Shown here: positions 1 through 64,000 of the stretch, piece after piece
Layout: every line of letters starts with the position of its first letter
Position numbering within the stretch: position 1 is the stretch's first letter
The notes under the pieces: generated by a model
What the model saw: the letters and a program-made list of their open reading frames with translations, nothing else
What the model was told of the DNA's origin: nothing
The model's database searches: none
Made by a program: the position numbers and the translations under genes
Origin: Immundisolibacter sp.
GTDB lineage: Bacteria > Pseudomonadota > Gammaproteobacteria > Immundisolibacterales > Immundisolibacteraceae
DNA length: 64,000 nucleotides
Direction: 5' to 3'
NCBI RefSeq assembly: GCF_014359565.1
Contig: NZ_JACIZD010000004.1
Location: 62,001-126,000, forward strand

Positions 1-132
1 CACCGCGACCAGGTCGAAAACCTGATCCAGAAAGGCCGCGACGTGGAGAAGATGGTCCTCTCGCGCGCCGTGCGCTGGCACCTGGAACACCGCATCCTGG
101 CCTACGGCAACAAGACCGTGGTGTTCGACTGA
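1..132 (+). CDS. purU: Formyltetrahydrofolate deformylase, C-terminal end (partial)
   Basis: Only the last 43 residues and the TGA are inside the window; the 5' part lies before base 1. The tail contains GRDVEK, then LSRAVRWHLE and a final YGNKTVVF, which matches the C-terminus of PurU, the enzyme that hydrolyses 10-formyltetrahydrofolate to formate and tetrahydrofolate to supply formate and balance one-carbon units. Only the C-terminal hydrolase part can be checked; the N-terminal ACT domain is not visible. The assignment comes from this short conserved tail. Confidence 0.8.
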   Translation, partial: HRDQVENLIQKGRDVEKMVLSRAVRWHLEHRILAYGNKTVVFD

Positions 133-169
133 GCCGTCGCTCGGCGCTCGCTCAAAGCCTGGACGCCAT

Positions 170-199
170 TTGGCGCGCACAACTGCCGCCACCTACAAT
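170..199 (+). promoter_or_regulatory. Possible sigma-70 promoter of the dehydrogenase gene
   Basis: TTGGCG at 170-175 and TACAAT at 194-199 are separated by 18 bp. This would start transcription about 80 bp upstream of the ATG at 283. The -10 is good (5 of 6) and the -35 is partial (4 of 6). Motif inspection only. Confidence 0.4.
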
Positions 200-282
200 C
201 CAAACGGTCGGTCGGTGCCGGTGACGGCGTCCGTCGGCGCACCACGCCATCCGCATCCACACACTGCGCGAGGAGAATCCGC

Positions 283-1311
283 ATGAGCAAGGGGGTCATT
301 TTTGTTTCCACGGACTGGATTTCGGACGTGCTGGCCGACGCACTCGGCACGCTCGACTGCGAAATCATCCGCGGCCCGGCGGCCACCGGCCCGGGTTTCA
401 CCGTCTACAACCCGGCCGACTATGAGCGGCTGTTCGGTCGCACCGACGTGATCGTGGCCAGCCCCATCACCAAGATCGACCGCTCGATCATGGAAGCCGC
501 GCCGCGCCTGCGGGCCATCATGTCGCCGGTGATCGGGGTCGAGAGCATCGACGTCGACGCCGCCACCGAGCTTGGCATCATCGTCGGCCACGGCGCCACG
601 CCGGAGAACTTCTTAGGCATGTCCGAGGCGACCGTGCTGTTCATCGCGGCGCTGGCCATGCAGCTGCCGTTCAAGCAGCGCCTGCTGGCGGAAAACGCAC
701 CCCGGCCGCGCGAGCTCACGGCCCGCAGCGTGCGCGGCCGCACCATCGGTCTGGTCGGCATGGGCCGCATCGCGCGCGGCGTGGTCGACCGCCTGCAGGG
801 CTGGGAAACCGAGATCCTCTACTTCGACCCCTACGTGCCGCAGGACAAGGCGCCGGCCGGCACCAAGAAGGTGGAGCTTGACGAGCTGCTGAAGCGCTCG
901 GACTTCGTCAGCCTGCACGTGACGGTGACCGACCAGACGCGGGCCATGATCGGCGAGCGCGAGCTGCGCCTGATGAAGCCGACGGCGTACCTGGTCAACA
1001 CCGCCCGCGGCGCGGCGCTGGACGAAGCCGCCGTGTACAAGGTGCTCAAGGAAGGCGCGATCGCCGGCGCGGCACTGGATGCCTTCGTCGAGGAACCGCT
1101 GCCGATGAGCAGCCCGCTGCGCGAGTTCGTGGGCTCAGACAACGTGATCCTGACGCCGCACATCATCGGCCACTCCTACGATGTGATGGCCTCGCTGCCG
1201 GTGGCTGCAAAGGCCAACGTCGAGCGCGTGCTGCGCGGCGAGCCGCCGCTGTACACCAAGAACCCCGAGGCCATCGAGCGCTGGAAGGCGCGCCTGGCCA
1301 AGATCGGTTGA
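283..1311 (+). CDS. D-isomer-specific 2-hydroxyacid dehydrogenase
   Basis: A 342-residue NAD(P)-dependent dehydrogenase of the phosphoglycerate/formate dehydrogenase superfamily, predicted cytosolic. The Rossmann fingerprint GMGRIARG is near residue 160. The family's catalytic set is present: Arg in NTARGA (about 240), Glu in VEEPLP (about 270) and His in TPHIIGH (about 290). The start has an AGGAG 7 bp upstream of the ATG. The substrate cannot be read from the sequence. The length is too short for a SerA with an ACT domain, so glyoxylate/hydroxypyruvate or another 2-hydroxyacid is more likely than a serine-pathway role. It is monocistronic, with its own promoter candidate and a strong terminator hairpin downstream. 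Confidence 0.85.
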   Translation: MSKGVIFVSTDWISDVLADALGTLDCEIIRGPAATGPGFTVYNPADYERLFGRTDVIVASPITKIDRSIMEAAPRLRAIMSPVIGVESIDVDAATELGIIVGHGATPENFLGMSEATVLFIAALAMQLPFKQRLLAENAPRPRELTARSVRGRTIGLVGMGRIARGVVDRLQGWETEILYFDPYVPQDKAPAGTKKVELDELLKRSDFVSLHVTVTDQTRAMIGERELRLMKPTAYLVNTARGAALDEAAVYKVLKEGAIAGAALDAFVEEPLPMSSPLREFVGSDNVILTPHIIGHSYDVMASLPVAAKANVERVLRGEPPLYTKNPEAIERWKARLAKIG

Positions 1312-1332
1312 CAGTAATCCGTTGATTGCTCG

Positions 1333-1370
1333 ATGCCCCCGGCCGCACGTGCCGGGGGCATGCTTTCCTT
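1333..1370 (+). terminator. Rho-independent terminator after the dehydrogenase
   Basis: An 11-bp perfect stem (ATGCCCCCGGC at 1333-1343 with GCCGGGGGCAT at 1351-1361) around a 7-nt loop is followed by GCTTTCCTT, a mediocre U tract. It lies 21 bp after the stop at 1311. Confidence 0.7.
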
Positions 1371-1403
1371 GAGCGATGGCCGTTTCTGGCACACTCGCCG
1401 CGC

Positions 1404-2333
1404 ATGTCCGCCCGCCTCACCGTTCATTTCTCCGGCGTCCCGGCCGCTCATCTGGCCGCCGTGTCCGGTCTCACGCCCGTTGCCACGCCGGCGGGCGATT
1501 CCGCCGCCGACGCCTGCGCCCTGTTCGGCCTGAGCGGCCCCGATCTGCCGCTGGCGGCCATCACCTACACCCACGATTTCAGCACGTCGCCGCCGGCCTG
1601 GTGTGCACGCCTGGACCCGGTGTGCCTGATGCCGTCCGGCGCCACGCTGCGCCTGATTGAACTCACCCAGACGCCGCTTTCGGAAGCGGACGCCCGCGAG
1701 CTGTTCGACCGGGTCAGCGAAGCCGGCGTGATTCCCGGCGTGCAGTGGCGGTTTGGCGCGCCGCAGCGCTGGTATGTGGAGAGTACCGATACGCCGGATG
1801 TCCGGACCTGCCCGCCCGACAGCCTGCCCGGTGGGGATGTGGCCGCCGGCCAGCCGCGCGGCACACACGCGCCCCGCTGGCAGGGCTGGCTGAACGAGCT
1901 GCAGATGCTGCTGTTCGATGCCGCGCCAAATCTGGCCCGCGAGGCGCGCGACCTGCCGCCGGCCAACGGCCTGTGGCTGTGGGGCGGCGGAATGACGCCT
2001 GTCCTCCCGCCGGCGCCCTTCGATACCGTGTGGACCGATCAAGCCCTCATCGGCGGGCTTGCCCGCCTGGCCGGGTGCGCGCCGCAGGCGGCGCCAGAAT
2101 CGGTCACCGAGTGGCTCGATGCCCTGCCCGCAGGTCACGCGCTGCTCGGGCTGGCGGCCGACGCGGCGGCACCGGAACGCGCCGCGCACTGGCTCGATGC
2201 CTTGCAGGCCGCGCTCGACGGCGGACGACTGGAAGCCATCACGCTGCATGCGGGCGGCGCACGCTTTCACTTGCAGCGGCGCAGCCTGCTGGCGCGGCTG
2301 CGCCGTGGCCTGCGCCGCCGCGCACTGCGGTGA
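1404..2333 (+). CDS. Phosphoglycerate-mutase-like protein linked to recJ
   Basis: A 309-residue predicted cytosolic protein. The segment with WLNELQMLLFD followed by NGLWLWGGG (around residues 155-200) is what I recognise from a family often annotated as cofactor-independent phosphoglycerate mutase-like and frequently encoded just before recJ. I cannot identify the metal-binding Ser/Asp/His set of genuine alkaline-phosphatase-superfamily mutases, so enzymatic activity is unproven. The ATG at 1404 is chosen because conserved sequence begins there; an upstream in-frame ATG at 1326 would put the coding region into the terminator hairpin. Its TGA overlaps the GTG start of recJ (GTGA), indicating translational coupling. 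Confidence 0.65.
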   Translation: MSARLTVHFSGVPAAHLAAVSGLTPVATPAGDSAADACALFGLSGPDLPLAAITYTHDFSTSPPAWCARLDPVCLMPSGATLRLIELTQTPLSEADARELFDRVSEAGVIPGVQWRFGAPQRWYVESTDTPDVRTCPPDSLPGGDVAAGQPRGTHAPRWQGWLNELQMLLFDAAPNLAREARDLPPANGLWLWGGGMTPVLPPAPFDTVWTDQALIGGLARLAGCAPQAAPESVTEWLDALPAGHALLGLAADAAAPERAAHWLDALQAALDGGRLEAITLHAGGARFHLQRRSLLARLRRGLRRRALR

Positions 2334-4051
2334 AACTCGGGCAGACGATCCGGCGCCGTCCGACGCCGCCGGCGCAGCAGGTCGCCGCGCTCGAAGCCCG
2401 CCTCGGCTGCCCGGTGCTGGCACGGGTCTATGCCACGCGCGGCGTGGTCGCGGACGAGATCGGCTATGCCACCGAGCGCCTGTTGCCGCCCCATTCGCTG
2501 CTCGGCATCGATGCGGCAACCCGGCTCGCGGCGCGGGTGCTGACCGGCGGTGGACGGCTGCTGGTGGCGGCCGATTACGACGCCGACGGCGCCACCGGCT
2601 GCGCGCTGGCGGTGCGCGGCCTGCGCGCGCTGGGCGCCGCAGCGGTCGATTACCTGGTGCCGAGCCGCTTTACCACCGGCTACGGCCTGTCGCTCGAGGT
2701 CGCCGAAGCCGCCCTCGCCCGCCGGCCGGACCTGCTCATCACAGTCGACAACGGCATCGCCAGCCTGGACGGCATCGCCCGCCTGCGCGCCGCCGGCGTG
2801 CCGGTGATCGTCACCGACCACCACCTGCCGGGCGAACGGCTGCCGCCGGCCGACGCCATCGTCAATCCACGCCTGCCGGGCGATGGCTTTGCGAGCAAGC
2901 ATCTGGCCGGCGTGGGGGTGATGTTCTACCTGCTGCTGGCACTGCGGGCCCGGCTGCGCGCGGACGGCTGGTTCGGCGGCGGGCGGCCCGAACCGAATCT
3001 GGCCCGCCTGCTCGACCTGGTGGCGCTGGGCACGGTGGCCGACGTGGTGCCGCTCGACTACAACAACCGCCTGCTGGTGGCGCAGGGCCTGGCCAGACTC
3101 AACGCCGGCGGCGGCCAGCCCGGCGTGCGCGCGCTGCTGAGCCTTGCGCCGCAGCGCACGCAGGTGACTGCGGGCGATCTGGCCTTTCGCGCCGGGCCGC
3201 GCCTGAACGCCGCCGGGCGCATGGACGACATGAGCCTGGGGATCGAATGCCTGTTGACCGACGACCCAAGCGCCGCGGCTGACATGGCGGCCCAGCTCGA
3301 CGCGCTGAACCAGGACCGCCGCGCCGTGGAGGCGCAGATGCAGGCCCAGGCCACGGCGCTGACCCGCGCCCTGCCCGACCCGCTGCCGGCGGCGCTGTGC
3401 CTGCACGACGCCGACTGGCACCCGGGCGTGATCGGCATCATCGCAGCGCGCCTGCGCGAGCGTCACGGCCGCCCGGCGGTCGCCTTCGCACCGGCCGAAG
3501 ACGGCCGCTGGCGCGGCTCGGCCCGCTCGCTGCCCGGCGTGCACATACGCGATGCATTGGCCGCGGTGGCGGCACGCCAGCCGGGACTGATCGAAAAATT
3601 CGGCGGTCATGCGATGGCGGCCGGCCTGACGCTGGCGGGCGAACATCTGCCCGCCTTTGCGGCGGCGCTGGCGGATGCGGTGCTCGAACAAACCGGCGGG
3701 GTTCTGCCCGAGGACGCCCTGCTCAGCGACGGCGCGCTCGACCCGGCGCTGCTGACGCTGGACCTGGCCGAACGCCTGCACGGCGCCGGACCGTGGGGCC
3801 AGGGCTTTGCGGCGCCGCTGTTCGACGATGAATTCGAGCTGCGCGAGGCGCGCATGGTGGGCGCCGATCACCTGCGCCTGCTGCTGGCGCCGCCGGCCGG
3901 CGGCGAGGCAGTTGCGGCCATCGCCTGGCGCGCAGCGGCGCTGCGCGAGCAGCTGGGATCGCACCTGCGCGTGGCCTACCGACCGCAGGTCAACGCCTGG
4001 CGGGGCGAGCGCCAGTTGCAGTTGCTGGTGGAGGGGCTGGCGCCGGTGTGA
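2330..4051 (+). CDS. recJ: Single-stranded-DNA-specific exonuclease RecJ
   Basis: This 573-residue 5'-3' ssDNA exonuclease acts in RecF-pathway recombination, mismatch repair and base-excision repair. Three signatures are visible: DYDADG at about residue 82 (DHH motif I), TDHH at about 163 (the family motif) and FGGHAMAAG at about 425 (DHHA1 domain). A C-terminal OB-fold region follows. The length is normal for RecJ. The start is GTG at 2330, overlapping the TGA of the preceding gene; the open frame continues upstream, but that part overlaps the neighbour and carries no RecJ similarity. The C-terminus at 4051 is followed by a REP-like repeat and not by a clear terminator. Confidence 0.95.
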   Translation: MKLGQTIRRRPTPPAQQVAALEARLGCPVLARVYATRGVVADEIGYATERLLPPHSLLGIDAATRLAARVLTGGGRLLVAADYDADGATGCALAVRGLRALGAAAVDYLVPSRFTTGYGLSLEVAEAALARRPDLLITVDNGIASLDGIARLRAAGVPVIVTDHHLPGERLPPADAIVNPRLPGDGFASKHLAGVGVMFYLLLALRARLRADGWFGGGRPEPNLARLLDLVALGTVADVVPLDYNNRLLVAQGLARLNAGGGQPGVRALLSLAPQRTQVTAGDLAFRAGPRLNAAGRMDDMSLGIECLLTDDPSAAADMAAQLDALNQDRRAVEAQMQAQATALTRALPDPLPAALCLHDADWHPGVIGIIAARLRERHGRPAVAFAPAEDGRWRGSARSLPGVHIRDALAAVAARQPGLIEKFGGHAMAAGLTLAGEHLPAFAAALADAVLEQTGGVLPEDALLSDGALDPALLTLDLAERLHGAGPWGQGFAAPLFDDEFELREARMVGADHLRLLLAPPAGGEAVAAIAWRAAALREQLGSHLRVAYRPQVNAWRGERQLQLLVEGLAPV

Positions 4052-4102
4052 GGCCTCCGGTCCGGCGGCGTTTGGTCAGGACCCACCCGGTGTGCTCGCC
4101 GC

Positions 4103-4236
4103 AGATTCGCGGCTGAAGCCGCAGCGGTTCTCGATGTGGGAGGCCGCCCTCGGGCCGAATTGCTCGAATTGGAAGATTCGCGGCGGGGGCGCCGCTCCCA
4201 CGGGGACGCCGCCCGCAGCCCCTGCCTTCAGGGGCT
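4103..4236. repeat. REP-like palindromic intergenic repeat
   Basis: This spacer between the convergent recJ and RND genes holds an 11-base direct repeat, AGATTCGCGGC, at 4103-4113 and 4174-4184. It also holds an inverted pair, GTGGGAG at 4136-4142 and CTCCCAC at 4195-4201, the latter inside a GC-rich arm. A separate hairpin follows (AGCCCCTG at 4217-4224 with CAGGGGCT at 4229-4236, 4-nt loop). The GTGGGAG...GCCGCGAATC style is typical of dispersed REP sequences in pseudomonads and xanthomonads. The 4217-4236 hairpin could also help terminate the RND transcript, although it lacks a U tract. Confidence 0.6.
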
Positions 4237-4261
4237 CGTTAGTTCGGGCCCGAGGCCGTGT

Positions 4262-7200
4262 TCAGACCGCCGCCACTCGCAGCAGCCGCTGGCGATAGGC
4301 GTAGTACAGCGCCGGTACCACGATCATGGTCAGCCCGGTCGAGAACAGCGTGCCGAATATGACGCTGATGGCCAGACCCTGGAACACCGGGTCCAGCAGC
4401 ATCACGGTGGCGCCCAGGATGTTGGTCAGCGAGGTCAGCACGATCGGGCGCAGGCGCAGCGCGCAGGCCGTGCGCATGGCCTCGCGCAGGGTCATGCCCT
4501 GCGCCTCGGCGTCGCGGCCGAACTCGATGATCAGCAGCGAGGCGCGCACCACCATGCCGACCAGGGCGATGATGCCGACCATCGAGGCGCCCGAGAATTC
4601 GGCCCCCATGATCAGGTGCCCCGGAAACACGCCGATGAAGGCCAGCGGCAGCGCCGCCAGCGCCACCAGCGGGATCGCGAACGAGCGGTAGTACGCCACC
4701 AGCATCAGGTACACCACGCAGATCGCCAGCAGCAGCGCGTAGGTCATGTCGCGGTAGGCGTCGAGCATCATGCGCGTCTCGCCTTCCCACAGCATGTTGG
4801 TGCCGCGGATGGTGTCCGGCGGTTCGTCGTAAAGACCCAGGTTGCCGACCCGCAGCGGCTGGCCCTGGCTGCCTTCGACGGCTGCCAGCCGCTGGTTCAA
4901 GCCGAGCACCGCGTAAAGACCGGCGCCGGTCAGGTACTCGCTGCCGACGAAGATTACCCGCTCGTTGTCCTTGTGCAGGATCGGCTCGTCCTCGCGATCC
5001 GCCACCACGTGCACCAGTTCCGACAGCGGCACGATCTGGCCGGCGGCGTTGCTCAGCTGAATGCGGTCCAGGTCCTGCGGGCGCAGCTCGTCGCGGCGCG
5101 GCACCTGGATGCGGATCGGCACCACGTTGCGCTCGTCCGGCAGGTGCACGCGCCCGACCGCGACGCCCTCGAACAGCACCTGCAGCACGTCCGCGATCTG
5201 CCGACTGGACACGCCCGACAGGGCGGCCTTTTCCTCGTCCACCACCACGCGGTGGCGGTGCACCGGCTCGGTGACCGAATCGAACACCTCGGCCACGCCG
5301 GCCGTGGCCTCGAACTGCGTGAGCACATCCGCCGCCACGCGACGCATGTCGTCCTGATCGGTGCCGTACACCTCGGCCAGCACCTTGGCGCGGCTGGGCG
5401 GCCCCGGCGGATCGTCAAAGGTACGGATCACGCTGCCCGGATAGCGCTGGCTCACCGCGTGCAGGCGCGGGCGCAGCTCGGCCACGATGTCGAGCGAGGT
5501 GCGCGCCCGCTGCCGGCGGTGGATCAGGTTGACGCGCACCTCGGCCTGGTACGGCGCGTACCGATTCAGGCTGCCGCGCAGCAGGTTCGACAGGTCCGTG
5601 ACCCCCGGCTGGGCCAGCGCCACCAGGTAGTTGCTGACCTCGGGCGTGGCACGCAGCTCGCGCCCGACCTCGCGCACCAGCGCGTCGGTCTGCTCGACGC
5701 TGGCGTTCTCCGGCAGGTCGACGAAGATGTTGAAGGTGTTGACGTCGTCCTTGGGCAGGAAGGTCATCAGCAGGCCCAGCAGCGACTTCTCGCCGACCGG
5801 CCCGGACGGGCGCAGGTACTGCCAGGCCGGCATCAGGGCGCTGAGCGCAATCAGCCCGACCATGGCCACATACAGCGCGCGGCGCGCCAGCGGCCGGTCC
5901 AGCAGCAGGCACAGCACCCGATCGTAGGCGCCGTAGGCCTGCGCACTGTGGGCCTGAAAATCACCGAGCAGGGGCTTGGGCCGCAGCCACCGGCGCGCCG
6001 CCCAGGGCGTGACCACATAGGCGAACAGCAGCGAGGTGAACATCGCCGTCGGCAGGTTGAACACGATCGGGAAGAAAAACTCCCCCGGCATGCCGCTGAC
6101 CACGATCATGGCCGCGAATACCGCCATCATCGAAAAGGTGGCGAAATTGGTGGCGTTGCCGATCTCGGCCACCGCCAGCACGGCCATCGCCCGCCGGTCG
6201 CCGGCCGGATTGTCGGTGTAGTGGCGGTAGATGTTCTCCACCACCACGATGGCGTCGTCCACCAGCGAGCCGAGCGCCAGGATCAGCGCGAACAGCGCCA
6301 CACGGTTGATGGTGACCCCGGCAAAGCCGTCGGCCATGACCACGGTGAGCATCACCAGCGGCACCACCAGCATCACCATCAGGCCCTCGCGCCAGCCCAG
6401 CGTCAGCAACAGCGTCCCGACCACCGCCAGGATGGCGACTGCCAGATGTTCGACCAGCGTGTTGACGGCGTCGTCGGCCTTGTCGCCGTCGTTGCGCGTG
6501 GTCACCACCTGCACGCTGGCGGGCACGAACTGGCGCTGCATGCGCAGCACGCGCTCCTGGACCTGCTGGCCGATGCGCACGGCGTTCTGGCCGGACTTCT
6601 TGGCCACGGCGATGGTCACTGCCGGCAGTTCCTGGCCACCCAGCGCTGCAAAACGCGGATCCGCCGCACCGAAGGCCAGCCGGGCCATGCTGTGGCGGTC
6701 CTGCGGCGGGCCGTCGATGATTTCCGCGACGTCTTCAAGGTAGATCAGCCGGCCCTTGCTCTCGCCCACCACCAGGTGCCGCAGGTCTTCCAGCGACGCC
6801 AGCTGGTTGTCCAGATACACACCGGCCCGTTCGCCGCGCTCGGTGATGTCGCCCACCGGGCGCGCCAGGTTGGACGCCGCCAGGCGCGCCAGGCCCTGAT
6901 CCAGGGTGATGCCGAAGGCCTGCATGCGCTCGGGCTCCACCTCCACCCGCAGCTCGCGATCACGCCCGCCATAGACCTGCACGATCGACACCCCGCGCAC
7001 ACTGCGCAGGCGTTCGGCCATGCGGTCGGCCACGCGTTTCAGGGCATGGTCGTCATACTCGGCCGAGGCCAGGGTAATGGTGACCACCGGCACGTCGTCG
7101 GCGTCGATCGGCGTGACGGTCGGCGCACCGGCCTGCGGCGGCAGGCGCGGGCGCAGTTGCTCGACCTTGTCGTAGACGCGCACCAGAGCCGCTTCCTTGG

Positions 7201-7522
7201 GCACGCCCACGTCGAACTCGACCTGCACCGAGGCCAGGGAGTTGCTGGCCGTGCCATAGGTGTGCTTCACGTCCGGCATTTCGGACAACGCCGCTTCCAG
7301 CGGCGTCAGCAGCAGGCGTTCGACCTCCTGCGCACTGGCACCGGGCAGCGCCACGCTGACCTGCGCGGCCGGCACCAGGATCTGTGGGTTCTCCTCACGC
7401 GGGGTCAGCAGCAGGGCCAGCGTGCCGAACAGGGACACGCCCAGGATCACCAGCGGCGTGAGCTTCGAATCGACAAAAAAGCTGGCCAGACGGCCAGCGA
7501 CGTTGAAGCGCGGATCGCTCAT
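4262..7522 (-). CDS. RND-family efflux permease (inner membrane)
   Basis: A 1086-residue resistance-nodulation-division pump, the proton-driven inner-membrane part of a tripartite efflux system. Visible features are an N-terminal membrane helix, a large periplasmic loop, the TM4 proton-relay pair in LVDDAIVVVEN (about residues 419-421), a second loop and the C-terminal membrane domain with GMVVRASLLIIEF (about 985-997). The AcrB lysine of the relay is Arg here. The start overlaps the adaptor stop by 4 bp (ATGA). No outer-membrane channel gene is adjacent, so it presumably borrows a TolC-type protein. The substrate is unknown; the HAE1-like loop architecture suggests hydrophobic compounds and not metals. 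Confidence 0.9.
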   Translation of the reverse strand: MSDPRFNVAGRLASFFVDSKLTPLVILGVSLFGTLALLLTPREENPQILVPAAQVSVALPGASAQEVERLLLTPLEAALSEMPDVKHTYGTASNSLASVQVEFDVGVPKEAALVRVYDKVEQLRPRLPPQAGAPTVTPIDADDVPVVTITLASAEYDDHALKRVADRMAERLRSVRGVSIVQVYGGRDRELRVEVEPERMQAFGITLDQGLARLAASNLARPVGDITERGERAGVYLDNQLASLEDLRHLVVGESKGRLIYLEDVAEIIDGPPQDRHSMARLAFGAADPRFAALGGQELPAVTIAVAKKSGQNAVRIGQQVQERVLRMQRQFVPASVQVVTTRNDGDKADDAVNTLVEHLAVAILAVVGTLLLTLGWREGLMVMLVVPLVMLTVVMADGFAGVTINRVALFALILALGSLVDDAIVVVENIYRHYTDNPAGDRRAMAVLAVAEIGNATNFATFSMMAVFAAMIVVSGMPGEFFFPIVFNLPTAMFTSLLFAYVVTPWAARRWLRPKPLLGDFQAHSAQAYGAYDRVLCLLLDRPLARRALYVAMVGLIALSALMPAWQYLRPSGPVGEKSLLGLLMTFLPKDDVNTFNIFVDLPENASVEQTDALVREVGRELRATPEVSNYLVALAQPGVTDLSNLLRGSLNRYAPYQAEVRVNLIHRRQRARTSLDIVAELRPRLHAVSQRYPGSVIRTFDDPPGPPSRAKVLAEVYGTDQDDMRRVAADVLTQFEATAGVAEVFDSVTEPVHRHRVVVDEEKAALSGVSSRQIADVLQVLFEGVAVGRVHLPDERNVVPIRIQVPRRDELRPQDLDRIQLSNAAGQIVPLSELVHVVADREDEPILHKDNERVIFVGSEYLTGAGLYAVLGLNQRLAAVEGSQGQPLRVGNLGLYDEPPDTIRGTNMLWEGETRMMLDAYRDMTYALLLAICVVYLMLVAYYRSFAIPLVALAALPLAFIGVFPGHLIMGAEFSGASMVGIIALVGMVVRASLLIIEFGRDAEAQGMTLREAMRTACALRLRPIVLTSLTNILGATVMLLDPVFQGLAISVIFGTLFSTGLTMIVVPALYYAYRQRLLRVAAV

Positions 7523-8604
7523 TGCGCGGCAGGCGTGCTGACCGCCAGGCGATCCCCGTCACGCAGGTCGGCCGGCGGGTTCAGCACCAGCCGGTCGCCG
7601 TCCACAAGGCCGGCCGTGACCTCCACCCGCCCGTCGATCTGTCGACGGGTGCGCAGCCAGCGAAACTCGACCCGACCGTCCGCCGCCACCCGGAACACGC
7701 CCGAAAGACCACCGCGCTCGGTCAGCGCCGCCTGCGGCACGGTCAGGGGCTGATCTTCACCCACGTGGAACTGGGCGCGCCCGAACATGCCCGGCAGCAG
7801 CCCGGCGGCAATCGGCAGACTGACCTTGACCTCGTAGCGCCGGGTGGCTGGATCGGCTGACGGCACCACCCGCAACAGACGCCCTTCGTAGGCCTGCGGC
7901 GCGGCGTCGAGTTTCACGCGCACCGGCTGCGCCGGGTCGAGCTGCGTGACGCGGCTCTCGGCGACGTAGGTCTGGAACACCAGCGTGTTCCGGGCCTCGA
8001 TTTCCAGAATGGGCACGCCCGGCGTGGCCAGATCACCGGCCTCGCGCAGCCGCGCGACCACCACGCCGTCGACCGGGCTGATGATGCTGGTGTAGGCCCG
8101 CTGGGCATTGGCGGTTTCGAGTGCCGCCTGGGCCTCGGCCAGGCGCGCCTGCGCCACCTGGCGCCGCACTTGCGCCTTGCGCAGGGTGTCCATCGGCACG
8201 GCGCCGGTCTTGGTCAGGGCGGTGAACTTGTCCACGTCCACCCGTGCATCGGCCAGATCGGCCTGCGCCGAGGCGAGCGCCGCGGCCGCCCGCCGCACCG
8301 CACCCTCCACGTCGGACGGGTCGATTTCAACCACCACCTGGCCCTCGCGGACCAGGTCCCCTTCCCGCACTGCGAGCTTGCGGATGAAGCCGCTGATGCG
8401 CGACGACAGCTGCACGCGCTCATCGGCAATCACGCTGCCGGGGGCCGTGTAATAGCGCGGCACCGTGCTGACGCCGGCGGTGGCCAGTTCAAGATCGTTG
8501 CGGCTGCGCGGCGCTGACGATGGAGTCGAATCGCCGCAGGCTGCCAGCAGCAGCGGTAACAGCACAAACAGCAGCGGGCGGCCAATCCCTGGCCGGCGGA
8601 GCAT
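7519..8604 (-). CDS. RND periplasmic adaptor lipoprotein (membrane fusion protein)
   Basis: A 361-residue membrane-fusion protein that should bridge the RND permease and an outer-membrane channel. A lipoprotein signal is clear: hydrophobic LLFVLLPLLLAAC with the lipobox Cys near residue 22, followed by GDS. Next come the split biotinyl-lipoyl-like halves (VREGDLVREGQ near 80 and SPVDGVVVARL near 175) flanking a helical hairpin of about 80 residues rich in Ala and Gln, then beta-barrel domains. The start shares one base with the TetR stop (TAATG) and the stop overlaps the permease start by 4 bp, so the three genes form one translationally coupled operon. Confidence 0.9.
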   Translation of the reverse strand: MLRRPGIGRPLLFVLLPLLLAACGDSTPSSAPRSRNDLELATAGVSTVPRYYTAPGSVIADERVQLSSRISGFIRKLAVREGDLVREGQVVVEIDPSDVEGAVRRAAAALASAQADLADARVDVDKFTALTKTGAVPMDTLRKAQVRRQVAQARLAEAQAALETANAQRAYTSIISPVDGVVVARLREAGDLATPGVPILEIEARNTLVFQTYVAESRVTQLDPAQPVRVKLDAAPQAYEGRLLRVVPSADPATRRYEVKVSLPIAAGLLPGMFGRAQFHVGEDQPLTVPQAALTERGGLSGVFRVAADGRVEFRWLRTRRQIDGRVEVTAGLVDGDRLVLNPPADLRDGDRLAVSTPAAQ

Positions 8605-9221
8605 TACTTCGGATCCTTGCGCATACCGTGCAGGGCCAGGTCCGTGACGTGATCGATGATCGCCTGACGCAGATCGTCCGGCGTGTCGGAGGGCATCAGA
8701 TAGCGCCGTACCGGCTCCAGGGTGTAGTGCCCGATGGTCAGTGCCAACGCAGAGCTCGCCAGGAACGAGGGCCGGTAGTTGCCGGGCGGCAGGTCGCGTC
8801 CCACGCGCATGATTTCCCGGAACGGTTCGGCGAATACCCGGGTTGCCAGGTATTCGAGCCGCTTCTCGTCCCGCTCCAGCAGCTCGCGCCGCAACATGGG
8901 CAGGAACAATTCGTCGCCGTGGATGGCGTCGACCAGCACTTCCACCACCCGGCGCACCTTGTCCTCGAACGTCGTCAGGCCCTTGAGGGCCTCGCCCATG
9001 CGGCCGATGCGGCGCCGGAAGGTGTACTCCAGCACTTCCAGATACAGCTGGTCCTTGTCGGTGAAGTGGTGATACAGCGCCGCCGGCGTGATGCCGCAGG
9101 CCTTGGCCAGGTCGCGCATGGAGGTGGCCGCGTAGCCACCGGCGGCGAACAGCGGCGCCGTTTTTTCCAGGATGTCTTCCTTGCTCAGGCGACGGATGAG
9201 CTTGTCTGTTGCAGGCGGCAT
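8604..9221 (-). CDS. TetR-family transcriptional regulator
   Basis: A 205-residue repressor-type protein. The N-terminal helix-turn-helix is recognisable at about residues 20-60: FAAGGYAATSMRDLA, then CGITPAALYHHF, the classic TetR recognition helix. The C-terminal ligand-binding half is divergent, as usual. It is the first gene of the tetR-adaptor-permease operon, so it most likely represses its own pump operon and is released by a pump substrate. This is inference from the arrangement. No strong operator palindrome is obvious upstream. Confidence 0.9.
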   Translation of the reverse strand: MPPATDKLIRRLSKEDILEKTAPLFAAGGYAATSMRDLAKACGITPAALYHHFTDKDQLYLEVLEYTFRRRIGRMGEALKGLTTFEDKVRRVVEVLVDAIHGDELFLPMLRRELLERDEKRLEYLATRVFAEPFREIMRVGRDLPPGNYRPSFLASSALALTIGHYTLEPVRRYLMPSDTPDDLRQAIIDHVTDLALHGMRKDPK

Positions 9222-9261
9222 TGGTTTTTTATTCCTGAATGAACGTTAGGCGCGGCTGCGC

Positions 9262-9290
9262 ATGATACTGATCCGTGCCGTAAACGCCAG
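9262..9290 (-). promoter_or_regulatory. Possible promoter of the tetR-RND operon
   Basis: Reading the minus strand, CTGGCG (9290-9285) and TATCAT (9267-9262) are spaced 17 bp apart, about 40 bp upstream of the tetR ATG. The -10 is good and the -35 weak (3 of 6), which would suit a locus needing only low basal expression. Confidence 0.35.
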
Positions 9291-9344
9291 TCCGGCGCCG
9301 CATCATTTAGCAACAGTCAGGCCAGATTCGCCGGCTCCAACCGG

Positions 9345-10103
9345 TCACTCGCTGGTCGAGGCTGCTTCACGCCGCTGCGCACGCCTCGCGAGCAGCTTGG
9401 CCACCAGCAACCCCAGCTCAAACAAAAGCCACACCGGCACCGCCAGGATGGTTTGCGAGAACACGTCCGGCGGCGTCAGCAGCATGCCGACGATGAACGC
9501 GCCGACGATCACGTACGGCCGTCCCTTGCGCAAGGTAGCGATGTCGACGAAGCCCAGCGACACCAGCAGAACCACGATCACCGGCACCTCGAAGGCAACC
9601 CCGAAGGCCAGGAACAGCGTCAGCACGAAATCCAGGTAACTGGTCACATCGGTCATTACCAGCACGCCGGCTGGCGCTGCGGCGGCAAAGAAGCCGAAGA
9701 TGATCGGGAACACCACGAAATACGCGAACGCCATGCCCAGATAAAACAGCAGCACACTGCTGATCAGCATGGGCAAGGCCAGGGCCCGTTCGCGCAGGTA
9801 CAGGCCCGGCGCGACAAAGGCCCAGGCCTGGTGCAGCACCAGTGGCATGGCCAGATAGACCGCCAGCATCATCGCGAACTTGAACGGCGCCAGAAACGGC
9901 GCCGCAACGCCGGTGGCGATCATCGAGGCGCCTTCCGGCAGGCGCTGCATCAGCGGCTGCGCAAGCGTCGTGTACAGCGGGTTGGCGAACGGCATCAGCG
10001 AGAACATCAGCACCACGATGATCACCGCCGACCGCAGCAGCCGGGTGCGCAGCTCCAGCAGATGCGACATCAGGGACTGCTGGGGTGCTTCCTCAGGTTC
10101 CAT
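9345..10103 (-). CDS. tatC: Twin-arginine translocase subunit TatC
   Basis: TatC is the multi-spanning inner-membrane receptor for twin-arginine signal peptides; with TatB it recognises folded precursors. This 252-residue version shows the family opening [15 protein letters not shown] with the conserved Glu and Arg, six hydrophobic spans, and the [14 protein letters not shown] segment near the middle. The ATG at 10103 is preferred; an upstream in-frame GTG at 10115 would lengthen the overlap with tatB from 11 to 23 bp. It is the last gene of the tatABC set at the downstream end of the his cluster. Confidence 0.95.
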
Positions 10104-10446
10104 CGCTGGCGGCACTCGTTTTGTTGGATTCAGGGCTTTGGGTCGGTGCCGACGAATCCACCTGCGCGCTGGCCGCAGCTGCCAGTTCCGTACCGGCCTC
10201 CACCACGTCCTTGTGCAGCGCCTCGACGGGCTCTGCCAACCGCCGGGCCTCTTCGCGCAGGGTCTGGCGCAGTTCCTCGGCCTTCAGCTCGCGGTCGACC
10301 TCAGCCGTAAAACGCTGCACGGTCGCGCGCAAGCGGCCCATCCACAGGCCGGCCGTGCGGGCTGCCTGCGGCAAGCGTTCCGGGCCCAGCACCAGCAGGG
10401 CGATCACGCCACACAGCAGCAGCTCGCTGAATCCGATGTCGAACAC
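10093..10446 (-). CDS. tatB: Sec-independent translocase subunit TatB
   Basis: A 117-residue single-span protein that forms the receptor complex with TatC. It starts (GTG codon) with [17 protein letters not shown], the TatB N-terminal helix with the conserved Glu and a following GPERLP hinge, then an amphipathic and charged helix up to about residue 90 and a Ser/Pro-rich tail. The GFSEL and GPERLP motifs separate it from TatA. It lies between tatA (6 bp upstream) and tatC (overlapping). Confidence 0.93.
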
Positions 10447-10452
10447 GCTGCC

Positions 10453-10701
10453 TCAGCCGTCGTGATGCTCGCGCTGCGAGGTGCTGTCGGCGGGGCGCGC
10501 CGGCTCGCTGCGGCGGTCGGCCAGGCGCTCGGCCTCGCGCGTCGCCTCGTCCTTCTCGCCTTCCTTCATGGCATTGCGAAAGCCCTTGATGGCGCCGCCC
10601 AGATCCCCGCCCAGGCTGCGCAGGCGCTTGCCGCCGAACAGCACCAGCACGATCGCCAGAATGATCAGCAGTCGCAGCGGCGTGATGCCTTCCAGGCCCA
10701 T
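10453..10701 (-). CDS. tatA: Sec-independent translocase pore subunit TatA
   Basis: An 82-residue protein that oligomerises to form the Tat conduit. It has one N-terminal transmembrane helix (about residues 6-22), the [10 protein letters not shown] hinge typical of TatA, an amphipathic helix and a charged tail ending in a His-rich stretch. The ATG at 10701 has a strong Shine-Dalgarno (GGAGG about 7 bp upstream). The open frame extends further upstream but that part is not TatA. It follows hisE after a 61-bp gap. Confidence 0.94.
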
Positions 10702-10762
10702 GGCCCTATCCTCCAAGTTGGGTGAATCATTGATCCTGCCGCTCGAACCGGCTATCGGACGC

Positions 10763-11083
10763 TCAGGGCACGCCGCGGCTGGCCTTCTCGTCCAGTCCCG
10801 AGCGCCCGAAGCGCCGCTCCAGTTCCGCCAGCACGTCGTCGACCGACAGATTCTGCGCCACCAGCACGACCATCGTGTGAAACCACAGATCGGCCGCCTC
10901 GGCGACGATGCGCTCGGGCACCCCATCCTTGCCGGCCATGACCAGCTCGGTGGCTTCCTCGCCGATTTTCTTCAGCATGCCGTCGGCGCCACCGGCCAGC
11001 AGCCTGGCGACGTAAGAGCTTTCGGGCGCCGCGCCGCGGCGCGCTTCCAGCACCGCCTGCAGGCGGGCAAGCACGTCACTCAT
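10763..11083 (-). CDS. hisE: Phosphoribosyl-ATP pyrophosphatase
   Basis: This enzyme catalyses the second step of histidine synthesis, hydrolysing PR-ATP to PR-AMP. The 106-residue all-helical protein has the MazG-like signature [14 protein letters not shown] followed by [13 protein letters not shown], whose acidic residues bind Mg2+. In enterics HisI and HisE are fused; here they are separate and overlap by 8 bp. Confidence 0.95.
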
Positions 11084-11477
11084 GGCCGCTTGCGCCCGGA
11101 TAAATGGCGTCTGGGCTGCGCAGCACCGGCTCGTCGGCGAGCCACTCGCCGTCGGCGAGGCGCAAAAAAAAGCACCGCTCGCGGCCGGTATGACAGGCGA
11201 TGCCGCCCCGTTGTTCCACGGTCAGCAACACGGTGTCGCCGTCGCAGTCCAGGCGCAGCTCGCGCACGATTTGCGTGTGTCCGGAGGTCTCGCCCTTGCG
11301 CCACAGCCGCCCGCGCGAGCGCGACCAATACACGGCAACGCCCTCGGCCACGGTGGCGGCCAGCGCCTCGCGGTTCATCCACGCCATCATCAGCACCCGG
11401 CCGCTGCCGGCGTCCTGGGCGATGGCCGGCACCAGACCCCGTTCGTCCCAGCGCACGGCGTCCAGAAAATCAGGCAT
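11076..11477 (-). CDS. hisI: Phosphoribosyl-AMP cyclohydrolase
   Basis: This enzyme catalyses the third histidine step, opening the adenine ring of PR-AMP. The 133-residue protein shows the metal-binding parts of the family: AWMNREAL near residue 32, [18 protein letters not shown] around 50-68, then DCDGDTVLL and the Cys/His cluster [14 protein letters not shown]. The start at 11477 (MPDFLDAV) overlaps the hisF stop by 8 bp; longer upstream readings run into hisF sequence and are not credible. Confidence 0.95.
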
Positions 11478-12252
11478 CGGCCAGCGCCGGATCGTCACGG
11501 CGCACCACCACGCCGGCCGCTGCCAGGCGCGCCTTGGCCTGGTCGATGCTGTAGTCGCCGAAATGAAAGATGCTGGCCGCCAGCACCGCGTCGGCATGCC
11601 CCAGCAGCACGCCGTCGCGCAGGTGATCCAGATTGCCAACGCCGCCGGAGGCGATCACCGGCACCGGCACGGCGTCGCTCACGCGGCGCGTGAGTTCCAG
11701 GTCAAAGCCCTCGCGGGTGCCGTCGCGGTCCATGCTGGTCAGCAGCAGCTCGCCGGCGCCGAGCGCCACCATGCGCTGCGCCCACTCGATGGCATCGAGG
11801 CCGGTGGCGCGCCGCCCGCCGTGGGTGAACACCTCCCAGCGCTGCGGCCCGACCTGCTTGGCGTCGATGGCGACCACGATGCACTGGCTGCCGAACTGCT
11901 GCGCCGCCTCGGCCACCAGCTGCGGCCGCTGCACGGCGGCAGTGTTGATCGACACCTTGTCGGCGCCGGCCACCAGCAGGCGGCGGATGTCCTCGACGCT
12001 GCGTACGCCACCGCCGACCGTGAAGGGGATGAACACCTGCTCGGCGACCGCTTCCACCACGTGCAGCAGCGTGTCGCGGTCGTCCGCGCTGGCGGTGATG
12101 TCCAGGAACACCAGTTCGTCGGCGCCGGCCTCGCTGTAGCGCTTGCCGGTTTCCACCGGGTCACCGGCGTCGCGCAGTTCGACGAAGCGCACGCCCTTGA
12201 CGACGCGCCCGTGGTCGACGTCCAGACACGGAATGATGCGCTTGGCGAGCAC
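11470..12252 (-). CDS. hisF: Imidazole glycerol phosphate synthase, cyclase subunit
   Basis: HisF is the (beta/alpha)8 barrel that uses ammonia delivered by HisH to convert PRFAR to imidazole glycerol phosphate and AICAR. The 260-residue protein starts [20 protein letters not shown], with the catalytic Asp in CLDVD (about residue 11) and a second in TSMDRDGT (about 130). Two phosphate loops, GGGVRS and ASGGVG, are visible. The start codon is GTG. It lies 3 bp after hisA, which encodes its structural relative. Confidence 0.97.
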
Positions 12253-12255
12253 GCC

Positions 12256-12993
12256 CTAGCCGCCCAGTTCCACGACGCGCCGCAGCGCCGTCGGCAGGTC
12301 GAGGCTGCCCTCGTACAGGGCGCGGCCGATCACCACACCGGACACGCCCTCGCCGGCGACGGCGCACAGGGCCTCGATGTCGGCCAGATCCGTCACGCCA
12401 CCGGAGGCAATCACCGGCACCGTCACGGCGCGCGCCAGCTCGACCACGCCGTCCACGTTGACGCCGCGCAGCATGCCGTCGCGACCGATGTCGGTATAGA
12501 TGATGGCTTCCACGCCGTCGCGCTCGAAATGCTGGGCCATGTCGATCACGCCGTGCTGCGACAGCTTGGACCAGCCGTCGATGGCTACCTTGCCGTCGCG
12601 GGCGTCCAGCCCCACGATGATATGGCCCGGGTACTCGGTGCAGGCATCGCCCACGAAGTGCGGCACGTTGACCGCCTGCGTGCCCAGGATCACGTAGCGC
12701 ACGCCGGCGTCCAGATAGGCCTCGATGGTGTCCTCGTCGCGGATGCCGCCGCCGACCTGCACGTCCACGCCGGCGACTGCGGCCGTGATCGCGGCGATGA
12801 CCTTGGCGTTGACCGGCCGGCCCGCCACGGCGCCATCCAGGTCCACCACGTGCACGCGCGTGGCACCCTGCTCCACCCAGCGGCGGGCCACGGCGACCGG
12901 GTCGTCGTCGAACACCGTCACGTCATCCATGTGCCCCTGGCGCAGGCGCACGCACTTGCCGCCCTTCAGGTCGATGGCGGGTATCAGCAGCAT
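12256..12993 (-). CDS. hisA: ProFAR isomerase
   Basis: HisA (1-(5-phosphoribosyl)-5-[(5-phosphoribosylamino)methylideneamino]imidazole-4-carboxamide isomerase) performs an Amadori rearrangement, the fourth histidine step. The 245-residue barrel starts [20 protein letters not shown], with the catalytic Asp in AIDLKGG (about residue 8) and the second in TDIGRDGM (about 130). The phosphate loops VGGGIR and ASGGV are present. The ATG shares one base with the hisH stop. Confidence 0.97.
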
Positions 12994-13646
12994 CAGTCCT
13001 CTCCTCGGGTAGTGCCGTCCCAGCTCACGAAGTTGGCCAGCAGACGCAGGCCCGCGTGATGACTCTTTTCCGGATGAAACTGTGTCGCCAGCAGGTTGCC
13101 GCGCGCCAGCGCGCAGGCGAACGCCGTGCTGCCGTGCTGGCTGCGCCCAAGCACGAGTGCCTCATCCGCGGGGCACACGTAGTAACTGTGCACGAAGTAA
13201 AACCACGCGCCATCCGGGATGCCGGCCAGCACGGGATGCGATTTCGTGAAGCCGACCTGATTCCAGCCCATGTGCGGCACCTTGCGCCGTTCGCCGCCCG
13301 GCAGCAACTCGCCGTCCGCGAAGCGCGCCACGCGCCCGGCAACCAGACCCAGGCCGGGCACGCCGCCGTCTTCCTCGCTGAACTCCAGCAGCGCCTGCAG
13401 GCCAAGACAGATGCCCAGGAACGGCTTGGTCAAGGCCGCCTCGCGCACCGCATCCGCCAGGCCGCTATCGGCCAGGCGCACCACGCAGGCGCCGATCGCG
13501 CCCTGGCCGGGAAACACCACCCGCGCCGCGTTGCGGATCACGGCCGGATCGGCACTGACCTGCACGCGGGCACCGACGTGCTCCAGCGCCTTGGCCACCG
13601 ACCGCAGGTTGCCCATGCCAAAGTCGATGACGACGGTGTCGTTCAT
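12993..13646 (-). CDS. hisH: Imidazole glycerol phosphate synthase, glutaminase subunit
   Basis: A class I glutamine amidotransferase supplying ammonia to HisF. The 217-residue protein has the GMGNLRSV opening, an oxyanion strand with FPGQGAI, the nucleophile Cys in [10 protein letters not shown] (about residue 80) and the His/Glu of the triad in QFHPEKSH (about 190). Its order before hisA and hisF fits a heterodimer made from one transcript. Confidence 0.97.
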
Positions 13647-13675
13647 GGCGCGTCAGGAAAATCGACCGGTTGCTG

Positions 13676-14272
13676 TCAAAGGCTGCCCTTGGTCGACGGC
13701 ACACTGCCGGCGGCCCGCGGATCGATGGCCAATGCCGTGCGCAGTGCCCGGCCGAAGGCCTTGAACACGGTCTCGGCGATGTGGTGCGCGTTGCCGCCGC
13801 GCAGGCAGTCGATGTGCAGCGTCACCAGCGCATGGTTGACGAAGCCCTGGAAGAACTCGCGCAGCAGGTCGACGTCGAAGTCCCCGACCCGGGCCCGTGG
13901 ATAGTCCACCGCGTAGACCAGCCCCGGCCGGCCGGAACAGTCCAGCACCACCCGTGACAGCGCCTCGTCGAGCGGCACGTAGGCGTGGCCGTAGCGGGTG
14001 ATGCCGGCGCAGTCGCCCAGCGCCTGCTGCACGGCCTGGCCGAAGGTGATGCCAATGTCTTCCACCGTGTGGTGGGCGTCGATGTGCAGGTCGCCGGTGG
14101 CCTCGACCGTGATGTCGAGCGCGCCGTGGCGGGCCACCTGTTCGAGCATGTGGTCCAGGAAAGGCAAGCCGCTGGCCAGCTTCGAGGCGCCGCTGCCGTC
14201 CAGATTCACCTGAACCCGGATGTCGGTCTCGCGGGTGGTGCGCCGGATGTCGGCGCTGCGCTGGCTGTTCAT
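13676..14272 (-). CDS. hisB: Imidazoleglycerol-phosphate dehydratase (monofunctional)
   Basis: This enzyme dehydrates imidazole glycerol phosphate to imidazole-acetol phosphate. The 198-residue protein contains only the dehydratase: [15 protein letters not shown] near residue 40, [11 protein letters not shown] near 67 and [12 protein letters not shown] near 160, which hold the Mn-binding His/Glu residues. The N-terminal HAD phosphatase of the bifunctional enteric HisB is absent, so histidinol-phosphate phosphatase must be encoded elsewhere. The start at 14272 overlaps the hisC stop by 4 bp. Confidence 0.96.
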
Positions 14273-15366
14273 ACCGTACCGGTCAAATGCGCCCGCAGGG
14301 CGGCAAGCAGGGCCTCGTTCTCGGCCGCCGTGCCGACCGTCACCCGCAGGCAATCGGTCAGCAGTGGATGGCCGCCGTGGACGTTCTTGACCAGTATACC
14401 GGCCTGTTGCAGCGCCCCGTGCGTGGCCGGCGCCTGGCCGGGCGGCAGACGCAGCAGGATGAAATTGGCGTCGCTTGGATAAACCGTGACGCCCGGCAGG
14501 GCTTTCAGTGCCTGCAACAGGCGTTGGCGCTGCTCGCAGATGCGCGCCGCCTCGGCGGCCAGCCGGTCCGCGTGCGCCAGCGCGAACCGCGCCGACCGCT
14601 GCGTCAGGGTGTTGATGTTGTAGGGCAGCCGGGCCTTGTCGAACTGTGCCAGCCAGTCCGGGTGGCCGATCAGATAGCCCAGCCGCAAGCCGGCCAGGCC
14701 CACCTTCGATAGCGTGCGCAGTACCAGCAGATGATCGAATTCCAGCAGCCAGGGCAACACGCTGCGCCCGGCGAACGGGAAGTAGGCCTCGTCCACCACC
14801 ACCAGGCCGGGCGCGGCGCCGATCAGCGCGCGCAGGTCGGCCGGGGCGAACAGCCCGGCGGTGGGATTGTTCGGACAGGCCAGATAAATCAGGGCCGGCC
14901 GGTGGCGGTCGATGGCCGCCCGCATCGCCGGCAGGTCCAGACCGAAATCCGCCCGCAGCGGCACGTCGATCACGTCCAGGCCCGCCACGCGCGCGATCAG
15001 CGAGTACATCGAGAAGGTCGGCGTGGGCAGCAACACGCTGGCGCCAGGCCGCGCCAGACACAGGTCGATCAGCTGAATCAGCTCGTCCGAACCGTTGCCC
15101 AGCAGCAGTCCGCGACCTGGCGGCACGCCGGCCTGGCGGGCCAGCGCCTGCGCCAGTTCGGCCGGGTGCGGCAACGGGTAGCGGTTCAGTTCCACGCCAC
15201 GCAGGCCGGCCAGCCATTCTTCCTCGAGCTCGCCCGGCCACGGGTAGGGATTCTCCATGGCGTCGAGCTTGAGCAGGCCCGCCGCCGGCGGCACGTGATA
15301 GGCACTCAGCGCCCGAATTTCAGGCCGCAGCAAGGCGTCGATGCGCGCGGCCGGTGACCCGCTCAT
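14269..15366 (-). CDS. hisC: Histidinol-phosphate aminotransferase
   Basis: A PLP-dependent class II aminotransferase converting imidazole-acetol phosphate to histidinol phosphate. The 365-residue protein shows [11 protein letters not shown] near the N-terminus, the cofactor loop [17 protein letters not shown] and VVDEAYFPF (PLP-contacting Asp/Tyr), and the Schiff-base Lys in [15 protein letters not shown] (about residue 220). The ATG at 15366 is preferred because it overlaps the hisD TGA by 4 bp; an alternative in-frame start lies at 15384. Confidence 0.95.
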
Positions 15367-16658
15367 GGCCGCTCCAGCCGGCATTCGGCCGAACGCGCGT
15401 GGGCGCTCAGACCCTCGCCACGGGCAAGCTCCGCGGCCAGCGGCGCCAGCGCCGCGGCACCGGCGGCGCTCAGGCCAATCAGGCTGCTGCGTTTCTGAAA
15501 GTCGTACACGCCCAGCGGCGAGCTGAAGCGCGCCGTGCGCGCCGTCGGCAGCACGTGGTTGGGTCCGGCGCAGTAATCGCCGATGGCTTCCGGCGAGTGG
15601 GCGCCCAGAAATATCGCCCCGGCGTGGCGAATGTGCGGCAACAGCGCCTGCGGATCGGCCACCGCCAGCTCCAGGTGCTCGGGCGCCAACGCGCTGGCGA
15701 GCGCGGCGGCCTCGGTCAGATCGCGGGTCAGGATCAAGGCTCCGTGCCGGTGCAGCGCGGCCTCGACGATGACGCGCCGCTCAAGACTCGGCAGTAGGGC
15801 CGCCATGCGCTCGGCCACGCGGTCCAGATAGGCCGCATCCGGGCACAGCAGAATGGACCGCGCCTGCTCGTCGTGCTCGGCCTGCGCGAACAGGTCATGG
15901 GCCAGCCAGTCGGCCGGGGCGCTGCCGTCGGCGACGATCACCACCTCCGACGGGCCGGCGATCATGTCAATGCCGACGGTGCCGAACACCTGCCGCTTGG
16001 CGGCCGCCACGTAGCGGTTGCCCGGACCGACGATCTTGTCCACAGCCGGGACGGTCGCCGTGCCGTAGGCCAGCGCCGCCACCGCCTGCGCGCCGCCGAT
16101 GCGAAACGCCCGATCCACACCGGCAACGTGCGCCGCCGCCAGCACCAGCGGGTTCTCGATACCACCCGGGGTGGGCGACACCATGATGATTTCAGCAACC
16201 CCTGCCACCTTGGCCGGAATGACGTTCATCAGCACGCTCGACGGGTACGCCGCCTTGCCGCCCGGCACGTACACACCGACCCGGTCCAGCGGCGTCACCC
16301 GCTGGCCGAGCACGCTGCCGTCGGCTTCGCTGTACTGCCAGGATTCCTGGCGCTGGTGCCGGTGGTAAGCGCGCACGCGCTCGGCGGCAGCCAGCAGGGC
16401 ATCGCGCTGGGCCGGCGTGATGGTCACCACGGCCGCCTCGAGCTGCGCGCGGGGGATTTCGAGTGCGCCGGCGCCGGCGGGAGTCCAGCCGTCGAAACGG
16501 CGCGTGCAGTCCAGCAGTGCCTCGTCGCCGTGCTCGCGCACCGCGCTCAGGATCGCCTGTACAGGCGCCTGCACCTCGATGTCGTCCGGCGCGCCGGCCG
16601 CCTGCAGTGAGGCGAAGGCAGCCTCGAAACCGGCCGCCCGACTGTCAAGCCGACGCAT
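15363..16658 (-). CDS. hisD: Histidinol dehydrogenase
   Basis: A Zn-dependent, NAD-linked enzyme performing the last two oxidations from histidinol to histidine. The 431-residue protein has [15 protein letters not shown] near residue 130, the metal/substrate motif [10 protein letters not shown] near 235, the [13 protein letters not shown] segment with Zn-ligand Gln and His near 260, and the C-terminal [10 protein letters not shown]. It overlaps hisG upstream by 14 bp. Confidence 0.97.
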
Positions 16659-17286
16659 CGGTCACCTGCCGGGTCAAGGCTTCCAGCGCGCCGATCAGCC
16701 GTTCCAGCGCAGGCTGCTTGAGCTTCATCGAGGCCCGGTTCACGACCAGGCGCGAGCTGATGTTGGCGATATGCGCCAGCGGCGCCAGGCCGTTGGCGCG
16801 CAGCGTGTTGCCGGTGTCGACCAGGTCCACGATGCAGTCGGCCAGGCCCACCAGCGGCGCCAGCTCCATCGAGCCGTAGAGCTTGATCGGCTCCACCTGC
16901 ACGCCGCGCTCGGCGTAGTAGCGCTGGGTGATGTTCAGGTACTTGGTGGCCACGCGCAGGCGGCCGGTCGGCAGCGCCACGTCTGCGCGTCCGCACACCA
17001 TCAGCCGGCAGCGGGCGATACCCAGATCCAGCGGCTCGTAAAGGCCCTCGCCACCGTGCTCGAGCAGCACGTCCTTGCCGGCGATGCCGGCGTCAGCCGC
17101 GCCGTAGGCGACGTAGGTCGGCACGTCGGTGGCACGGATGATGATCAGCTGCACGCCGGGGGAGGTCGTATCGACGATCAGCCGCCGCCCGATGTCGCCC
17201 ACCGGCGCGATCCCCACCCGCGCCAGCAGCGGCAGGGTCTCGTCCAGGATGCGGCCCTTGGAGACCGCGATGCGCAAGCCTTCCAT
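16645..17286 (-). CDS. hisG: ATP phosphoribosyltransferase, short form
   Basis: This enzyme catalyses the committing step of histidine synthesis, joining ATP and PRPP. At 213 residues it is the short HisG form without the C-terminal regulatory domain. The opening [18 protein letters not shown] and the PRPP-binding [14 protein letters not shown] near residue 155 are clear. Short HisG proteins normally need a HisZ partner for activity and histidine feedback; no hisZ is in this window. The ATG at 17286 follows murA by 7 bp. Confidence 0.95.
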
Positions 17287-17293
17287 GACGATC

Positions 17294-18932
<1,639 letters not shown>

Positions 18933-18963
18933 GGCCATTACCTCGCGTGGGGGAGTGAGGGGC

Positions 18964-19200
18964 TCAACGCTGTTCCCAGGCGGCGCGCGTGAAGGTGCGC
19001 AGCGACAGGGCGTGCACGGCGTCATCGTGCATCTGCCCGGCCAGAGTCTGGTAGACCATCTGATGCTGCTGCACCAGCCGCTTGCCGGCGAAGGCGTCAC
19101 ACACCACCACCGCCTCGAAATGGCGACCGTCGCCGTCGACCAGGGCCAGCGAGTCCGGCAGACCCTTTTCGATCAGTTGCTTGATGGTTGCAGGATCCAT
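18964..19200 (-). CDS. ibaG: BolA-family protein, IbaG type
   Basis: A 78-residue BolA-like protein. The family fold is visible as IKQLIEKGLPDSLALVDGDGRHFEAVVV, then VQQHQMVYQTLAGQM with the conserved His cluster, and ALSLRTF near the end. IbaG/YrbA proteins bind a [2Fe-2S] cluster together with a CGFS glutaredoxin and are typically encoded beside murA. Both partners are adjacent here, supporting a functional pair. Confidence 0.9.
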   Translation of the reverse strand: MDPATIKQLIEKGLPDSLALVDGDGRHFEAVVVCDAFAGKRLVQQHQMVYQTLAGQMHDDAVHALSLRTFTRAAWEQR

Positions 19201-19265
19201 GACCGGGAATCTTGGCGTGCAGATCAGAACTGGGGAAGCGCTGGAGCAGCGGCGCCTTCCGGGCC

Positions 19266-20033
19266 TCAGCCGCGCAGCTTGTAGCCGCGCGAAAGCAGGC
19301 GCAGGCACAGTATACACAAGGCGACATTGGCCCCGGCCATGACCGCCACGCTCAGCCACGGCGACACGTCGGAGTGGCCGAAGAAGCCATACCGGAAGCC
19401 GTCGATCAGATAGAAAAAGGGATTCGCGCGCGACAGCGCCTGCCAGGCCGGCGGCAGGCTGTGGATGGAATAGAACACGCCGCTCAGGTACGTCAGCGGC
19501 AGGATCACGAAATTCTGCACGGTGGCCACCTGGTCGAACTTGTCGGCCCAGATGCCGGCCAGCAGGCCGCAGGTGGCCAGCAGCCCGCCACCGAGCAGAC
19601 CGAACACGAGCAGCAGCAGCGGATGCGACGCCGTCGTGCCCAGGTAGAAGAACGCCACCACGAAGACGCCAATGCTGACCACCACCGCCCGCACCAGTGC
19701 CGCACCCACGAAGGCGAGATAGAACTCCAGATGCGACAGCGGCGCCAGCAGCACGAACACGATGTTGCCGGTGACCTTCGAGAAAATCAGGCTGGACGAG
19801 GTGTTGGCAAACGCGTTCTGGATGATGGTCATCATCATCAGACCCGGCACCAGGAACTGCGGATAGCTGACGCCTGGGTACACCTCCACCCGACCGGCCA
19901 GCGCGTGCGAGAAGATGAACAGGTACAGCAGCGCGCTGACCACCGGCGCGGTCACGGTCTGCATGAACACGACCGTGAAGCGCTTGACCTCCTTCACGAA
20001 CAGCGTCCACAGGCCGGGCCAGTTGCCGATCAT
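19266..20033 (-). CDS. ABC-2 type transporter permease (YadH-like)
   Basis: A 255-residue inner-membrane protein of the ABC-2 export family with six predicted spans. The N-terminal FVKEVKRFTVVFMQTVTAP and the FVILPLTYLSGVFYSIHSLP segment near residue 180 are family hallmarks. It pairs with the ATPase gene directly upstream. The ATG at 20033 gives the family length; an in-frame GTG at 20051 overlaps the ATPase gene and is an alternative. The substrate is unknown. Similar pairs sit between mla and murA genes in many proteobacteria, suggesting an envelope role. Confidence 0.88.
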   Translation of the reverse strand: MIGNWPGLWTLFVKEVKRFTVVFMQTVTAPVVSALLYLFIFSHALAGRVEVYPGVSYPQFLVPGLMMMTIIQNAFANTSSSLIFSKVTGNIVFVLLAPLSHLEFYLAFVGAALVRAVVVSIGVFVVAFFYLGTTASHPLLLLVFGLLGGGLLATCGLLAGIWADKFDQVATVQNFVILPLTYLSGVFYSIHSLPPAWQALSRANPFFYLIDGFRYGFFGHSDVSPWLSVAVMAGANVALCILCLRLLSRGYKLRG

Positions 20034-20043
20034 GCCGCGGCCA

Positions 20044-20973
20044 TCACGCACCGGCGGGCAGGTGATGCCCGGCGGTCAGTTCCAGGAACACCTGCTCCAG
20101 CGTCTGCTCCCGGGTGCTGATCTCCAGCACCGACAGCCCGGCCGTGTGCAAGGCCGACAGCACGCGCGACAGGTCGTCCCCGCCGCGCTGCAGGCGCAGC
20201 ACCAGCCAGCCGTGTTCGCGCGAAACCAGGCAGGCGAGGACTTGCGGCGGCAACTGGGCCGGCTCGCTGGCCAGGCGCAGGTGCACCTGGTACCAGGGAT
20301 GGCGCCCCAGCAGGCTGCGCTTGTCATCGAGCGCCACCACCGTGCCGTGGCTCATGATGGCGATGCGGTCGCACATCGCCTCGGCCTCTTCGAGGTAATG
20401 CGTGGTCAGCACGATGGTCATGCCCTCGTCGTGCAGGCGCTGCGCGAAGGCCCACAGGGTCTGGCGCAGTTCCACGTCGACACCGGCCGTCGGTTCGTCG
20501 AGCACCAGCACACGCGGCTTGTGCACCAGCGCCTGGGCAATCAGCACGCGCCGCTTCATGCCGCCGGACAGGTTCCGCATGTTGGTGCCGGCCTTGTCGG
20601 CCAGACCCAGCGCCCGCAGCAGCTCGTCGATCCAGGCCCGGTTGCTGCGCGCCACGCCGTAGTAGCCGGCCTGGATGCGCAGGAAATCGCGCACCTCGAA
20701 GAATGGGTCGAACACCAGCTCCTGCGGCACCACGCCGATGGCCCGGCGCGCCGCCACGGCATCGCGCTGCACGTCGTGGCCCAGCACGGCGGCGGAACCG
20801 GCATCCGGTCGGGTCAGGCCGGCAAGGATGTTGATCAGGGTGGACTTGCCGGCGCCGTTGGGACCCAGCAGGCCGAAGAACTCGCCGGGCTGGATTTCCA
20901 GGTCCACGCCGCGCAGGGCATGGACCTGCCCGAAATGCTTGTGCAGCTGTCGGACGGCGATGGCCGCCGTCAT
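20044..20973 (-). CDS. ABC transporter ATP-binding protein (YadG-like)
   Basis: A 309-residue ATPase for the adjacent ABC-2 permease. All nucleotide-binding motifs are visible: Walker A GPNGAGKST (about residue 40), signature LSGGMKRR (about 138), Walker B VLVLDEPTAGVD (about 158) and the switch His in LTTHYLEEA. A C-terminal extension of about 90 residues matches DrrA-type exporter ATPases. The ATG overlaps the mlaB stop by 4 bp, so transcription is shared with the Mla genes. Confidence 0.92.
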   Translation of the reverse strand: MTAAIAVRQLHKHFGQVHALRGVDLEIQPGEFFGLLGPNGAGKSTLINILAGLTRPDAGSAAVLGHDVQRDAVAARRAIGVVPQELVFDPFFEVRDFLRIQAGYYGVARSNRAWIDELLRALGLADKAGTNMRNLSGGMKRRVLIAQALVHKPRVLVLDEPTAGVDVELRQTLWAFAQRLHDEGMTIVLTTHYLEEAEAMCDRIAIMSHGTVVALDDKRSLLGRHPWYQVHLRLASEPAQLPPQVLACLVSREHGWLVLRLQRGGDDLSRVLSALHTAGLSVLEISTREQTLEQVFLELTAGHHLPAGA

Positions 20974-21263
20974 GGAGCCGCCAGGCTGGCGTCGATCTGA
21001 TCCAGTTCGCTCACTTCGGCCAGGCTGCGCAGCGCCGCAGGAACGGCGGTGAATTCGACCTGCACGCCCTTTTGCTGGCCCATGCGCAGCCATTCCACCA
21101 GCAGCGCCAGCGCTGCGCTGTCCACCGCGGTGACGCCGGAAAGATCGAAGCTCAGCCGCTGGCGGGGCCGAAACAGCGGCGCGCTGTCCGCCAGGCGCGC
21201 GCTCACCGTCGCGAAGGTCAGCGGACCGTCGACCCGCACCCGGCCGTCGGCATCGACGTTCAT
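20970..21263 (-). CDS. mlaB: STAS-domain protein, MlaB
   Basis: A 97-residue STAS-domain protein that stabilises the cytosolic side of the MlaFEDB phospholipid transporter. The anti-sigma-antagonist-like core is seen as SFDLSGVTAVDSAALALLVEW around residues 38-58, containing the conserved Ser region. It lies 10 bp after mlaC and overlaps the next ATPase gene by 4 bp. The position in the mlaFEDCB order is decisive because small STAS proteins are otherwise hard to tell apart. Confidence 0.9.
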   Translation of the reverse strand: MNVDADGRVRVDGPLTFATVSARLADSAPLFRPRQRLSFDLSGVTAVDSAALALLVEWLRMGQQKGVQVEFTAVPAALRSLAEVSELDQIDASLAAP

Positions 21264-21273
21264 CGGGCGCCGA

Positions 21274-21882
21274 TCAGGAATTCGCGCTGCGGTTGCGGTC
21301 GGCCAGCTGCTTGAGCAGGCCGTCCATGCCGTCGCGCTTGATGATGGCCGAATACTCGGACCGATACGTCACCACCAGGCTGACGTTCTCGATGATCACG
21401 TCATACACCTTCCACTCGCCGCTGCGGTTGGTGAGCAGGTAATCCACGCTGACCTTGGGGCCGTCCGGGCGGATGATCTCGGTGCGCACGGTGACCCGAT
21501 CGGCGCCGGCCGGAGCCTGCGCCGGCAGGTAGTTGAGCTTCTCGCTGTCGTACTGGCGCAGCGCCGTGCCGTAGGTGCGCAGCAGCAGGTCCGAGAATTC
21601 GGCGATGAACTGCTCGCGCTGGGCCGGCGTGGCGGTGCGCCAGTGGGCACCCAGCACCCACTGCGCGGTGCGCTCGCGGTCCAGACGCGGGAACACCACG
21701 TCGCGAACCAGCTGGAACAGGGCGTGGTCGTCCTGGTAGCGGGCCCGGTCGCTGCGCAGGCTGTCGAGCACCCGCTCGGCGGTCTCGCGCACCACCGCGG
21801 TGGGATCATCCGACGCTGTCGTCAGGCACGCAGTGCCGGCCAACAGCAGGCCCAACATCGCCGTTGCAATTCGCTTCACCAT
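21274..21882 (-). CDS. mlaC: Periplasmic phospholipid-binding protein MlaC
   Basis: MlaC shuttles phospholipids across the periplasm between the outer-membrane MlaA complex and the inner-membrane MlaFEDB. The 202-residue product has a signal peptide (MVKRIATAMLGLLLAGTAC) and the MlaC/Ttg2D domain with FPRLDRERTAQWVLGAHW near residue 70, a long helix with AEFSDLLLRTYG and strands including VDYLLTN and WKVYDVIIENVSLV. The ATG at 21882 shares a base with the mlaD TGA; a GTG at 21885 is the alternative. The Cys at the end of the signal may not be lipidated. Confidence 0.92.
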   Translation of the reverse strand: MVKRIATAMLGLLLAGTACLTTASDDPTAVVRETAERVLDSLRSDRARYQDDHALFQLVRDVVFPRLDRERTAQWVLGAHWRTATPAQREQFIAEFSDLLLRTYGTALRQYDSEKLNYLPAQAPAGADRVTVRTEIIRPDGPKVSVDYLLTNRSGEWKVYDVIIENVSLVVTYRSEYSAIIKRDGMDGLLKQLADRNRSANS

Positions 21883-22361
21883 CACTTGCCTCCGTCCTTG
21901 TCACTCTTGCCGGCCTGCCCGTACAGGAACTGGCCGATCAGCTGCTCGATCACCAGTGCCGACTGGGTGATCTCGATTTCGTCACCGTCCTTGAGCGGGT
22001 CCGGCGCGCCGCCCGGATCGAGGCCGACGAATTGTTCGCCAATCAAGCCGGCGGTACGGATCGCCGCCACCGTGTCCTGCGGCAGGTTGTCGTAGCGGGC
22101 GGTAATGGCCATCTTGACCACCGCCTTGAATCGTTCGTTGTCGAAATCGATCGCCGCCACGCGCCCGACCCGCACGCCGGCCACCGTGACCGGCGCCCGC
22201 ACGCGCAGGGTGCCGATGTTGTCGAAGCGTGCCACCAAGGTATAGGCATCACCATCGCGATACTCGGCCAGGTTGCTCGCCCGCACCGACAAAAACGCCA
22301 GCGCCGCCAGCCCCAGCGCCACGAACAGACCCACCCACACCTCGACGGTACGCGATTGCAT
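21882..22361 (-). CDS. mlaD: MCE-domain lipid-transport protein MlaD
   Basis: A 159-residue inner-membrane-anchored MCE protein forming the hexameric ring that passes lipids. One N-terminal helix (VGLFVALGLAALAFLSV) is followed by the MCE domain: FDNIGTLRVRAPVTVAGVRVGRV at about residues 48-70, then TAGLIGEQFVGL near 105. The C-terminus is slightly shorter than in enterics. It lies 15 bp downstream of mlaE. Confidence 0.94.
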   Translation of the reverse strand: MQSRTVEVWVGLFVALGLAALAFLSVRASNLAEYRDGDAYTLVARFDNIGTLRVRAPVTVAGVRVGRVAAIDFDNERFKAVVKMAITARYDNLPQDTVAAIRTAGLIGEQFVGLDPGGAPDPLKDGDEIEITQSALVIEQLIGQFLYGQAGKSDKDGGK

Positions 22362-22376
22362 GAAACCGGATTCTCC

Positions 22377-23159
22377 TCAGGGCTCGCCGAACATCAGCGC
22401 GGTGAGCAAAAAGTCTGCGCCCAGCACCGCCAGCGAGGCGGTCACGACGGTGCGCGTGGTGGCGCGACCGACCCCTTCTGCGGTCGGCACGGCATCGTAG
22501 CCCTCGAACACCGCAACCCAGGTCACCACGGCACCGAACACCACACTCTTGATGACGCCGTTCAGGATGTCGTCGAAGAAATCGACGCCGCTTTCCATGT
22601 GCGACCAGTACGGCGCGGGGTCGAGTCCCAGCAGTTTTACCCCGACCAGGTAGCCACCCAGGATACCGACCGCGCTGAACACCGCCGCCAGCAACGGCAG
22701 GCTGATGAAGCCGGCCAGCCAGCGCGGCGCCAGCACGCGCCGGAACGGGTCCACCGCCATCATTTCCAGCGCCGACAGTTGCTCGGTGGCCTTCATCAGG
22801 CCGATCTCGGCGGTCAGCGCCGAACCGGCACGGCCGGCGAACAGCAGAGCGCTCAGAACCGGCCCCAGCTCGCGCACCAGCGACAGCGCCACCACGATGC
22901 CAAGACTGCTCTCGGAGCCGAAATCGACCAGCGTATTGTAGCCCTGCAGGCCCAGCACCATGCCCACGAACAGACCTGACACCAGGATGATGACCAGCGA
23001 CAGCACGCCGACGCTGAACACCTGCTTGGCCAGGCGCCGCGGCGCCAGGAACTGCGCCGGCACCGCCGCCAGCAGCGGCAACAGGAACCCGCCGGCCCGC
23101 CCCAGGCGCGCCAAACCATCCAGCGTGCGCGCACCCAGCCCTTGCAACGGACCGCTCAT
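22377..23159 (-). CDS. mlaE: Phospholipid ABC transporter permease MlaE
   Basis: A 260-residue inner-membrane permease of the MlaE/YrbE family. Recognisable segments are [41 protein letters not shown] near residue 100 and [21 protein letters not shown] near 130, the coupling region with conserved Glu and Pro. Five to six hydrophobic spans are expected. It overlaps mlaF by 4 bp (ATGA). Confidence 0.95.
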
Positions 23160-23983
23160 GAGGCATCCGCCAGCAGGTCGTCGCGGTACTCGACCGCCGG
23201 GTAGTGGAAATGCACCGGGCCGTCGGGCTCGCCGCTCAGGAACTGGTGCACCATCGGTTCGGTCGAGGCCAGCAGATCCTCGGGCTTGCCATGGCCGATC
23301 ACCTTGCCCTGGGCAATTACGTAGGCGTAATCGGCGATGCGGCAGGTCTCATGGATGTCATGCGACACCACCAGACTGGTCAGGCCAAGCGCCCGGTTCA
23401 GGGCGGCGATCAGCCGCGTCAGGATGCCCATGGAAATCGGATCCTGGCCGGTGAACGGTTCGTCGTAGAGGATCAGCATCGGGTCCAGCGCGATGGCCCG
23501 GGCCAGCGCCACGCGCCGCGCCATGCCACCGGACAGCTCGCTCGCCATCAGGTGGCGGGCGCCGCGCAGGCCGACCGCCTGCAGCTTCATCAGCACCAGC
23601 GAGCGCAGCAGCGTCGGAGGCAGGTCAGTGTGCTCGCGCACCGGGTAGGCCACGTTGTCGAACACATCGAGGTCCGTCAGCAGCGCACCGCTCTGAAACA
23701 GCATGCCGATCTGCTTGCGCAGCGCATACAGGTCCGACCTGGACAAGGTGGTCACTTCCTGGCCGGCCACCTTGATGGAGCCGGCCTGCGGCCTGAGCAC
23801 GCCGCTGATCAGCTTCAGCAGCGTGGTCTTGCCGGTGCCGCTCGGGCCCATCACGGCGGTGATCCTGCCACGCGGGATATCGAGGTCCACCCGGTCGAAG
23901 ATGACCCGCGCGCCGCGCCGGAAACTGAGGCCCCGGATCTGGATCAGCGGCTCAGCGGCGACACTGTCTTGGTTGTTATTCAT
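23156..23983 (-). CDS. mlaF: Phospholipid ABC transporter ATP-binding protein MlaF
   Basis: A 275-residue ATPase energising phospholipid movement by MlaE. Visible motifs are Walker [12 protein letters not shown] (about residue 45), signature [14 protein letters not shown] (about 148), Walker [15 protein letters not shown] and the His switch VVSHDIHET. It is the first gene of the mla cluster. The ATG at 23983 is preferred; an in-frame TTG at 24010 would fall inside the hairpin upstream. Confidence 0.95.
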
Positions 23984-24001
23984 GGAGGGGTATGGAGCAA
24001 G

Positions 24002-24028
24002 GGCGGGCAAGTCTCGGTCTTGCCCGCC
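24002..24028 (-). terminator. Hairpin between the 492-aa gene and mlaF
   Basis: A perfect 10-bp stem (GGCGGGCAAG at 24002-24011 with CTTGCCCGCC at 24019-24028) has a 7-nt loop. It lies about 80 bp after the stop of the upstream gene and 18 bp before the mlaF ATG. There is no real U tract on the minus strand, so it may be an inefficient terminator, an mRNA 3'-end stabiliser, or part of mlaF regulation. Confidence 0.45.
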
Positions 24029-24109
24029 GACACTGTCAACCGCGTGTCACATGAGCCGCTGCGGCAAGCGCCGGTCAGGAACGATGCGCCGGTGGTGCTT
24101 GCCGCGCCC

Positions 24110-25588
24110 TCAGGAGCCTTCCCTGGATGGAAAACCGAACAAGCCGCGGTTGCGTATCAGTTCGGCCACCACCGGCGGTACCTGCCTGGCCCAGCCGGGC
24201 GCATCGGCGCGCAGCGCCGGCAGTACCTGCCGCCAGTCGATGTCGAGCACCGCTTCGTTGGCACCGGCCAGGGCCAGAATCTGTCCACCTTCGTACAGGT
24301 GGCGGTAGATGTGGTGCACCGCCGGGTTCGGGTCGAAATTGTCGGCGGTGATCAGAGTGCCGTCGGCAGCCCGCCCTGGATAGACATACATCCATGTCTT
24401 GTCGCAAAACAGACGCCCGAAGGCCTCCAGAATCCCCCCTTCCAGGTCGGAGTAGAACGCCGGACTGAAGATGTCGCGCAGATTGTCCAGCCGCGCGACG
24501 ATGCCGATGCGGCCCTGCGTGTAGCGACGCAGGAACGCCCGCAGACGGAAATAGCGCAGATAGTCGGACACCAGCACGTGGTAGCCGAGTGCGGTGAGCG
24601 TGTCGACGCGGGCCAGGAAGTCGGCGTTGTTGACCTGATCGCCGTCCTCCATGACGGTGGCCATGGTCATCTCGGCCACCGGCAGCACGTCCTCGCGCTC
24701 GCCACCGGCCTGTGCGGCGAACGCCGCCATGCCGGCCCGGAACATGTCCTCGTGACGGCGGGTCACCGGGCGGAAGTTCGAGCGCACGGCCAGGACGTCC
24801 TTGCGGCGCAGCGCCTCGCCGGGCTGCACCACGTGGCCATCCGGGTCGAACATCACCGCCCGCGTGAGCCAGCTGCGGATCAGGTGCAGGTTCAGCAGGC
24901 GGTTTTCGCAAGCGGCGAAAGACGGACCGCTGAACTCGATCATGTCGATCTCGATGCGGTCCGAACCGGCGCTGGCACCGCCGGACAGATCATCGGCCAG
25001 GCTCTCGATCAGTTTCTCGGGCGAGTCGGCGTAGTTGAAGGCGCCGTAGATGAGGTTCACGCCCAGGATGCCGAGCGCCTCCTGCTGGGCGCGGGCGTCC
25101 TCGTCCAGCATGCGCACGTGCAGCACGATGTCGTTGGGCGGGCCGCCCGGCGTGAGCTGCAATCGCAAACCCAGCCAGCCATGGCATTCCGAGCGGTGCT
25201 TGTAGCCCTGTGCCGCCACCGTGGCCGCATAGGCAAAGAACGTGGTCTCGCGCTCGCGCCGGCCTTCCAGGCGTTCGATCAGCAGACCGAATTCGTGCTC
25301 CAGCATGCGCCCCAGGCGGGCGCGGCTGACGTAACGCCCGCCCGGTGCGCGGCCATAGATGGCGTCCGAGAAGGTCATGTCGTAGGCCGACATGGTCTTG
25401 GCCACGGTGCCGGCCGCGCCGCCGGCACGAAAGAAGTAACGCGCCGTTTCCTGGCCGGCGCCGATCTCGACGATGCTGCCGTACTGGGCCGGATGCAGGT
25501 TGACCGCCAGCGCCTTCTGCAGGGCGCCCGGCGCTTCCATCAGCAGCGCCGGCGTGGGATGGGCGGCGACCGGGTCCGAGTCGTTCAT
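24110..25588 (-). CDS. Conserved protein of unknown function, cotranscribed with aconitase
   Basis: A 492-residue soluble protein without signal peptide or membrane segments. I do not know its function. The N-terminal third looks most conserved: HPAQYGSIVEIGAGQETARYFF is followed by a Gly/Ala-rich stretch, TVAKTMSAYDM and the SDAIYG region. A second conserved-looking block is LGVNLIYGAFNY near residue 195. A GxGxE-like EIGAGQE could be a nucleotide- or cofactor-binding turn, but no complete catalytic motif is recognisable. Homologues may carry inconsistent names such as nicotinate-nucleotide adenylyltransferase, but the HxGH motif of that family is absent. It starts 26 bp after acnA and should share its transcript. 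Confidence 0.75.
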   Translation of the reverse strand: MNDSDPVAAHPTPALLMEAPGALQKALAVNLHPAQYGSIVEIGAGQETARYFFRAGGAAGTVAKTMSAYDMTFSDAIYGRAPGGRYVSRARLGRMLEHEFGLLIERLEGRRERETTFFAYAATVAAQGYKHRSECHGWLGLRLQLTPGGPPNDIVLHVRMLDEDARAQQEALGILGVNLIYGAFNYADSPEKLIESLADDLSGGASAGSDRIEIDMIEFSGPSFAACENRLLNLHLIRSWLTRAVMFDPDGHVVQPGEALRRKDVLAVRSNFRPVTRRHEDMFRAGMAAFAAQAGGEREDVLPVAEMTMATVMEDGDQVNNADFLARVDTLTALGYHVLVSDYLRYFRLRAFLRRYTQGRIGIVARLDNLRDIFSPAFYSDLEGGILEAFGRLFCDKTWMYVYPGRAADGTLITADNFDPNPAVHHIYRHLYEGGQILALAGANEAVLDIDWRQVLPALRADAPGWARQVPPVVAELIRNRGLFGFPSREGS

Positions 25589-25614
25589 CTGTACCTCTGT
25601 CCGGCCCTGGTGGC

Positions 25615-28314
<2,700 letters not shown>

Positions 28315-28393
28315 GACGACTCCGAAGATTGACAGGTGACAGCCGGCTGCGAGGCCGGCCGGTCGCGCCGTGGGATAGGCGCGGGCGGGCTAG

Positions 28394-29836
<1,443 letters not shown>

Positions 29837-29838
29837 AC

Positions 29839-30309
29839 GTGCGCCGCGCCCTCGTCGTCGCCCTGCCCTGCCTGCTGGCCGCCTGCGCAACGACGCCAAA
29901 ACCTGCGCCGGTGGCGACGCCGACCGCTGCCTGCCCGCCGCCGGTCGCCGCGCCGGCCAAGGTCTATGTACGGATATTCGAAGGCGTACTGACACTGCCG
30001 CCCGGTTATGTCTTCGAGGGCAACCAGGTCGGCAGCAAGACGCTGTTTCAGGGCCCGACCGGCGCCGTGCGCATCGGCCCGCGGGCGGAACTCAAATCCG
30101 GCTACATGGACTACGCCCGTGCCACCCAAAAATCCCGCGAGCTGCGCTGTGGCCTTGAAATCCTGCGCCACGGTACCGACACGCCGCCGCTGTGGCTGCT
30201 GCTGGGCAAAGCCCAGTACGTGCTGGCCTACGACCAGGACCCACAGCGGGTTCCGGCCATGATCGCCGGCTACTGCGCGTCGCTCGCGATCGGCAACCAG
30301 ACCCCCTGA
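29839..30309 (+). CDS. Small predicted lipoprotein of unknown function
   Basis: A 156-residue protein. The GTG start at 29839, 2 bp after the purB stop, gives an N-terminus RRALVVALPCLLAAC with a lipobox whose Cys is at about residue 16, followed by a Pro/Ala-rich linker of about 30 residues. The rest is a small folded domain with KVYVRIFEGVLTLPPGYV and later LWLLLGKAQYVLAYDQD, with two more Cys residues that could form a disulfide. I do not recognise the family. Translational coupling to purB looks positional and not functional. Confidence 0.65.
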   Translation: MRRALVVALPCLLAACATTPKPAPVATPTAACPPPVAAPAKVYVRIFEGVLTLPPGYVFEGNQVGSKTLFQGPTGAVRIGPRAELKSGYMDYARATQKSRELRCGLEILRHGTDTPPLWLLLGKAQYVLAYDQDPQRVPAMIAGYCASLAIGNQTP

Positions 30310-30340
30310 GTCCACACCCGCGCCCGGGCGCGGCAAACGC

Positions 30341-31351
30341 TCATGCCAGACAACCGGCCAGCGCCTGGCGCGCTGCGCCGAGCTGGCCGTGCACCTGCCC
30401 GACCGGCCGCGCCAGCAGGGCGAGGTGCCGAGGCAGTGGAACGGCTGCCGGCGACAGCGCCGCCAGCGTGGCATTTACCGCATCCGGATCGTTGCAGATC
30501 AGCAGGTAATCGCAGCCGGCGTCGAGCGCGCGCCGGGCGCGTTCGACAAAGCCACCAGCCCCGGCGGCGCCGGCCATGCCAAGGTCATCGCTAAACACGG
30601 CGCCATCGAAGCCCAGCTCGCCGCGCAGGACCTCCTGCACCCAGCGGCGCGAGAAGCCGGCCGGCTCGGCGTCCACGGCCGGGAACACGACATGCGCCAT
30701 CATCACCGAGGCCAGACCGTCCGCAATCAGCCGCCGGTAGGGCAGCAGGTCGGCCTCGATGGCGTCGCGGGCACGCCGATCGATCACCTGCGTCAGGTGC
30801 GTGTCAGCCGCCACCGCACCGTGACCGGGAAAATGCTTGCCGCAGGCAGCCATGCCGGCCTGGGCCATGCCGGCCATGAAGGCGCCGGCCAGCGCCGCGG
30901 CAGCCTGCGGCTGCGCATGAAAGGCCCGGGCGCCGATGATCTCGCTGACGCCATAGTCCAGATCAAGCACCGGCGCAAAGCTCAGGTCGATGCCCAGCGC
31001 CAGCAGCTCGGCCGCCATCACCAGCCCGCCGGCGCGCGCCAGCGCGAGGCCTCGCGTTGCGTCCTCAGCGTAGGCCCGGCCATAGGCAGCCGCGGGCGGC
31101 AACGGCGTGAAACCGGGGCGCAGGCGCTGCACCCGCCCGCCCTCCTGGTCCACGGCGATCAGCAGCCGCGGCTCACGCAGGGCGTGGATGTCGGCACACA
31201 GCGCGCGCAGTTGATCCGCGTCGACGAAGTTGCGCTCGAACAGGATCACGCCGCCGATGGCCGGCTGCAGCAGCAGCTGGGCATCGGCCGGCGCGAGCTG
31301 CGGGCCGGGAAGACCGATCACCAGCGGACCGGGGGCGAGCGCTTTGGGCAT
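30341..31351 (-). CDS. nagZ: Beta-N-acetylglucosaminidase NagZ
   Basis: A glycoside hydrolase family 3 enzyme that removes GlcNAc from muropeptides in the cytosol during cell-wall recycling. The 336-residue protein has VDQEGGRVQRLRPGFT near residue 65, the catalytic-loop motif CGKHFPGHGAVAADTH near 170 (the His acts as general acid/base in this family) and the nucleophile Asp in VFSDDLGMAGA near 245. Its anhydromuropeptide products can also act as AmpC-inducing signals in species that have AmpR. It converges on the purB-lipoprotein unit. Confidence 0.95.
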   Translation of the reverse strand: MPKALAPGPLVIGLPGPQLAPADAQLLLQPAIGGVILFERNFVDADQLRALCADIHALREPRLLIAVDQEGGRVQRLRPGFTPLPPAAAYGRAYAEDATRGLALARAGGLVMAAELLALGIDLSFAPVLDLDYGVSEIIGARAFHAQPQAAAALAGAFMAGMAQAGMAACGKHFPGHGAVAADTHLTQVIDRRARDAIEADLLPYRRLIADGLASVMMAHVVFPAVDAEPAGFSRRWVQEVLRGELGFDGAVFSDDLGMAGAAGAGGFVERARRALDAGCDYLLICNDPDAVNATLAALSPAAVPLPRHLALLARPVGQVHGQLGAARQALAGCLA

Positions 31352-31417
31352 GGGTGTCCTTGCGAGGTTTGCGTCTGGACCTGGGCAGGCCCGGTGTCGG
31401 ATGTGAGGGAGGGCCGG

Positions 31418-32758
31418 CTAGCCGCTGCTGTGATCGTGATCGGCGGCGCCGATGCGCTCGCCCCATTCGGCGGCTTTCGCGACGATGGCGGCCGCATCCA
31501 GCGTGCTCAGGCGCCGCTCGTGCAGCAGGCGCCAGCCGGCCACCCACACGTCGGTCACCGCCTCGCGGCCGGCGGCGTAGATCAATTGCGAGACCGGATC
31601 GTGCACCGGCTGGCAGTGCGGGGCCGACAGGTCGAGCGCCACCATGTCGGCCGCCTTGCCGGGCACCAGCGAGCCGATTTCCTCATCCAGACCCAGCGCC
31701 CTGGCGCCGCCCAGCGTCGCCATGTGCAGCAACGCGGGCGCCGGCGCCGCGGCGGCATCGGCGGAACCCAGCTTGGCCAGCAGGCCGGCGGTTTTCAGCT
31801 CCCCCAGCAGGTCCAGATCGTTGTTGCTGGCGGCGCCGTCGGTGCCGATGGCCACGTTCACGCCGGCTGCCAGCAGGGCCGGCAGCGGGCAGGCGCCGGA
31901 GGCGAGCTTCATGTTCGATTCCGGGCAGTGGACGATGCTGGCGCCCTGGGCGGCCAGGCTGGCGATCTCGCCGGCCAGCAGCTGCGTGGCGTGCACGCCG
32001 ATCAGTCGCGGCGACAGCAGGCCCAGCTGGGCCAGCCGTTCCAGCGGCCGCACGCCGTAGCGGGCCTCGCTCTGGGCCACCTCGTGCGCCGTCTCGTGCA
32101 GGTGGATGTGCAGCGGCAGGTCGAGTTCTTCCGCCAGCGTGGCGATGCGCCGCAGCGGCTCGTCGCTCACCGTATACGGCGCATGCGGCGCAAATGCGGT
32201 ACGAATCAGCGCATGGCCGTGCCAGGCGTCGTGCAGGGCGATGCCCTTGCGCAGGTAGTCGTCGGCATCGGCGGCGTAGGCGCTCGGAAAATCGATGGCG
32301 ATCAGGCCGACCACCGCCCGCATGCCGGCCGCGGCGGCCACCTGCGCCGTCTCCTCGCCAAAGAAGTACATGTCCGAGAAGCAGGTCACGCCGGCCTGCA
32401 GCATCTCCGCCACCGCCAGCGCGCTGCCGTCACGCACGAACTGCGGCCCGACGAAGCGCTGCTCGGCCGGCCAGATGTGCTGCTGCAGCCAGGGCATGAG
32501 CGGCAAATCGTCGGCCAGGCCGCGCAGCAGCGTCATGGCGGCGTGCGTGTGGGCGTTGACCAGACCGGGAATCAGGGCATGGCGCGGCAGTTCTACCTGG
32601 ACCCGATCCGCGAACTGTTCGCGCGCCTGCGCACTGGGCAGCACGGCCAGGATGCGCCCGTCCCGAACGACCACGGCGTGATGGTCCAGCACCCGCCCGG
32701 CGGGCTCGACCGGAATCACCCAGCGGGCGTGGGCCACGAAACCTGCAGAATCGTTCAT
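31418..32758 (-). CDS. mtaD: Amidohydrolase of the MtaD/TRZ-ATZ family
   Basis: A 446-residue metal-dependent deaminase, most likely 5'-methylthioadenosine/S-adenosylhomocysteine deaminase. Amidohydrolase metal ligands are visible: VNAHTHAAMTLLRG (HxH near residue 70), APHAPYTVSD (near 200), HIHLHET (near 220) and IGTDGAASNNDLDLLGE (Asp near 305). These elements match the SAH/MTA deaminase branch. The substrate is inferred from family resemblance and not proven; guanine or cytosine deamination is less likely. The start at 32758 is preferred over an upstream ATG that would overlap the leuA promoter. It is divergent from leuA. Confidence 0.85.
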   Translation of the reverse strand: MNDSAGFVAHARWVIPVEPAGRVLDHHAVVVRDGRILAVLPSAQAREQFADRVQVELPRHALIPGLVNAHTHAAMTLLRGLADDLPLMPWLQQHIWPAEQRFVGPQFVRDGSALAVAEMLQAGVTCFSDMYFFGEETAQVAAAAGMRAVVGLIAIDFPSAYAADADDYLRKGIALHDAWHGHALIRTAFAPHAPYTVSDEPLRRIATLAEELDLPLHIHLHETAHEVAQSEARYGVRPLERLAQLGLLSPRLIGVHATQLLAGEIASLAAQGASIVHCPESNMKLASGACPLPALLAAGVNVAIGTDGAASNNDLDLLGELKTAGLLAKLGSADAAAAPAPALLHMATLGGARALGLDEEIGSLVPGKAADMVALDLSAPHCQPVHDPVSQLIYAAGREAVTDVWVAGWRLLHERRLSTLDAAAIVAKAAEWGERIGAADHDHSSG

Positions 32759-32781
32759 CAGCTTGATCCGGAGCGGTAAAA

Positions 32782-32808
32782 ACTGCGTTTGCAGCGTCAA
32801 AACGCAGT
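32782..32808. promoter_or_regulatory. Inverted repeat overlapping the leuA promoter
   Basis: A 9-bp perfect inverted repeat, ACTGCGTTT (32782-32790) and AAACGCAGT (32800-32808), has a 9-nt centre. It covers the -35 and most of the spacer of the leuA promoter, where an operator would be expected. Read on the minus strand it is a hairpin followed by TTTTT, so it could also act as an intrinsic terminator against minus-strand transcription into mtaD, whose ATG is 24 bp away. Confidence 0.5.
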
Positions 32809-32816
32809 GCTATAGT
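32789..32816 (+). promoter_or_regulatory. leuA: Probable leuA promoter
   Basis: TTGCAG (32789-32794) and TATAGT (32811-32816) are separated by 16 bp. The -10 has 5 of 6 consensus bases. Transcription would start near 32823, giving a leader of about 260 nt before the leuA GTG, far longer than needed for initiation alone. Confidence 0.55.
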
Positions 32817-32844
32817 GCCGGCGCTCCTCGCAATTGCAAATTCC

Positions 32845-32973
32845 ATGACCCGCAACCGCCCGCCTGTCCGTGCCCTCCCCGCCCGCGCCCCGCGCGGCGC
32901 CGGCCCGCGTGCGTCCGCTGCCCTGACCTGCCGGCCGCACGGCCTCCTGCCACTGACGCTGCGACTGCCGTAA
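32845..32973 (+). CDS. Possible leucine leader peptide (LeuL-like)
   Basis: A 42-codon open frame begins about 22 nt after the predicted start of transcription and ends about 110 nt before leuA. Its last eleven codons read HGLLPLTLRLP: five Leu codons (CTC, CTG, CTG, CTG, CTG) within nine codons, directly before TAA. A hairpin lies downstream. This is the layout of ribosome-mediated attenuation, in which starvation for charged tRNA-Leu stalls the ribosome over the Leu codons. No strong Shine-Dalgarno is visible, and CTG is common in this high-GC genome, so chance remains possible. Confidence 0.4.
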   Translation: MTRNRPPVRALPARAPRGAGPRASAALTCRPHGLLPLTLRLP

Positions 32974-33032
32974 GGCAGACACACGCATGCCCTGGCGAGG
33001 GCCCCCAGTACGCACACTCACTCAGACAACAA

Positions 33033-33069
33033 GGCCGCGGCGGCAAGCCTGCGCGGCCGCCCGTTACTG
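33033..33069 (+). terminator. Hairpin in the leuA leader, possible attenuator
   Basis: GGCCGCG (33033-33039) pairs with CGCGGCC (33052-33058) and an inner GG/CC pair is possible. It is followed by GCCCGTTACTGTT, a broken U tract. It ends 26 nt before the leuA GTG and just before its GGAG ribosome-binding site (33074-33077), so it could act by termination or by hiding the ribosome-binding site. Confidence 0.45.
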
Positions 33070-33084
33070 TTCCGGAGACCGGTC

Positions 33085-34623
33085 GTGAGCAAGGACAAAC
33101 TGATCATTTTCGACACCACCATGCGCGACGGCGAGCAAAGCCCCGGCGCCGCCATGAGCCGCGAGGACAAGCTGCGCATCGCCCGCGCCCTGGAGCGGCT
33201 GAAGGTCGACGTCATCGAGGCCGGCTTCCCGGCCTCCAGCCCCGGCGATTTCGCCTCCGTGAAGGCGGTGGCCGAGATCATCAAGGACGCGCGTGTGTGT
33301 GCCCTGGCGCGCACCGGCGATGCCGACATCGACCGCGCCGCGGAGGCCATCAAGCCGGCGGCGGCGCCGCGCATCCACACCTTCATCGCCACCTCGCCGC
33401 TGCACATGGAAAAGAAGCTGCGCATGACGCCCGACCAGGTGGTCGAGGCGGCGGTGCGGGCGGTCAAGCGGGCGCGCCAGTACACGGACGACGTTGAGTT
33501 CTCGGCCGAGGACGCCGGGCGCTCGGAGATGGAATTCCTGTGCCGCATCTTCGAGGCGGTGATCGACGCCGGTGCCACCACCATCAACGTGCCGGACACG
33601 GTCGGCTACAACCTGCCGCAGCAGTTCGGCGAGAAGTTCCGCTACCTGATCGAGAACATCCCCAACTCGGACAAGGCCATCTTCTCGGCCCACTGCCACA
33701 ACGATCTGGGCCTTGCCGTGGCCAATTCGCTGGCCGCCGTGATGGCCGGCGCCCGGCAAGTGGAATGCGCCGTCAACGGCCTTGGCGAGCGGGCCGGCAA
33801 CGCGGCGCTGGAGGAGATCGTCATGGCCGTGCGCACGCGCCAGGACCTGTTCCCCTGCGACGTGGGCGTCGACACCCGGCACTTGCTGGCCTGCTCGAAG
33901 CTGGTGGCCGCCATCACCGGCTTTCACGTGCAGCCGAACAAGGCCATCGTGGGTCTGAACGCCTTCGCGCACGAGTCCGGCATTCACCAGGACGGCGTGC
34001 TCAAGAGCCGCGAGACCTACGAGATCATGCGCGCGCAGGACGTCGGCTGGCAGGACAACCGCCTGACGCTGGGCAAGCTGTCCGGGCGCAACGCCTTCAA
34101 GCAGCGCATGACCGCGCTCGGCTTCGAGTTCGCCAGCCAGGAAGAAATGGCCGAAGCCTTTCGGCGCTTCAAGGAGCTGGCCGACAAGAAGCGCGAGATC
34201 TTCGACGAGGACCTGATGGCGCTGGTCACGGACATGGACCTGAGCCAGGCCAACGAGCGCATCAAGCTGGTCGGCATGAAGGCCTGTGCCGAGATCGGCG
34301 AGACGCCGCAGGCCACCGTATCGCTGGTCGTCGACGGCGAGGAGCGCAGCGCCACCGCCGAAGGCGACGGTTCGGTGGACGCCACCTTCAAGGCCATCGA
34401 GGCAATCGTGAATTCCGGCGCGCAGCTGCAGCTGTACTCGGTGCAGAGCATCACCTCCGGCACCGACGCGCAGGGCGAGGTCAGCGTGCGCCTGGCGCGC
34501 GACGGCATGGCCGTGAACGGTTCCGGCTCCGATACCGACATCGTGATCGCGTCGGCCAAGGCCTACGTCAACTGCCTGAACCTGGTGCTGGCGGCGCGCT
34601 CGCACGCCGCGGCGGGGGTCTGA
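33085..34623 (+). CDS. leuA: 2-isopropylmalate synthase
   Basis: LeuA condenses acetyl-CoA with 2-ketoisovalerate, the first step of leucine synthesis, and is feedback-inhibited by leucine. The 512-residue protein is full length: the catalytic barrel with [12 protein letters not shown] at residues 10-21, metal-binding [12 protein letters not shown] near 203, [11 protein letters not shown] near 235, then the C-terminal regulatory (LeuA dimer) domain from about 390. The GTG start at 33085 has GGAG 7 bp upstream. It stands alone, without leuCDB in the window, and has a long leader with possible attenuation. Confidence 0.96.
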
Positions 34624-34638
34624 CCGGCGGCAGTCGCA

Positions 34639-34675
34639 CGCGGGCCGGATGCACAGGCGCCCGGCCCGCGCTTTA
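34639..34675 (+). terminator. Terminator hairpin after leuA
   Basis: A perfect 10-bp GC stem, CGCGGGCCGG (34639-34648) and CCGGCCCGCG (34661-34670), has a 12-nt loop and is followed by CTTTA. It sits 15 bp after the leuA stop and separates leuA from the E1 genes, though the short U tract may allow read-through. Confidence 0.6.
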
Positions 34676-34738
34676 CCTGCCGCCGCATCGGTGCGAGATT
34701 TCCGGCGCCTCGAAATCACCCGCCAGGCACGCCTGCCC

Positions 34739-35737
34739 ATGTCCACGCCCGATCCTGCCACGCAGCTCGAAATGTACCGGCGCATGCTGCGCATCCGGCG
34801 TTTCGACGAGACCGTCAAGACGCTGTTCGGCCGTGGCCGCATCCCCGGCTCGGTGCACCTGTCGATCGGCCAGGAGGCCGAGGTCGTCGGCGCCTGCATG
34901 GCCCTGCGCACTGACGACACCATGGTCGGCAACCACCGCTCGCACGGCCACCCCATCGGCAAGGGCGCGGCGCTGGGTCCGCTGCTGGCGGAGATCCTCG
35001 GCAAGGCCACCGGCGTGAACGGCGGCAAGGGCGGCTCAATGCACCTGGCCGATTTTTCGGTCGGCAGCCTGGGCGAGAGCAGCATCGTCGGCTCCGGCCT
35101 GCCGGTGGCGGTCGGCGCCGCACTGGGCGCCAAAATGCAGGGCAGCGACCGCGTGTGTTTGTGTTTCTTCGGCGACGGCGCCTCGAACGAGGGCTATTTC
35201 CACGAGGCGCTGAACATGGCCAGCGCCTGGCAGGTGCCGGTGGTGTTCCTGTGCGAGAACAACGGCTACGGCGTGACTACCGCGTTCAGCAGCATCAGCC
35301 GCGTGCCGGACGTGGCAGCCCGCGCGGCGGCCTACGGGATTCCCGGCCAGATCGTCGACGGCCAGGACGCGCTGGCTGTCCATGCTGCCGTCGCGCAGGC
35401 CGTGCAAGGCGCCCGCGACGGCGCCGGTCCCAGCCTGATCGAGGCCAAGACCTACCGCTACCCGCACCACTCCGAAGGTCCGCTGTACGACGCCATCGCC
35501 TACCGGGACGCATCGGAACTGGCCGCCTGGCAGGCGCGCGATCCATTGCCGCTGTTCGCCCGGCATCTTGAAGACACCGGCATCGCTGACACGGCAACAC
35601 TGACCAGCATCGAGCACGCCATCACCGCCGAGGTCGCCGCGGCGCTCGAATTCGCCGAACAAAGCCCCTGGCCGGATCCGGCCGAGGCCCACCGCGGCCT
35701 GTACCGCACGCCGATTGCGGGTTTCGACCATGCGTGA
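34739..35737 (+). CDS. 2-oxoacid (acetoin/pyruvate-type) dehydrogenase E1, alpha subunit
   Basis: The thiamine-diphosphate-binding alpha subunit of a heterotetrameric E1. The 332-residue protein shows YRRMLRIRRFDETV at the N-terminus, SIGQEAEVVGA near 45, and the ThDP motif CFFGDGASNEGYFHEALN ending in CENNGYGV (about residues 142-175). The start at 34739 (MSTPDPATQ) is chosen; an upstream ATG at 34649 would overlap the terminator hairpin. Family members act on pyruvate, acetoin or branched-chain 2-oxoacids and the sequence alone does not settle which. It overlaps the beta-subunit gene by 8 bp. Confidence 0.9.
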   Translation: MSTPDPATQLEMYRRMLRIRRFDETVKTLFGRGRIPGSVHLSIGQEAEVVGACMALRTDDTMVGNHRSHGHPIGKGAALGPLLAEILGKATGVNGGKGGSMHLADFSVGSLGESSIVGSGLPVAVGAALGAKMQGSDRVCLCFFGDGASNEGYFHEALNMASAWQVPVVFLCENNGYGVTTAFSSISRVPDVAARAAAYGIPGQIVDGQDALAVHAAVAQAVQGARDGAGPSLIEAKTYRYPHHSEGPLYDAIAYRDASELAAWQARDPLPLFARHLEDTGIADTATLTSIEHAITAEVAAALEFAEQSPWPDPAEAHRGLYRTPIAGFDHA

Positions 35738-36701
35738 ACTGACCTTTCTCGAGGCCATCCGCGAGGCGCAGGAGCAGGAGATGGCGCGCGATCCGCGCGT
35801 GTTCATCCTGGGCGAGGACGTGTCCTTCAACGTCTACGGCAGCACCGGCGGTCTGGCCGAGCGCTTCGGCCTGGAGCGGGTGCGCGACACGCCGATCAGC
35901 GAGGCCGGCTTCACCGGCGTGGCGATCGGCGCGGCGCTGGTCGGCATGCGGCCGATCGTGGATTTCACCATCGCCTCGTTCATGTACCTGGCCATGGACC
36001 AGCTGGTCAGCATGGCCGCCAAGACCGCCTACATGTACGGCGGGCAGGCGCACGTACCGGCGGTGTTCCGCGCCGCGCTGTTCTACAACGGCGGCCTGGC
36101 GGCGCAGCACTCGGACCGCAACTACGCCATGTTCATGCAGGTGCCTGGCCTGAGGATCGCCGTGCCGAGCACGCCCCACGACGCCAAGGGACTGCTCAAG
36201 ACCGCCGTGCGCGACGACGATCCGGTGCTCATGTTCGAGGATGGCGCGCTGTGGGGCAGCCGCGGCGAGGTGCCGCAGGACGATTACCTGATCCCGTTCG
36301 GGCAGGCGGCCGTGCGCCGCGAGGGCAGCGACCTGACCGTCGTGGCCATCGGCTCGCGCGTGCGCGAGGCACTGACGGCCGCCGACACGCTGGCCCGGGA
36401 GGGCATCTCGCTGGAGGTCATCGACCCGCGCACGCTGGTGCCGCTGGACTGCCCGACGATCCTGGCATCAGTCGCGAAAACCGGCCGCGCACTGGTGGTG
36501 GACGTGGGCCACAAAAGCTGTGGCGTGGCCAGCGAAATCCTCGCCACCATCGCCGAGGACGGCTTCTGGTCCCTGCGCGCGCCGCTGCGGCGCCTGACCG
36601 CGCCGGACATGCAGATACCGTTCTCGCCGGCGCTCGAAAAAGGCTTCTACCCGGACGCGGCGCAGATCGTGGACGCCGCCCGGCGCCTGCTACAGGAATA
36701 A
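35730..36701 (+). CDS. 2-oxoacid (acetoin/pyruvate-type) dehydrogenase E1, beta subunit
   Basis: The 323-residue beta subunit pairs with the alpha chain to form E1. Seen: LTFLEAIREAQEQEM, ILGEDVSFNVYGSTGGL, TPISEAGFTGVAIGAAL near residue 55 (the Glu that activates ThDP) and the C-terminal transketolase-like domain with VIDPRTLVPLD and DVGHKSCGVASE. The ATG at 35730 starts inside the alpha gene. Usually E2 and E3 genes would follow; here the next gene is gspM on the opposite strand and the E2 gene lies 10 kb away. Confidence 0.92.
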   Translation: MRELTFLEAIREAQEQEMARDPRVFILGEDVSFNVYGSTGGLAERFGLERVRDTPISEAGFTGVAIGAALVGMRPIVDFTIASFMYLAMDQLVSMAAKTAYMYGGQAHVPAVFRAALFYNGGLAAQHSDRNYAMFMQVPGLRIAVPSTPHDAKGLLKTAVRDDDPVLMFEDGALWGSRGEVPQDDYLIPFGQAAVRREGSDLTVVAIGSRVREALTAADTLAREGISLEVIDPRTLVPLDCPTILASVAKTGRALVVDVGHKSCGVASEILATIAEDGFWSLRAPLRRLTAPDMQIPFSPALEKGFYPDAAQIVDAARRLLQE

Positions 36702-36731
36702 CAACGTCCGGCCGCTGCGCCGGCCCGGCCA

Positions 36732-37226
36732 TCACTCGCGCGCCGTCGCGCGGGCATTGACCAGGCCGGGACCTGCGCCCGGTCCCAGACCCAGCGACTC
36801 CACCGCCACGCCCTGGGCGGCCAGTTCGGCCAACCAGGCCAGCACGCCGTCCGCCGGTGCATCGTTCAGCCACAGCTTGACGCTGCCGTCCGCGGCCGGC
36901 TCCAGCCTCGACAGATGCTCGCCCAGACCCGCCGCGCGCAGGCTGGCGTCCAGGCGCACCGGCAGCGGAACGCCGGCTGGCGCGCCCGCCGCCGGTTGCC
37001 GGGCGCGCAGCGCCTGCACCTGCGGCGCCAGCTGTTGCAGCCAGGCAAGGTCGGCGCGCAGGCGGGCATTTTCGGCGCGCAGGCGCTCGCGCGCCGCCTG
37101 CCACGGCGACCACAGCAGGCCGTAACCGAGCAGCAGCGCCAGCACGGCCGCGGCCAACAGCAGCAAGCGCTGTTCGCGCGGTGCGAGCTGGCGCCAGCGC
37201 GCGGTCAGAGCCGGCCAGCGACTCAT
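36732..37226 (-). CDS. gspM: Type II secretion protein GspM
   Basis: A 164-residue inner-membrane component of the T2SS assembly platform that binds GspL. It has a short cytosolic N-terminus, one membrane helix (LLLLAAAVLALLLGYGLLW, about residues 22-40), a coiled-coil-like segment rich in Arg, Glu and Leu, and a periplasmic ferredoxin-like domain. The sequence is divergent as in all GspM proteins; identity rests on topology and its place at the end of the gsp operon after gspL. Confidence 0.85.
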   Translation of the reverse strand: MSRWPALTARWRQLAPREQRLLLLAAAVLALLLGYGLLWSPWQAARERLRAENARLRADLAWLQQLAPQVQALRARQPAAGAPAGVPLPVRLDASLRAAGLGEHLSRLEPAADGSVKLWLNDAPADGVLAWLAELAAQGVAVESLGLGPGAGPGLVNARATARE

Positions 37227-38380
37227 GGCCCCTCCTGCCGCGCCACAGCGCTGGCGCCGGGCGCCGGGCGCAGTACCAGTCGCGTGCGCACCACGCCGCC
37301 TTCGGCCACCGCCATCGGAAGCTCGGCCTTTACCGCGCGCTCGGCCGCGAGGCGGGTTCGCAAGGCCTCCACCGCCGCCACGTCCGGCAGGCCGAATTCC
37401 AGCGTCAGGGCACCGTCCCGGTAATCGAGTGCGGTCAGCGTCTGCCCGGGCGGCAGCGCACGCACCGCCACGGTCAGCAGCGGCAGCGCGCCGCCGCGGG
37501 CGCCCCGATCCAGCAATTTCAGGCGCCGCTCGGCCTGCGCCCGCAGGCTGACCGGGCGACCTTCTTCGGGAAACAGGCGCGTGAATTCCTCACCGATGGC
37601 GGTCCGCAGGGCAGCGTTCTGCCGGCCAAGGCGCGCCGTTTCGAGCAGCCCGCCGGCCAGCAGCAGCGCCAGCCACAGTCCGGCCAGCACCGCCGCCGGG
37701 CGCCACGGCCGCCACTGGCCGGGCGGCCGCGCCGGTGCGTAGGCGCCCTGCAGCAAGTCGGGGCTGGCCGGCGTGGGGGTGAGGCAAAGCGCCTGCTCGG
37801 CGGGCACGGCGATTACCTCGGCATCGACTTCGGGCGGCGGCCCGCCTGGCGTTTGCAGCCAACGCAGGTTCGCCGGAGCCAAGGCCGCCAGCAGAGGCCC
37901 GATCTCCTGCGGGGCGCCACACAGGCTGGCCTGGGCGCCCAGGCGCGCGGTCAGGCAAGTGGGCTCAGCCAGCACGGTACAGGCGTCGACCGGCAGCAGG
38001 GCCGCCAGCGGCGTGATGCCGGCGACCTTCAGCCCCGCTTCGCGCAGGCGGGCAAGCGCGGCATCGAGCTGCGCACGGCCGATCACGGCCAGCTCGGTCA
38101 GGCCGTCGGCGCGGCGCTTGCCGACCGCCACCTGCACGGCGTCCAGATCGCTCGCCAGTTGATCCTCGAGCGCAAACATCGCCGCCCGGGCCAGCCGGGC
38201 GGCCGGCAGGCGCGGCAGGGTCTGCGCACTGACCCACACCTGCGGCGCGGCCAGCACGACGCCCACCGGCTCCCCGCCGGCGGCACTCGCGGCGGCCGCG
38301 GTATCGCCCTGCTGCAGCGCGCCGCGCTCGAGCCACTGCCAGGCATCGGCGCCATCCCAGCGGAAATACTGCAGCGCCAT
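37223..38380 (-). CDS. gspL: Type II secretion protein GspL
   Basis: GspL recruits the GspE ATPase to the inner membrane. The 385-residue protein has a cytosolic actin-like region (AMFALEDQLASDLDAVQVAVG near residue 70), a membrane span (AAVLAGLWLALLLAGGLLE, about 235) and a periplasmic domain with LKLLDRGARGGALPLLTVAV and the DYRDGALTLEF beta segment near the end. It overlaps gspM by 4 bp and abuts gspK. Confidence 0.9.
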   Translation of the reverse strand: MALQYFRWDGADAWQWLERGALQQGDTAAAASAAGGEPVGVVLAAPQVWVSAQTLPRLPAARLARAAMFALEDQLASDLDAVQVAVGKRRADGLTELAVIGRAQLDAALARLREAGLKVAGITPLAALLPVDACTVLAEPTCLTARLGAQASLCGAPQEIGPLLAALAPANLRWLQTPGGPPPEVDAEVIAVPAEQALCLTPTPASPDLLQGAYAPARPPGQWRPWRPAAVLAGLWLALLLAGGLLETARLGRQNAALRTAIGEEFTRLFPEEGRPVSLRAQAERRLKLLDRGARGGALPLLTVAVRALPPGQTLTALDYRDGALTLEFGLPDVAAVEALRTRLAAERAVKAELPMAVAEGGVVRTRLVLRPAPGASAVARQEGP

Positions 38381-39294
38381 CAGCCCGCCACCTGCTCGCG
38401 GCGCCGGCGCACGCGCACCCGACCGTCCTGCACCTGCAGCAGGCTGTCGCGCTGCAGGAGCAGTTGGTCGAGCGTGACTTGCGCCCGCACCGTGAACCAG
38501 TCCGAACGCACCGTGAGCCCGCCGCCGTCCAGCAGCACGCCGCTGAGCGCCGGGTCCGCCAAGAAGGCGTCGAGACTGGCAAACGGCGTGGCCGCGGCGC
38601 GCGCGGCAAGATCGCGTGCCTGGCCCGGGCGCAGACCCTCGGCCAGCGCCATCAGCAGCAGCGGCGGCGCGCTGTTGACGTTGATCCCCGCCTGTGCCGG
38701 CAGGGCACAGACCAGCGGCGCCAGCGCGGCGTAGGCCTCGGCGTCCATGGCCGGCAGCAGGCGCAGCTCGGAGACGTCGCCCAGCGGCGCGTTGGGCGTG
38801 CGCATGGGCGGCCGGCGACGGCTGTAAACATCGTCCTCGGCGCCGGCAAAGCGCGCGTTGGTGTCCTCGTCCAGCCAGTCGAGCAGCTGGTCGGCGATGT
38901 CGGGCGGCAGGTCCAGCAGCTCCAGCAGGCGCCGCAAGCGCTGTTCGGCCAGGTCCGTCTCACCGGGCGGCAGCGACAGGACGTTCAGGTTGAAACAGCC
39001 CTGTGCGTCCTGGACCTGCGCCTGGCCCGGCAGGTCCAGCGGCCAGGGCAGCTCGATGCGTACCGGTGACGGCGCCGCTGCATCCGACGGTGCCGGCCGC
39101 AGCCGAGCCATCGCCAGATACTCGCCGGCGGTCAGGTACTCGCTGGCCTGCGCGCGGCGCAGGACGTTGCTGCTGCGGCGGATGGCAAATTCCTCGTTCG
39201 AGGCCACCGCCACCGCCACCACGGTGGCGATCGTCATCAGCAGCAGGGCGAGGATCAGGGCCACGCCGCGCTGGCGCTGCGGGGAACGCATCAT
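38380..39294 (-). CDS. gspK: Minor pseudopilin GspK
   Basis: GspK caps the pseudopilus tip. The 304-residue protein has a prepilin-like leader, RQRGVALILALLLMTI, with the cleavage-site Gly and, as typical of GspK, no Glu at mature position 5. The helix-hairpin-helix-containing body includes FNLNVLS, LLDWLDEDTNARFAGAEDD (near residue 130) and ALVCALPAQAGINVNSAPP (near 190). ATG codons at 39294 and 39291 both fit; 39294 overlaps the gspJ stop in ATGA style. Confidence 0.92.
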   Translation of the reverse strand: MMRSPQRQRGVALILALLLMTIATVVAVAVASNEEFAIRRSSNVLRRAQASEYLTAGEYLAMARLRPAPSDAAAPSPVRIELPWPLDLPGQAQVQDAQGCFNLNVLSLPPGETDLAEQRLRRLLELLDLPPDIADQLLDWLDEDTNARFAGAEDDVYSRRRPPMRTPNAPLGDVSELRLLPAMDAEAYAALAPLVCALPAQAGINVNSAPPLLLMALAEGLRPGQARDLAARAAATPFASLDAFLADPALSGVLLDGGGLTVRSDWFTVRAQVTLDQLLLQRDSLLQVQDGRVRVRRRREQVAG

Positions 39295-39836
39295 GCGTCC
39301 CCCGCGACCACGAACAGCCACTCGATCGGGCCGAACGGCCGGCCATCGAGCCTTACCGACACGGCCCGCTCAGTCCGACCCGTCTCGATGCCGACCGCGA
39401 AGCGCTGTACCTCGTCCAGCACGCGCTGCGAACGCGGCCGGCTGCCCGGCACCCGGTCCAGCACCGGCCAGGCATCGCGGTACAGCACGCCGTTTCGCAC
39501 CTGCCAGCGCACGCGCTGCAGCTGCGCGCGCGGCTGATCGAGCGGGTTGCTCCAGGCTCCCTGGGTGATCTCGAGGCTGCCGTCCGGCGCCCGGCGCAGC
39601 GGCGGCTCCGGATCGCCCAGTTCGTCCCGCACCGGGCGCGCCACCAGCGCCTGACAATCGCGCTCCAGCAGGGAGTAAGCCAGCTGCAGGCGGCCGAGCG
39701 CCTCGGCCCGACTGGCGAGCTGTTCGCGCGCGGACAGCAGCCGCGCCAGGCTGCCGTAGGCGAGCGTCGCCAGCACCGCGAACACCGCCAGGGCAACCAC
39801 CAGTTCGAGCAGCGTGAAGCCGCGGGCCGTCCTCAC
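39291..39836 (-). CDS. gspJ: Minor pseudopilin GspJ
   Basis: A 181-residue minor pseudopilin of the tip complex with GspI and GspK. Its class III leader is RGFTLLELVVALAVFAVLA: the prepilin peptidase GspO should cut after Gly and methylate the Phe, and Glu5 is present. A globular domain rich in beta strands follows, ending PFGPIEWLFVVAGDA. It overlaps gspI by 4 bp. Confidence 0.93.
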   Translation of the reverse strand: MRTARGFTLLELVVALAVFAVLATLAYGSLARLLSAREQLASRAEALGRLQLAYSLLERDCQALVARPVRDELGDPEPPLRRAPDGSLEITQGAWSNPLDQPRAQLQRVRWQVRNGVLYRDAWPVLDRVPGSRPRSQRVLDEVQRFAVGIETGRTERAVSVRLDGRPFGPIEWLFVVAGDA

Positions 39837-40270
39837 GGCGGCGGCTCCGGTACCGGCCCCGATGCCCCAGCGGGCGCCGGCTGCTGCGGCGACTCGGCCC
39901 CTGGCAGCGGCTCCACCGTCGGCAGCGGCAGGAATCCGGTCAGGCGCGCCAAAACTTCATCCTCGCCGACCCGATGCACCACCAGCTCAAGCCGCCGCAA
40001 CGCTTCCTCGTCGTGAGCCTGCACCGTGACCTGCAATCGCTCCCCCGCCATTGCCTGCTGCCGCTCGACGTGATCGCCCGGCAGACCGTCCAGACGCAGC
40101 CGCCCGAGCGTGTTGTGCGCCGCCCAGGTGGCAAAGGTGCGCTCCTCAAGGCCCCGTTGCCGGCGCGCCGCGCCGCCGATCGCCGCCGTGGCGGCCGCCA
40201 GCGTGACCGCCACCACCACCAGCGCGATCAGCACCTCCAGCAGCGTGAAGCCGCGCATCGGCCCGTGCAT
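39833..40270 (-). CDS. gspI: Minor pseudopilin GspI
   Basis: A 145-residue minor pseudopilin that nucleates the tip complex. The leader is MHGPMRGFTLLEVLIALVVV, with canonical Gly and Glu5, followed by a helical spine and a small beta domain with FATWAAHNTLGRLRL near residue 50 and a Pro-rich C-terminus. The ATG at 40270 overlaps the gspH TGA; the internal ATG at 40258 is an alternative. Confidence 0.92.
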   Translation of the reverse strand: MHGPMRGFTLLEVLIALVVVAVTLAAATAAIGGAARRQRGLEERTFATWAAHNTLGRLRLDGLPGDHVERQQAMAGERLQVTVQAHDEEALRRLELVVHRVGEDEVLARLTGFLPLPTVEPLPGAESPQQPAPAGASGPVPEPPP

Positions 40271-40776
40271 CAGCCGGCGACCTCGGGCGCGGTCACGGCA
40301 ATTTCTCCGTCGGCCTGCGCACACACCTGCCAGGCGCGCTGCTCGCGGCCCTCGACGGCGACGCAAAACGGCGTCGCCTCGCCGCTCGACAGCAGAAAGA
40401 CCTGCGGCCGGTCGACGCCGTCCAGGCTTTCTTCCAGCGCCACCGGGTAGCCGTCGACGCGCAGCGTCAGCTGCTGGCCTGCGCTCAGCCGGCGCGCCCG
40501 CAGCGGCTGGCGACCGGTCAGGGGCCGCCAGGTCTTGCCCGACAACTGCATGAAGTCGTAGCCGTCCGCGGCCAGGCGCAGGCCGAACTCGCGCCCGTCC
40601 AGCACCGCCTCGTCGTGCGCCAGGCGCAGCGCCGCCGCCAGCGTGCGGGCGTCCTGCTCCAGCCGCGCCGCGGCGCCGCCATCGCCCAGCGACAGGCGCG
40701 CGAACGACAGGATCACACCGATCAGCGCCAGCACGACCACCAGTTCGAGCAGGGTGAAGGCGCGCTGACGGTGCAT
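40270..40776 (-). CDS. gspH: Minor pseudopilin GspH with an unusual cleavage site
   Basis: A 168-residue pseudopilin. The leader is MHRQRAFTLLELVVVLALIG: the residue before the mature Phe is Ala and not the near-universal Gly, while Glu5 is intact. The rest follows GspH: LRLAHDEAVLDGREFGLRL near residue 55 and a C-terminal beta domain ending ITVTAPEVAG-like. The ATG at 40776 lies 10 bp after gspG. Prepilin peptidases tolerate Ala at -1 in some substrates, usually with lower efficiency. Confidence 0.9.
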   Translation of the reverse strand: MHRQRAFTLLELVVVLALIGVILSFARLSLGDGGAAARLEQDARTLAAALRLAHDEAVLDGREFGLRLAADGYDFMQLSGKTWRPLTGRQPLRARRLSAGQQLTLRVDGYPVALEESLDGVDRPQVFLLSSGEATPFCVAVEGREQRAWQVCAQADGEIAVTAPEVAG

Positions 40777-40786
40777 CGACACAGGC

Positions 40787-41224
40787 TCAGGGCTTCGCCC
40801 AGTTGCCAAGATCGGCATTCACGCCCTCGCCGCCTTCCTGGCCGTCGGCGCCGTAGCTCCAGATGTCGATCTCGCCGTGCAGGCCGGGGTTCAGGTACTG
40901 GTAGTCGCGGCCCCACGGGTCCTGCGGCATGCGGTCGAGGTAACCGCCGGCCTTCCAGTTGGGCGCCGGCGGCTCGCCGGAGGGCTTCTCGACCAGCGCC
41001 TTCAGGCCCTGGTCGGTGCCCGGATACACGTGGTTGTCCAGGCGGTACAGGTTCAGGGCCGCCTCGATGGCCTGGATGTCCTGCCGGGCCTTGATGACCC
41101 GCGCCTCGTCCGGGCGGCCCATGATCTTGGGCACCACCAGCGCCGCCAGGATGCCCAGGATGACCACCACCACCATCACCTCGATGAGGGTGAAACCGCT
41201 CTCACTCCGCTTGTCAGCACGCAT
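40787..41224 (-). CDS. gspG: Major pseudopilin GspG
   Basis: The main subunit of the T2SS pseudopilus. The 145-residue protein has the leader [20 protein letters not shown] (Gly/Phe cleavage, Glu5), [34 protein letters not shown] near residue 62, and the Ca-binding-loop region [12 protein letters not shown] followed by [15 protein letters not shown]. These are all GspG hallmarks. The ATG at 41224 overlaps the gspF stop; the open frame extends far upstream across gspF but is not GspG there. Confidence 0.97.
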
Positions 41225-42435
41225 CACTTCACCAGTTGGTTGAGTTCGAAAATGGGCATCAGGATGGCCAGCACGATGACCAGCACCGCGCCGCCCATGG
41301 ACAGGATCAGCGCCGGCTCGAACACGCCCAGCAGCACCGCCACGGTGTTCTGCAAGGCCCGCTCCTGCAGGGTGACGGCGCGTTCGAGCATGGCACCCAG
41401 TTCGCCGCCGGCCTCGCCGCTGGCGATCAAGCGCAGGCTCATGGCCGGCAGCAGGCGTTCGCGGCGCAGCGCCTGGTTCAGCGCCGCGCCCTCGCGCACG
41501 CGCTCCGCCGCTGCCTCGAAGCCCGCCCGCAGGTGCCGGTTGCCGACCACCCGCGCCGCCACGCGCAGCGCATCGACCAGATTCACGCCGGCACCGACCA
41601 GCGTGCCCAGCGTGCCGGTGAAGCGCGCCTCGTCCAGACCCTGCATGAGCCGCCCGAGCAGCGGCAGGCGCAGCACGCCGGCCGCAAACCGCAGCCGCAG
41701 CGCCGGCACGCGCAGCAGCAGTCGCGTGCCGATCAGCGCCGCCGCCAGCGCCACCAGCAGCGCCAGCCCCCAGGTGCGCAGGAAGTCGCTGACCGCGATC
41801 ATGGCGCGCGTGATCCACGGCAGCGCTTGGCCCATGCGGTCGAACACCTGCACGATTTCCGGCACCACGTAGGTCAGCAGGCCGATCACGACGGCGATCG
41901 ACACCACCGTCAGCGTGGCCGGGTAGAACAGCGCCAGCATCACCCGCTGCTGCAGCGCCTGGCGCTGTTCCATGAAATCGGCCAGGCGATCCATGACCGG
42001 CCCCATGCGCCCGGCGGCCTCGCCGGCACTGACCGCGGCGCGGTAATACTCGGCAAAGCTGTGCGGGTGCTCGGCCAGCGCGGCGTTCAGGGAATGTCCC
42101 TCCAGCACGCGGCTGCGCACGGCGGTGAGCACGCGCTTCAGGCGCGGCGCCTCGGCCTGTTCGGCCACGCTGCGCAGGGTCTCTTCCAGCGGCAGGCCGC
42201 TGTCGACCATCACCGCCAGCTGGCGCGTCAGCAGCGCCAGTTCCTGGCCGTTCAGGTGCTCGCGGCGCAGCGCGAAGCCGGCCCCGGCGCGGCTGGCCCG
42301 CACCTCGGTCAGCTCCAGCGGCAGCAGGCCCTGACGGCGCAGCTCGGCGCGCGCCAGGCGCGCCGAGTCGGCCTCGATCAGGCCGCGCGTACTGGCGCCG
42401 TCCGGACGCGCCGCGGTGTATTGATAGGCGGCCAT
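41224..42435 (-). CDS. gspF: T2SS inner-membrane platform protein GspF
   Basis: A polytopic platform protein with two GspF/PilC repeats. The 403-residue protein starts [21 protein letters not shown], has [20 protein letters not shown] near residue 70 (first repeat), three membrane spans, and [20 protein letters not shown] near 270 (second repeat). The ATG at 42435 is preferred over GTG at 42441. It lies 2 bp downstream of gspE, whose ATPase it couples to pseudopilus growth. Confidence 0.95.
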
Positions 42436-42437
42436 GG

Positions 42438-43949
<1,512 letters not shown>

Positions 43950-45845
43950 GCAGCACCTCCTCGAGCGCCGGCAGCACCGGCGCCGCACCCGGCGCCAGCT
44001 GTTCCCGGTCCTGGGCATCCAGACGCTGCAGGCGCCGCAGGGCGTCGTACTTGTCGCCGGTGACGCGGGCGGTCACCTGGGCATCACGCAGCACCTGCGG
44101 ACGGATGAACACCATCAGGTTGGTCTTGCCGCCGGTGGTCGAGCTGTAGCGGAACATGCGCCCGATCAGCGGAATGGAGCCCAACACCGGCACCTGCGAT
44201 TCGCTGCGCCGCAGGCTGCTGTCCATCAGGCCACCGAGCACCACCATCTGCTGGTCCTGCACCACCGCCGTGGTGGTGATGGCGCGCTTGTTGGTGATGA
44301 TGTCCGAGCCGACCGTGGCGTCGCTGATCGAGGACACCTCCTGCGCAATCTCCAGCCGCACGGTGCCATCCTGGTTGATCTGCGGCTTGACCTTGAGCTT
44401 CAGGCCGATGTCCTCGCGCTGGATGGTCTGGAACGGCGCGTTGTCCACATTGGCCGGCGTGCTGTAGGAGCCGGTGATGAACGGCACGTTCTGGCCGACG
44501 ATGATCTCGGCCTCGTGGTTGTCGAGTGTCACCAGCGAGGGCGTGGACAGCACATTGCTGCCGGTATCGGCCTGCAGCGCCCGCACCAGCACGCCCATGG
44601 TGATGTTGGCGCCCAGGATGCTGCGCGTGCCGTCCAGAAATCCCAGATTCAGGCCATCGCCCAGGTTGCCGAACGGATTCAGGTTGCTGCGATCCGCCCC
44701 GGCGCCGGTATTGTCGAAGCTCGTGCCACCGACGACGCCGCGGTTGTTGTCGTAATCCGCGCTGCCGCGCCACTGCACGCCAAGCTCGCGCGCCAGCGTG
44801 CTCGACACCTCCACCACCACCGCCTCCACGAGCAATTGCGCGCGCGGAATGTCCAGCTTCTGCACCACCGCCTCGATGGACGACCACAGCCTGGGCGGGG
44901 CGGACACGATCAGGGCGTTGGTGCCCGGGTCCGACTGCACCGTGGACAGACCGCCCGAAGGATCCGTCTCCCCCTGCGCTGCGGGCACTTTCTGCAGGGC
45001 ATTGATGACGCCCTCGAGCACCGATTTCATGTCCTCGGCGTTGGCATAACGCAGGTAGACCACGTGGATGTTGCCGCTGCGGTCGGCCTGCGGCAGGTCC
45101 AGGTTGGCGATGATGGCGCGCAGGGCCAGGCGCGTGTCGCGACTGCCGCCGATCAGCACGCTGTTGCTGCGTTCATCGGCCACGAAGGCGCCGCGCGCGT
45201 TGCCGCCTTCGCCACCGGCGGTGCGCTGCTGCAGCGTTTCCAGCACGCGCACGACCTCGGTGGCGGTGGCGTTTTGCAGGGCCACCGTCTCCACGTCGCC
45301 GCTGGCCGGCAGGTCCATGCGGCGCACGATTTGCGACAGGCGTTCCACGTTGGCGGCGGCGTCGGAAATGATCAGCGTATTGCTGGCCGGCGCCGCCGCC
45401 AGGTGCGCGTCCTTCGACAGCAGCGGCCGCAGCACCGGCACCAACGCCGCCGCCGGAACATTTTCGAGCTTGATCACCCGCGTCGCCGGCGCGTCGCCCC
45501 GTGCTTCCGGCGCGGCGCCGAAGGCCGCCTCGGTGCGGGCGCTGGTGTCCGGCAAAATCTTGGTCATCGCGCCGCTGGGCACGGCCACGAAACCGTTGAC
45601 CTTCAGCACCGACAGAAACACCTCATACAGGGCGTCCTTGTCCAGTGGGCCGGGCGATACGACGTTGACCGTGCCCTTGACCCGCGGATCGACTATGAAA
45701 CTGCGGCCGGTGGCCTCGGCCACCAGCTCCACCAGCGCCAGAATGTCGGCGTCCTTCAGGTTCAGCGTCACCGGCTCGGCTACCGCAGTCAGCGCACACC
45801 AGGCCAGGAACAGTCCCGCCAGGCGGGCACGCAGCGCAGCAACGG

Positions 45846-46370
45846 TCATCGAAACCTTTTTCTCATCAGTTCGACAGGGGTGGCCGCGCTCGCGGAGGGC
45901 GAGGCGGATTCGGGCACCTGCGGGCGCAGGAGCAACAGCTCGCGCTGCCCGTGACGGCGCAGCAGCACGCGATCGGCCTGAATCTCCAGCAACTGCGCCT
46001 CCGCCGGCAGCTGCGCGCCGACGCGGTACAGACGCTGCCGCTGGCCAGGCTCGCCGATCAGGGCGTAGCCTTCGGTTCCCGGCGCGAACCAGATACCCCC
46101 CAGCACCAGGTTGGCCCGGGTTTCAGGCGCCGCCTGCGCCACGGCATCGGACGCCGGCTGACCGAACAGATGCCGGTCGATGATCAACGAAACATCGGCC
46201 CCGGACGGCGACGCCACAGGCTCGGCCCGCACCGCGGCGGCCGGGCCTTCCAGGACCTCCTGCCGGCTGCGCCACAGGTCGAAGCAGGCCTGCGCCAGGA
46301 GCCCGGCAAACAGCACGGCGGCCACGCGTGCCGGTAAGCGCTGCGGCCCCGCGCTGCTCGCCACCTTCAT
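45846..46370 (-). CDS. gspC: T2SS protein GspC (short, without PDZ domain)
   Basis: GspC links the inner-membrane platform to GspD. The 174-residue product has one membrane helix (ARVAAVLFAGLLAQACFDLW, residues 14-33), a linker, and the homology region with IIDRHLFGQPASD then NLVLGGIWFAPG and YALIGEPGQRQRLYRVG. It ends after about 40 more residues, so the C-terminal PDZ or coiled-coil domain of the larger GspC proteins is lacking, as in XcpP-like short variants. It is the first gene of the operon. Confidence 0.9.
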   Translation of the reverse strand: MKVASSAGPQRLPARVAAVLFAGLLAQACFDLWRSRQEVLEGPAAAVRAEPVASPSGADVSLIIDRHLFGQPASDAVAQAAPETRANLVLGGIWFAPGTEGYALIGEPGQRQRLYRVGAQLPAEAQLLEIQADRVLLRRHGQRELLLLRPQVPESASPSASAATPVELMRKRFR

Positions 46371-46442
46371 GCCGTCTCAATCCTCCGGACGCTGGCGCGA
46401 GGCGCAAGCGGTTTAGACCAAGGCGCTATGCTCGCCGCGGAC

Positions 46443-46464
46443 CTTTACAGTTCCCTTACAGTCA
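46443..46464 (-). promoter_or_regulatory. 11-bp direct repeat upstream of gspC (response-regulator-like box)
   Basis: On the plus strand CTTTACAGTTC (46443-46453) is followed immediately by CCTTACAGTCA (46454-46464); 8 of 11 positions match. On the minus strand this reads CTGTAAG-GGAA-CTGTAAA, the spacing (one helical turn) and CTGTnAn half-sites of a Pho box or another OmpR-family site. It lies about 75 bp upstream of the gspC ATG, where an activator site could replace a -35. Confidence 0.45.
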
Positions 46465-46669
46465 CCCGCCGATTCCCGGCATCACGATCGACTCGCTGCC
46501 TCATCGGCGCATCACCGCAGCCTTTCGGTAACACAAATGAAACAGCACAAGATTTCAGCAACATCCACTCGGGCGCGCGACCGGCCCCCGTTTCCAGCGC
46601 CGTCGTGCACCGTCCTGCCCGCGGTCTTACCGCGACGGGCCAAGGCCGCTCACCATCGGTACCCGTCGC

Positions 46670-47803
46670 ATGGCGCATGAAGTCCTGCTGCCGCAGTGGT
46701 CGATGGGCATGCAGGACGGCCAGGTCACACGCTGGCTGAAGGCCCCGGGCGATCCGGTCGCCGACGGCGAGGCGATCGCCGAGGTGGAGTCATCGAAGGT
46801 CGCGGGCGAGCTGCTGGCAGACCGCGCAGGCGTGTTCCTGCGCGCGCTGGTCGAGGTCGGCGAGGTGGTGCCGGTGCGCACGGCGCTGTGCCTGATCGGC
46901 GCGCCGGGCGAACGTATCGATGCCGGTGCAGCCCTTGCCCGGGACGCCGCCTCCACGCCCATCGCGCCTGCCCCGCAGCGCCCAGCCCCGTCCGCCGGGA
47001 ACGCCACGCAGGTCACGCCGCGCGCACGCAAGCTGGCTGTCGAGCACGGCATCGACCTGACGCAGGTGCGCGGCAGCGGGCCTGACGGACGCATCGTGGA
47101 GGCCGACATCGAGGCCCTGCTGGGCCAAGTCAGCGACGGAACCTATTCGCTGGCCCAGCGCCGTGGCCGCATTGCCGAGCGCCTGCTCGCCAGCCTGCAC
47201 GGCAGCGCACAGCTGACGCTGAGCCGGGACATTGACGTCACGGACCTGACCGACTGGCGCGCCCGCTTGCCCTTTCGTGCGGGCTGGGGCGACCTCGTCG
47301 GCTACGCCGTCAGCCGCGTGTTGGGCGGGCATCCGCCGTTCAACGGCACCGTCGAGGGCGACCGCGTCCGCATCGGCTCGCAGGTGAATCTGGGCTTTGC
47401 CGTGGCCCTGGAAGGCGGCCTGGTCACCCCGGTCATTCACGACGCCGGCAGCAAAAGCCTGCAGAACCTGACTGAACTGACGGCCGAGCTGGTCAGCCGC
47501 GCCCGCAGCGGAACGCTGCGCCCACAGGATGTCGACGGCGGCACCTTCACCCTCTCGAATCTGGGTGGCCACGGCATCGACGCCTTCACGCCCATCATCA
47601 ACCCGCCGCAGATTGCCATTCTGGGCCTTGGCCGGGTGCGTGAGGTGGCGCAGCGCAGCGGTGACGGAATCGCCTGGCGCCAATGCATGACCGTGAGCCT
47701 GACGTTCGATCATCGCATCGCCGACGGCGTGCCGGCGGCTGTGTTTCTGCAGGATCTGGCGCAGTTCCTGAGTCGTCCGGAGGGCTTTCAGTCCAGCGCC
47801 TGA
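46670..47803 (+). CDS. 2-oxoacid dehydrogenase E2 (dihydrolipoamide acyltransferase)
   Basis: The 377-residue core enzyme transfers the acyl group from the lipoyl arm to CoA. Domain order: a lipoyl domain (residues 1-80, WSMGMQDGQVTRWLKAPGD, with the lipoylated Lys in EVESSKV near 45), a subunit-binding domain (TPRARKLAVEHGIDL to GRIVEADI, about 118-155), and the catalytic domain with NLGFAVALEGGLVTPVI and the active-site motif FDHRIADG near 345. The catalytic domain is compact. No E3 follows. It is the obvious partner of the E1 subunits at 34.7-36.7 kb, from which it is separated by the gsp operon. The 299 bp upstream also face gspC. Confidence 0.92.
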   Translation: MAHEVLLPQWSMGMQDGQVTRWLKAPGDPVADGEAIAEVESSKVAGELLADRAGVFLRALVEVGEVVPVRTALCLIGAPGERIDAGAALARDAASTPIAPAPQRPAPSAGNATQVTPRARKLAVEHGIDLTQVRGSGPDGRIVEADIEALLGQVSDGTYSLAQRRGRIAERLLASLHGSAQLTLSRDIDVTDLTDWRARLPFRAGWGDLVGYAVSRVLGGHPPFNGTVEGDRVRIGSQVNLGFAVALEGGLVTPVIHDAGSKSLQNLTELTAELVSRARSGTLRPQDVDGGTFTLSNLGGHGIDAFTPIINPPQIAILGLGRVREVAQRSGDGIAWRQCMTVSLTFDHRIADGVPAAVFLQDLAQFLSRPEGFQSSA

Positions 47804-47823
47804 GCCTCACGGTCAGCGCCGCG

Positions 47824-48798
47824 TCAGTCCCTGATGATGCTGGTGCGGCGATTCTCATCATCCGGGAACACGCGGCCGGTCATGATGGTTTGCCAGATGT
47901 GGTCGAAGACCTTGCCCGGCTCGCCGGGCTTCTTGCCGGACCGAAAATAACTGTGGCCCAGGGGTGTGTCGTAAGCGGTGTTCACGTCGTCACAATCCAC
48001 GGCGTAGACGTTCGTTGGCGTGAGGGCCATGTTCTCGGGGCCGGTATGACCCAGGCGACGCGAGGCGATCTTGTTCTTCAGGTTCGCCACCTTGCTTGAA
48101 CGCAGCGCCAGGTCGTCCGATGCGTAATACACCACCACATTGCGCGATGCGTGGCTGATGAGCTCACCGGCGTGCCCCTTGTGCACCGATTCGTTCTCGA
48201 TATCCGCCGCCACCAGGTAGGTGTTTCGAAACAGCAGCGGCACGCCGCTTGGCAGGTCGTACTTATCCCAGGCACACAGCGTCTCGCGTAGTACGCGATT
48301 GCCCATGGAGTGCGCCAGCATGTTGATGCGCTTCAGGCACGGATCGTCGGCCGGGTTGCGCTGGGTGTCATCGCGCCATTTCATGAAGTGCCCCAGCACC
48401 CGGGCCAGGGAAAAGGCACTCGCGTCGGCCGCCTTCTGGTCGTCCCAGTAGTCCTTGACGATTCCCTGGTCATCGTCACAGGGCCATACCACCGGCAGCA
48501 CCAGCAGCTCCTTTTGCTTCTTTTTGTCGCACAGTGCCTGCAATTCCGCCGCCCCGTCGAACACCGCCTCGGGCAGATTCGAGAAGCCATGGAGGTACAC
48601 CAGCAACTGCCGATACGGCGAGGACTTCAGCTCGGACATCAGATTGAAGCCGCCGATTTCCTCGTATTTATCCTTGCCCAGCCGCCGGCAATAGAACACT
48701 GAGTTGGAGGCTGCGTTGTTCTTGAGATCGAAGTCGAAGACACGGCCGACGCGGCTCTTGATGCTCTGCGTCGGGAAACGGTTGGTTATGAACAACAT
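47824..48798 (-). CDS. DUF900-type alpha/beta hydrolase
   Basis: A 324-residue predicted cytosolic alpha/beta hydrolase of the DUF900 kind. The strand and oxyanion loop LLVYLHGFSN is near residue 70, PVVWPCDDDQG near 105 and the nucleophile elbow MLAHSMGNRVL (Ser in a variant G-x-S-x-G, here A-H-S-M-G) near 165. A later Asp (VAADIENE) and His complete a plausible triad. The start at 48798 has AGAGG upstream; longer starts at 48813 or earlier are possible. The gene is Lys-rich and less GC-rich than its neighbours, hinting at later acquisition. The substrate is unknown. Confidence 0.75.
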   Translation of the reverse strand: MLFITNRFPTQSIKSRVGRVFDFDLKNNAASNSVFYCRRLGKDKYEEIGGFNLMSELKSSPYRQLLVYLHGFSNLPEAVFDGAAELQALCDKKKQKELLVLPVVWPCDDDQGIVKDYWDDQKAADASAFSLARVLGHFMKWRDDTQRNPADDPCLKRINMLAHSMGNRVLRETLCAWDKYDLPSGVPLLFRNTYLVAADIENESVHKGHAGELISHASRNVVVYYASDDLALRSSKVANLKNKIASRRLGHTGPENMALTPTNVYAVDCDDVNTAYDTPLGHSYFRSGKKPGEPGKVFDHIWQTIMTGRVFPDDENRRTSIIRD

Positions 48799-49009
48799 GG
48801 CGCGACCTCTCATGCGAGCTTGAGGGGCACAGTGTCCGCCACCCCACGCCGCTCTGCCATGCACTGATACACATCCGGCCCCGATGGGGCTAGCCGCCGA
48901 ATACGATGCCGCCTGTGCGACAGTCCATCGCAGTGCCCACGGTCGCGAACTCGGCGGCTTCGAGCAAGGTCAAACAATCCATACCTTGGCCCGAGTGAAG
49001 GAGTAAGCC

Positions 49010-49423
49010 ATGCATATTTCGCGTTCAGCCCTGAAATTTGCGGCAGCGTTCGCCGCGGTCGTGCTGTGCACCCCGTCGATCTCTGCGGAAACCGTTCTCA
49101 CGACACAGGATGCCGTCGAAGTGTCCGTGCCCGACGTGCGCGTTAGCGGTTCCGGCCTGCAAGGCGAGATTCACAATCAAACCGATGCGACGCTGATTGG
49201 AGCCGAACTTCTGGTGCGTCACCGCTGGCTGTGGGCTGACGAGCTGCATCCCGGCACCGACGACCCGAGCTGGGTCGAAATACACCCCGTGAACGTGACC
49301 ATCCCGGCCGGTGACACTGCGCCATTCAGCGTGCAACTGTCCCGCGTCGCCCCGCAACGCAGTGACGGTACCTTCCAACTCGAAGTGTCCGTCTACCGCT
49401 TCGCGACCATACCCAGCCCGTAG
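49010..49423 (+). CDS. Small exported protein of unknown function
   Basis: A 137-residue protein with a clear Sec signal peptide (SALKFAAAFAAVVLCTPSISA, cleavage near residue 26). The mature part of about 110 residues is rich in beta-branched residues and has GEIHNQTDATLIGAELLVRH followed by VNVTIPAGDTAPFSVQLSRV, the pattern of an immunoglobulin-like or FxLYD-like beta sandwich. AAGGAG 8 bp upstream of the ATG is a strong ribosome-binding site, so the gene is probably real. It is divergent from the DUF900 hydrolase and also of lower GC. Family not recognised. Confidence 0.65.
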   Translation: MHISRSALKFAAAFAAVVLCTPSISAETVLTTQDAVEVSVPDVRVSGSGLQGEIHNQTDATLIGAELLVRHRWLWADELHPGTDDPSWVEIHPVNVTIPAGDTAPFSVQLSRVAPQRSDGTFQLEVSVYRFATIPSP

Positions 49424-49601
49424 GTTCTGCGGAGCGCAGCACGCCCGTCGTTGGGCTGATTCTCACGACCGGGCGTCGCTGCCAAAAGCGGTGCCTGCAG
49501 ACTGCCGATTTTGCGTGCCATCCAAAAACCGCAGGGAAGGCGCCGGGTCAGCCCGGCGACTATCGGCGGATCACACGATCGATGCAGACAAACCCCGGAA
49601 A

Positions 49602-49636
49602 GCAAAAAGGCCAGTCTTGTGGACTGGCCTTTTTGC
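49602..49636 (-). terminator. Terminator of the initiator tRNA
   Basis: A perfect 15-bp stem including the A/T tracts (49602-49616 with 49622-49636) and a 5-nt loop forms a near-symmetrical bidirectional terminator. On the minus strand GGCCAGTC-loop-GACTGGCC is followed by TTTTTGCT, 10 bp after the tRNA 3' end. Confidence 0.9.
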
Positions 49637-49646
49637 CTGTTTCGGA

Positions 49647-49723
<77 letters not shown>

Positions 49724-49735
49724 ACCGAGCCGCGC

Positions 49736-49764
49736 ATGATACTGGCAACTGCCCGTCAGGGCAA
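49736..49764 (-). promoter_or_regulatory. Promoter of the initiator tRNA
   Basis: On the minus strand TTGCCC (49764-49759) and TATCAT (49741-49736) are separated by exactly 17 bp, followed by a GC-rich discriminator (GCGCGGC) typical of stringently controlled stable-RNA promoters. The tRNA 5' end begins 12 bp further on. Confidence 0.7.
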
Positions 49765-49784
49765 GCCCGAACTGCCGGATCGAC

Positions 49785-51224
49785 CTAAAAAACCGCCTGG
49801 CACAGCGCCAGCAGCGGTGCCGGGAACACGCCTAGACCCAGCAGCAGAGCGCCGTTCACACCCATGAACACGCGCACGTCGAGGGCCGGGGAGATGGCCG
49901 GCTGCTCCTCTGGCGCATCGAAGTACATGGCCTTGATGACGCGCAGGTAATAGAACGCACCGATGACCGAAAAGATCACCGCGATGATGGCCAGCCACAG
50001 CAGGTCGTGCTGCATCACCGCGCGGATGACGCCAAGCTTGGCGTAAAAGCCGACCGTGGGCGGCACGCCTGCCAGCGAGAACAGGATCACCATCATCACC
50101 AGCGCCAGCCACGGCGAGCGCCGGTTGAGGCCGCGAAAGTCCTCGATCCGGTCGGCTTCGAAGCCGGCGCGGCTCAGCAGCATGATCATGCCAAAGGCGG
50201 CCAGGCCGGTCAGGGCATAGGTAATCATGTAGAACAGGCTTGCCGCCATGCCGGCCGGGCTGTTGGCCAGGATGCCGAGCAGGAAAAAACCCATGTGCGA
50301 GATGGTCGAATAGGCCAGCATGCGCTTGATGTTGACCTGCGCAATGGCGACAAGATTACCGACCGCCAACGACAGCACGGTCACCACCACCAGCATTTGC
50401 TGCCACTGCTGGACCAGCGGCGCTGCGGCACCGGCCAGCAGTTTCACCACCAGCACGAAGGCCGCGAGTTTGCTGATCGTGGTCAGAAACGCCGTCACCG
50501 CGGTCGGCGCGCCGTGGTACACGTCCGGCAACCACATGTGAAACGGTGCGATGCCCAGCTTGAAGCCGATCCCCACCACCAGCATGGCCAGCGCAAGGCC
50601 CATCAGGGCGCTGAAGTCACCGGCACGGGCGTGTTCACCCACCACCTGCGCCACGGTGGACAGGTCGAGCGACGCCGTCAATCCGTACAGAAGCGACATG
50701 CCGTACAGCAGCAGACCCGAGGCCAGCGCGCCCAGAAAGAAATACTTGATCGCGGCCTCGCTGGCGTCGCCATTGTCGCGGTGCAGCGCGACCAGCGCAT
50801 ACGAGGACAGCGACAGCACCTCAAGGCCCAGATACAGCACCAGCAGGCTGCCGGCACTGGCCATCACCAACAAGCCGAGCGTGGCGAACAGCGACAGCAG
50901 CAGGAACTCGCCGGTCAAAAGAGCCCGCTGGCGCAGGTAATCCCGCCCATACAGGAACACGCCGAACATGATCAGCAACGCCACCACCTTGATCACGACC
51001 GCAACGGCGTCGACCGTGTAGTGACCGCTGAACGTGGTGACCGGCCCGTGGTAACCCTGCGCAACCGCCAGCAAGGTTGCCAGCAGCGACAGCTGGGATA
51101 CGACATAAGTGTTGCTGCGCTCGCGGCCCGGCCAGAACAGGTCGACCAGCAACACCACGCAGGCCATCGCCAGCAAAACCATTTCCGGCAGGGCCGGGGC
51201 CAGATCGGGAAGCATGAATTCCAT
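49785..51224 (-). CDS. nuoN: NADH-quinone oxidoreductase subunit N
   Basis: An antiporter-like proton-pumping subunit of complex I, 479 residues, about 14 membrane helices. Seen: LVLYLGLEVLSLSSYALVAL near residue 130 (conserved Glu), GFKLGIAPFHMWLPDVYHGAP near 220 (TM7 Lys and the P-loop-like broken helix), then KRMLAYSTISHMGFFLLGI near 300. It is the last gene of the operon. The ATG at 51224 is used; MLPDL nine bases downstream is an alternative. Confidence 0.96.
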   Translation of the reverse strand: MEFMLPDLAPALPEMVLLAMACVVLLVDLFWPGRERSNTYVVSQLSLLATLLAVAQGYHGPVTTFSGHYTVDAVAVVIKVVALLIMFGVFLYGRDYLRQRALLTGEFLLLSLFATLGLLVMASAGSLLVLYLGLEVLSLSSYALVALHRDNGDASEAAIKYFFLGALASGLLLYGMSLLYGLTASLDLSTVAQVVGEHARAGDFSALMGLALAMLVVGIGFKLGIAPFHMWLPDVYHGAPTAVTAFLTTISKLAAFVLVVKLLAGAAAPLVQQWQQMLVVVTVLSLAVGNLVAIAQVNIKRMLAYSTISHMGFFLLGILANSPAGMAASLFYMITYALTGLAAFGMIMLLSRAGFEADRIEDFRGLNRRSPWLALVMMVILFSLAGVPPTVGFYAKLGVIRAVMQHDLLWLAIIAVIFSVIGAFYYLRVIKAMYFDAPEEQPAISPALDVRVFMGVNGALLLGLGVFPAPLLALCQAVF

Positions 51225-51256
51225 GGGTCAGATGCCGTGTGCCTGGGGTGCCGCGC

Positions 51257-52744
51257 CTAGAGTCCGAGCTTGCCGCGCTGCAGGTGCGCCAGCAGCGTGT
51301 CTACCGTGGCATGGGTGACGTCCAGCATGGGATTGGGCCACACGCCCATGGCGAGCACGGCCAGGGCCAACAGGCCGAGCACGACGAACTCCTCGGCCTT
51401 CAGATCCTTCAGCGCCGCCACTTTTGCATTGGTCACGGCCCCGAAAATGACCCGCTTGTACATCCACAGGTTGTACGCCGCGCCCAGCACCAAGCTGGTG
51501 CCGGCCAGCAGGGCGATCCAGAAGCCGTTCTCGAACGCTGCCAGGATGACCATGAACTCGCCGACGAAACCCGACGTGCCCGGCAGGCCGGAGTTGGCCA
51601 TCGCAAACAGCATCATGAAGGCGGCGAACATCGGCATGGTGTTGACCACGCCGCCGTAATCGGCGATCTGGCGACTGTGCATGCGGTCGTACATGACGCC
51701 CACGCACAGGAACATGGCGGCCGAGATGAAGCCGTGCGAAACCATCTGCACCAGCCCGCCCTCGATGCCCTGCGCGCTGAACAGGAAGGTGCCGAGCGTC
51801 ACGAAACCCATGTGCGAGATGGACGAATAGGCAATCAGCTTTTTCATGTCCTGCTGCACCAGCGCCACGGCGCCGATGTAGACCACGGCGATCAGCGACA
51901 GCGTGATCATCAGGCCGGAGAAGGCCATGCTGGCGTCCGGCGTGATCGGCAGCGACAGGCGCAGGAAGCCGTATCCGCCCATCTTGAGCATGATGGCCGC
52001 CAGCACCACGGAGCCGCCGGTCGGGGCCTCGACATGTGCATCAGGCAGCCAGGTGTGCACCGGCCACATCGGAATCTTGACTGCGAACGCGGCCAGGAAG
52101 GCCAGGAACAGCAGCTTCTGGGTCGGCAGATCGAGCCCGACGCGCTGGAAGTCGAGCAGGCTGAAGCTGCCCGTCTTCAGATGCAGGTAGATCAGCGCCA
52201 CCAGCAGCAGCACGGAGCCGAGGAAGGTGTAGAGAAAAAACTTGAGCGTCGCGTACACGCGATTGGGGCCGCCCCAGACGCCGATGATGATGAACATCGG
52301 GATCAGCATCGCTTCCCAGAACACATAGAACAGCATGCCGTCGACGGCACAGAACAGGCCGATCATCAGCCCTTCCATGACCAGGAAGGCGCCCAGGTAC
52401 TGGCTGAGCTGCTTTTCAACCGACACCCGCGCCATGGCCACCACCAGCACCGTGATGAAGCTGGTCAGCAGGATGAACGGCAGCGCGATGCCGTCGATGC
52501 CAAGGTGGTAGTAGATGGCGAAGGACTCCACCCACGGCGCGCGTTCGACGAACTGCAGGCCGCCATTGCCGGTGTCAAACCCGGTGTACAGCGGCAGCGT
52601 GATGGCGAACTCCAGCAGCGCCACCAGCAGGGCGAGGCCCCGTGCCCGCCCGGGGCGGCCGTCGCCGCCCAGCAACCAGACCAGCACCGCGCCGGCGATG
52701 GGCGTCCATATGGCCAGACTCAACAGAGGCAAGGTTTCGCTCAT
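51257..52744 (-). CDS. nuoM: NADH-quinone oxidoreductase subunit M
   Basis: A second antiporter-like proton-translocating subunit, 495 residues. Key segments are FYVFWEAMLIPMFIIIGVWGG near residue 140 (Glu of TM5), FAVKIPMWPVHTWLPDAHVEAP near 230 (TM7 Lys), KKLIAYSSISHMGFVTLG near 310 and GTSGFVGEFMVILAAF near 405. It lies 7 bp after nuoL and 32 bp before nuoN. Confidence 0.97.
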   Translation of the reverse strand: MSETLPLLSLAIWTPIAGAVLVWLLGGDGRPGRARGLALLVALLEFAITLPLYTGFDTGNGGLQFVERAPWVESFAIYYHLGIDGIALPFILLTSFITVLVVAMARVSVEKQLSQYLGAFLVMEGLMIGLFCAVDGMLFYVFWEAMLIPMFIIIGVWGGPNRVYATLKFFLYTFLGSVLLLVALIYLHLKTGSFSLLDFQRVGLDLPTQKLLFLAFLAAFAVKIPMWPVHTWLPDAHVEAPTGGSVVLAAIMLKMGGYGFLRLSLPITPDASMAFSGLMITLSLIAVVYIGAVALVQQDMKKLIAYSSISHMGFVTLGTFLFSAQGIEGGLVQMVSHGFISAAMFLCVGVMYDRMHSRQIADYGGVVNTMPMFAAFMMLFAMANSGLPGTSGFVGEFMVILAAFENGFWIALLAGTSLVLGAAYNLWMYKRVIFGAVTNAKVAALKDLKAEEFVVLGLLALAVLAMGVWPNPMLDVTHATVDTLLAHLQRGKLGL

Positions 52745-52751
52745 GGCGCGC

Positions 52752-54731
52752 TCAGAAGCTCACGTACCAGATCATGCCCAGCAGCGCAGCCAGGCCGATG
52801 ATCATGGCAAACGCGTAGTGGTACAGGTAACCGGTCTGGATGTGCCGCAGCGCACCGGCCAGCCGGCCGATGCTGTGGGCGGTGCCGTTGACGGCCAGGC
52901 CGTCGATCAGCGCGACATCACCGACCCGCCACAGCAGGCCGCCGAGGCCACGCAGGCCGCCGGCAAACACCGCCTGATTGACGTCGTCAAAGAAGTATTT
53001 GCGCTCAAGAATGTACTGGACCAGCGAGAAGCGGCTGCGCACCACCGCCGGCCAGTCGGGCTTGACCAGATAGAACACCGCCGCTGTGCCCGCCCCGGCC
53101 AGCATCAGCCAGAACGGCAAGGCCGTGAAGCCGTGCAGGGCGAAGTTCAACGCGCCGTGGAAATGCTCGCCAAACTCCGCCAGCGTGGCGTGCTGCGGCA
53201 ATATCTGGATCGCCTTGCCGAAGTAATCGCCAAACAGCATCGGCCCGATCAGCGGCGCGCCGATCAGCACCGACGGTATTGCCAGCAGCACCAGCGGGCC
53301 GGTCACCACCAGCGGCGACTCGTGCAGGTGCTCTGCGGCGTGGTGGTCCACCCGCGAGCGGCCGTGGAACACCAGGAACAGCAGCCGGAAGCTGTACAGC
53401 GAGGTCACGAACACGCCGCCCAGCACCGAGAAGTGCGCGAAGCCGGCTGCCGGCAGGGAGGATGCCGCCACCGCCTCGATGATGGCGTCCTTGGAATAAA
53501 AGCCCGCAAAGCCGGGGAAACCGACCAGCGCCAGCGTGCCGATCCACGCCGTCAACGCGGTAATCGGCATGCGTTTCCACAGGCCGCCCATCTTGCGCAT
53601 GTCCTGCTCGTGATGCAGGCCGATGATCACCGAGCCGGCGGCCAGGAACAGCAGTGCCTTGAAGAAGGCGTGCGTACCCAGATGAAAGATGGCCGCCGAG
53701 TAGGCCGAAGCGCCCAGTGCGACGGTCATGTAGCCGAGCTGAGAGAGCGTGGAGTACGCCACCACGCGCTTGATGTCGGTCTGCACCAGGCCCAGCAGGC
53801 CCATGAAAAAGGCCGTCACGGCACCAATGAACAACACGAAGTTGAGCGCCGCCTCTGACAGCTCGAATAGCGGCGACATGCGTGCCACCAGGAAGATGCC
53901 GGCCGTGACCATGGTCGCGGCATGGATCAGCGCCGAGATCGGCGTCGGGCCTTCCATCGAGTCGGGCAACCAGACATGCAACGGCACCTGCGCCGACTTG
54001 GCCATGGCGCCGATGAACAGCAGCACGCAGATCACTGTCAACGCCGACCATTCACGGCCCGGCCAGATTTGCAGGGTCTCGCCGGTCAGTTCGGGGGCCT
54101 TGGCGAAAATGGTCGCGAAATCGAGGCTGCCGAACAGCGACAGCACGGCCGCGATGCCCAGGATCATGCCCAGATCGCCGACCCGATTGACCAGGAAGGC
54201 CTTCAGGTTGGCAAAGATGGCCGACTCCTTCTGATACCAAAAGCCGATCAAAAGATACGAGACCAGTCCCACGCCCTCCCAGCCGAAAAAAAGCTGCAGG
54301 AAGTTGTTTGCCGTCACCAGCATCAGCATGGCAAAGGTGAACAGGCTGATGTAGCTGAAGAAGCGCTGATAACCCGGATCGTCGTGCATGTAGCCGATGG
54401 TGTAGATGTGCACCATCAGCGACACGAAGGTCACCACCAGCATCATGGTGGCGGTCAGCTCGTCGATCAGGAAACCGATCGAAACCTGCAGCGGGCCGCT
54501 TTGCAGCCAGGTGTAAAGATCGACATTGAGCACATAGTCGCCGCCGGTCGCCTTGCCGGCCATCAGCAACGAGAAAACATAGCAGGACAGCGCAAAGGAG
54601 ATTCCCACCCCGAGGATGGTGACGATGTGCGCGCCGCTGCGACCGATCAGGCGTCCACCCAGACCGGCGATGATCGCTCCGGCGAGTGGCGCCAGCACCA
54701 CGCCCAGACAGATGAGGGTCAGCTTTTCCAT
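52752..54731 (-). CDS. nuoL: NADH-quinone oxidoreductase subunit L
   Basis: The distal antiporter-like subunit, 659 residues, whose long C-terminal lateral helix clamps the membrane arm. Seen: FFGWEGVGLVSYLLIGFWYQ near residue 140 (Glu), AKSAQVPLHVWLPDSMEGPTP near 230 (TM7 Lys), KRVVAYSTLSQLGYM near 305, and the C-terminal region with the amphipathic helix (KYFFDDVNQAVFAGGLRGL near 580). Length and motif order are canonical. Confidence 0.97.
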   Translation of the reverse strand: MEKLTLICLGVVLAPLAGAIIAGLGGRLIGRSGAHIVTILGVGISFALSCYVFSLLMAGKATGGDYVLNVDLYTWLQSGPLQVSIGFLIDELTATMMLVVTFVSLMVHIYTIGYMHDDPGYQRFFSYISLFTFAMLMLVTANNFLQLFFGWEGVGLVSYLLIGFWYQKESAIFANLKAFLVNRVGDLGMILGIAAVLSLFGSLDFATIFAKAPELTGETLQIWPGREWSALTVICVLLFIGAMAKSAQVPLHVWLPDSMEGPTPISALIHAATMVTAGIFLVARMSPLFELSEAALNFVLFIGAVTAFFMGLLGLVQTDIKRVVAYSTLSQLGYMTVALGASAYSAAIFHLGTHAFFKALLFLAAGSVIIGLHHEQDMRKMGGLWKRMPITALTAWIGTLALVGFPGFAGFYSKDAIIEAVAASSLPAAGFAHFSVLGGVFVTSLYSFRLLFLVFHGRSRVDHHAAEHLHESPLVVTGPLVLLAIPSVLIGAPLIGPMLFGDYFGKAIQILPQHATLAEFGEHFHGALNFALHGFTALPFWLMLAGAGTAAVFYLVKPDWPAVVRSRFSLVQYILERKYFFDDVNQAVFAGGLRGLGGLLWRVGDVALIDGLAVNGTAHSIGRLAGALRHIQTGYLYHYAFAMIIGLAALLGMIWYVSF

Positions 54732-54734
54732 CGC

Positions 54735-55040
54735 TCAGCCCTTCAGGTGGTCGAGGTCCTGGACGTTGATCGACGCCCGGTTGCGGAACAGCACCACGAT
54801 GATGGCAAGGCCGATGGCCGATTCCGCCGCCGCCACGGTGAGCACGAAAAACACGAAGACCTGACCTGCAATGTCGTGCAGGAAATGCGAGAAGGCGACG
54901 AAGTTCATGTTCACCGCCAGCAGCAGCAGTTCCACCGACATCAGCAGGATGATCATGTTCTTGCGGTTGATGAAAATGCCGAACATGCCGAGCGCGAACA
55001 AAATGGCGCCCAGCACCAGATAGTCGGTGAGCGTGACCAT
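54735..55040 (-). CDS. nuoK: NADH-quinone oxidoreductase subunit K
   Basis: A 101-residue subunit with three membrane helices. Both conserved proton-path Glu residues are present: [17 protein letters not shown] (Glu about 36) and [14 protein letters not shown] (Glu about 72). It lies 6 bp after nuoJ and 3 bp before nuoL. Confidence 0.97.
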
Positions 55041-55046
55041 GCAGTC

Positions 55047-55676
55047 TTACCTGTCCTTTGCCGAGTCGTCTTCGCCACCCTCACCACGGGGCAGGTCCAG
55101 CAGGTGCATGCGCCCGCGTGGAGTAATGTGAACCTGCGCCGAGGGCGAAATGTATTTGCTGGCGCGCACGCCGCGGAAGGTCAGACCAATGGCCGCCACC
55201 ATGCCAATCAGCAGAATCACGGCGGCAATCTCGAACGGATAGGCGTATTCGGTGTAGAGCACGGCGGCGATTGCCTGCACATTGCTGACACCGGCGGCAT
55301 CCGGCAATGGCGGCCGCGCCAGGGCCGTGTCGAGCTGGCCGGTACCGTAGACCAGCACCATCTCGAACACGATCAGCAGCGTCACCGCCAGCCCCAGCGG
55401 CAGATGGCTGCCGAAGCCCTCGCGCAACTCGGCCCGGTCGACATCCAGCATCATCACCACGAACAGCCACAGCACCATCACCGCGCCGACGTAGACAAGC
55501 ACCAAGGCAATGGCCAGGAATTCCGCCTCCAGGATCAGCCACAGGCCGGCGCAGGTAAAAAACGCCAGCACCAGGAACAGCACCGCGCGCACGGCATTGC
55601 GCACGCTGACCACCATTCCGGCCGCGAAAACCAGAATCGCCGACAGAAGATAAAAAACAAACTTCTCAGTACCCAT
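55047..55676 (-). CDS. nuoJ: NADH-quinone oxidoreductase subunit J
   Basis: A 209-residue membrane subunit with five predicted helices. LAFFTCAGLWLILEAEFLA and VLVYVGAVMVLWLFVVMML (about residues 38-75) include the conserved TM3 region whose pi-bulge helps couple redox chemistry to pumping. The C-terminal tail is hydrophilic (Gly/Glu/Asp-rich) and longer than the membrane core requires. Confidence 0.96.
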   Translation of the reverse strand: MGTEKFVFYLLSAILVFAAGMVVSVRNAVRAVLFLVLAFFTCAGLWLILEAEFLAIALVLVYVGAVMVLWLFVVMMLDVDRAELREGFGSHLPLGLAVTLLIVFEMVLVYGTGQLDTALARPPLPDAAGVSNVQAIAAVLYTEYAYPFEIAAVILLIGMVAAIGLTFRGVRASKYISPSAQVHITPRGRMHLLDLPRGEGGEDDSAKDR

Positions 55677-55703
55677 GACAGCCGCCGCGAATGGATGAAG
55701 TGC

Positions 55704-56192
55704 TCAGCGGTACGCGGCATCGGCCGCGCGGTCGGCGGCGATCTGCGCTTCCATGCGGTCGCCGATGGCCAACAGGGTCGATTTGTCATAGACCCGCTCG
55801 GCGTTCTCTTCCATGTGGAAATGATTGAAGCGCGTCAGCACGATGGAATCGACTGGGCACGCCTCCTCGCAAAAGCCGCAATAAATGCACTTGAACATGT
55901 CGATGTCGTAGCGCGTGGTGCGGCGGGTGCCGTCCGCGCGCGGTTCGGACTCGATGGTGATCGCCAGGGCCGGGCATACCGCCTCGCACAGCTTGCAGGC
56001 GATGCAGCGCTCCTCGCCATTCGGGTAGCGGCGCAGCGCATGCAGGCCGCGAAAGCGCGGCGACAGCGGGGTTTTCTCCTCCGGAAACTGCACCGTGATC
56101 TTCGGCTTGAAAAAGTGACGCAGGGTCACGCCAAGCCCGGACAGCAGTTCGAGCAGCAGCAGACTCTTGAAGTACTGGGCAACGCGGGTCAT
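55704..56192 (-). CDS. nuoI: NADH-quinone oxidoreductase subunit I
   Basis: A ferredoxin-like subunit carrying clusters N6a and N6b. The 162-residue protein has two CxxCxxCxxxCP motifs: [12 protein letters not shown] near residue 65 and [12 protein letters not shown] near 104. The N-terminal amphipathic helix sits on the membrane. It passes electrons from NuoG to cluster N2 in NuoB. Confidence 0.97.
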
Positions 56193-56201
56193 GACATGCC
56201 C

Positions 56202-57260
56202 TCAGTTGAACCACGGCGGCAGGCGGTACAGCACGGCCGTCGACACCACCACCAGCCAGACGATGGTGATCGGAATGAAGACTTTCCAGCCCAGACGCAT
56301 GATCTGGTCATAGCGGTAGCGCGGGAAGGTGGCGCGGAACCACAGGAAGCAGAACAGCAGGAAGGCGACCTTGGCGATCAGCCACAGCGGCCCCGGCACC
56401 CAGGCAAACGCGCCTTCTAGCAGCGGGATGCCCTGGAACGGCGACAGCCAGCCGCCCAGGAACATGGTGGCCGCCAGGGTCGAGACCAGGATCATGTTGG
56501 CGTATTCGGCCAGGAAGAACACCGCGAAGCTCATGCCGGAATACTCGACATGAAAGCCGGCGACGATTTCCGACTCGCCCTCGGCGACATCGAACGGCGC
56601 GCGGTTGGTCTCCGCCACCGCCGATATGAAATAGATGACGGCGATCGGCAGCAGCGGCAGCCAGAACCAGGTCAGCAGGTTGCCGTTCTGGGCCAGCACG
56701 ATCTTTTGCAGGTTCAGGCTGCCGGCGGCGATCAGCACCACCACGATGGCAAAGCCCATGGCGATTTCATACGCCACGATCTGCGCCGCCGAGCGCATGG
56801 CGCCGAGGAAGGCGTAGCGGGAATTGGACGCCCAGCCGGCCAGGATCACCCCGTACACGCCCATGGACGTGATGGCCAGCACGTACAACAGGCCGACGTC
56901 GATATCGGCGATGACCAGGCCCTCACCGAAGGGCACCACCGCCCAGGCGCCCAGCGCCGGGCCGATGACCAGCACCGGTGCCAGGTAGAACAGGAACGGA
57001 TTGGCCCGCATCGGCACAATCACTTCCTTGGTCAGGAGCTTGAGCGCGTCGGCGATCGGCTGCAGCCAGCCGCGCGGCCCGACCCGGTTGGGCCCGATGC
57101 GCAGCTGCATGTAGCCGATCACCTTGCGTTCGGCGAAGGTCAGCCAGGCCACCGATACCAGCACCGGTACCAGCACCACGCCGATCTTGAGCAGGTTCCA
57201 CAGCAGCAGTTGCAGCGGTTCGGGCACCGCCTGCCACAGCAGCGTCAGCTGTTCCACCAT
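56202..57260 (-). CDS. nuoH: NADH-quinone oxidoreductase subunit H
   Basis: The membrane subunit that forms much of the quinone chamber and E channel, 352 residues. Seen: [21 protein letters not shown] near residue 40, [19 protein letters not shown] near 135, and [21 protein letters not shown] near 230 with the conserved acidic cluster. The ATG at 57260 overlaps the nuoG TGA by 4 bp; the frame stays open upstream but that part lies inside nuoG. Confidence 0.97.
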
Positions 57261-59635
57261 CACACCCGCTCCAGCGTGAGCGGCCCGTAGGCCGTACCCA
57301 GACCCTGCGTGCCTGCGAGCCCGGACGGGATGTATGCCGTACCGTCCGCGACCCGCGCATCCACGGCCAGCGGCAGTTCGAGCACCGCTTCGCCCTGGCG
57401 CACGCGCAGCCGGTCCCCGGCGGCAAAGCCCAGGCGCCGGCATTCGGGCTCGTTCAGATACACCGCCGCGGCCGGCAGGTCCGCGCGCTGCTGCAGGGCG
57501 CCGGCCCGGCGCACCAGTGCATCGCTGCGGTAACAAGGCCAGTCACCGATGCGGGTCAGGCCACCGCCACCGGCAGGCCACGCGACGGCTGCAGGATCAG
57601 CCGTTGCTGCCGGGAAGTCGACCGCCTCAACCGCTGCCTGTACTTCGGCGCGCACGGCGGCCACATCGTCGTGTTCGAAGCCCGGCAGGTCCAGCAGATT
57701 GGCCAGCACACGCAGGATCTTCCAGCCAGGGCGCGCCTCACCCGGCGGCTTTAGCGCGCCCTCGAAGGACTGCCAGCGTCCCTCGCCGTTGACGAAGCTG
57801 CCACCGGTTTCGGTGAAGGCCGCCAGCGGCAGGATGACGTCGGCATAGCCGCGCATGGCATCGGTCACGAACGGGCTAAGCACCACCACGCATTGGGCCG
57901 CGTCGAGTGCCGCCAGCGCGGCGCCGCCGTCGGCGCAATCGAACTCCGGCTCGAAGCCGGCCAGCAGGTAGGCACGCAGGTGCTGTTCCAGCATGGCGCG
58001 GGCATTCAACCCACCCTGTTGCAGGTGAGCGCCGCCGACGCGCCGATGCGGAACCGCACCGGCCAGCCAGGCACCCGCGCCGTTGCCACCGGGGCTGGTT
58101 TCCGCCAGCGTGCCGCGGGCGAGTTCCGCGATGAGGGCCGCCAGGGCGCGCAATGCGCCGTAGAAAGGGCTTGCAAGCGCTTGATCTCCAAGGAGGATCA
58201 GAGCGCCCGGCTGCTGCTTGAGAGCGCTGACAAGCTCGCGCTGCCAAGGCGTGGCGACCATGCCGGCGAGGCGCCCGCTCCAGCTGGCAGGAATACCCGC
58301 CCCGTCCAGCAGCGCCACTGCGATGCCGGCCAGTTCGGCCACCATCGCGGCCGGATCGCACACCGCCACGCCGCGCAGCGGGTAGTTGAAGTCGTAGTCG
58401 TAGCTGCTGATCGCAAAGCCGGCGGCGCCGCGCTTGACCACGGCCTTGCGCAGGCGCGTGTTCAGCAGCGGCTGGTCCTTGCGCAGGTTGCTGCCGACCA
58501 GCAGGAACGCTGGTACCTGTTCCAGGCTGGCTATCGGCGGCAGCGCCGGGTGGCGGGGCAGCGCGGCATCGGCGCTGAAATCCGATTGCCGCAGGCGATG
58601 ATCCACGTTATTGGAGCCGAGTGCCCGCATCAGCTTCTGGGCCAGATACAGCTCTTCGGTGGTCAGGGTCGGCGCCAGCAGGGCGCCCAGATGCCCGGGC
58701 CCATATTCCTTGAGCACAGCCTGCAGGCCTTCCGCGGCGGCGGCGAGCGCCTCCTGCCAGCTCACTTCCTGCCAGGCGTCGCCCTTGCGCAGCAACGGCT
58801 GGCGCAATCGGTCGGGACTGCCGAGGCCAAGGTAGGAATAGCGATCGCGGTCCGACAGCCAGATTTCATTGACCGCCTCGTTGGCGCGCGGCAAGAAGCG
58901 CTTCACGACGCCATTGGCGACGTTGATTTCGAGGTTGCTGCCGACGCAATCGTGCGGGCTCACGCCCGGCCGGCGCTCCAGCTCCCAGGCGCGGGCCGTG
59001 AAGCGGTACGGCTTGTTGGTGAGCGCGCCCACCGGGCACAGGTCGACCACGTTGCCGGACAGCTCCGACTCCACCGCGCGCTGGATGTAGGTACCGATGC
59101 GCATGAACTCGCCGCGCCCGGTGGCACCCAGCTCCTTCACGCCGGCGATCTCCTCGCCGAAGCGCACGCAGCGCGTGCAGTGGATGCAGCGCGTCATCTC
59201 GGTCTGGATCAGCGGCCCGACATCCTTGTCGTCGACCACGCGCTTGGCTTCCGTGTAACGGGATTCCACCTTGCCGAAGCCCAGCGCCGTGTCCTGCAGC
59301 TGGCACTCGCCGCCCTCGTCGCAGATCGGGCAATCCAAGGGGTGGTTGATCAGCAGGAATTCCATCACCGCCCGCTGCGACTGCAGCGCCTTGGGCGACT
59401 TGGTGAACACCTTCATGCCTTCGGTCAGCGGCGTGGCGCAGGCCGGCACCGGCTTTGGCATTTTCTCGACTTCGACCAGGCACATGCGGCAGTTGGCCGC
59501 CACGCTGAGCTTGTCGTGGTAGCAGAAGCGCGGCACGGTGATGCCGGCCGCGTCGGCGGCCTGGATGATCATCTGGCCCTTGCGCGCCTGCAGCGCAACG
59601 CCGTTGATCTCGATATTCAGCAGATCGTCGCTCAT
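57260..59635 (-). CDS. nuoG: NADH-quinone oxidoreductase subunit G
   Basis: The largest peripheral-arm subunit, 791 residues, electron wire of complex I. The N-terminal [2Fe-2S] domain shows [20 protein letters not shown] with a later Cys in ACATPL; next come the His-ligated [4Fe-4S] region ([18 protein letters not shown]) and [13 protein letters not shown] with VDLCPVGAL. The C-terminal molybdopterin-oxidoreductase-like domain is present but carries no cofactor in this family. It lies 23 bp after nuoF. Confidence 0.97.
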
Positions 59636-59658
59636 GGGGCTTTCTTCTGTGCGCCGAC

Positions 59659-60957
<1,299 letters not shown>

Positions 60958-60961
60958 GGTG

Positions 60962-61459
60962 TCAGTCCAGCGCGTCCAGGATTTGATCGACCCGCTGCGG
61001 CGTCAGATGCTCGTGGTAGACGTGATCCACCTGCATCATCGGCGCGCCGCAGCAGCCGGCCAGGCACTCTTCCTCCGGCTTCAGATAGAACTTGCCGTCC
61101 GGCGTGCTCTGACCGAGCTTCACGCCGAGCCTGCGCTCGACATGCGCCACGATGTCGTCGGCGCCGCGCAGCATGCACGAGATGTTGGTGCAGACCGAAA
61201 TCGAATGGCGGCCGACCGGCTTGGTCTCGAACATCGAGTAGAAGCTCGCCACCTCGTACACGTCCATGGCTTCCAGTTGCAGGTACCCGGCCACCGCATC
61301 CATCAGCTCGACGGTGAGGTAACCGCCGTTCTCGTGCTGCACCTCGCGCAACGCCGCCAGCACCGCCGAGCGTTTCTGATCGGCCGGGAACTTCGCCACC
61401 CAGTGATCGATTTCGTGGCGGGCGTGTTCCGAAAGAATGCCCTGATACGGCTGTGTCAT
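60962..61459 (-). CDS. nuoE: NADH-quinone oxidoreductase subunit E
   Basis: A thioredoxin-like subunit with the N1a [2Fe-2S] cluster, 165 residues. The four ligands are visible in [14 protein letters not shown] (about 90) and [14 protein letters not shown] (about 130). [15 protein letters not shown] precedes them. The ATG at 61459 overlaps the nuoD stop by 4 bp; the frame is open far upstream but that reading is out of register with nuoD and nuoC and is not coding. Confidence 0.96.
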
Positions 61460-62709
61460 CGGTCGATCTCGCCAAACACGATGTCCAGGGTGGCGATGAT
61501 GGCCACCAGGTCCGCCAGCATGTGGCCGCGCACCATCTCGTCGATGGCCGCCAGGTGCGGGAAACCCGGCGCGCGCAGCTTGACCCGATAGGGCTTGTTC
61601 GAGCCGTCGGCAATCATGTACACGCCAAACTCGCCCTTGGGCGCCTCCACCGCGGCATATACCTCGCCCTGCGGCACGGCGTAGCCCTCGGTGAAAAGCT
61701 TGAAGTGGTGGATCAGGGCCTCCATGTCGGCCTTCATTTCGGTGCGCGACGGCGGCGTGATCTTGTGATCGGCGAGCATCACCGGCCCGGGATTGGCGCG
61801 CAGCCAGTCCACGCACTGGCGGATGATGCGGTTGGACTGGCGCATCTCGGCCACGCGCACCAGATACCGATCGTAGCAGTCGCCGTTGACGCCCACCGGG
61901 ACCTGAAAGTCCAGCTCGTTGTAGACCTCGTACGGCTGCTTGCGCCGCAGATCCCAGGCCACACCGGAGCCGCGCAGCATGGGGCCGGTGAAGCCCAGTT
62001 GCCGCGCCCGCTCGGGACTGACCACGCCGATGCCGACCGTGCGCTGCTTCCAGATGCGGTTGTTGGTGAGCAGGGACTCGTAGTCGTCGACGCAGCCGGG
62101 GAAGCGCTCGGTGAAGGCCTCGATGAAATCCAGCAGGCTGCCCTCGCGGTCGCGATTGATGGCCTTGATGGCTTTCTCGTCGCGCCATTTGGAGGTTTCG
62201 TACTTCGCCATGCTGTCCGGCAGGTCGCGGTACACGCCGCCGGGGCGGTAGTAGGTCGCGTGCATGCGCGCGCCGGAGACCGCCTCGTAGCAGTCCATCA
62301 GGTCCTCGCGCTCGCGAAAGCAGTACAGGAACACCGTCATGGCGCCCATGTCGAGCGCATGGGCGCCCAACCACATCAGGTGATTCAGGACGCGCGTGAT
62401 CTCGTCGAACAGCACGCGGATGTACTGCGCGCGTATCGGCGGCTCGATGCCCAGCAGCTTCTCGATAGCCAGCACGTAGGCGTGCTCGTTGCACATCATG
62501 GACACGTAATCGAGCCGGTCCATGTAGCCGATGGAATGGTTGTACGGCTTGCTCTCGGCCAGCTTTTCGGTGCCCCGATGCAGCAGGCCGATGTGCGGGT
62601 CGGCGCGCTGCACCACCTCGCCGTCCATTTCCAGCACCAGGCGCAGCACGCCGTGGGCGGCCGGATGCTGCGGCCCGAAGTTCATCGTGTAGTTGCGGAT
62701 CTCGGCCAT
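61456..62709 (-). CDS. nuoD: NADH-quinone oxidoreductase subunit D
   Basis: The 49-kDa-type quinone-site subunit, 417 residues, separate from NuoC (in enterics the two are fused). Seen: [21 protein letters not shown] at the N-terminus (the quinone-site His/His region), [14 protein letters not shown] near 40, [11 protein letters not shown]-like DRLDYVSMM near 65 with the conserved Tyr further on, and the [10 protein letters not shown]-terminus. It lies 6 bp after nuoC. Confidence 0.97.
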
Positions 62710-62715
62710 GTCGCC

Positions 62716-63324
62716 CTACCCGGCCGGGTGTTCGTAGCGGAAATCGTCGCGCCGCACGCGCGGCACGCTGATGCGATTCTCGATGCTCACCGGCTCGTAC
62801 ACCACGCGGCCCTGCTGCGCGTCGTAGCGCATCTCGACCTCGCCGTTGAGCGGAAAATCCTTGCGCAGCGGATGACCGACGAAGCCATAGTCGGTGAGGA
62901 TGCGCCGCAGGTCCGGATGGCCGTCGAAGACGATGCCCAACAGATCGAAGGCCTCGCGCTCGAACCAGTTGGCCGCCGGCCACACGTCGATGACCGAAGC
63001 GACCAGCGGGAATTCGTCGTCCAGATAGGCGCGCACGCGCAGCCGGGCGTTTTGCGTGGTGGACAGCAGGTGGTAGACGACCGCGAACCTGGGCCGTGTG
63101 GCATCCGGTTCCTGCGGAAAGTCGCTGTAGTCCACGCCGCAGACGTCGATCAGCTGATCGAAGGCCAGATCGGGCGTGTCGCGCAGCGTCCGGCAGACGG
63201 CCTCCACCGCCTCGGCGGGGATCTTCAGCGTGATCTGGTCGGCGGCGCCGACACTGGCCTGACCGCAAGCCTCACCCAGGGTTTCGCGCAGGCGCACCAG
63301 CAGATTGTCGGCCCGGATGCTCAT
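62716..63324 (-). CDS. nuoC: NADH-quinone oxidoreductase subunit C
   Basis: The 30-kDa-type subunit, 202 residues. The signature [22 protein letters not shown] at about residues 120-141 and [16 protein letters not shown] just after are diagnostic. It contacts NuoD and stabilises the quinone-site region. It starts 3 bp downstream of nuoB. Confidence 0.97.
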
Positions 63325-63327
63325 GGC

Positions 63328-63804
63328 TCAGCGGGCGATGGTGTGAGTGCGGCGAATCTTGTTCTGCAGCTGGATCAGCCCGAACAGCAACGCCTCCGCC
63401 GTCGGCGGACAGCCTGGCACGTAGACGTCTACCGGCACGATCCGGTCGCAGCCGCGCACCACGGCGTAGGAGTAGTGGTAGTACCCGCCGCCGTTGGCGC
63501 AGGACCCCATCGACAGCACCCAGCGCGGCTCGGCCATCTGGTCGTACACCTTGCGCAGCGCGGGGGCCATCTTGTTGACCAGCGTGCCGGCCACAATCAT
63601 CAGGTCCGACTGGCGCGGACTGGGGCGAAAGATGATGCCGAAGCGGTCGAGGTCATAGCGCGACGCACCGGCCTGCATCATCTCCACGGCGCAGCAGGCC
63701 AGTCCGAAGGTCACCGGCCACAGGGAGCCGGTCTTGCTCCAGTTGACCACCTGATCGACGGTGGTGGTCAGAAAGCCCCGCTCGCCGAGTGCCTCTACTC
63801 CCAT
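63328..63804 (-). CDS. nuoB: NADH-quinone oxidoreductase subunit B
   Basis: The subunit that holds the terminal [4Fe-4S] cluster N2, 158 residues. The ligands are in [10 protein letters not shown] (the unusual adjacent Cys pair near residue 36), [10 protein letters not shown] near 100 and [11 protein letters not shown] near 130. The ATG at 63804 overlaps the nuoA stop by 10 bp; the frame remains open further upstream inside nuoA. Confidence 0.97.
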
Positions 63805-64000
63805 TCGAGCGCCCCTTTCTTCCACTCGTAGATGAAGCCGACCACCAACAGGCCCAGGAACAGCATCATGGCCAGAAAACCGAAGCCGCCGACCAGGCCC
63901 TGCTTGAGGCCCACCGCCCACGGAAACAGGAAGGCCACTTCCAGATCGAAGATGATGAACAGGATGGCCACCAGGTAGTAGCGCACGTCGAACTTCATGC
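63795..64000 (-). CDS. nuoA: NADH-quinone oxidoreductase subunit A (5' part missing)
   Basis: About 68 C-terminal residues are visible; the N-terminal helix and the start lie beyond base 64000. [20 protein letters not shown] with the conserved acidic pair, FLFPWAV, then a last membrane span and WKKGALEW identify NuoA. The internal Met at 63998 is not the true start, because NuoA has a preceding helix and loop. It is the first nuo gene, so the operon promoter is outside the window. Confidence 0.93.

Follow-up and report, generated by a model that had tools for sequence, protein, structure and literature searches.

The leuA locus

The window (the whole stretch of DNA analysed, 64,000 nucleotides) contains leuA, a 2-isopropylmalate synthase gene, downstream of a putative promoter, a short leader frame ending in leucine codons and a series of predicted RNA structures (Table 1). 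The leuA product is approximately 70% identical to that of many gammaproteobacteria. The gene stands alone, as had been noted before: leuC lies on another contig, and the genes 3' of leuA encode pyruvate dehydrogenase E1 (named by eye from their translations). A preliminary description of this DNA had also reported the promoter, the 42-codon frame ending LLPLTLRLP and the hairpins, all of which are present as described. As an account of the element it was incomplete, since it did not include two structures that prove to be conserved, P1 (32965-32978) and P2 together with its pseudoknot (32989-33013).

Table 1. Features of the leuA upstream region, in window coordinates
Feature	Position	Strand	Detail or evidence
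Sigma-70-type promoter, TTGCAG-16-TATAGT	32789..32816	+	TTGCAG 32789-32794, 16 bp, TATAGT 32811-32816
Leader peptide ORF, 42 codons, MTRNRPPV...GLLPLTLRLP	32845..32973	+	ATG 32845, stop TAA 32971-32973
Candidate leader strand of base stem (CGGCC-GCAC-GG-C-CTCC), pairing with leuA start region	32932..32947	+	Duplex -18.7 kcal/mol
Leucine control codons, five Leu in last nine codons	32944..32970	+	Rarity in window; comparison across the class
P1 hairpin CTGCC-GTAA-GGCAG, leader stop codon in loop	32965..32978	+	Covarying forms; covariance-model match 54.4 bits
P2 hairpin GCCCT-GGCG-AGGGC	32989..33002	+	Two-sided changes in 3/4 pairs (64 sequences)
Pseudoknot, loop GCG 32995-32997 with CGC 33011-33013	32995..33013	+	Covariation of outer pair
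P3, GC-rich hairpin taken as terminator in the preliminary description; no U tract	33033..33058	+	Fold; T content
leuA Shine-Dalgarno GGAG and start region GGAGACCGGTCG, candidate Shine-Dalgarno side of base stem	33074..33085	+	Identical in three congeners
leuA, 2-isopropylmalate synthase, 512 aa	33085..34623	+	GTG start 33085; start conserved

Conservation of the leader peptide

The leucine codons at the end of the window leader are spaced, with a longest run of two, whereas relatives have runs of up to six and ends such as LLLLLLP and LLVLLLP. CTG codons abound in this GC-rich genome, and the preliminary description allowed that the enrichment could be due to chance, in which case the frame would have no function; the comparison refutes this reading, which is now hardly credible given the rarity of such an end in the window and its conservation over the class. 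In the 64 kb window, on which the chance of such an end was computed, 1195 stops on the two strands follow a run of 20 or more open codons; only one of them, the leader stop, has at least five Leu in its last nine codons. A frame with at least five Leu in the last 12 codons, ending no more than 260 nt from leuA, is present in 120 of 231 distinct leuA upstream regions; shuffles that keep dinucleotide composition contain one in 89 of 2310, or approximately nine expected per 231.

The leaders of 93 non-redundant relatives with a Leu-Pro end have a median length of 35 codons from the first ATG (interquartile range 32-39) and end mostly in LLLP, RLLP or LRLP. Amongst 92 relatives, a promoter-like site 5' of the leader scores well above shuffles (13.26 vs 10.41, t=22), while the signal for a second promoter between leader and leuA is slight (t=3.4). 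The existence of a leader peptide gene before leuA, and selection upon it, can be regarded as settled on these comparative grounds.

Alignment of leaders from relatives, a check suggested in the preliminary description, reveals conservation of the frame, the Leu-rich end, the position of the stop and the hairpins. In two congeneric genomes, G001 and G002, the promoter hexamers and their spacing are identical to those in the window. G002, which is 95% identical to the window, keeps the promoter, the frame and the Leu-rich end. G001 also keeps all three, with a frame of 83 codons and the end LSLLLALRLP, followed by an identical CTGCCGTAAGGCAGACAyACGC. The G001 leader (L003) contains an insert of approximately 95-120 nt of inverted repeats (e.g. 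CTGAAAAATTCC...GGAATTTTTCAG), across which the frame is still open; this insert looks like a small repeat element. Comparison of the congeners thus indicates that the sequence drifts in mid-leader, but that the Leu-rich end, the stop and the structure that follows are held.

Conserved structures P1 and P2

P1 is a 5-bp hairpin whose stem covaries amongst relatives (CTGCC/GGCAG, GCCGC/GCGGC, GCGCC/GGCGC and TGCCC/GGGCA). The leader stop codon starts within the loop in approximately 40 sequences and just past the hairpin in approximately 16. Since the hairpin is also present in sequences with a displaced stop, P1 is kept independently of the stop.

P2 follows P1 after a spacer with a median of 11 nt. 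It has a consensus stem CCCU:AGGG, with covariation, and a GGCG loop, whose last three bases, GCG, pair with CGC a few nucleotides downstream. The outer pair of this pseudoknot is GC in 51 sequences, GU in five and AU in three, with no mismatches. The partner CGT occurs with all three GACG loops and with five of 56 GGCG loops (Fisher p=0.0017, for sequences that are not independent). Presence of ACGC or ACGT was a condition for the sequences that seeded the covariance model, so that the two invariant pseudoknot pairs carry this selection and the varying pair alone is informative. When the structure is taken as a whole, 95.2% of cells are paired, compared with 28-41% when it is slid by one to three columns. 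Comparison thus shows P2 to be a compact predicted H-type pseudoknot, conserved before leuA in many gammaproteobacteria. Many species have an unrelated hairpin in place of P2, with the Leu-rich leader and P1 still kept. Short GGCA:UGCC alternatives between P1 and P2 can be seen by eye. No family in Rfam matches the leader element.

Specificity and distribution

A covariance model of 19 sequences was run on 184 genomes of the class with a cut-off of E <= 1e-6. Of 43 strong matches, 42 lie directly 5' of leuA. The remaining match, L278 (G083:C96:3400-6400), is a decayed, orphan second leader, comprising a peptide end, P1 and P2 with no leuA after it, in a genome that also carries the leuA copy of the leader. 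Outside the class, good scores were obtained only in two congeneric genomes of another class of the phylum (L293 and L294), where a Leu-rich leader and the same P1 hairpin, CTGCTGCCGTAAGGCA, precede a distant (approximately 30% identical) 2-isopropylmalate synthase. As the model matches almost only before leuA, control of this gene by leucine is the natural inference, and leuA is very probably controlled by the leucine codons of its leader.

Elsewhere in the window, positions 40052-40100 give a weak model match of 14 bits that has ACGC and a P1-like part but lacks P2; this is probably due to chance. A second type of leader is seen in a betaproteobacterial and related set (L067, L070, L076, L080, L081, L091, L098 and L101), which ends LLARPLLRRAR or LLRLAR and has Leu codons without P1 or P2.

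Complementarity between the leader and the leuA Shine-Dalgarno sequence

Leader positions -40 to -3 are complementary to the leuA Shine-Dalgarno region beyond what is found in GC-matched swaps between species (t=4.5, 93 species). This and the related tests are to be read with the knowledge that multiple windows and scoring schemes were tried and that the species are not independent. In the run-length test, neighbouring control regions gave values near zero and the P1/P2 region a negative one; for both P1 and P2, pairing to the leuA Shine-Dalgarno is absent or avoided. At least eight contiguous Watson-Crick pairs between leader and Shine-Dalgarno are found in 12 species, against 4.4 expected, and the probability of Shine-Dalgarno pairing from partition-function folding is 0.43 vs 0.35 (t=3.0). 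An initial species-swap test gave z=-4.85, which is in part a GC effect, and a duplex-energy test with GC matching was not significant (t=-1.74). Leu codons are by composition similar to an anti-Shine-Dalgarno sequence, and some pairing arises free.

Strong single pairings are present in L240 (11 contiguous pairs), L125, L042 and L064. In two congeners, L235 and L237, the leader:Shine-Dalgarno pairing occupies the same position but is made by different sequences. In the window, the candidate stem is a bipartite duplex of the leader strand with the conserved GGAGACCGGTCG, containing a bulge and a mismatch, and G001 is similar. The free fold of the window species lacks this pairing, with a probability of about 0 (0.01 by partition function).

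Comparison with known systems

The LEU element of actinobacterial leuA was described by Seliverstov et al. (2005; PMC1262725) and was looked up after the leader:Shine-Dalgarno pairing had been found here. In both systems a leader ORF containing Leu codons precedes leuA. In the LEU element these codons form a base stem with the leuA Shine-Dalgarno, a pairing that is supported here over the 93 relatives and is weak in the window species. The LEU element further has a pseudoknot between the strands of the base stem, where the present element has the P2 pseudoknot, and no terminator is described for it. The likeness is one of plan, by published description, and concerns another phylum; the gammaproteobacterial element differs in having a separate P1 hairpin that holds the leader stop. 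The authors of the LEU element were sceptical of codon-based control in Actinobacteria and put forward a regulatory protein (Seliverstov et al., 2005). In the full-text literature covered, no description was found for these gammaproteobacteria, although some cases may be included in the attenuation survey of Lopatovskaya et al. (2010).

The leu attenuator of enterobacteria and Shewanella (Rfam Leu_leader) likewise has, ahead of leuA, a leader peptide containing Leu codons, with hairpins downstream. The present element differs in that it lacks an intrinsic terminator with a U tract, has spaced Leu codons and no Rfam match, and precedes a leuA that is outside any leuABCD operon. The stop-codon hairpin, the pseudoknot and the leader:Shine-Dalgarno complementarity appear to fit the plan of the LEU element better than that of the E. 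coli leu leader.

The ermC and cat leaders are translational attenuators, in which stalling of a ribosome in the leader frees a sequestered start site. A start freed by a stalled leader ribosome is also proposed here, but the signal would be amino acid shortage rather than an antibiotic, the anti-Shine-Dalgarno strand would lie within the control codons, and a pseudoknot is present.

Proposed mechanism

We suggest that leuA is subject to translational attenuation with a layout similar to that of the LEU element, stalling of the ribosome at the Leu codons freeing the leuA start; from the sequence comparisons, the probability of this reading is put at about 0.55. When leucine is plentiful, the ribosome would complete the leader peptide and depart. 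The Leu-codon stretch could then pair with the leuA Shine-Dalgarno, with P1 and P2 occupying the loop between the two strands, and translation of leuA would be poor. Under a shortage of charged leucine tRNA, the ribosome would stall on the Leu codons and cover the anti-Shine-Dalgarno strand, leaving leuA free for translation.

More tentatively, the element may represent an undescribed, class-wide translational leucine leader RNA with a pseudoknot core, in which the same nucleotides serve as sensor codons and as anti-Shine-Dalgarno sequence; the plan would be common with Actinobacteria, through convergence or deep ancestry. Little is known of leucine regulation outside enterics. The comparison provides a defined RNA element, together with a model that can be used for searches, in many gammaproteobacteria whose leuA region lacks Rfam annotation. 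Should the sensing codons double as anti-Shine-Dalgarno sequence, one simple design would link amino acid shortage to the translation of a single gene. This design would then occur in two distant phyla, and the unsettled actinobacterial LEU element could be tested in easier hosts.

Alternative mechanisms

Leader switches based on Rho are established elsewhere, as in TnaC and MgtL. Applied to leuA, such a switch would operate when leucine is sufficient: the ribosome departs and transcription is ended by Rho before leuA is reached. A stalled ribosome or an alternative structure would hide the loading site, which P1 and P2 may shape. The absence of an intrinsic terminator is consistent with this, as is an excess of C over G after the leader stop (0.33/0.15 at +10 to +20 and about 0.29/0.14 at +40 to +60), but this signal is weak and partly reflects the base composition of the spacer. 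The distance from leader stop to leuA is only 75-82 nt in L049, L042, L057 and L218, which is tight for Rho, and the leader:Shine-Dalgarno complementarity is left unexplained. Control by Rho thus seems rather improbable.

In attenuation of the enteric type, P3 or P2 would be an intrinsic terminator, and the Leu-codon leader and hairpins that this requires are present. The preliminary description proposed ribosome-mediated attenuation, with the GC-rich hairpin and a broken U tract as terminator. Control through leucine codons is upheld, and the hairpin at 33033-33058 is real, but no usable U tract follows it (GCCCGTTACTG): the sequence after P3 is GCCCGTTA in the window and GGCCGCCC in G001, where P3 itself is not kept and a different hairpin lies at the same place. 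All 59 P2 structures lack a U tract, none having at least four T in 8 nt (mean 1.15 T, maximum 3), and Rfam Leu_leader gave no match at the gathering score or even at E 5, so that the enteric terminator type is not sustained. Some lineages may nevertheless use a terminator, as a scan from leader to leuA found GC hairpins with at least five T in 8 nt in 15 of 103 leaders, against 4.2 expected; intrinsic terminators would be present in a minority of leaders at most. As a general account of the element, a terminator is unlikely.

A classical four-segment attenuator was also considered. The arms of P1 and P2 look interchangeable in some species, but there is no terminator after P2, and the presence of another hairpin at the P2 site in many species is a further point against it.

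It is very unlikely that the P2 pseudoknot binds a protein or small molecule, with the leader peptide merely tuning the response. P2 is almost confined to leuA upstream regions, and the sequence of its loop and of the strand downstream shows strong conservation (CCTGGCGAGG...ACGC), but the pseudoknot pairs account for much of this conservation, and in many species P2 is swapped for an unrelated hairpin with the Leu-rich leader and P1 retained.

The end of the leader (32944-32970 and its equivalents in relatives) is unusually uniform, with RLLP or LRLP before the stop, often encoded with CTG CGA CTG. This uniformity exceeds what Leu codons alone would need, and a nascent-chain effect at the Pro-stop, as in TnaC, is possible.
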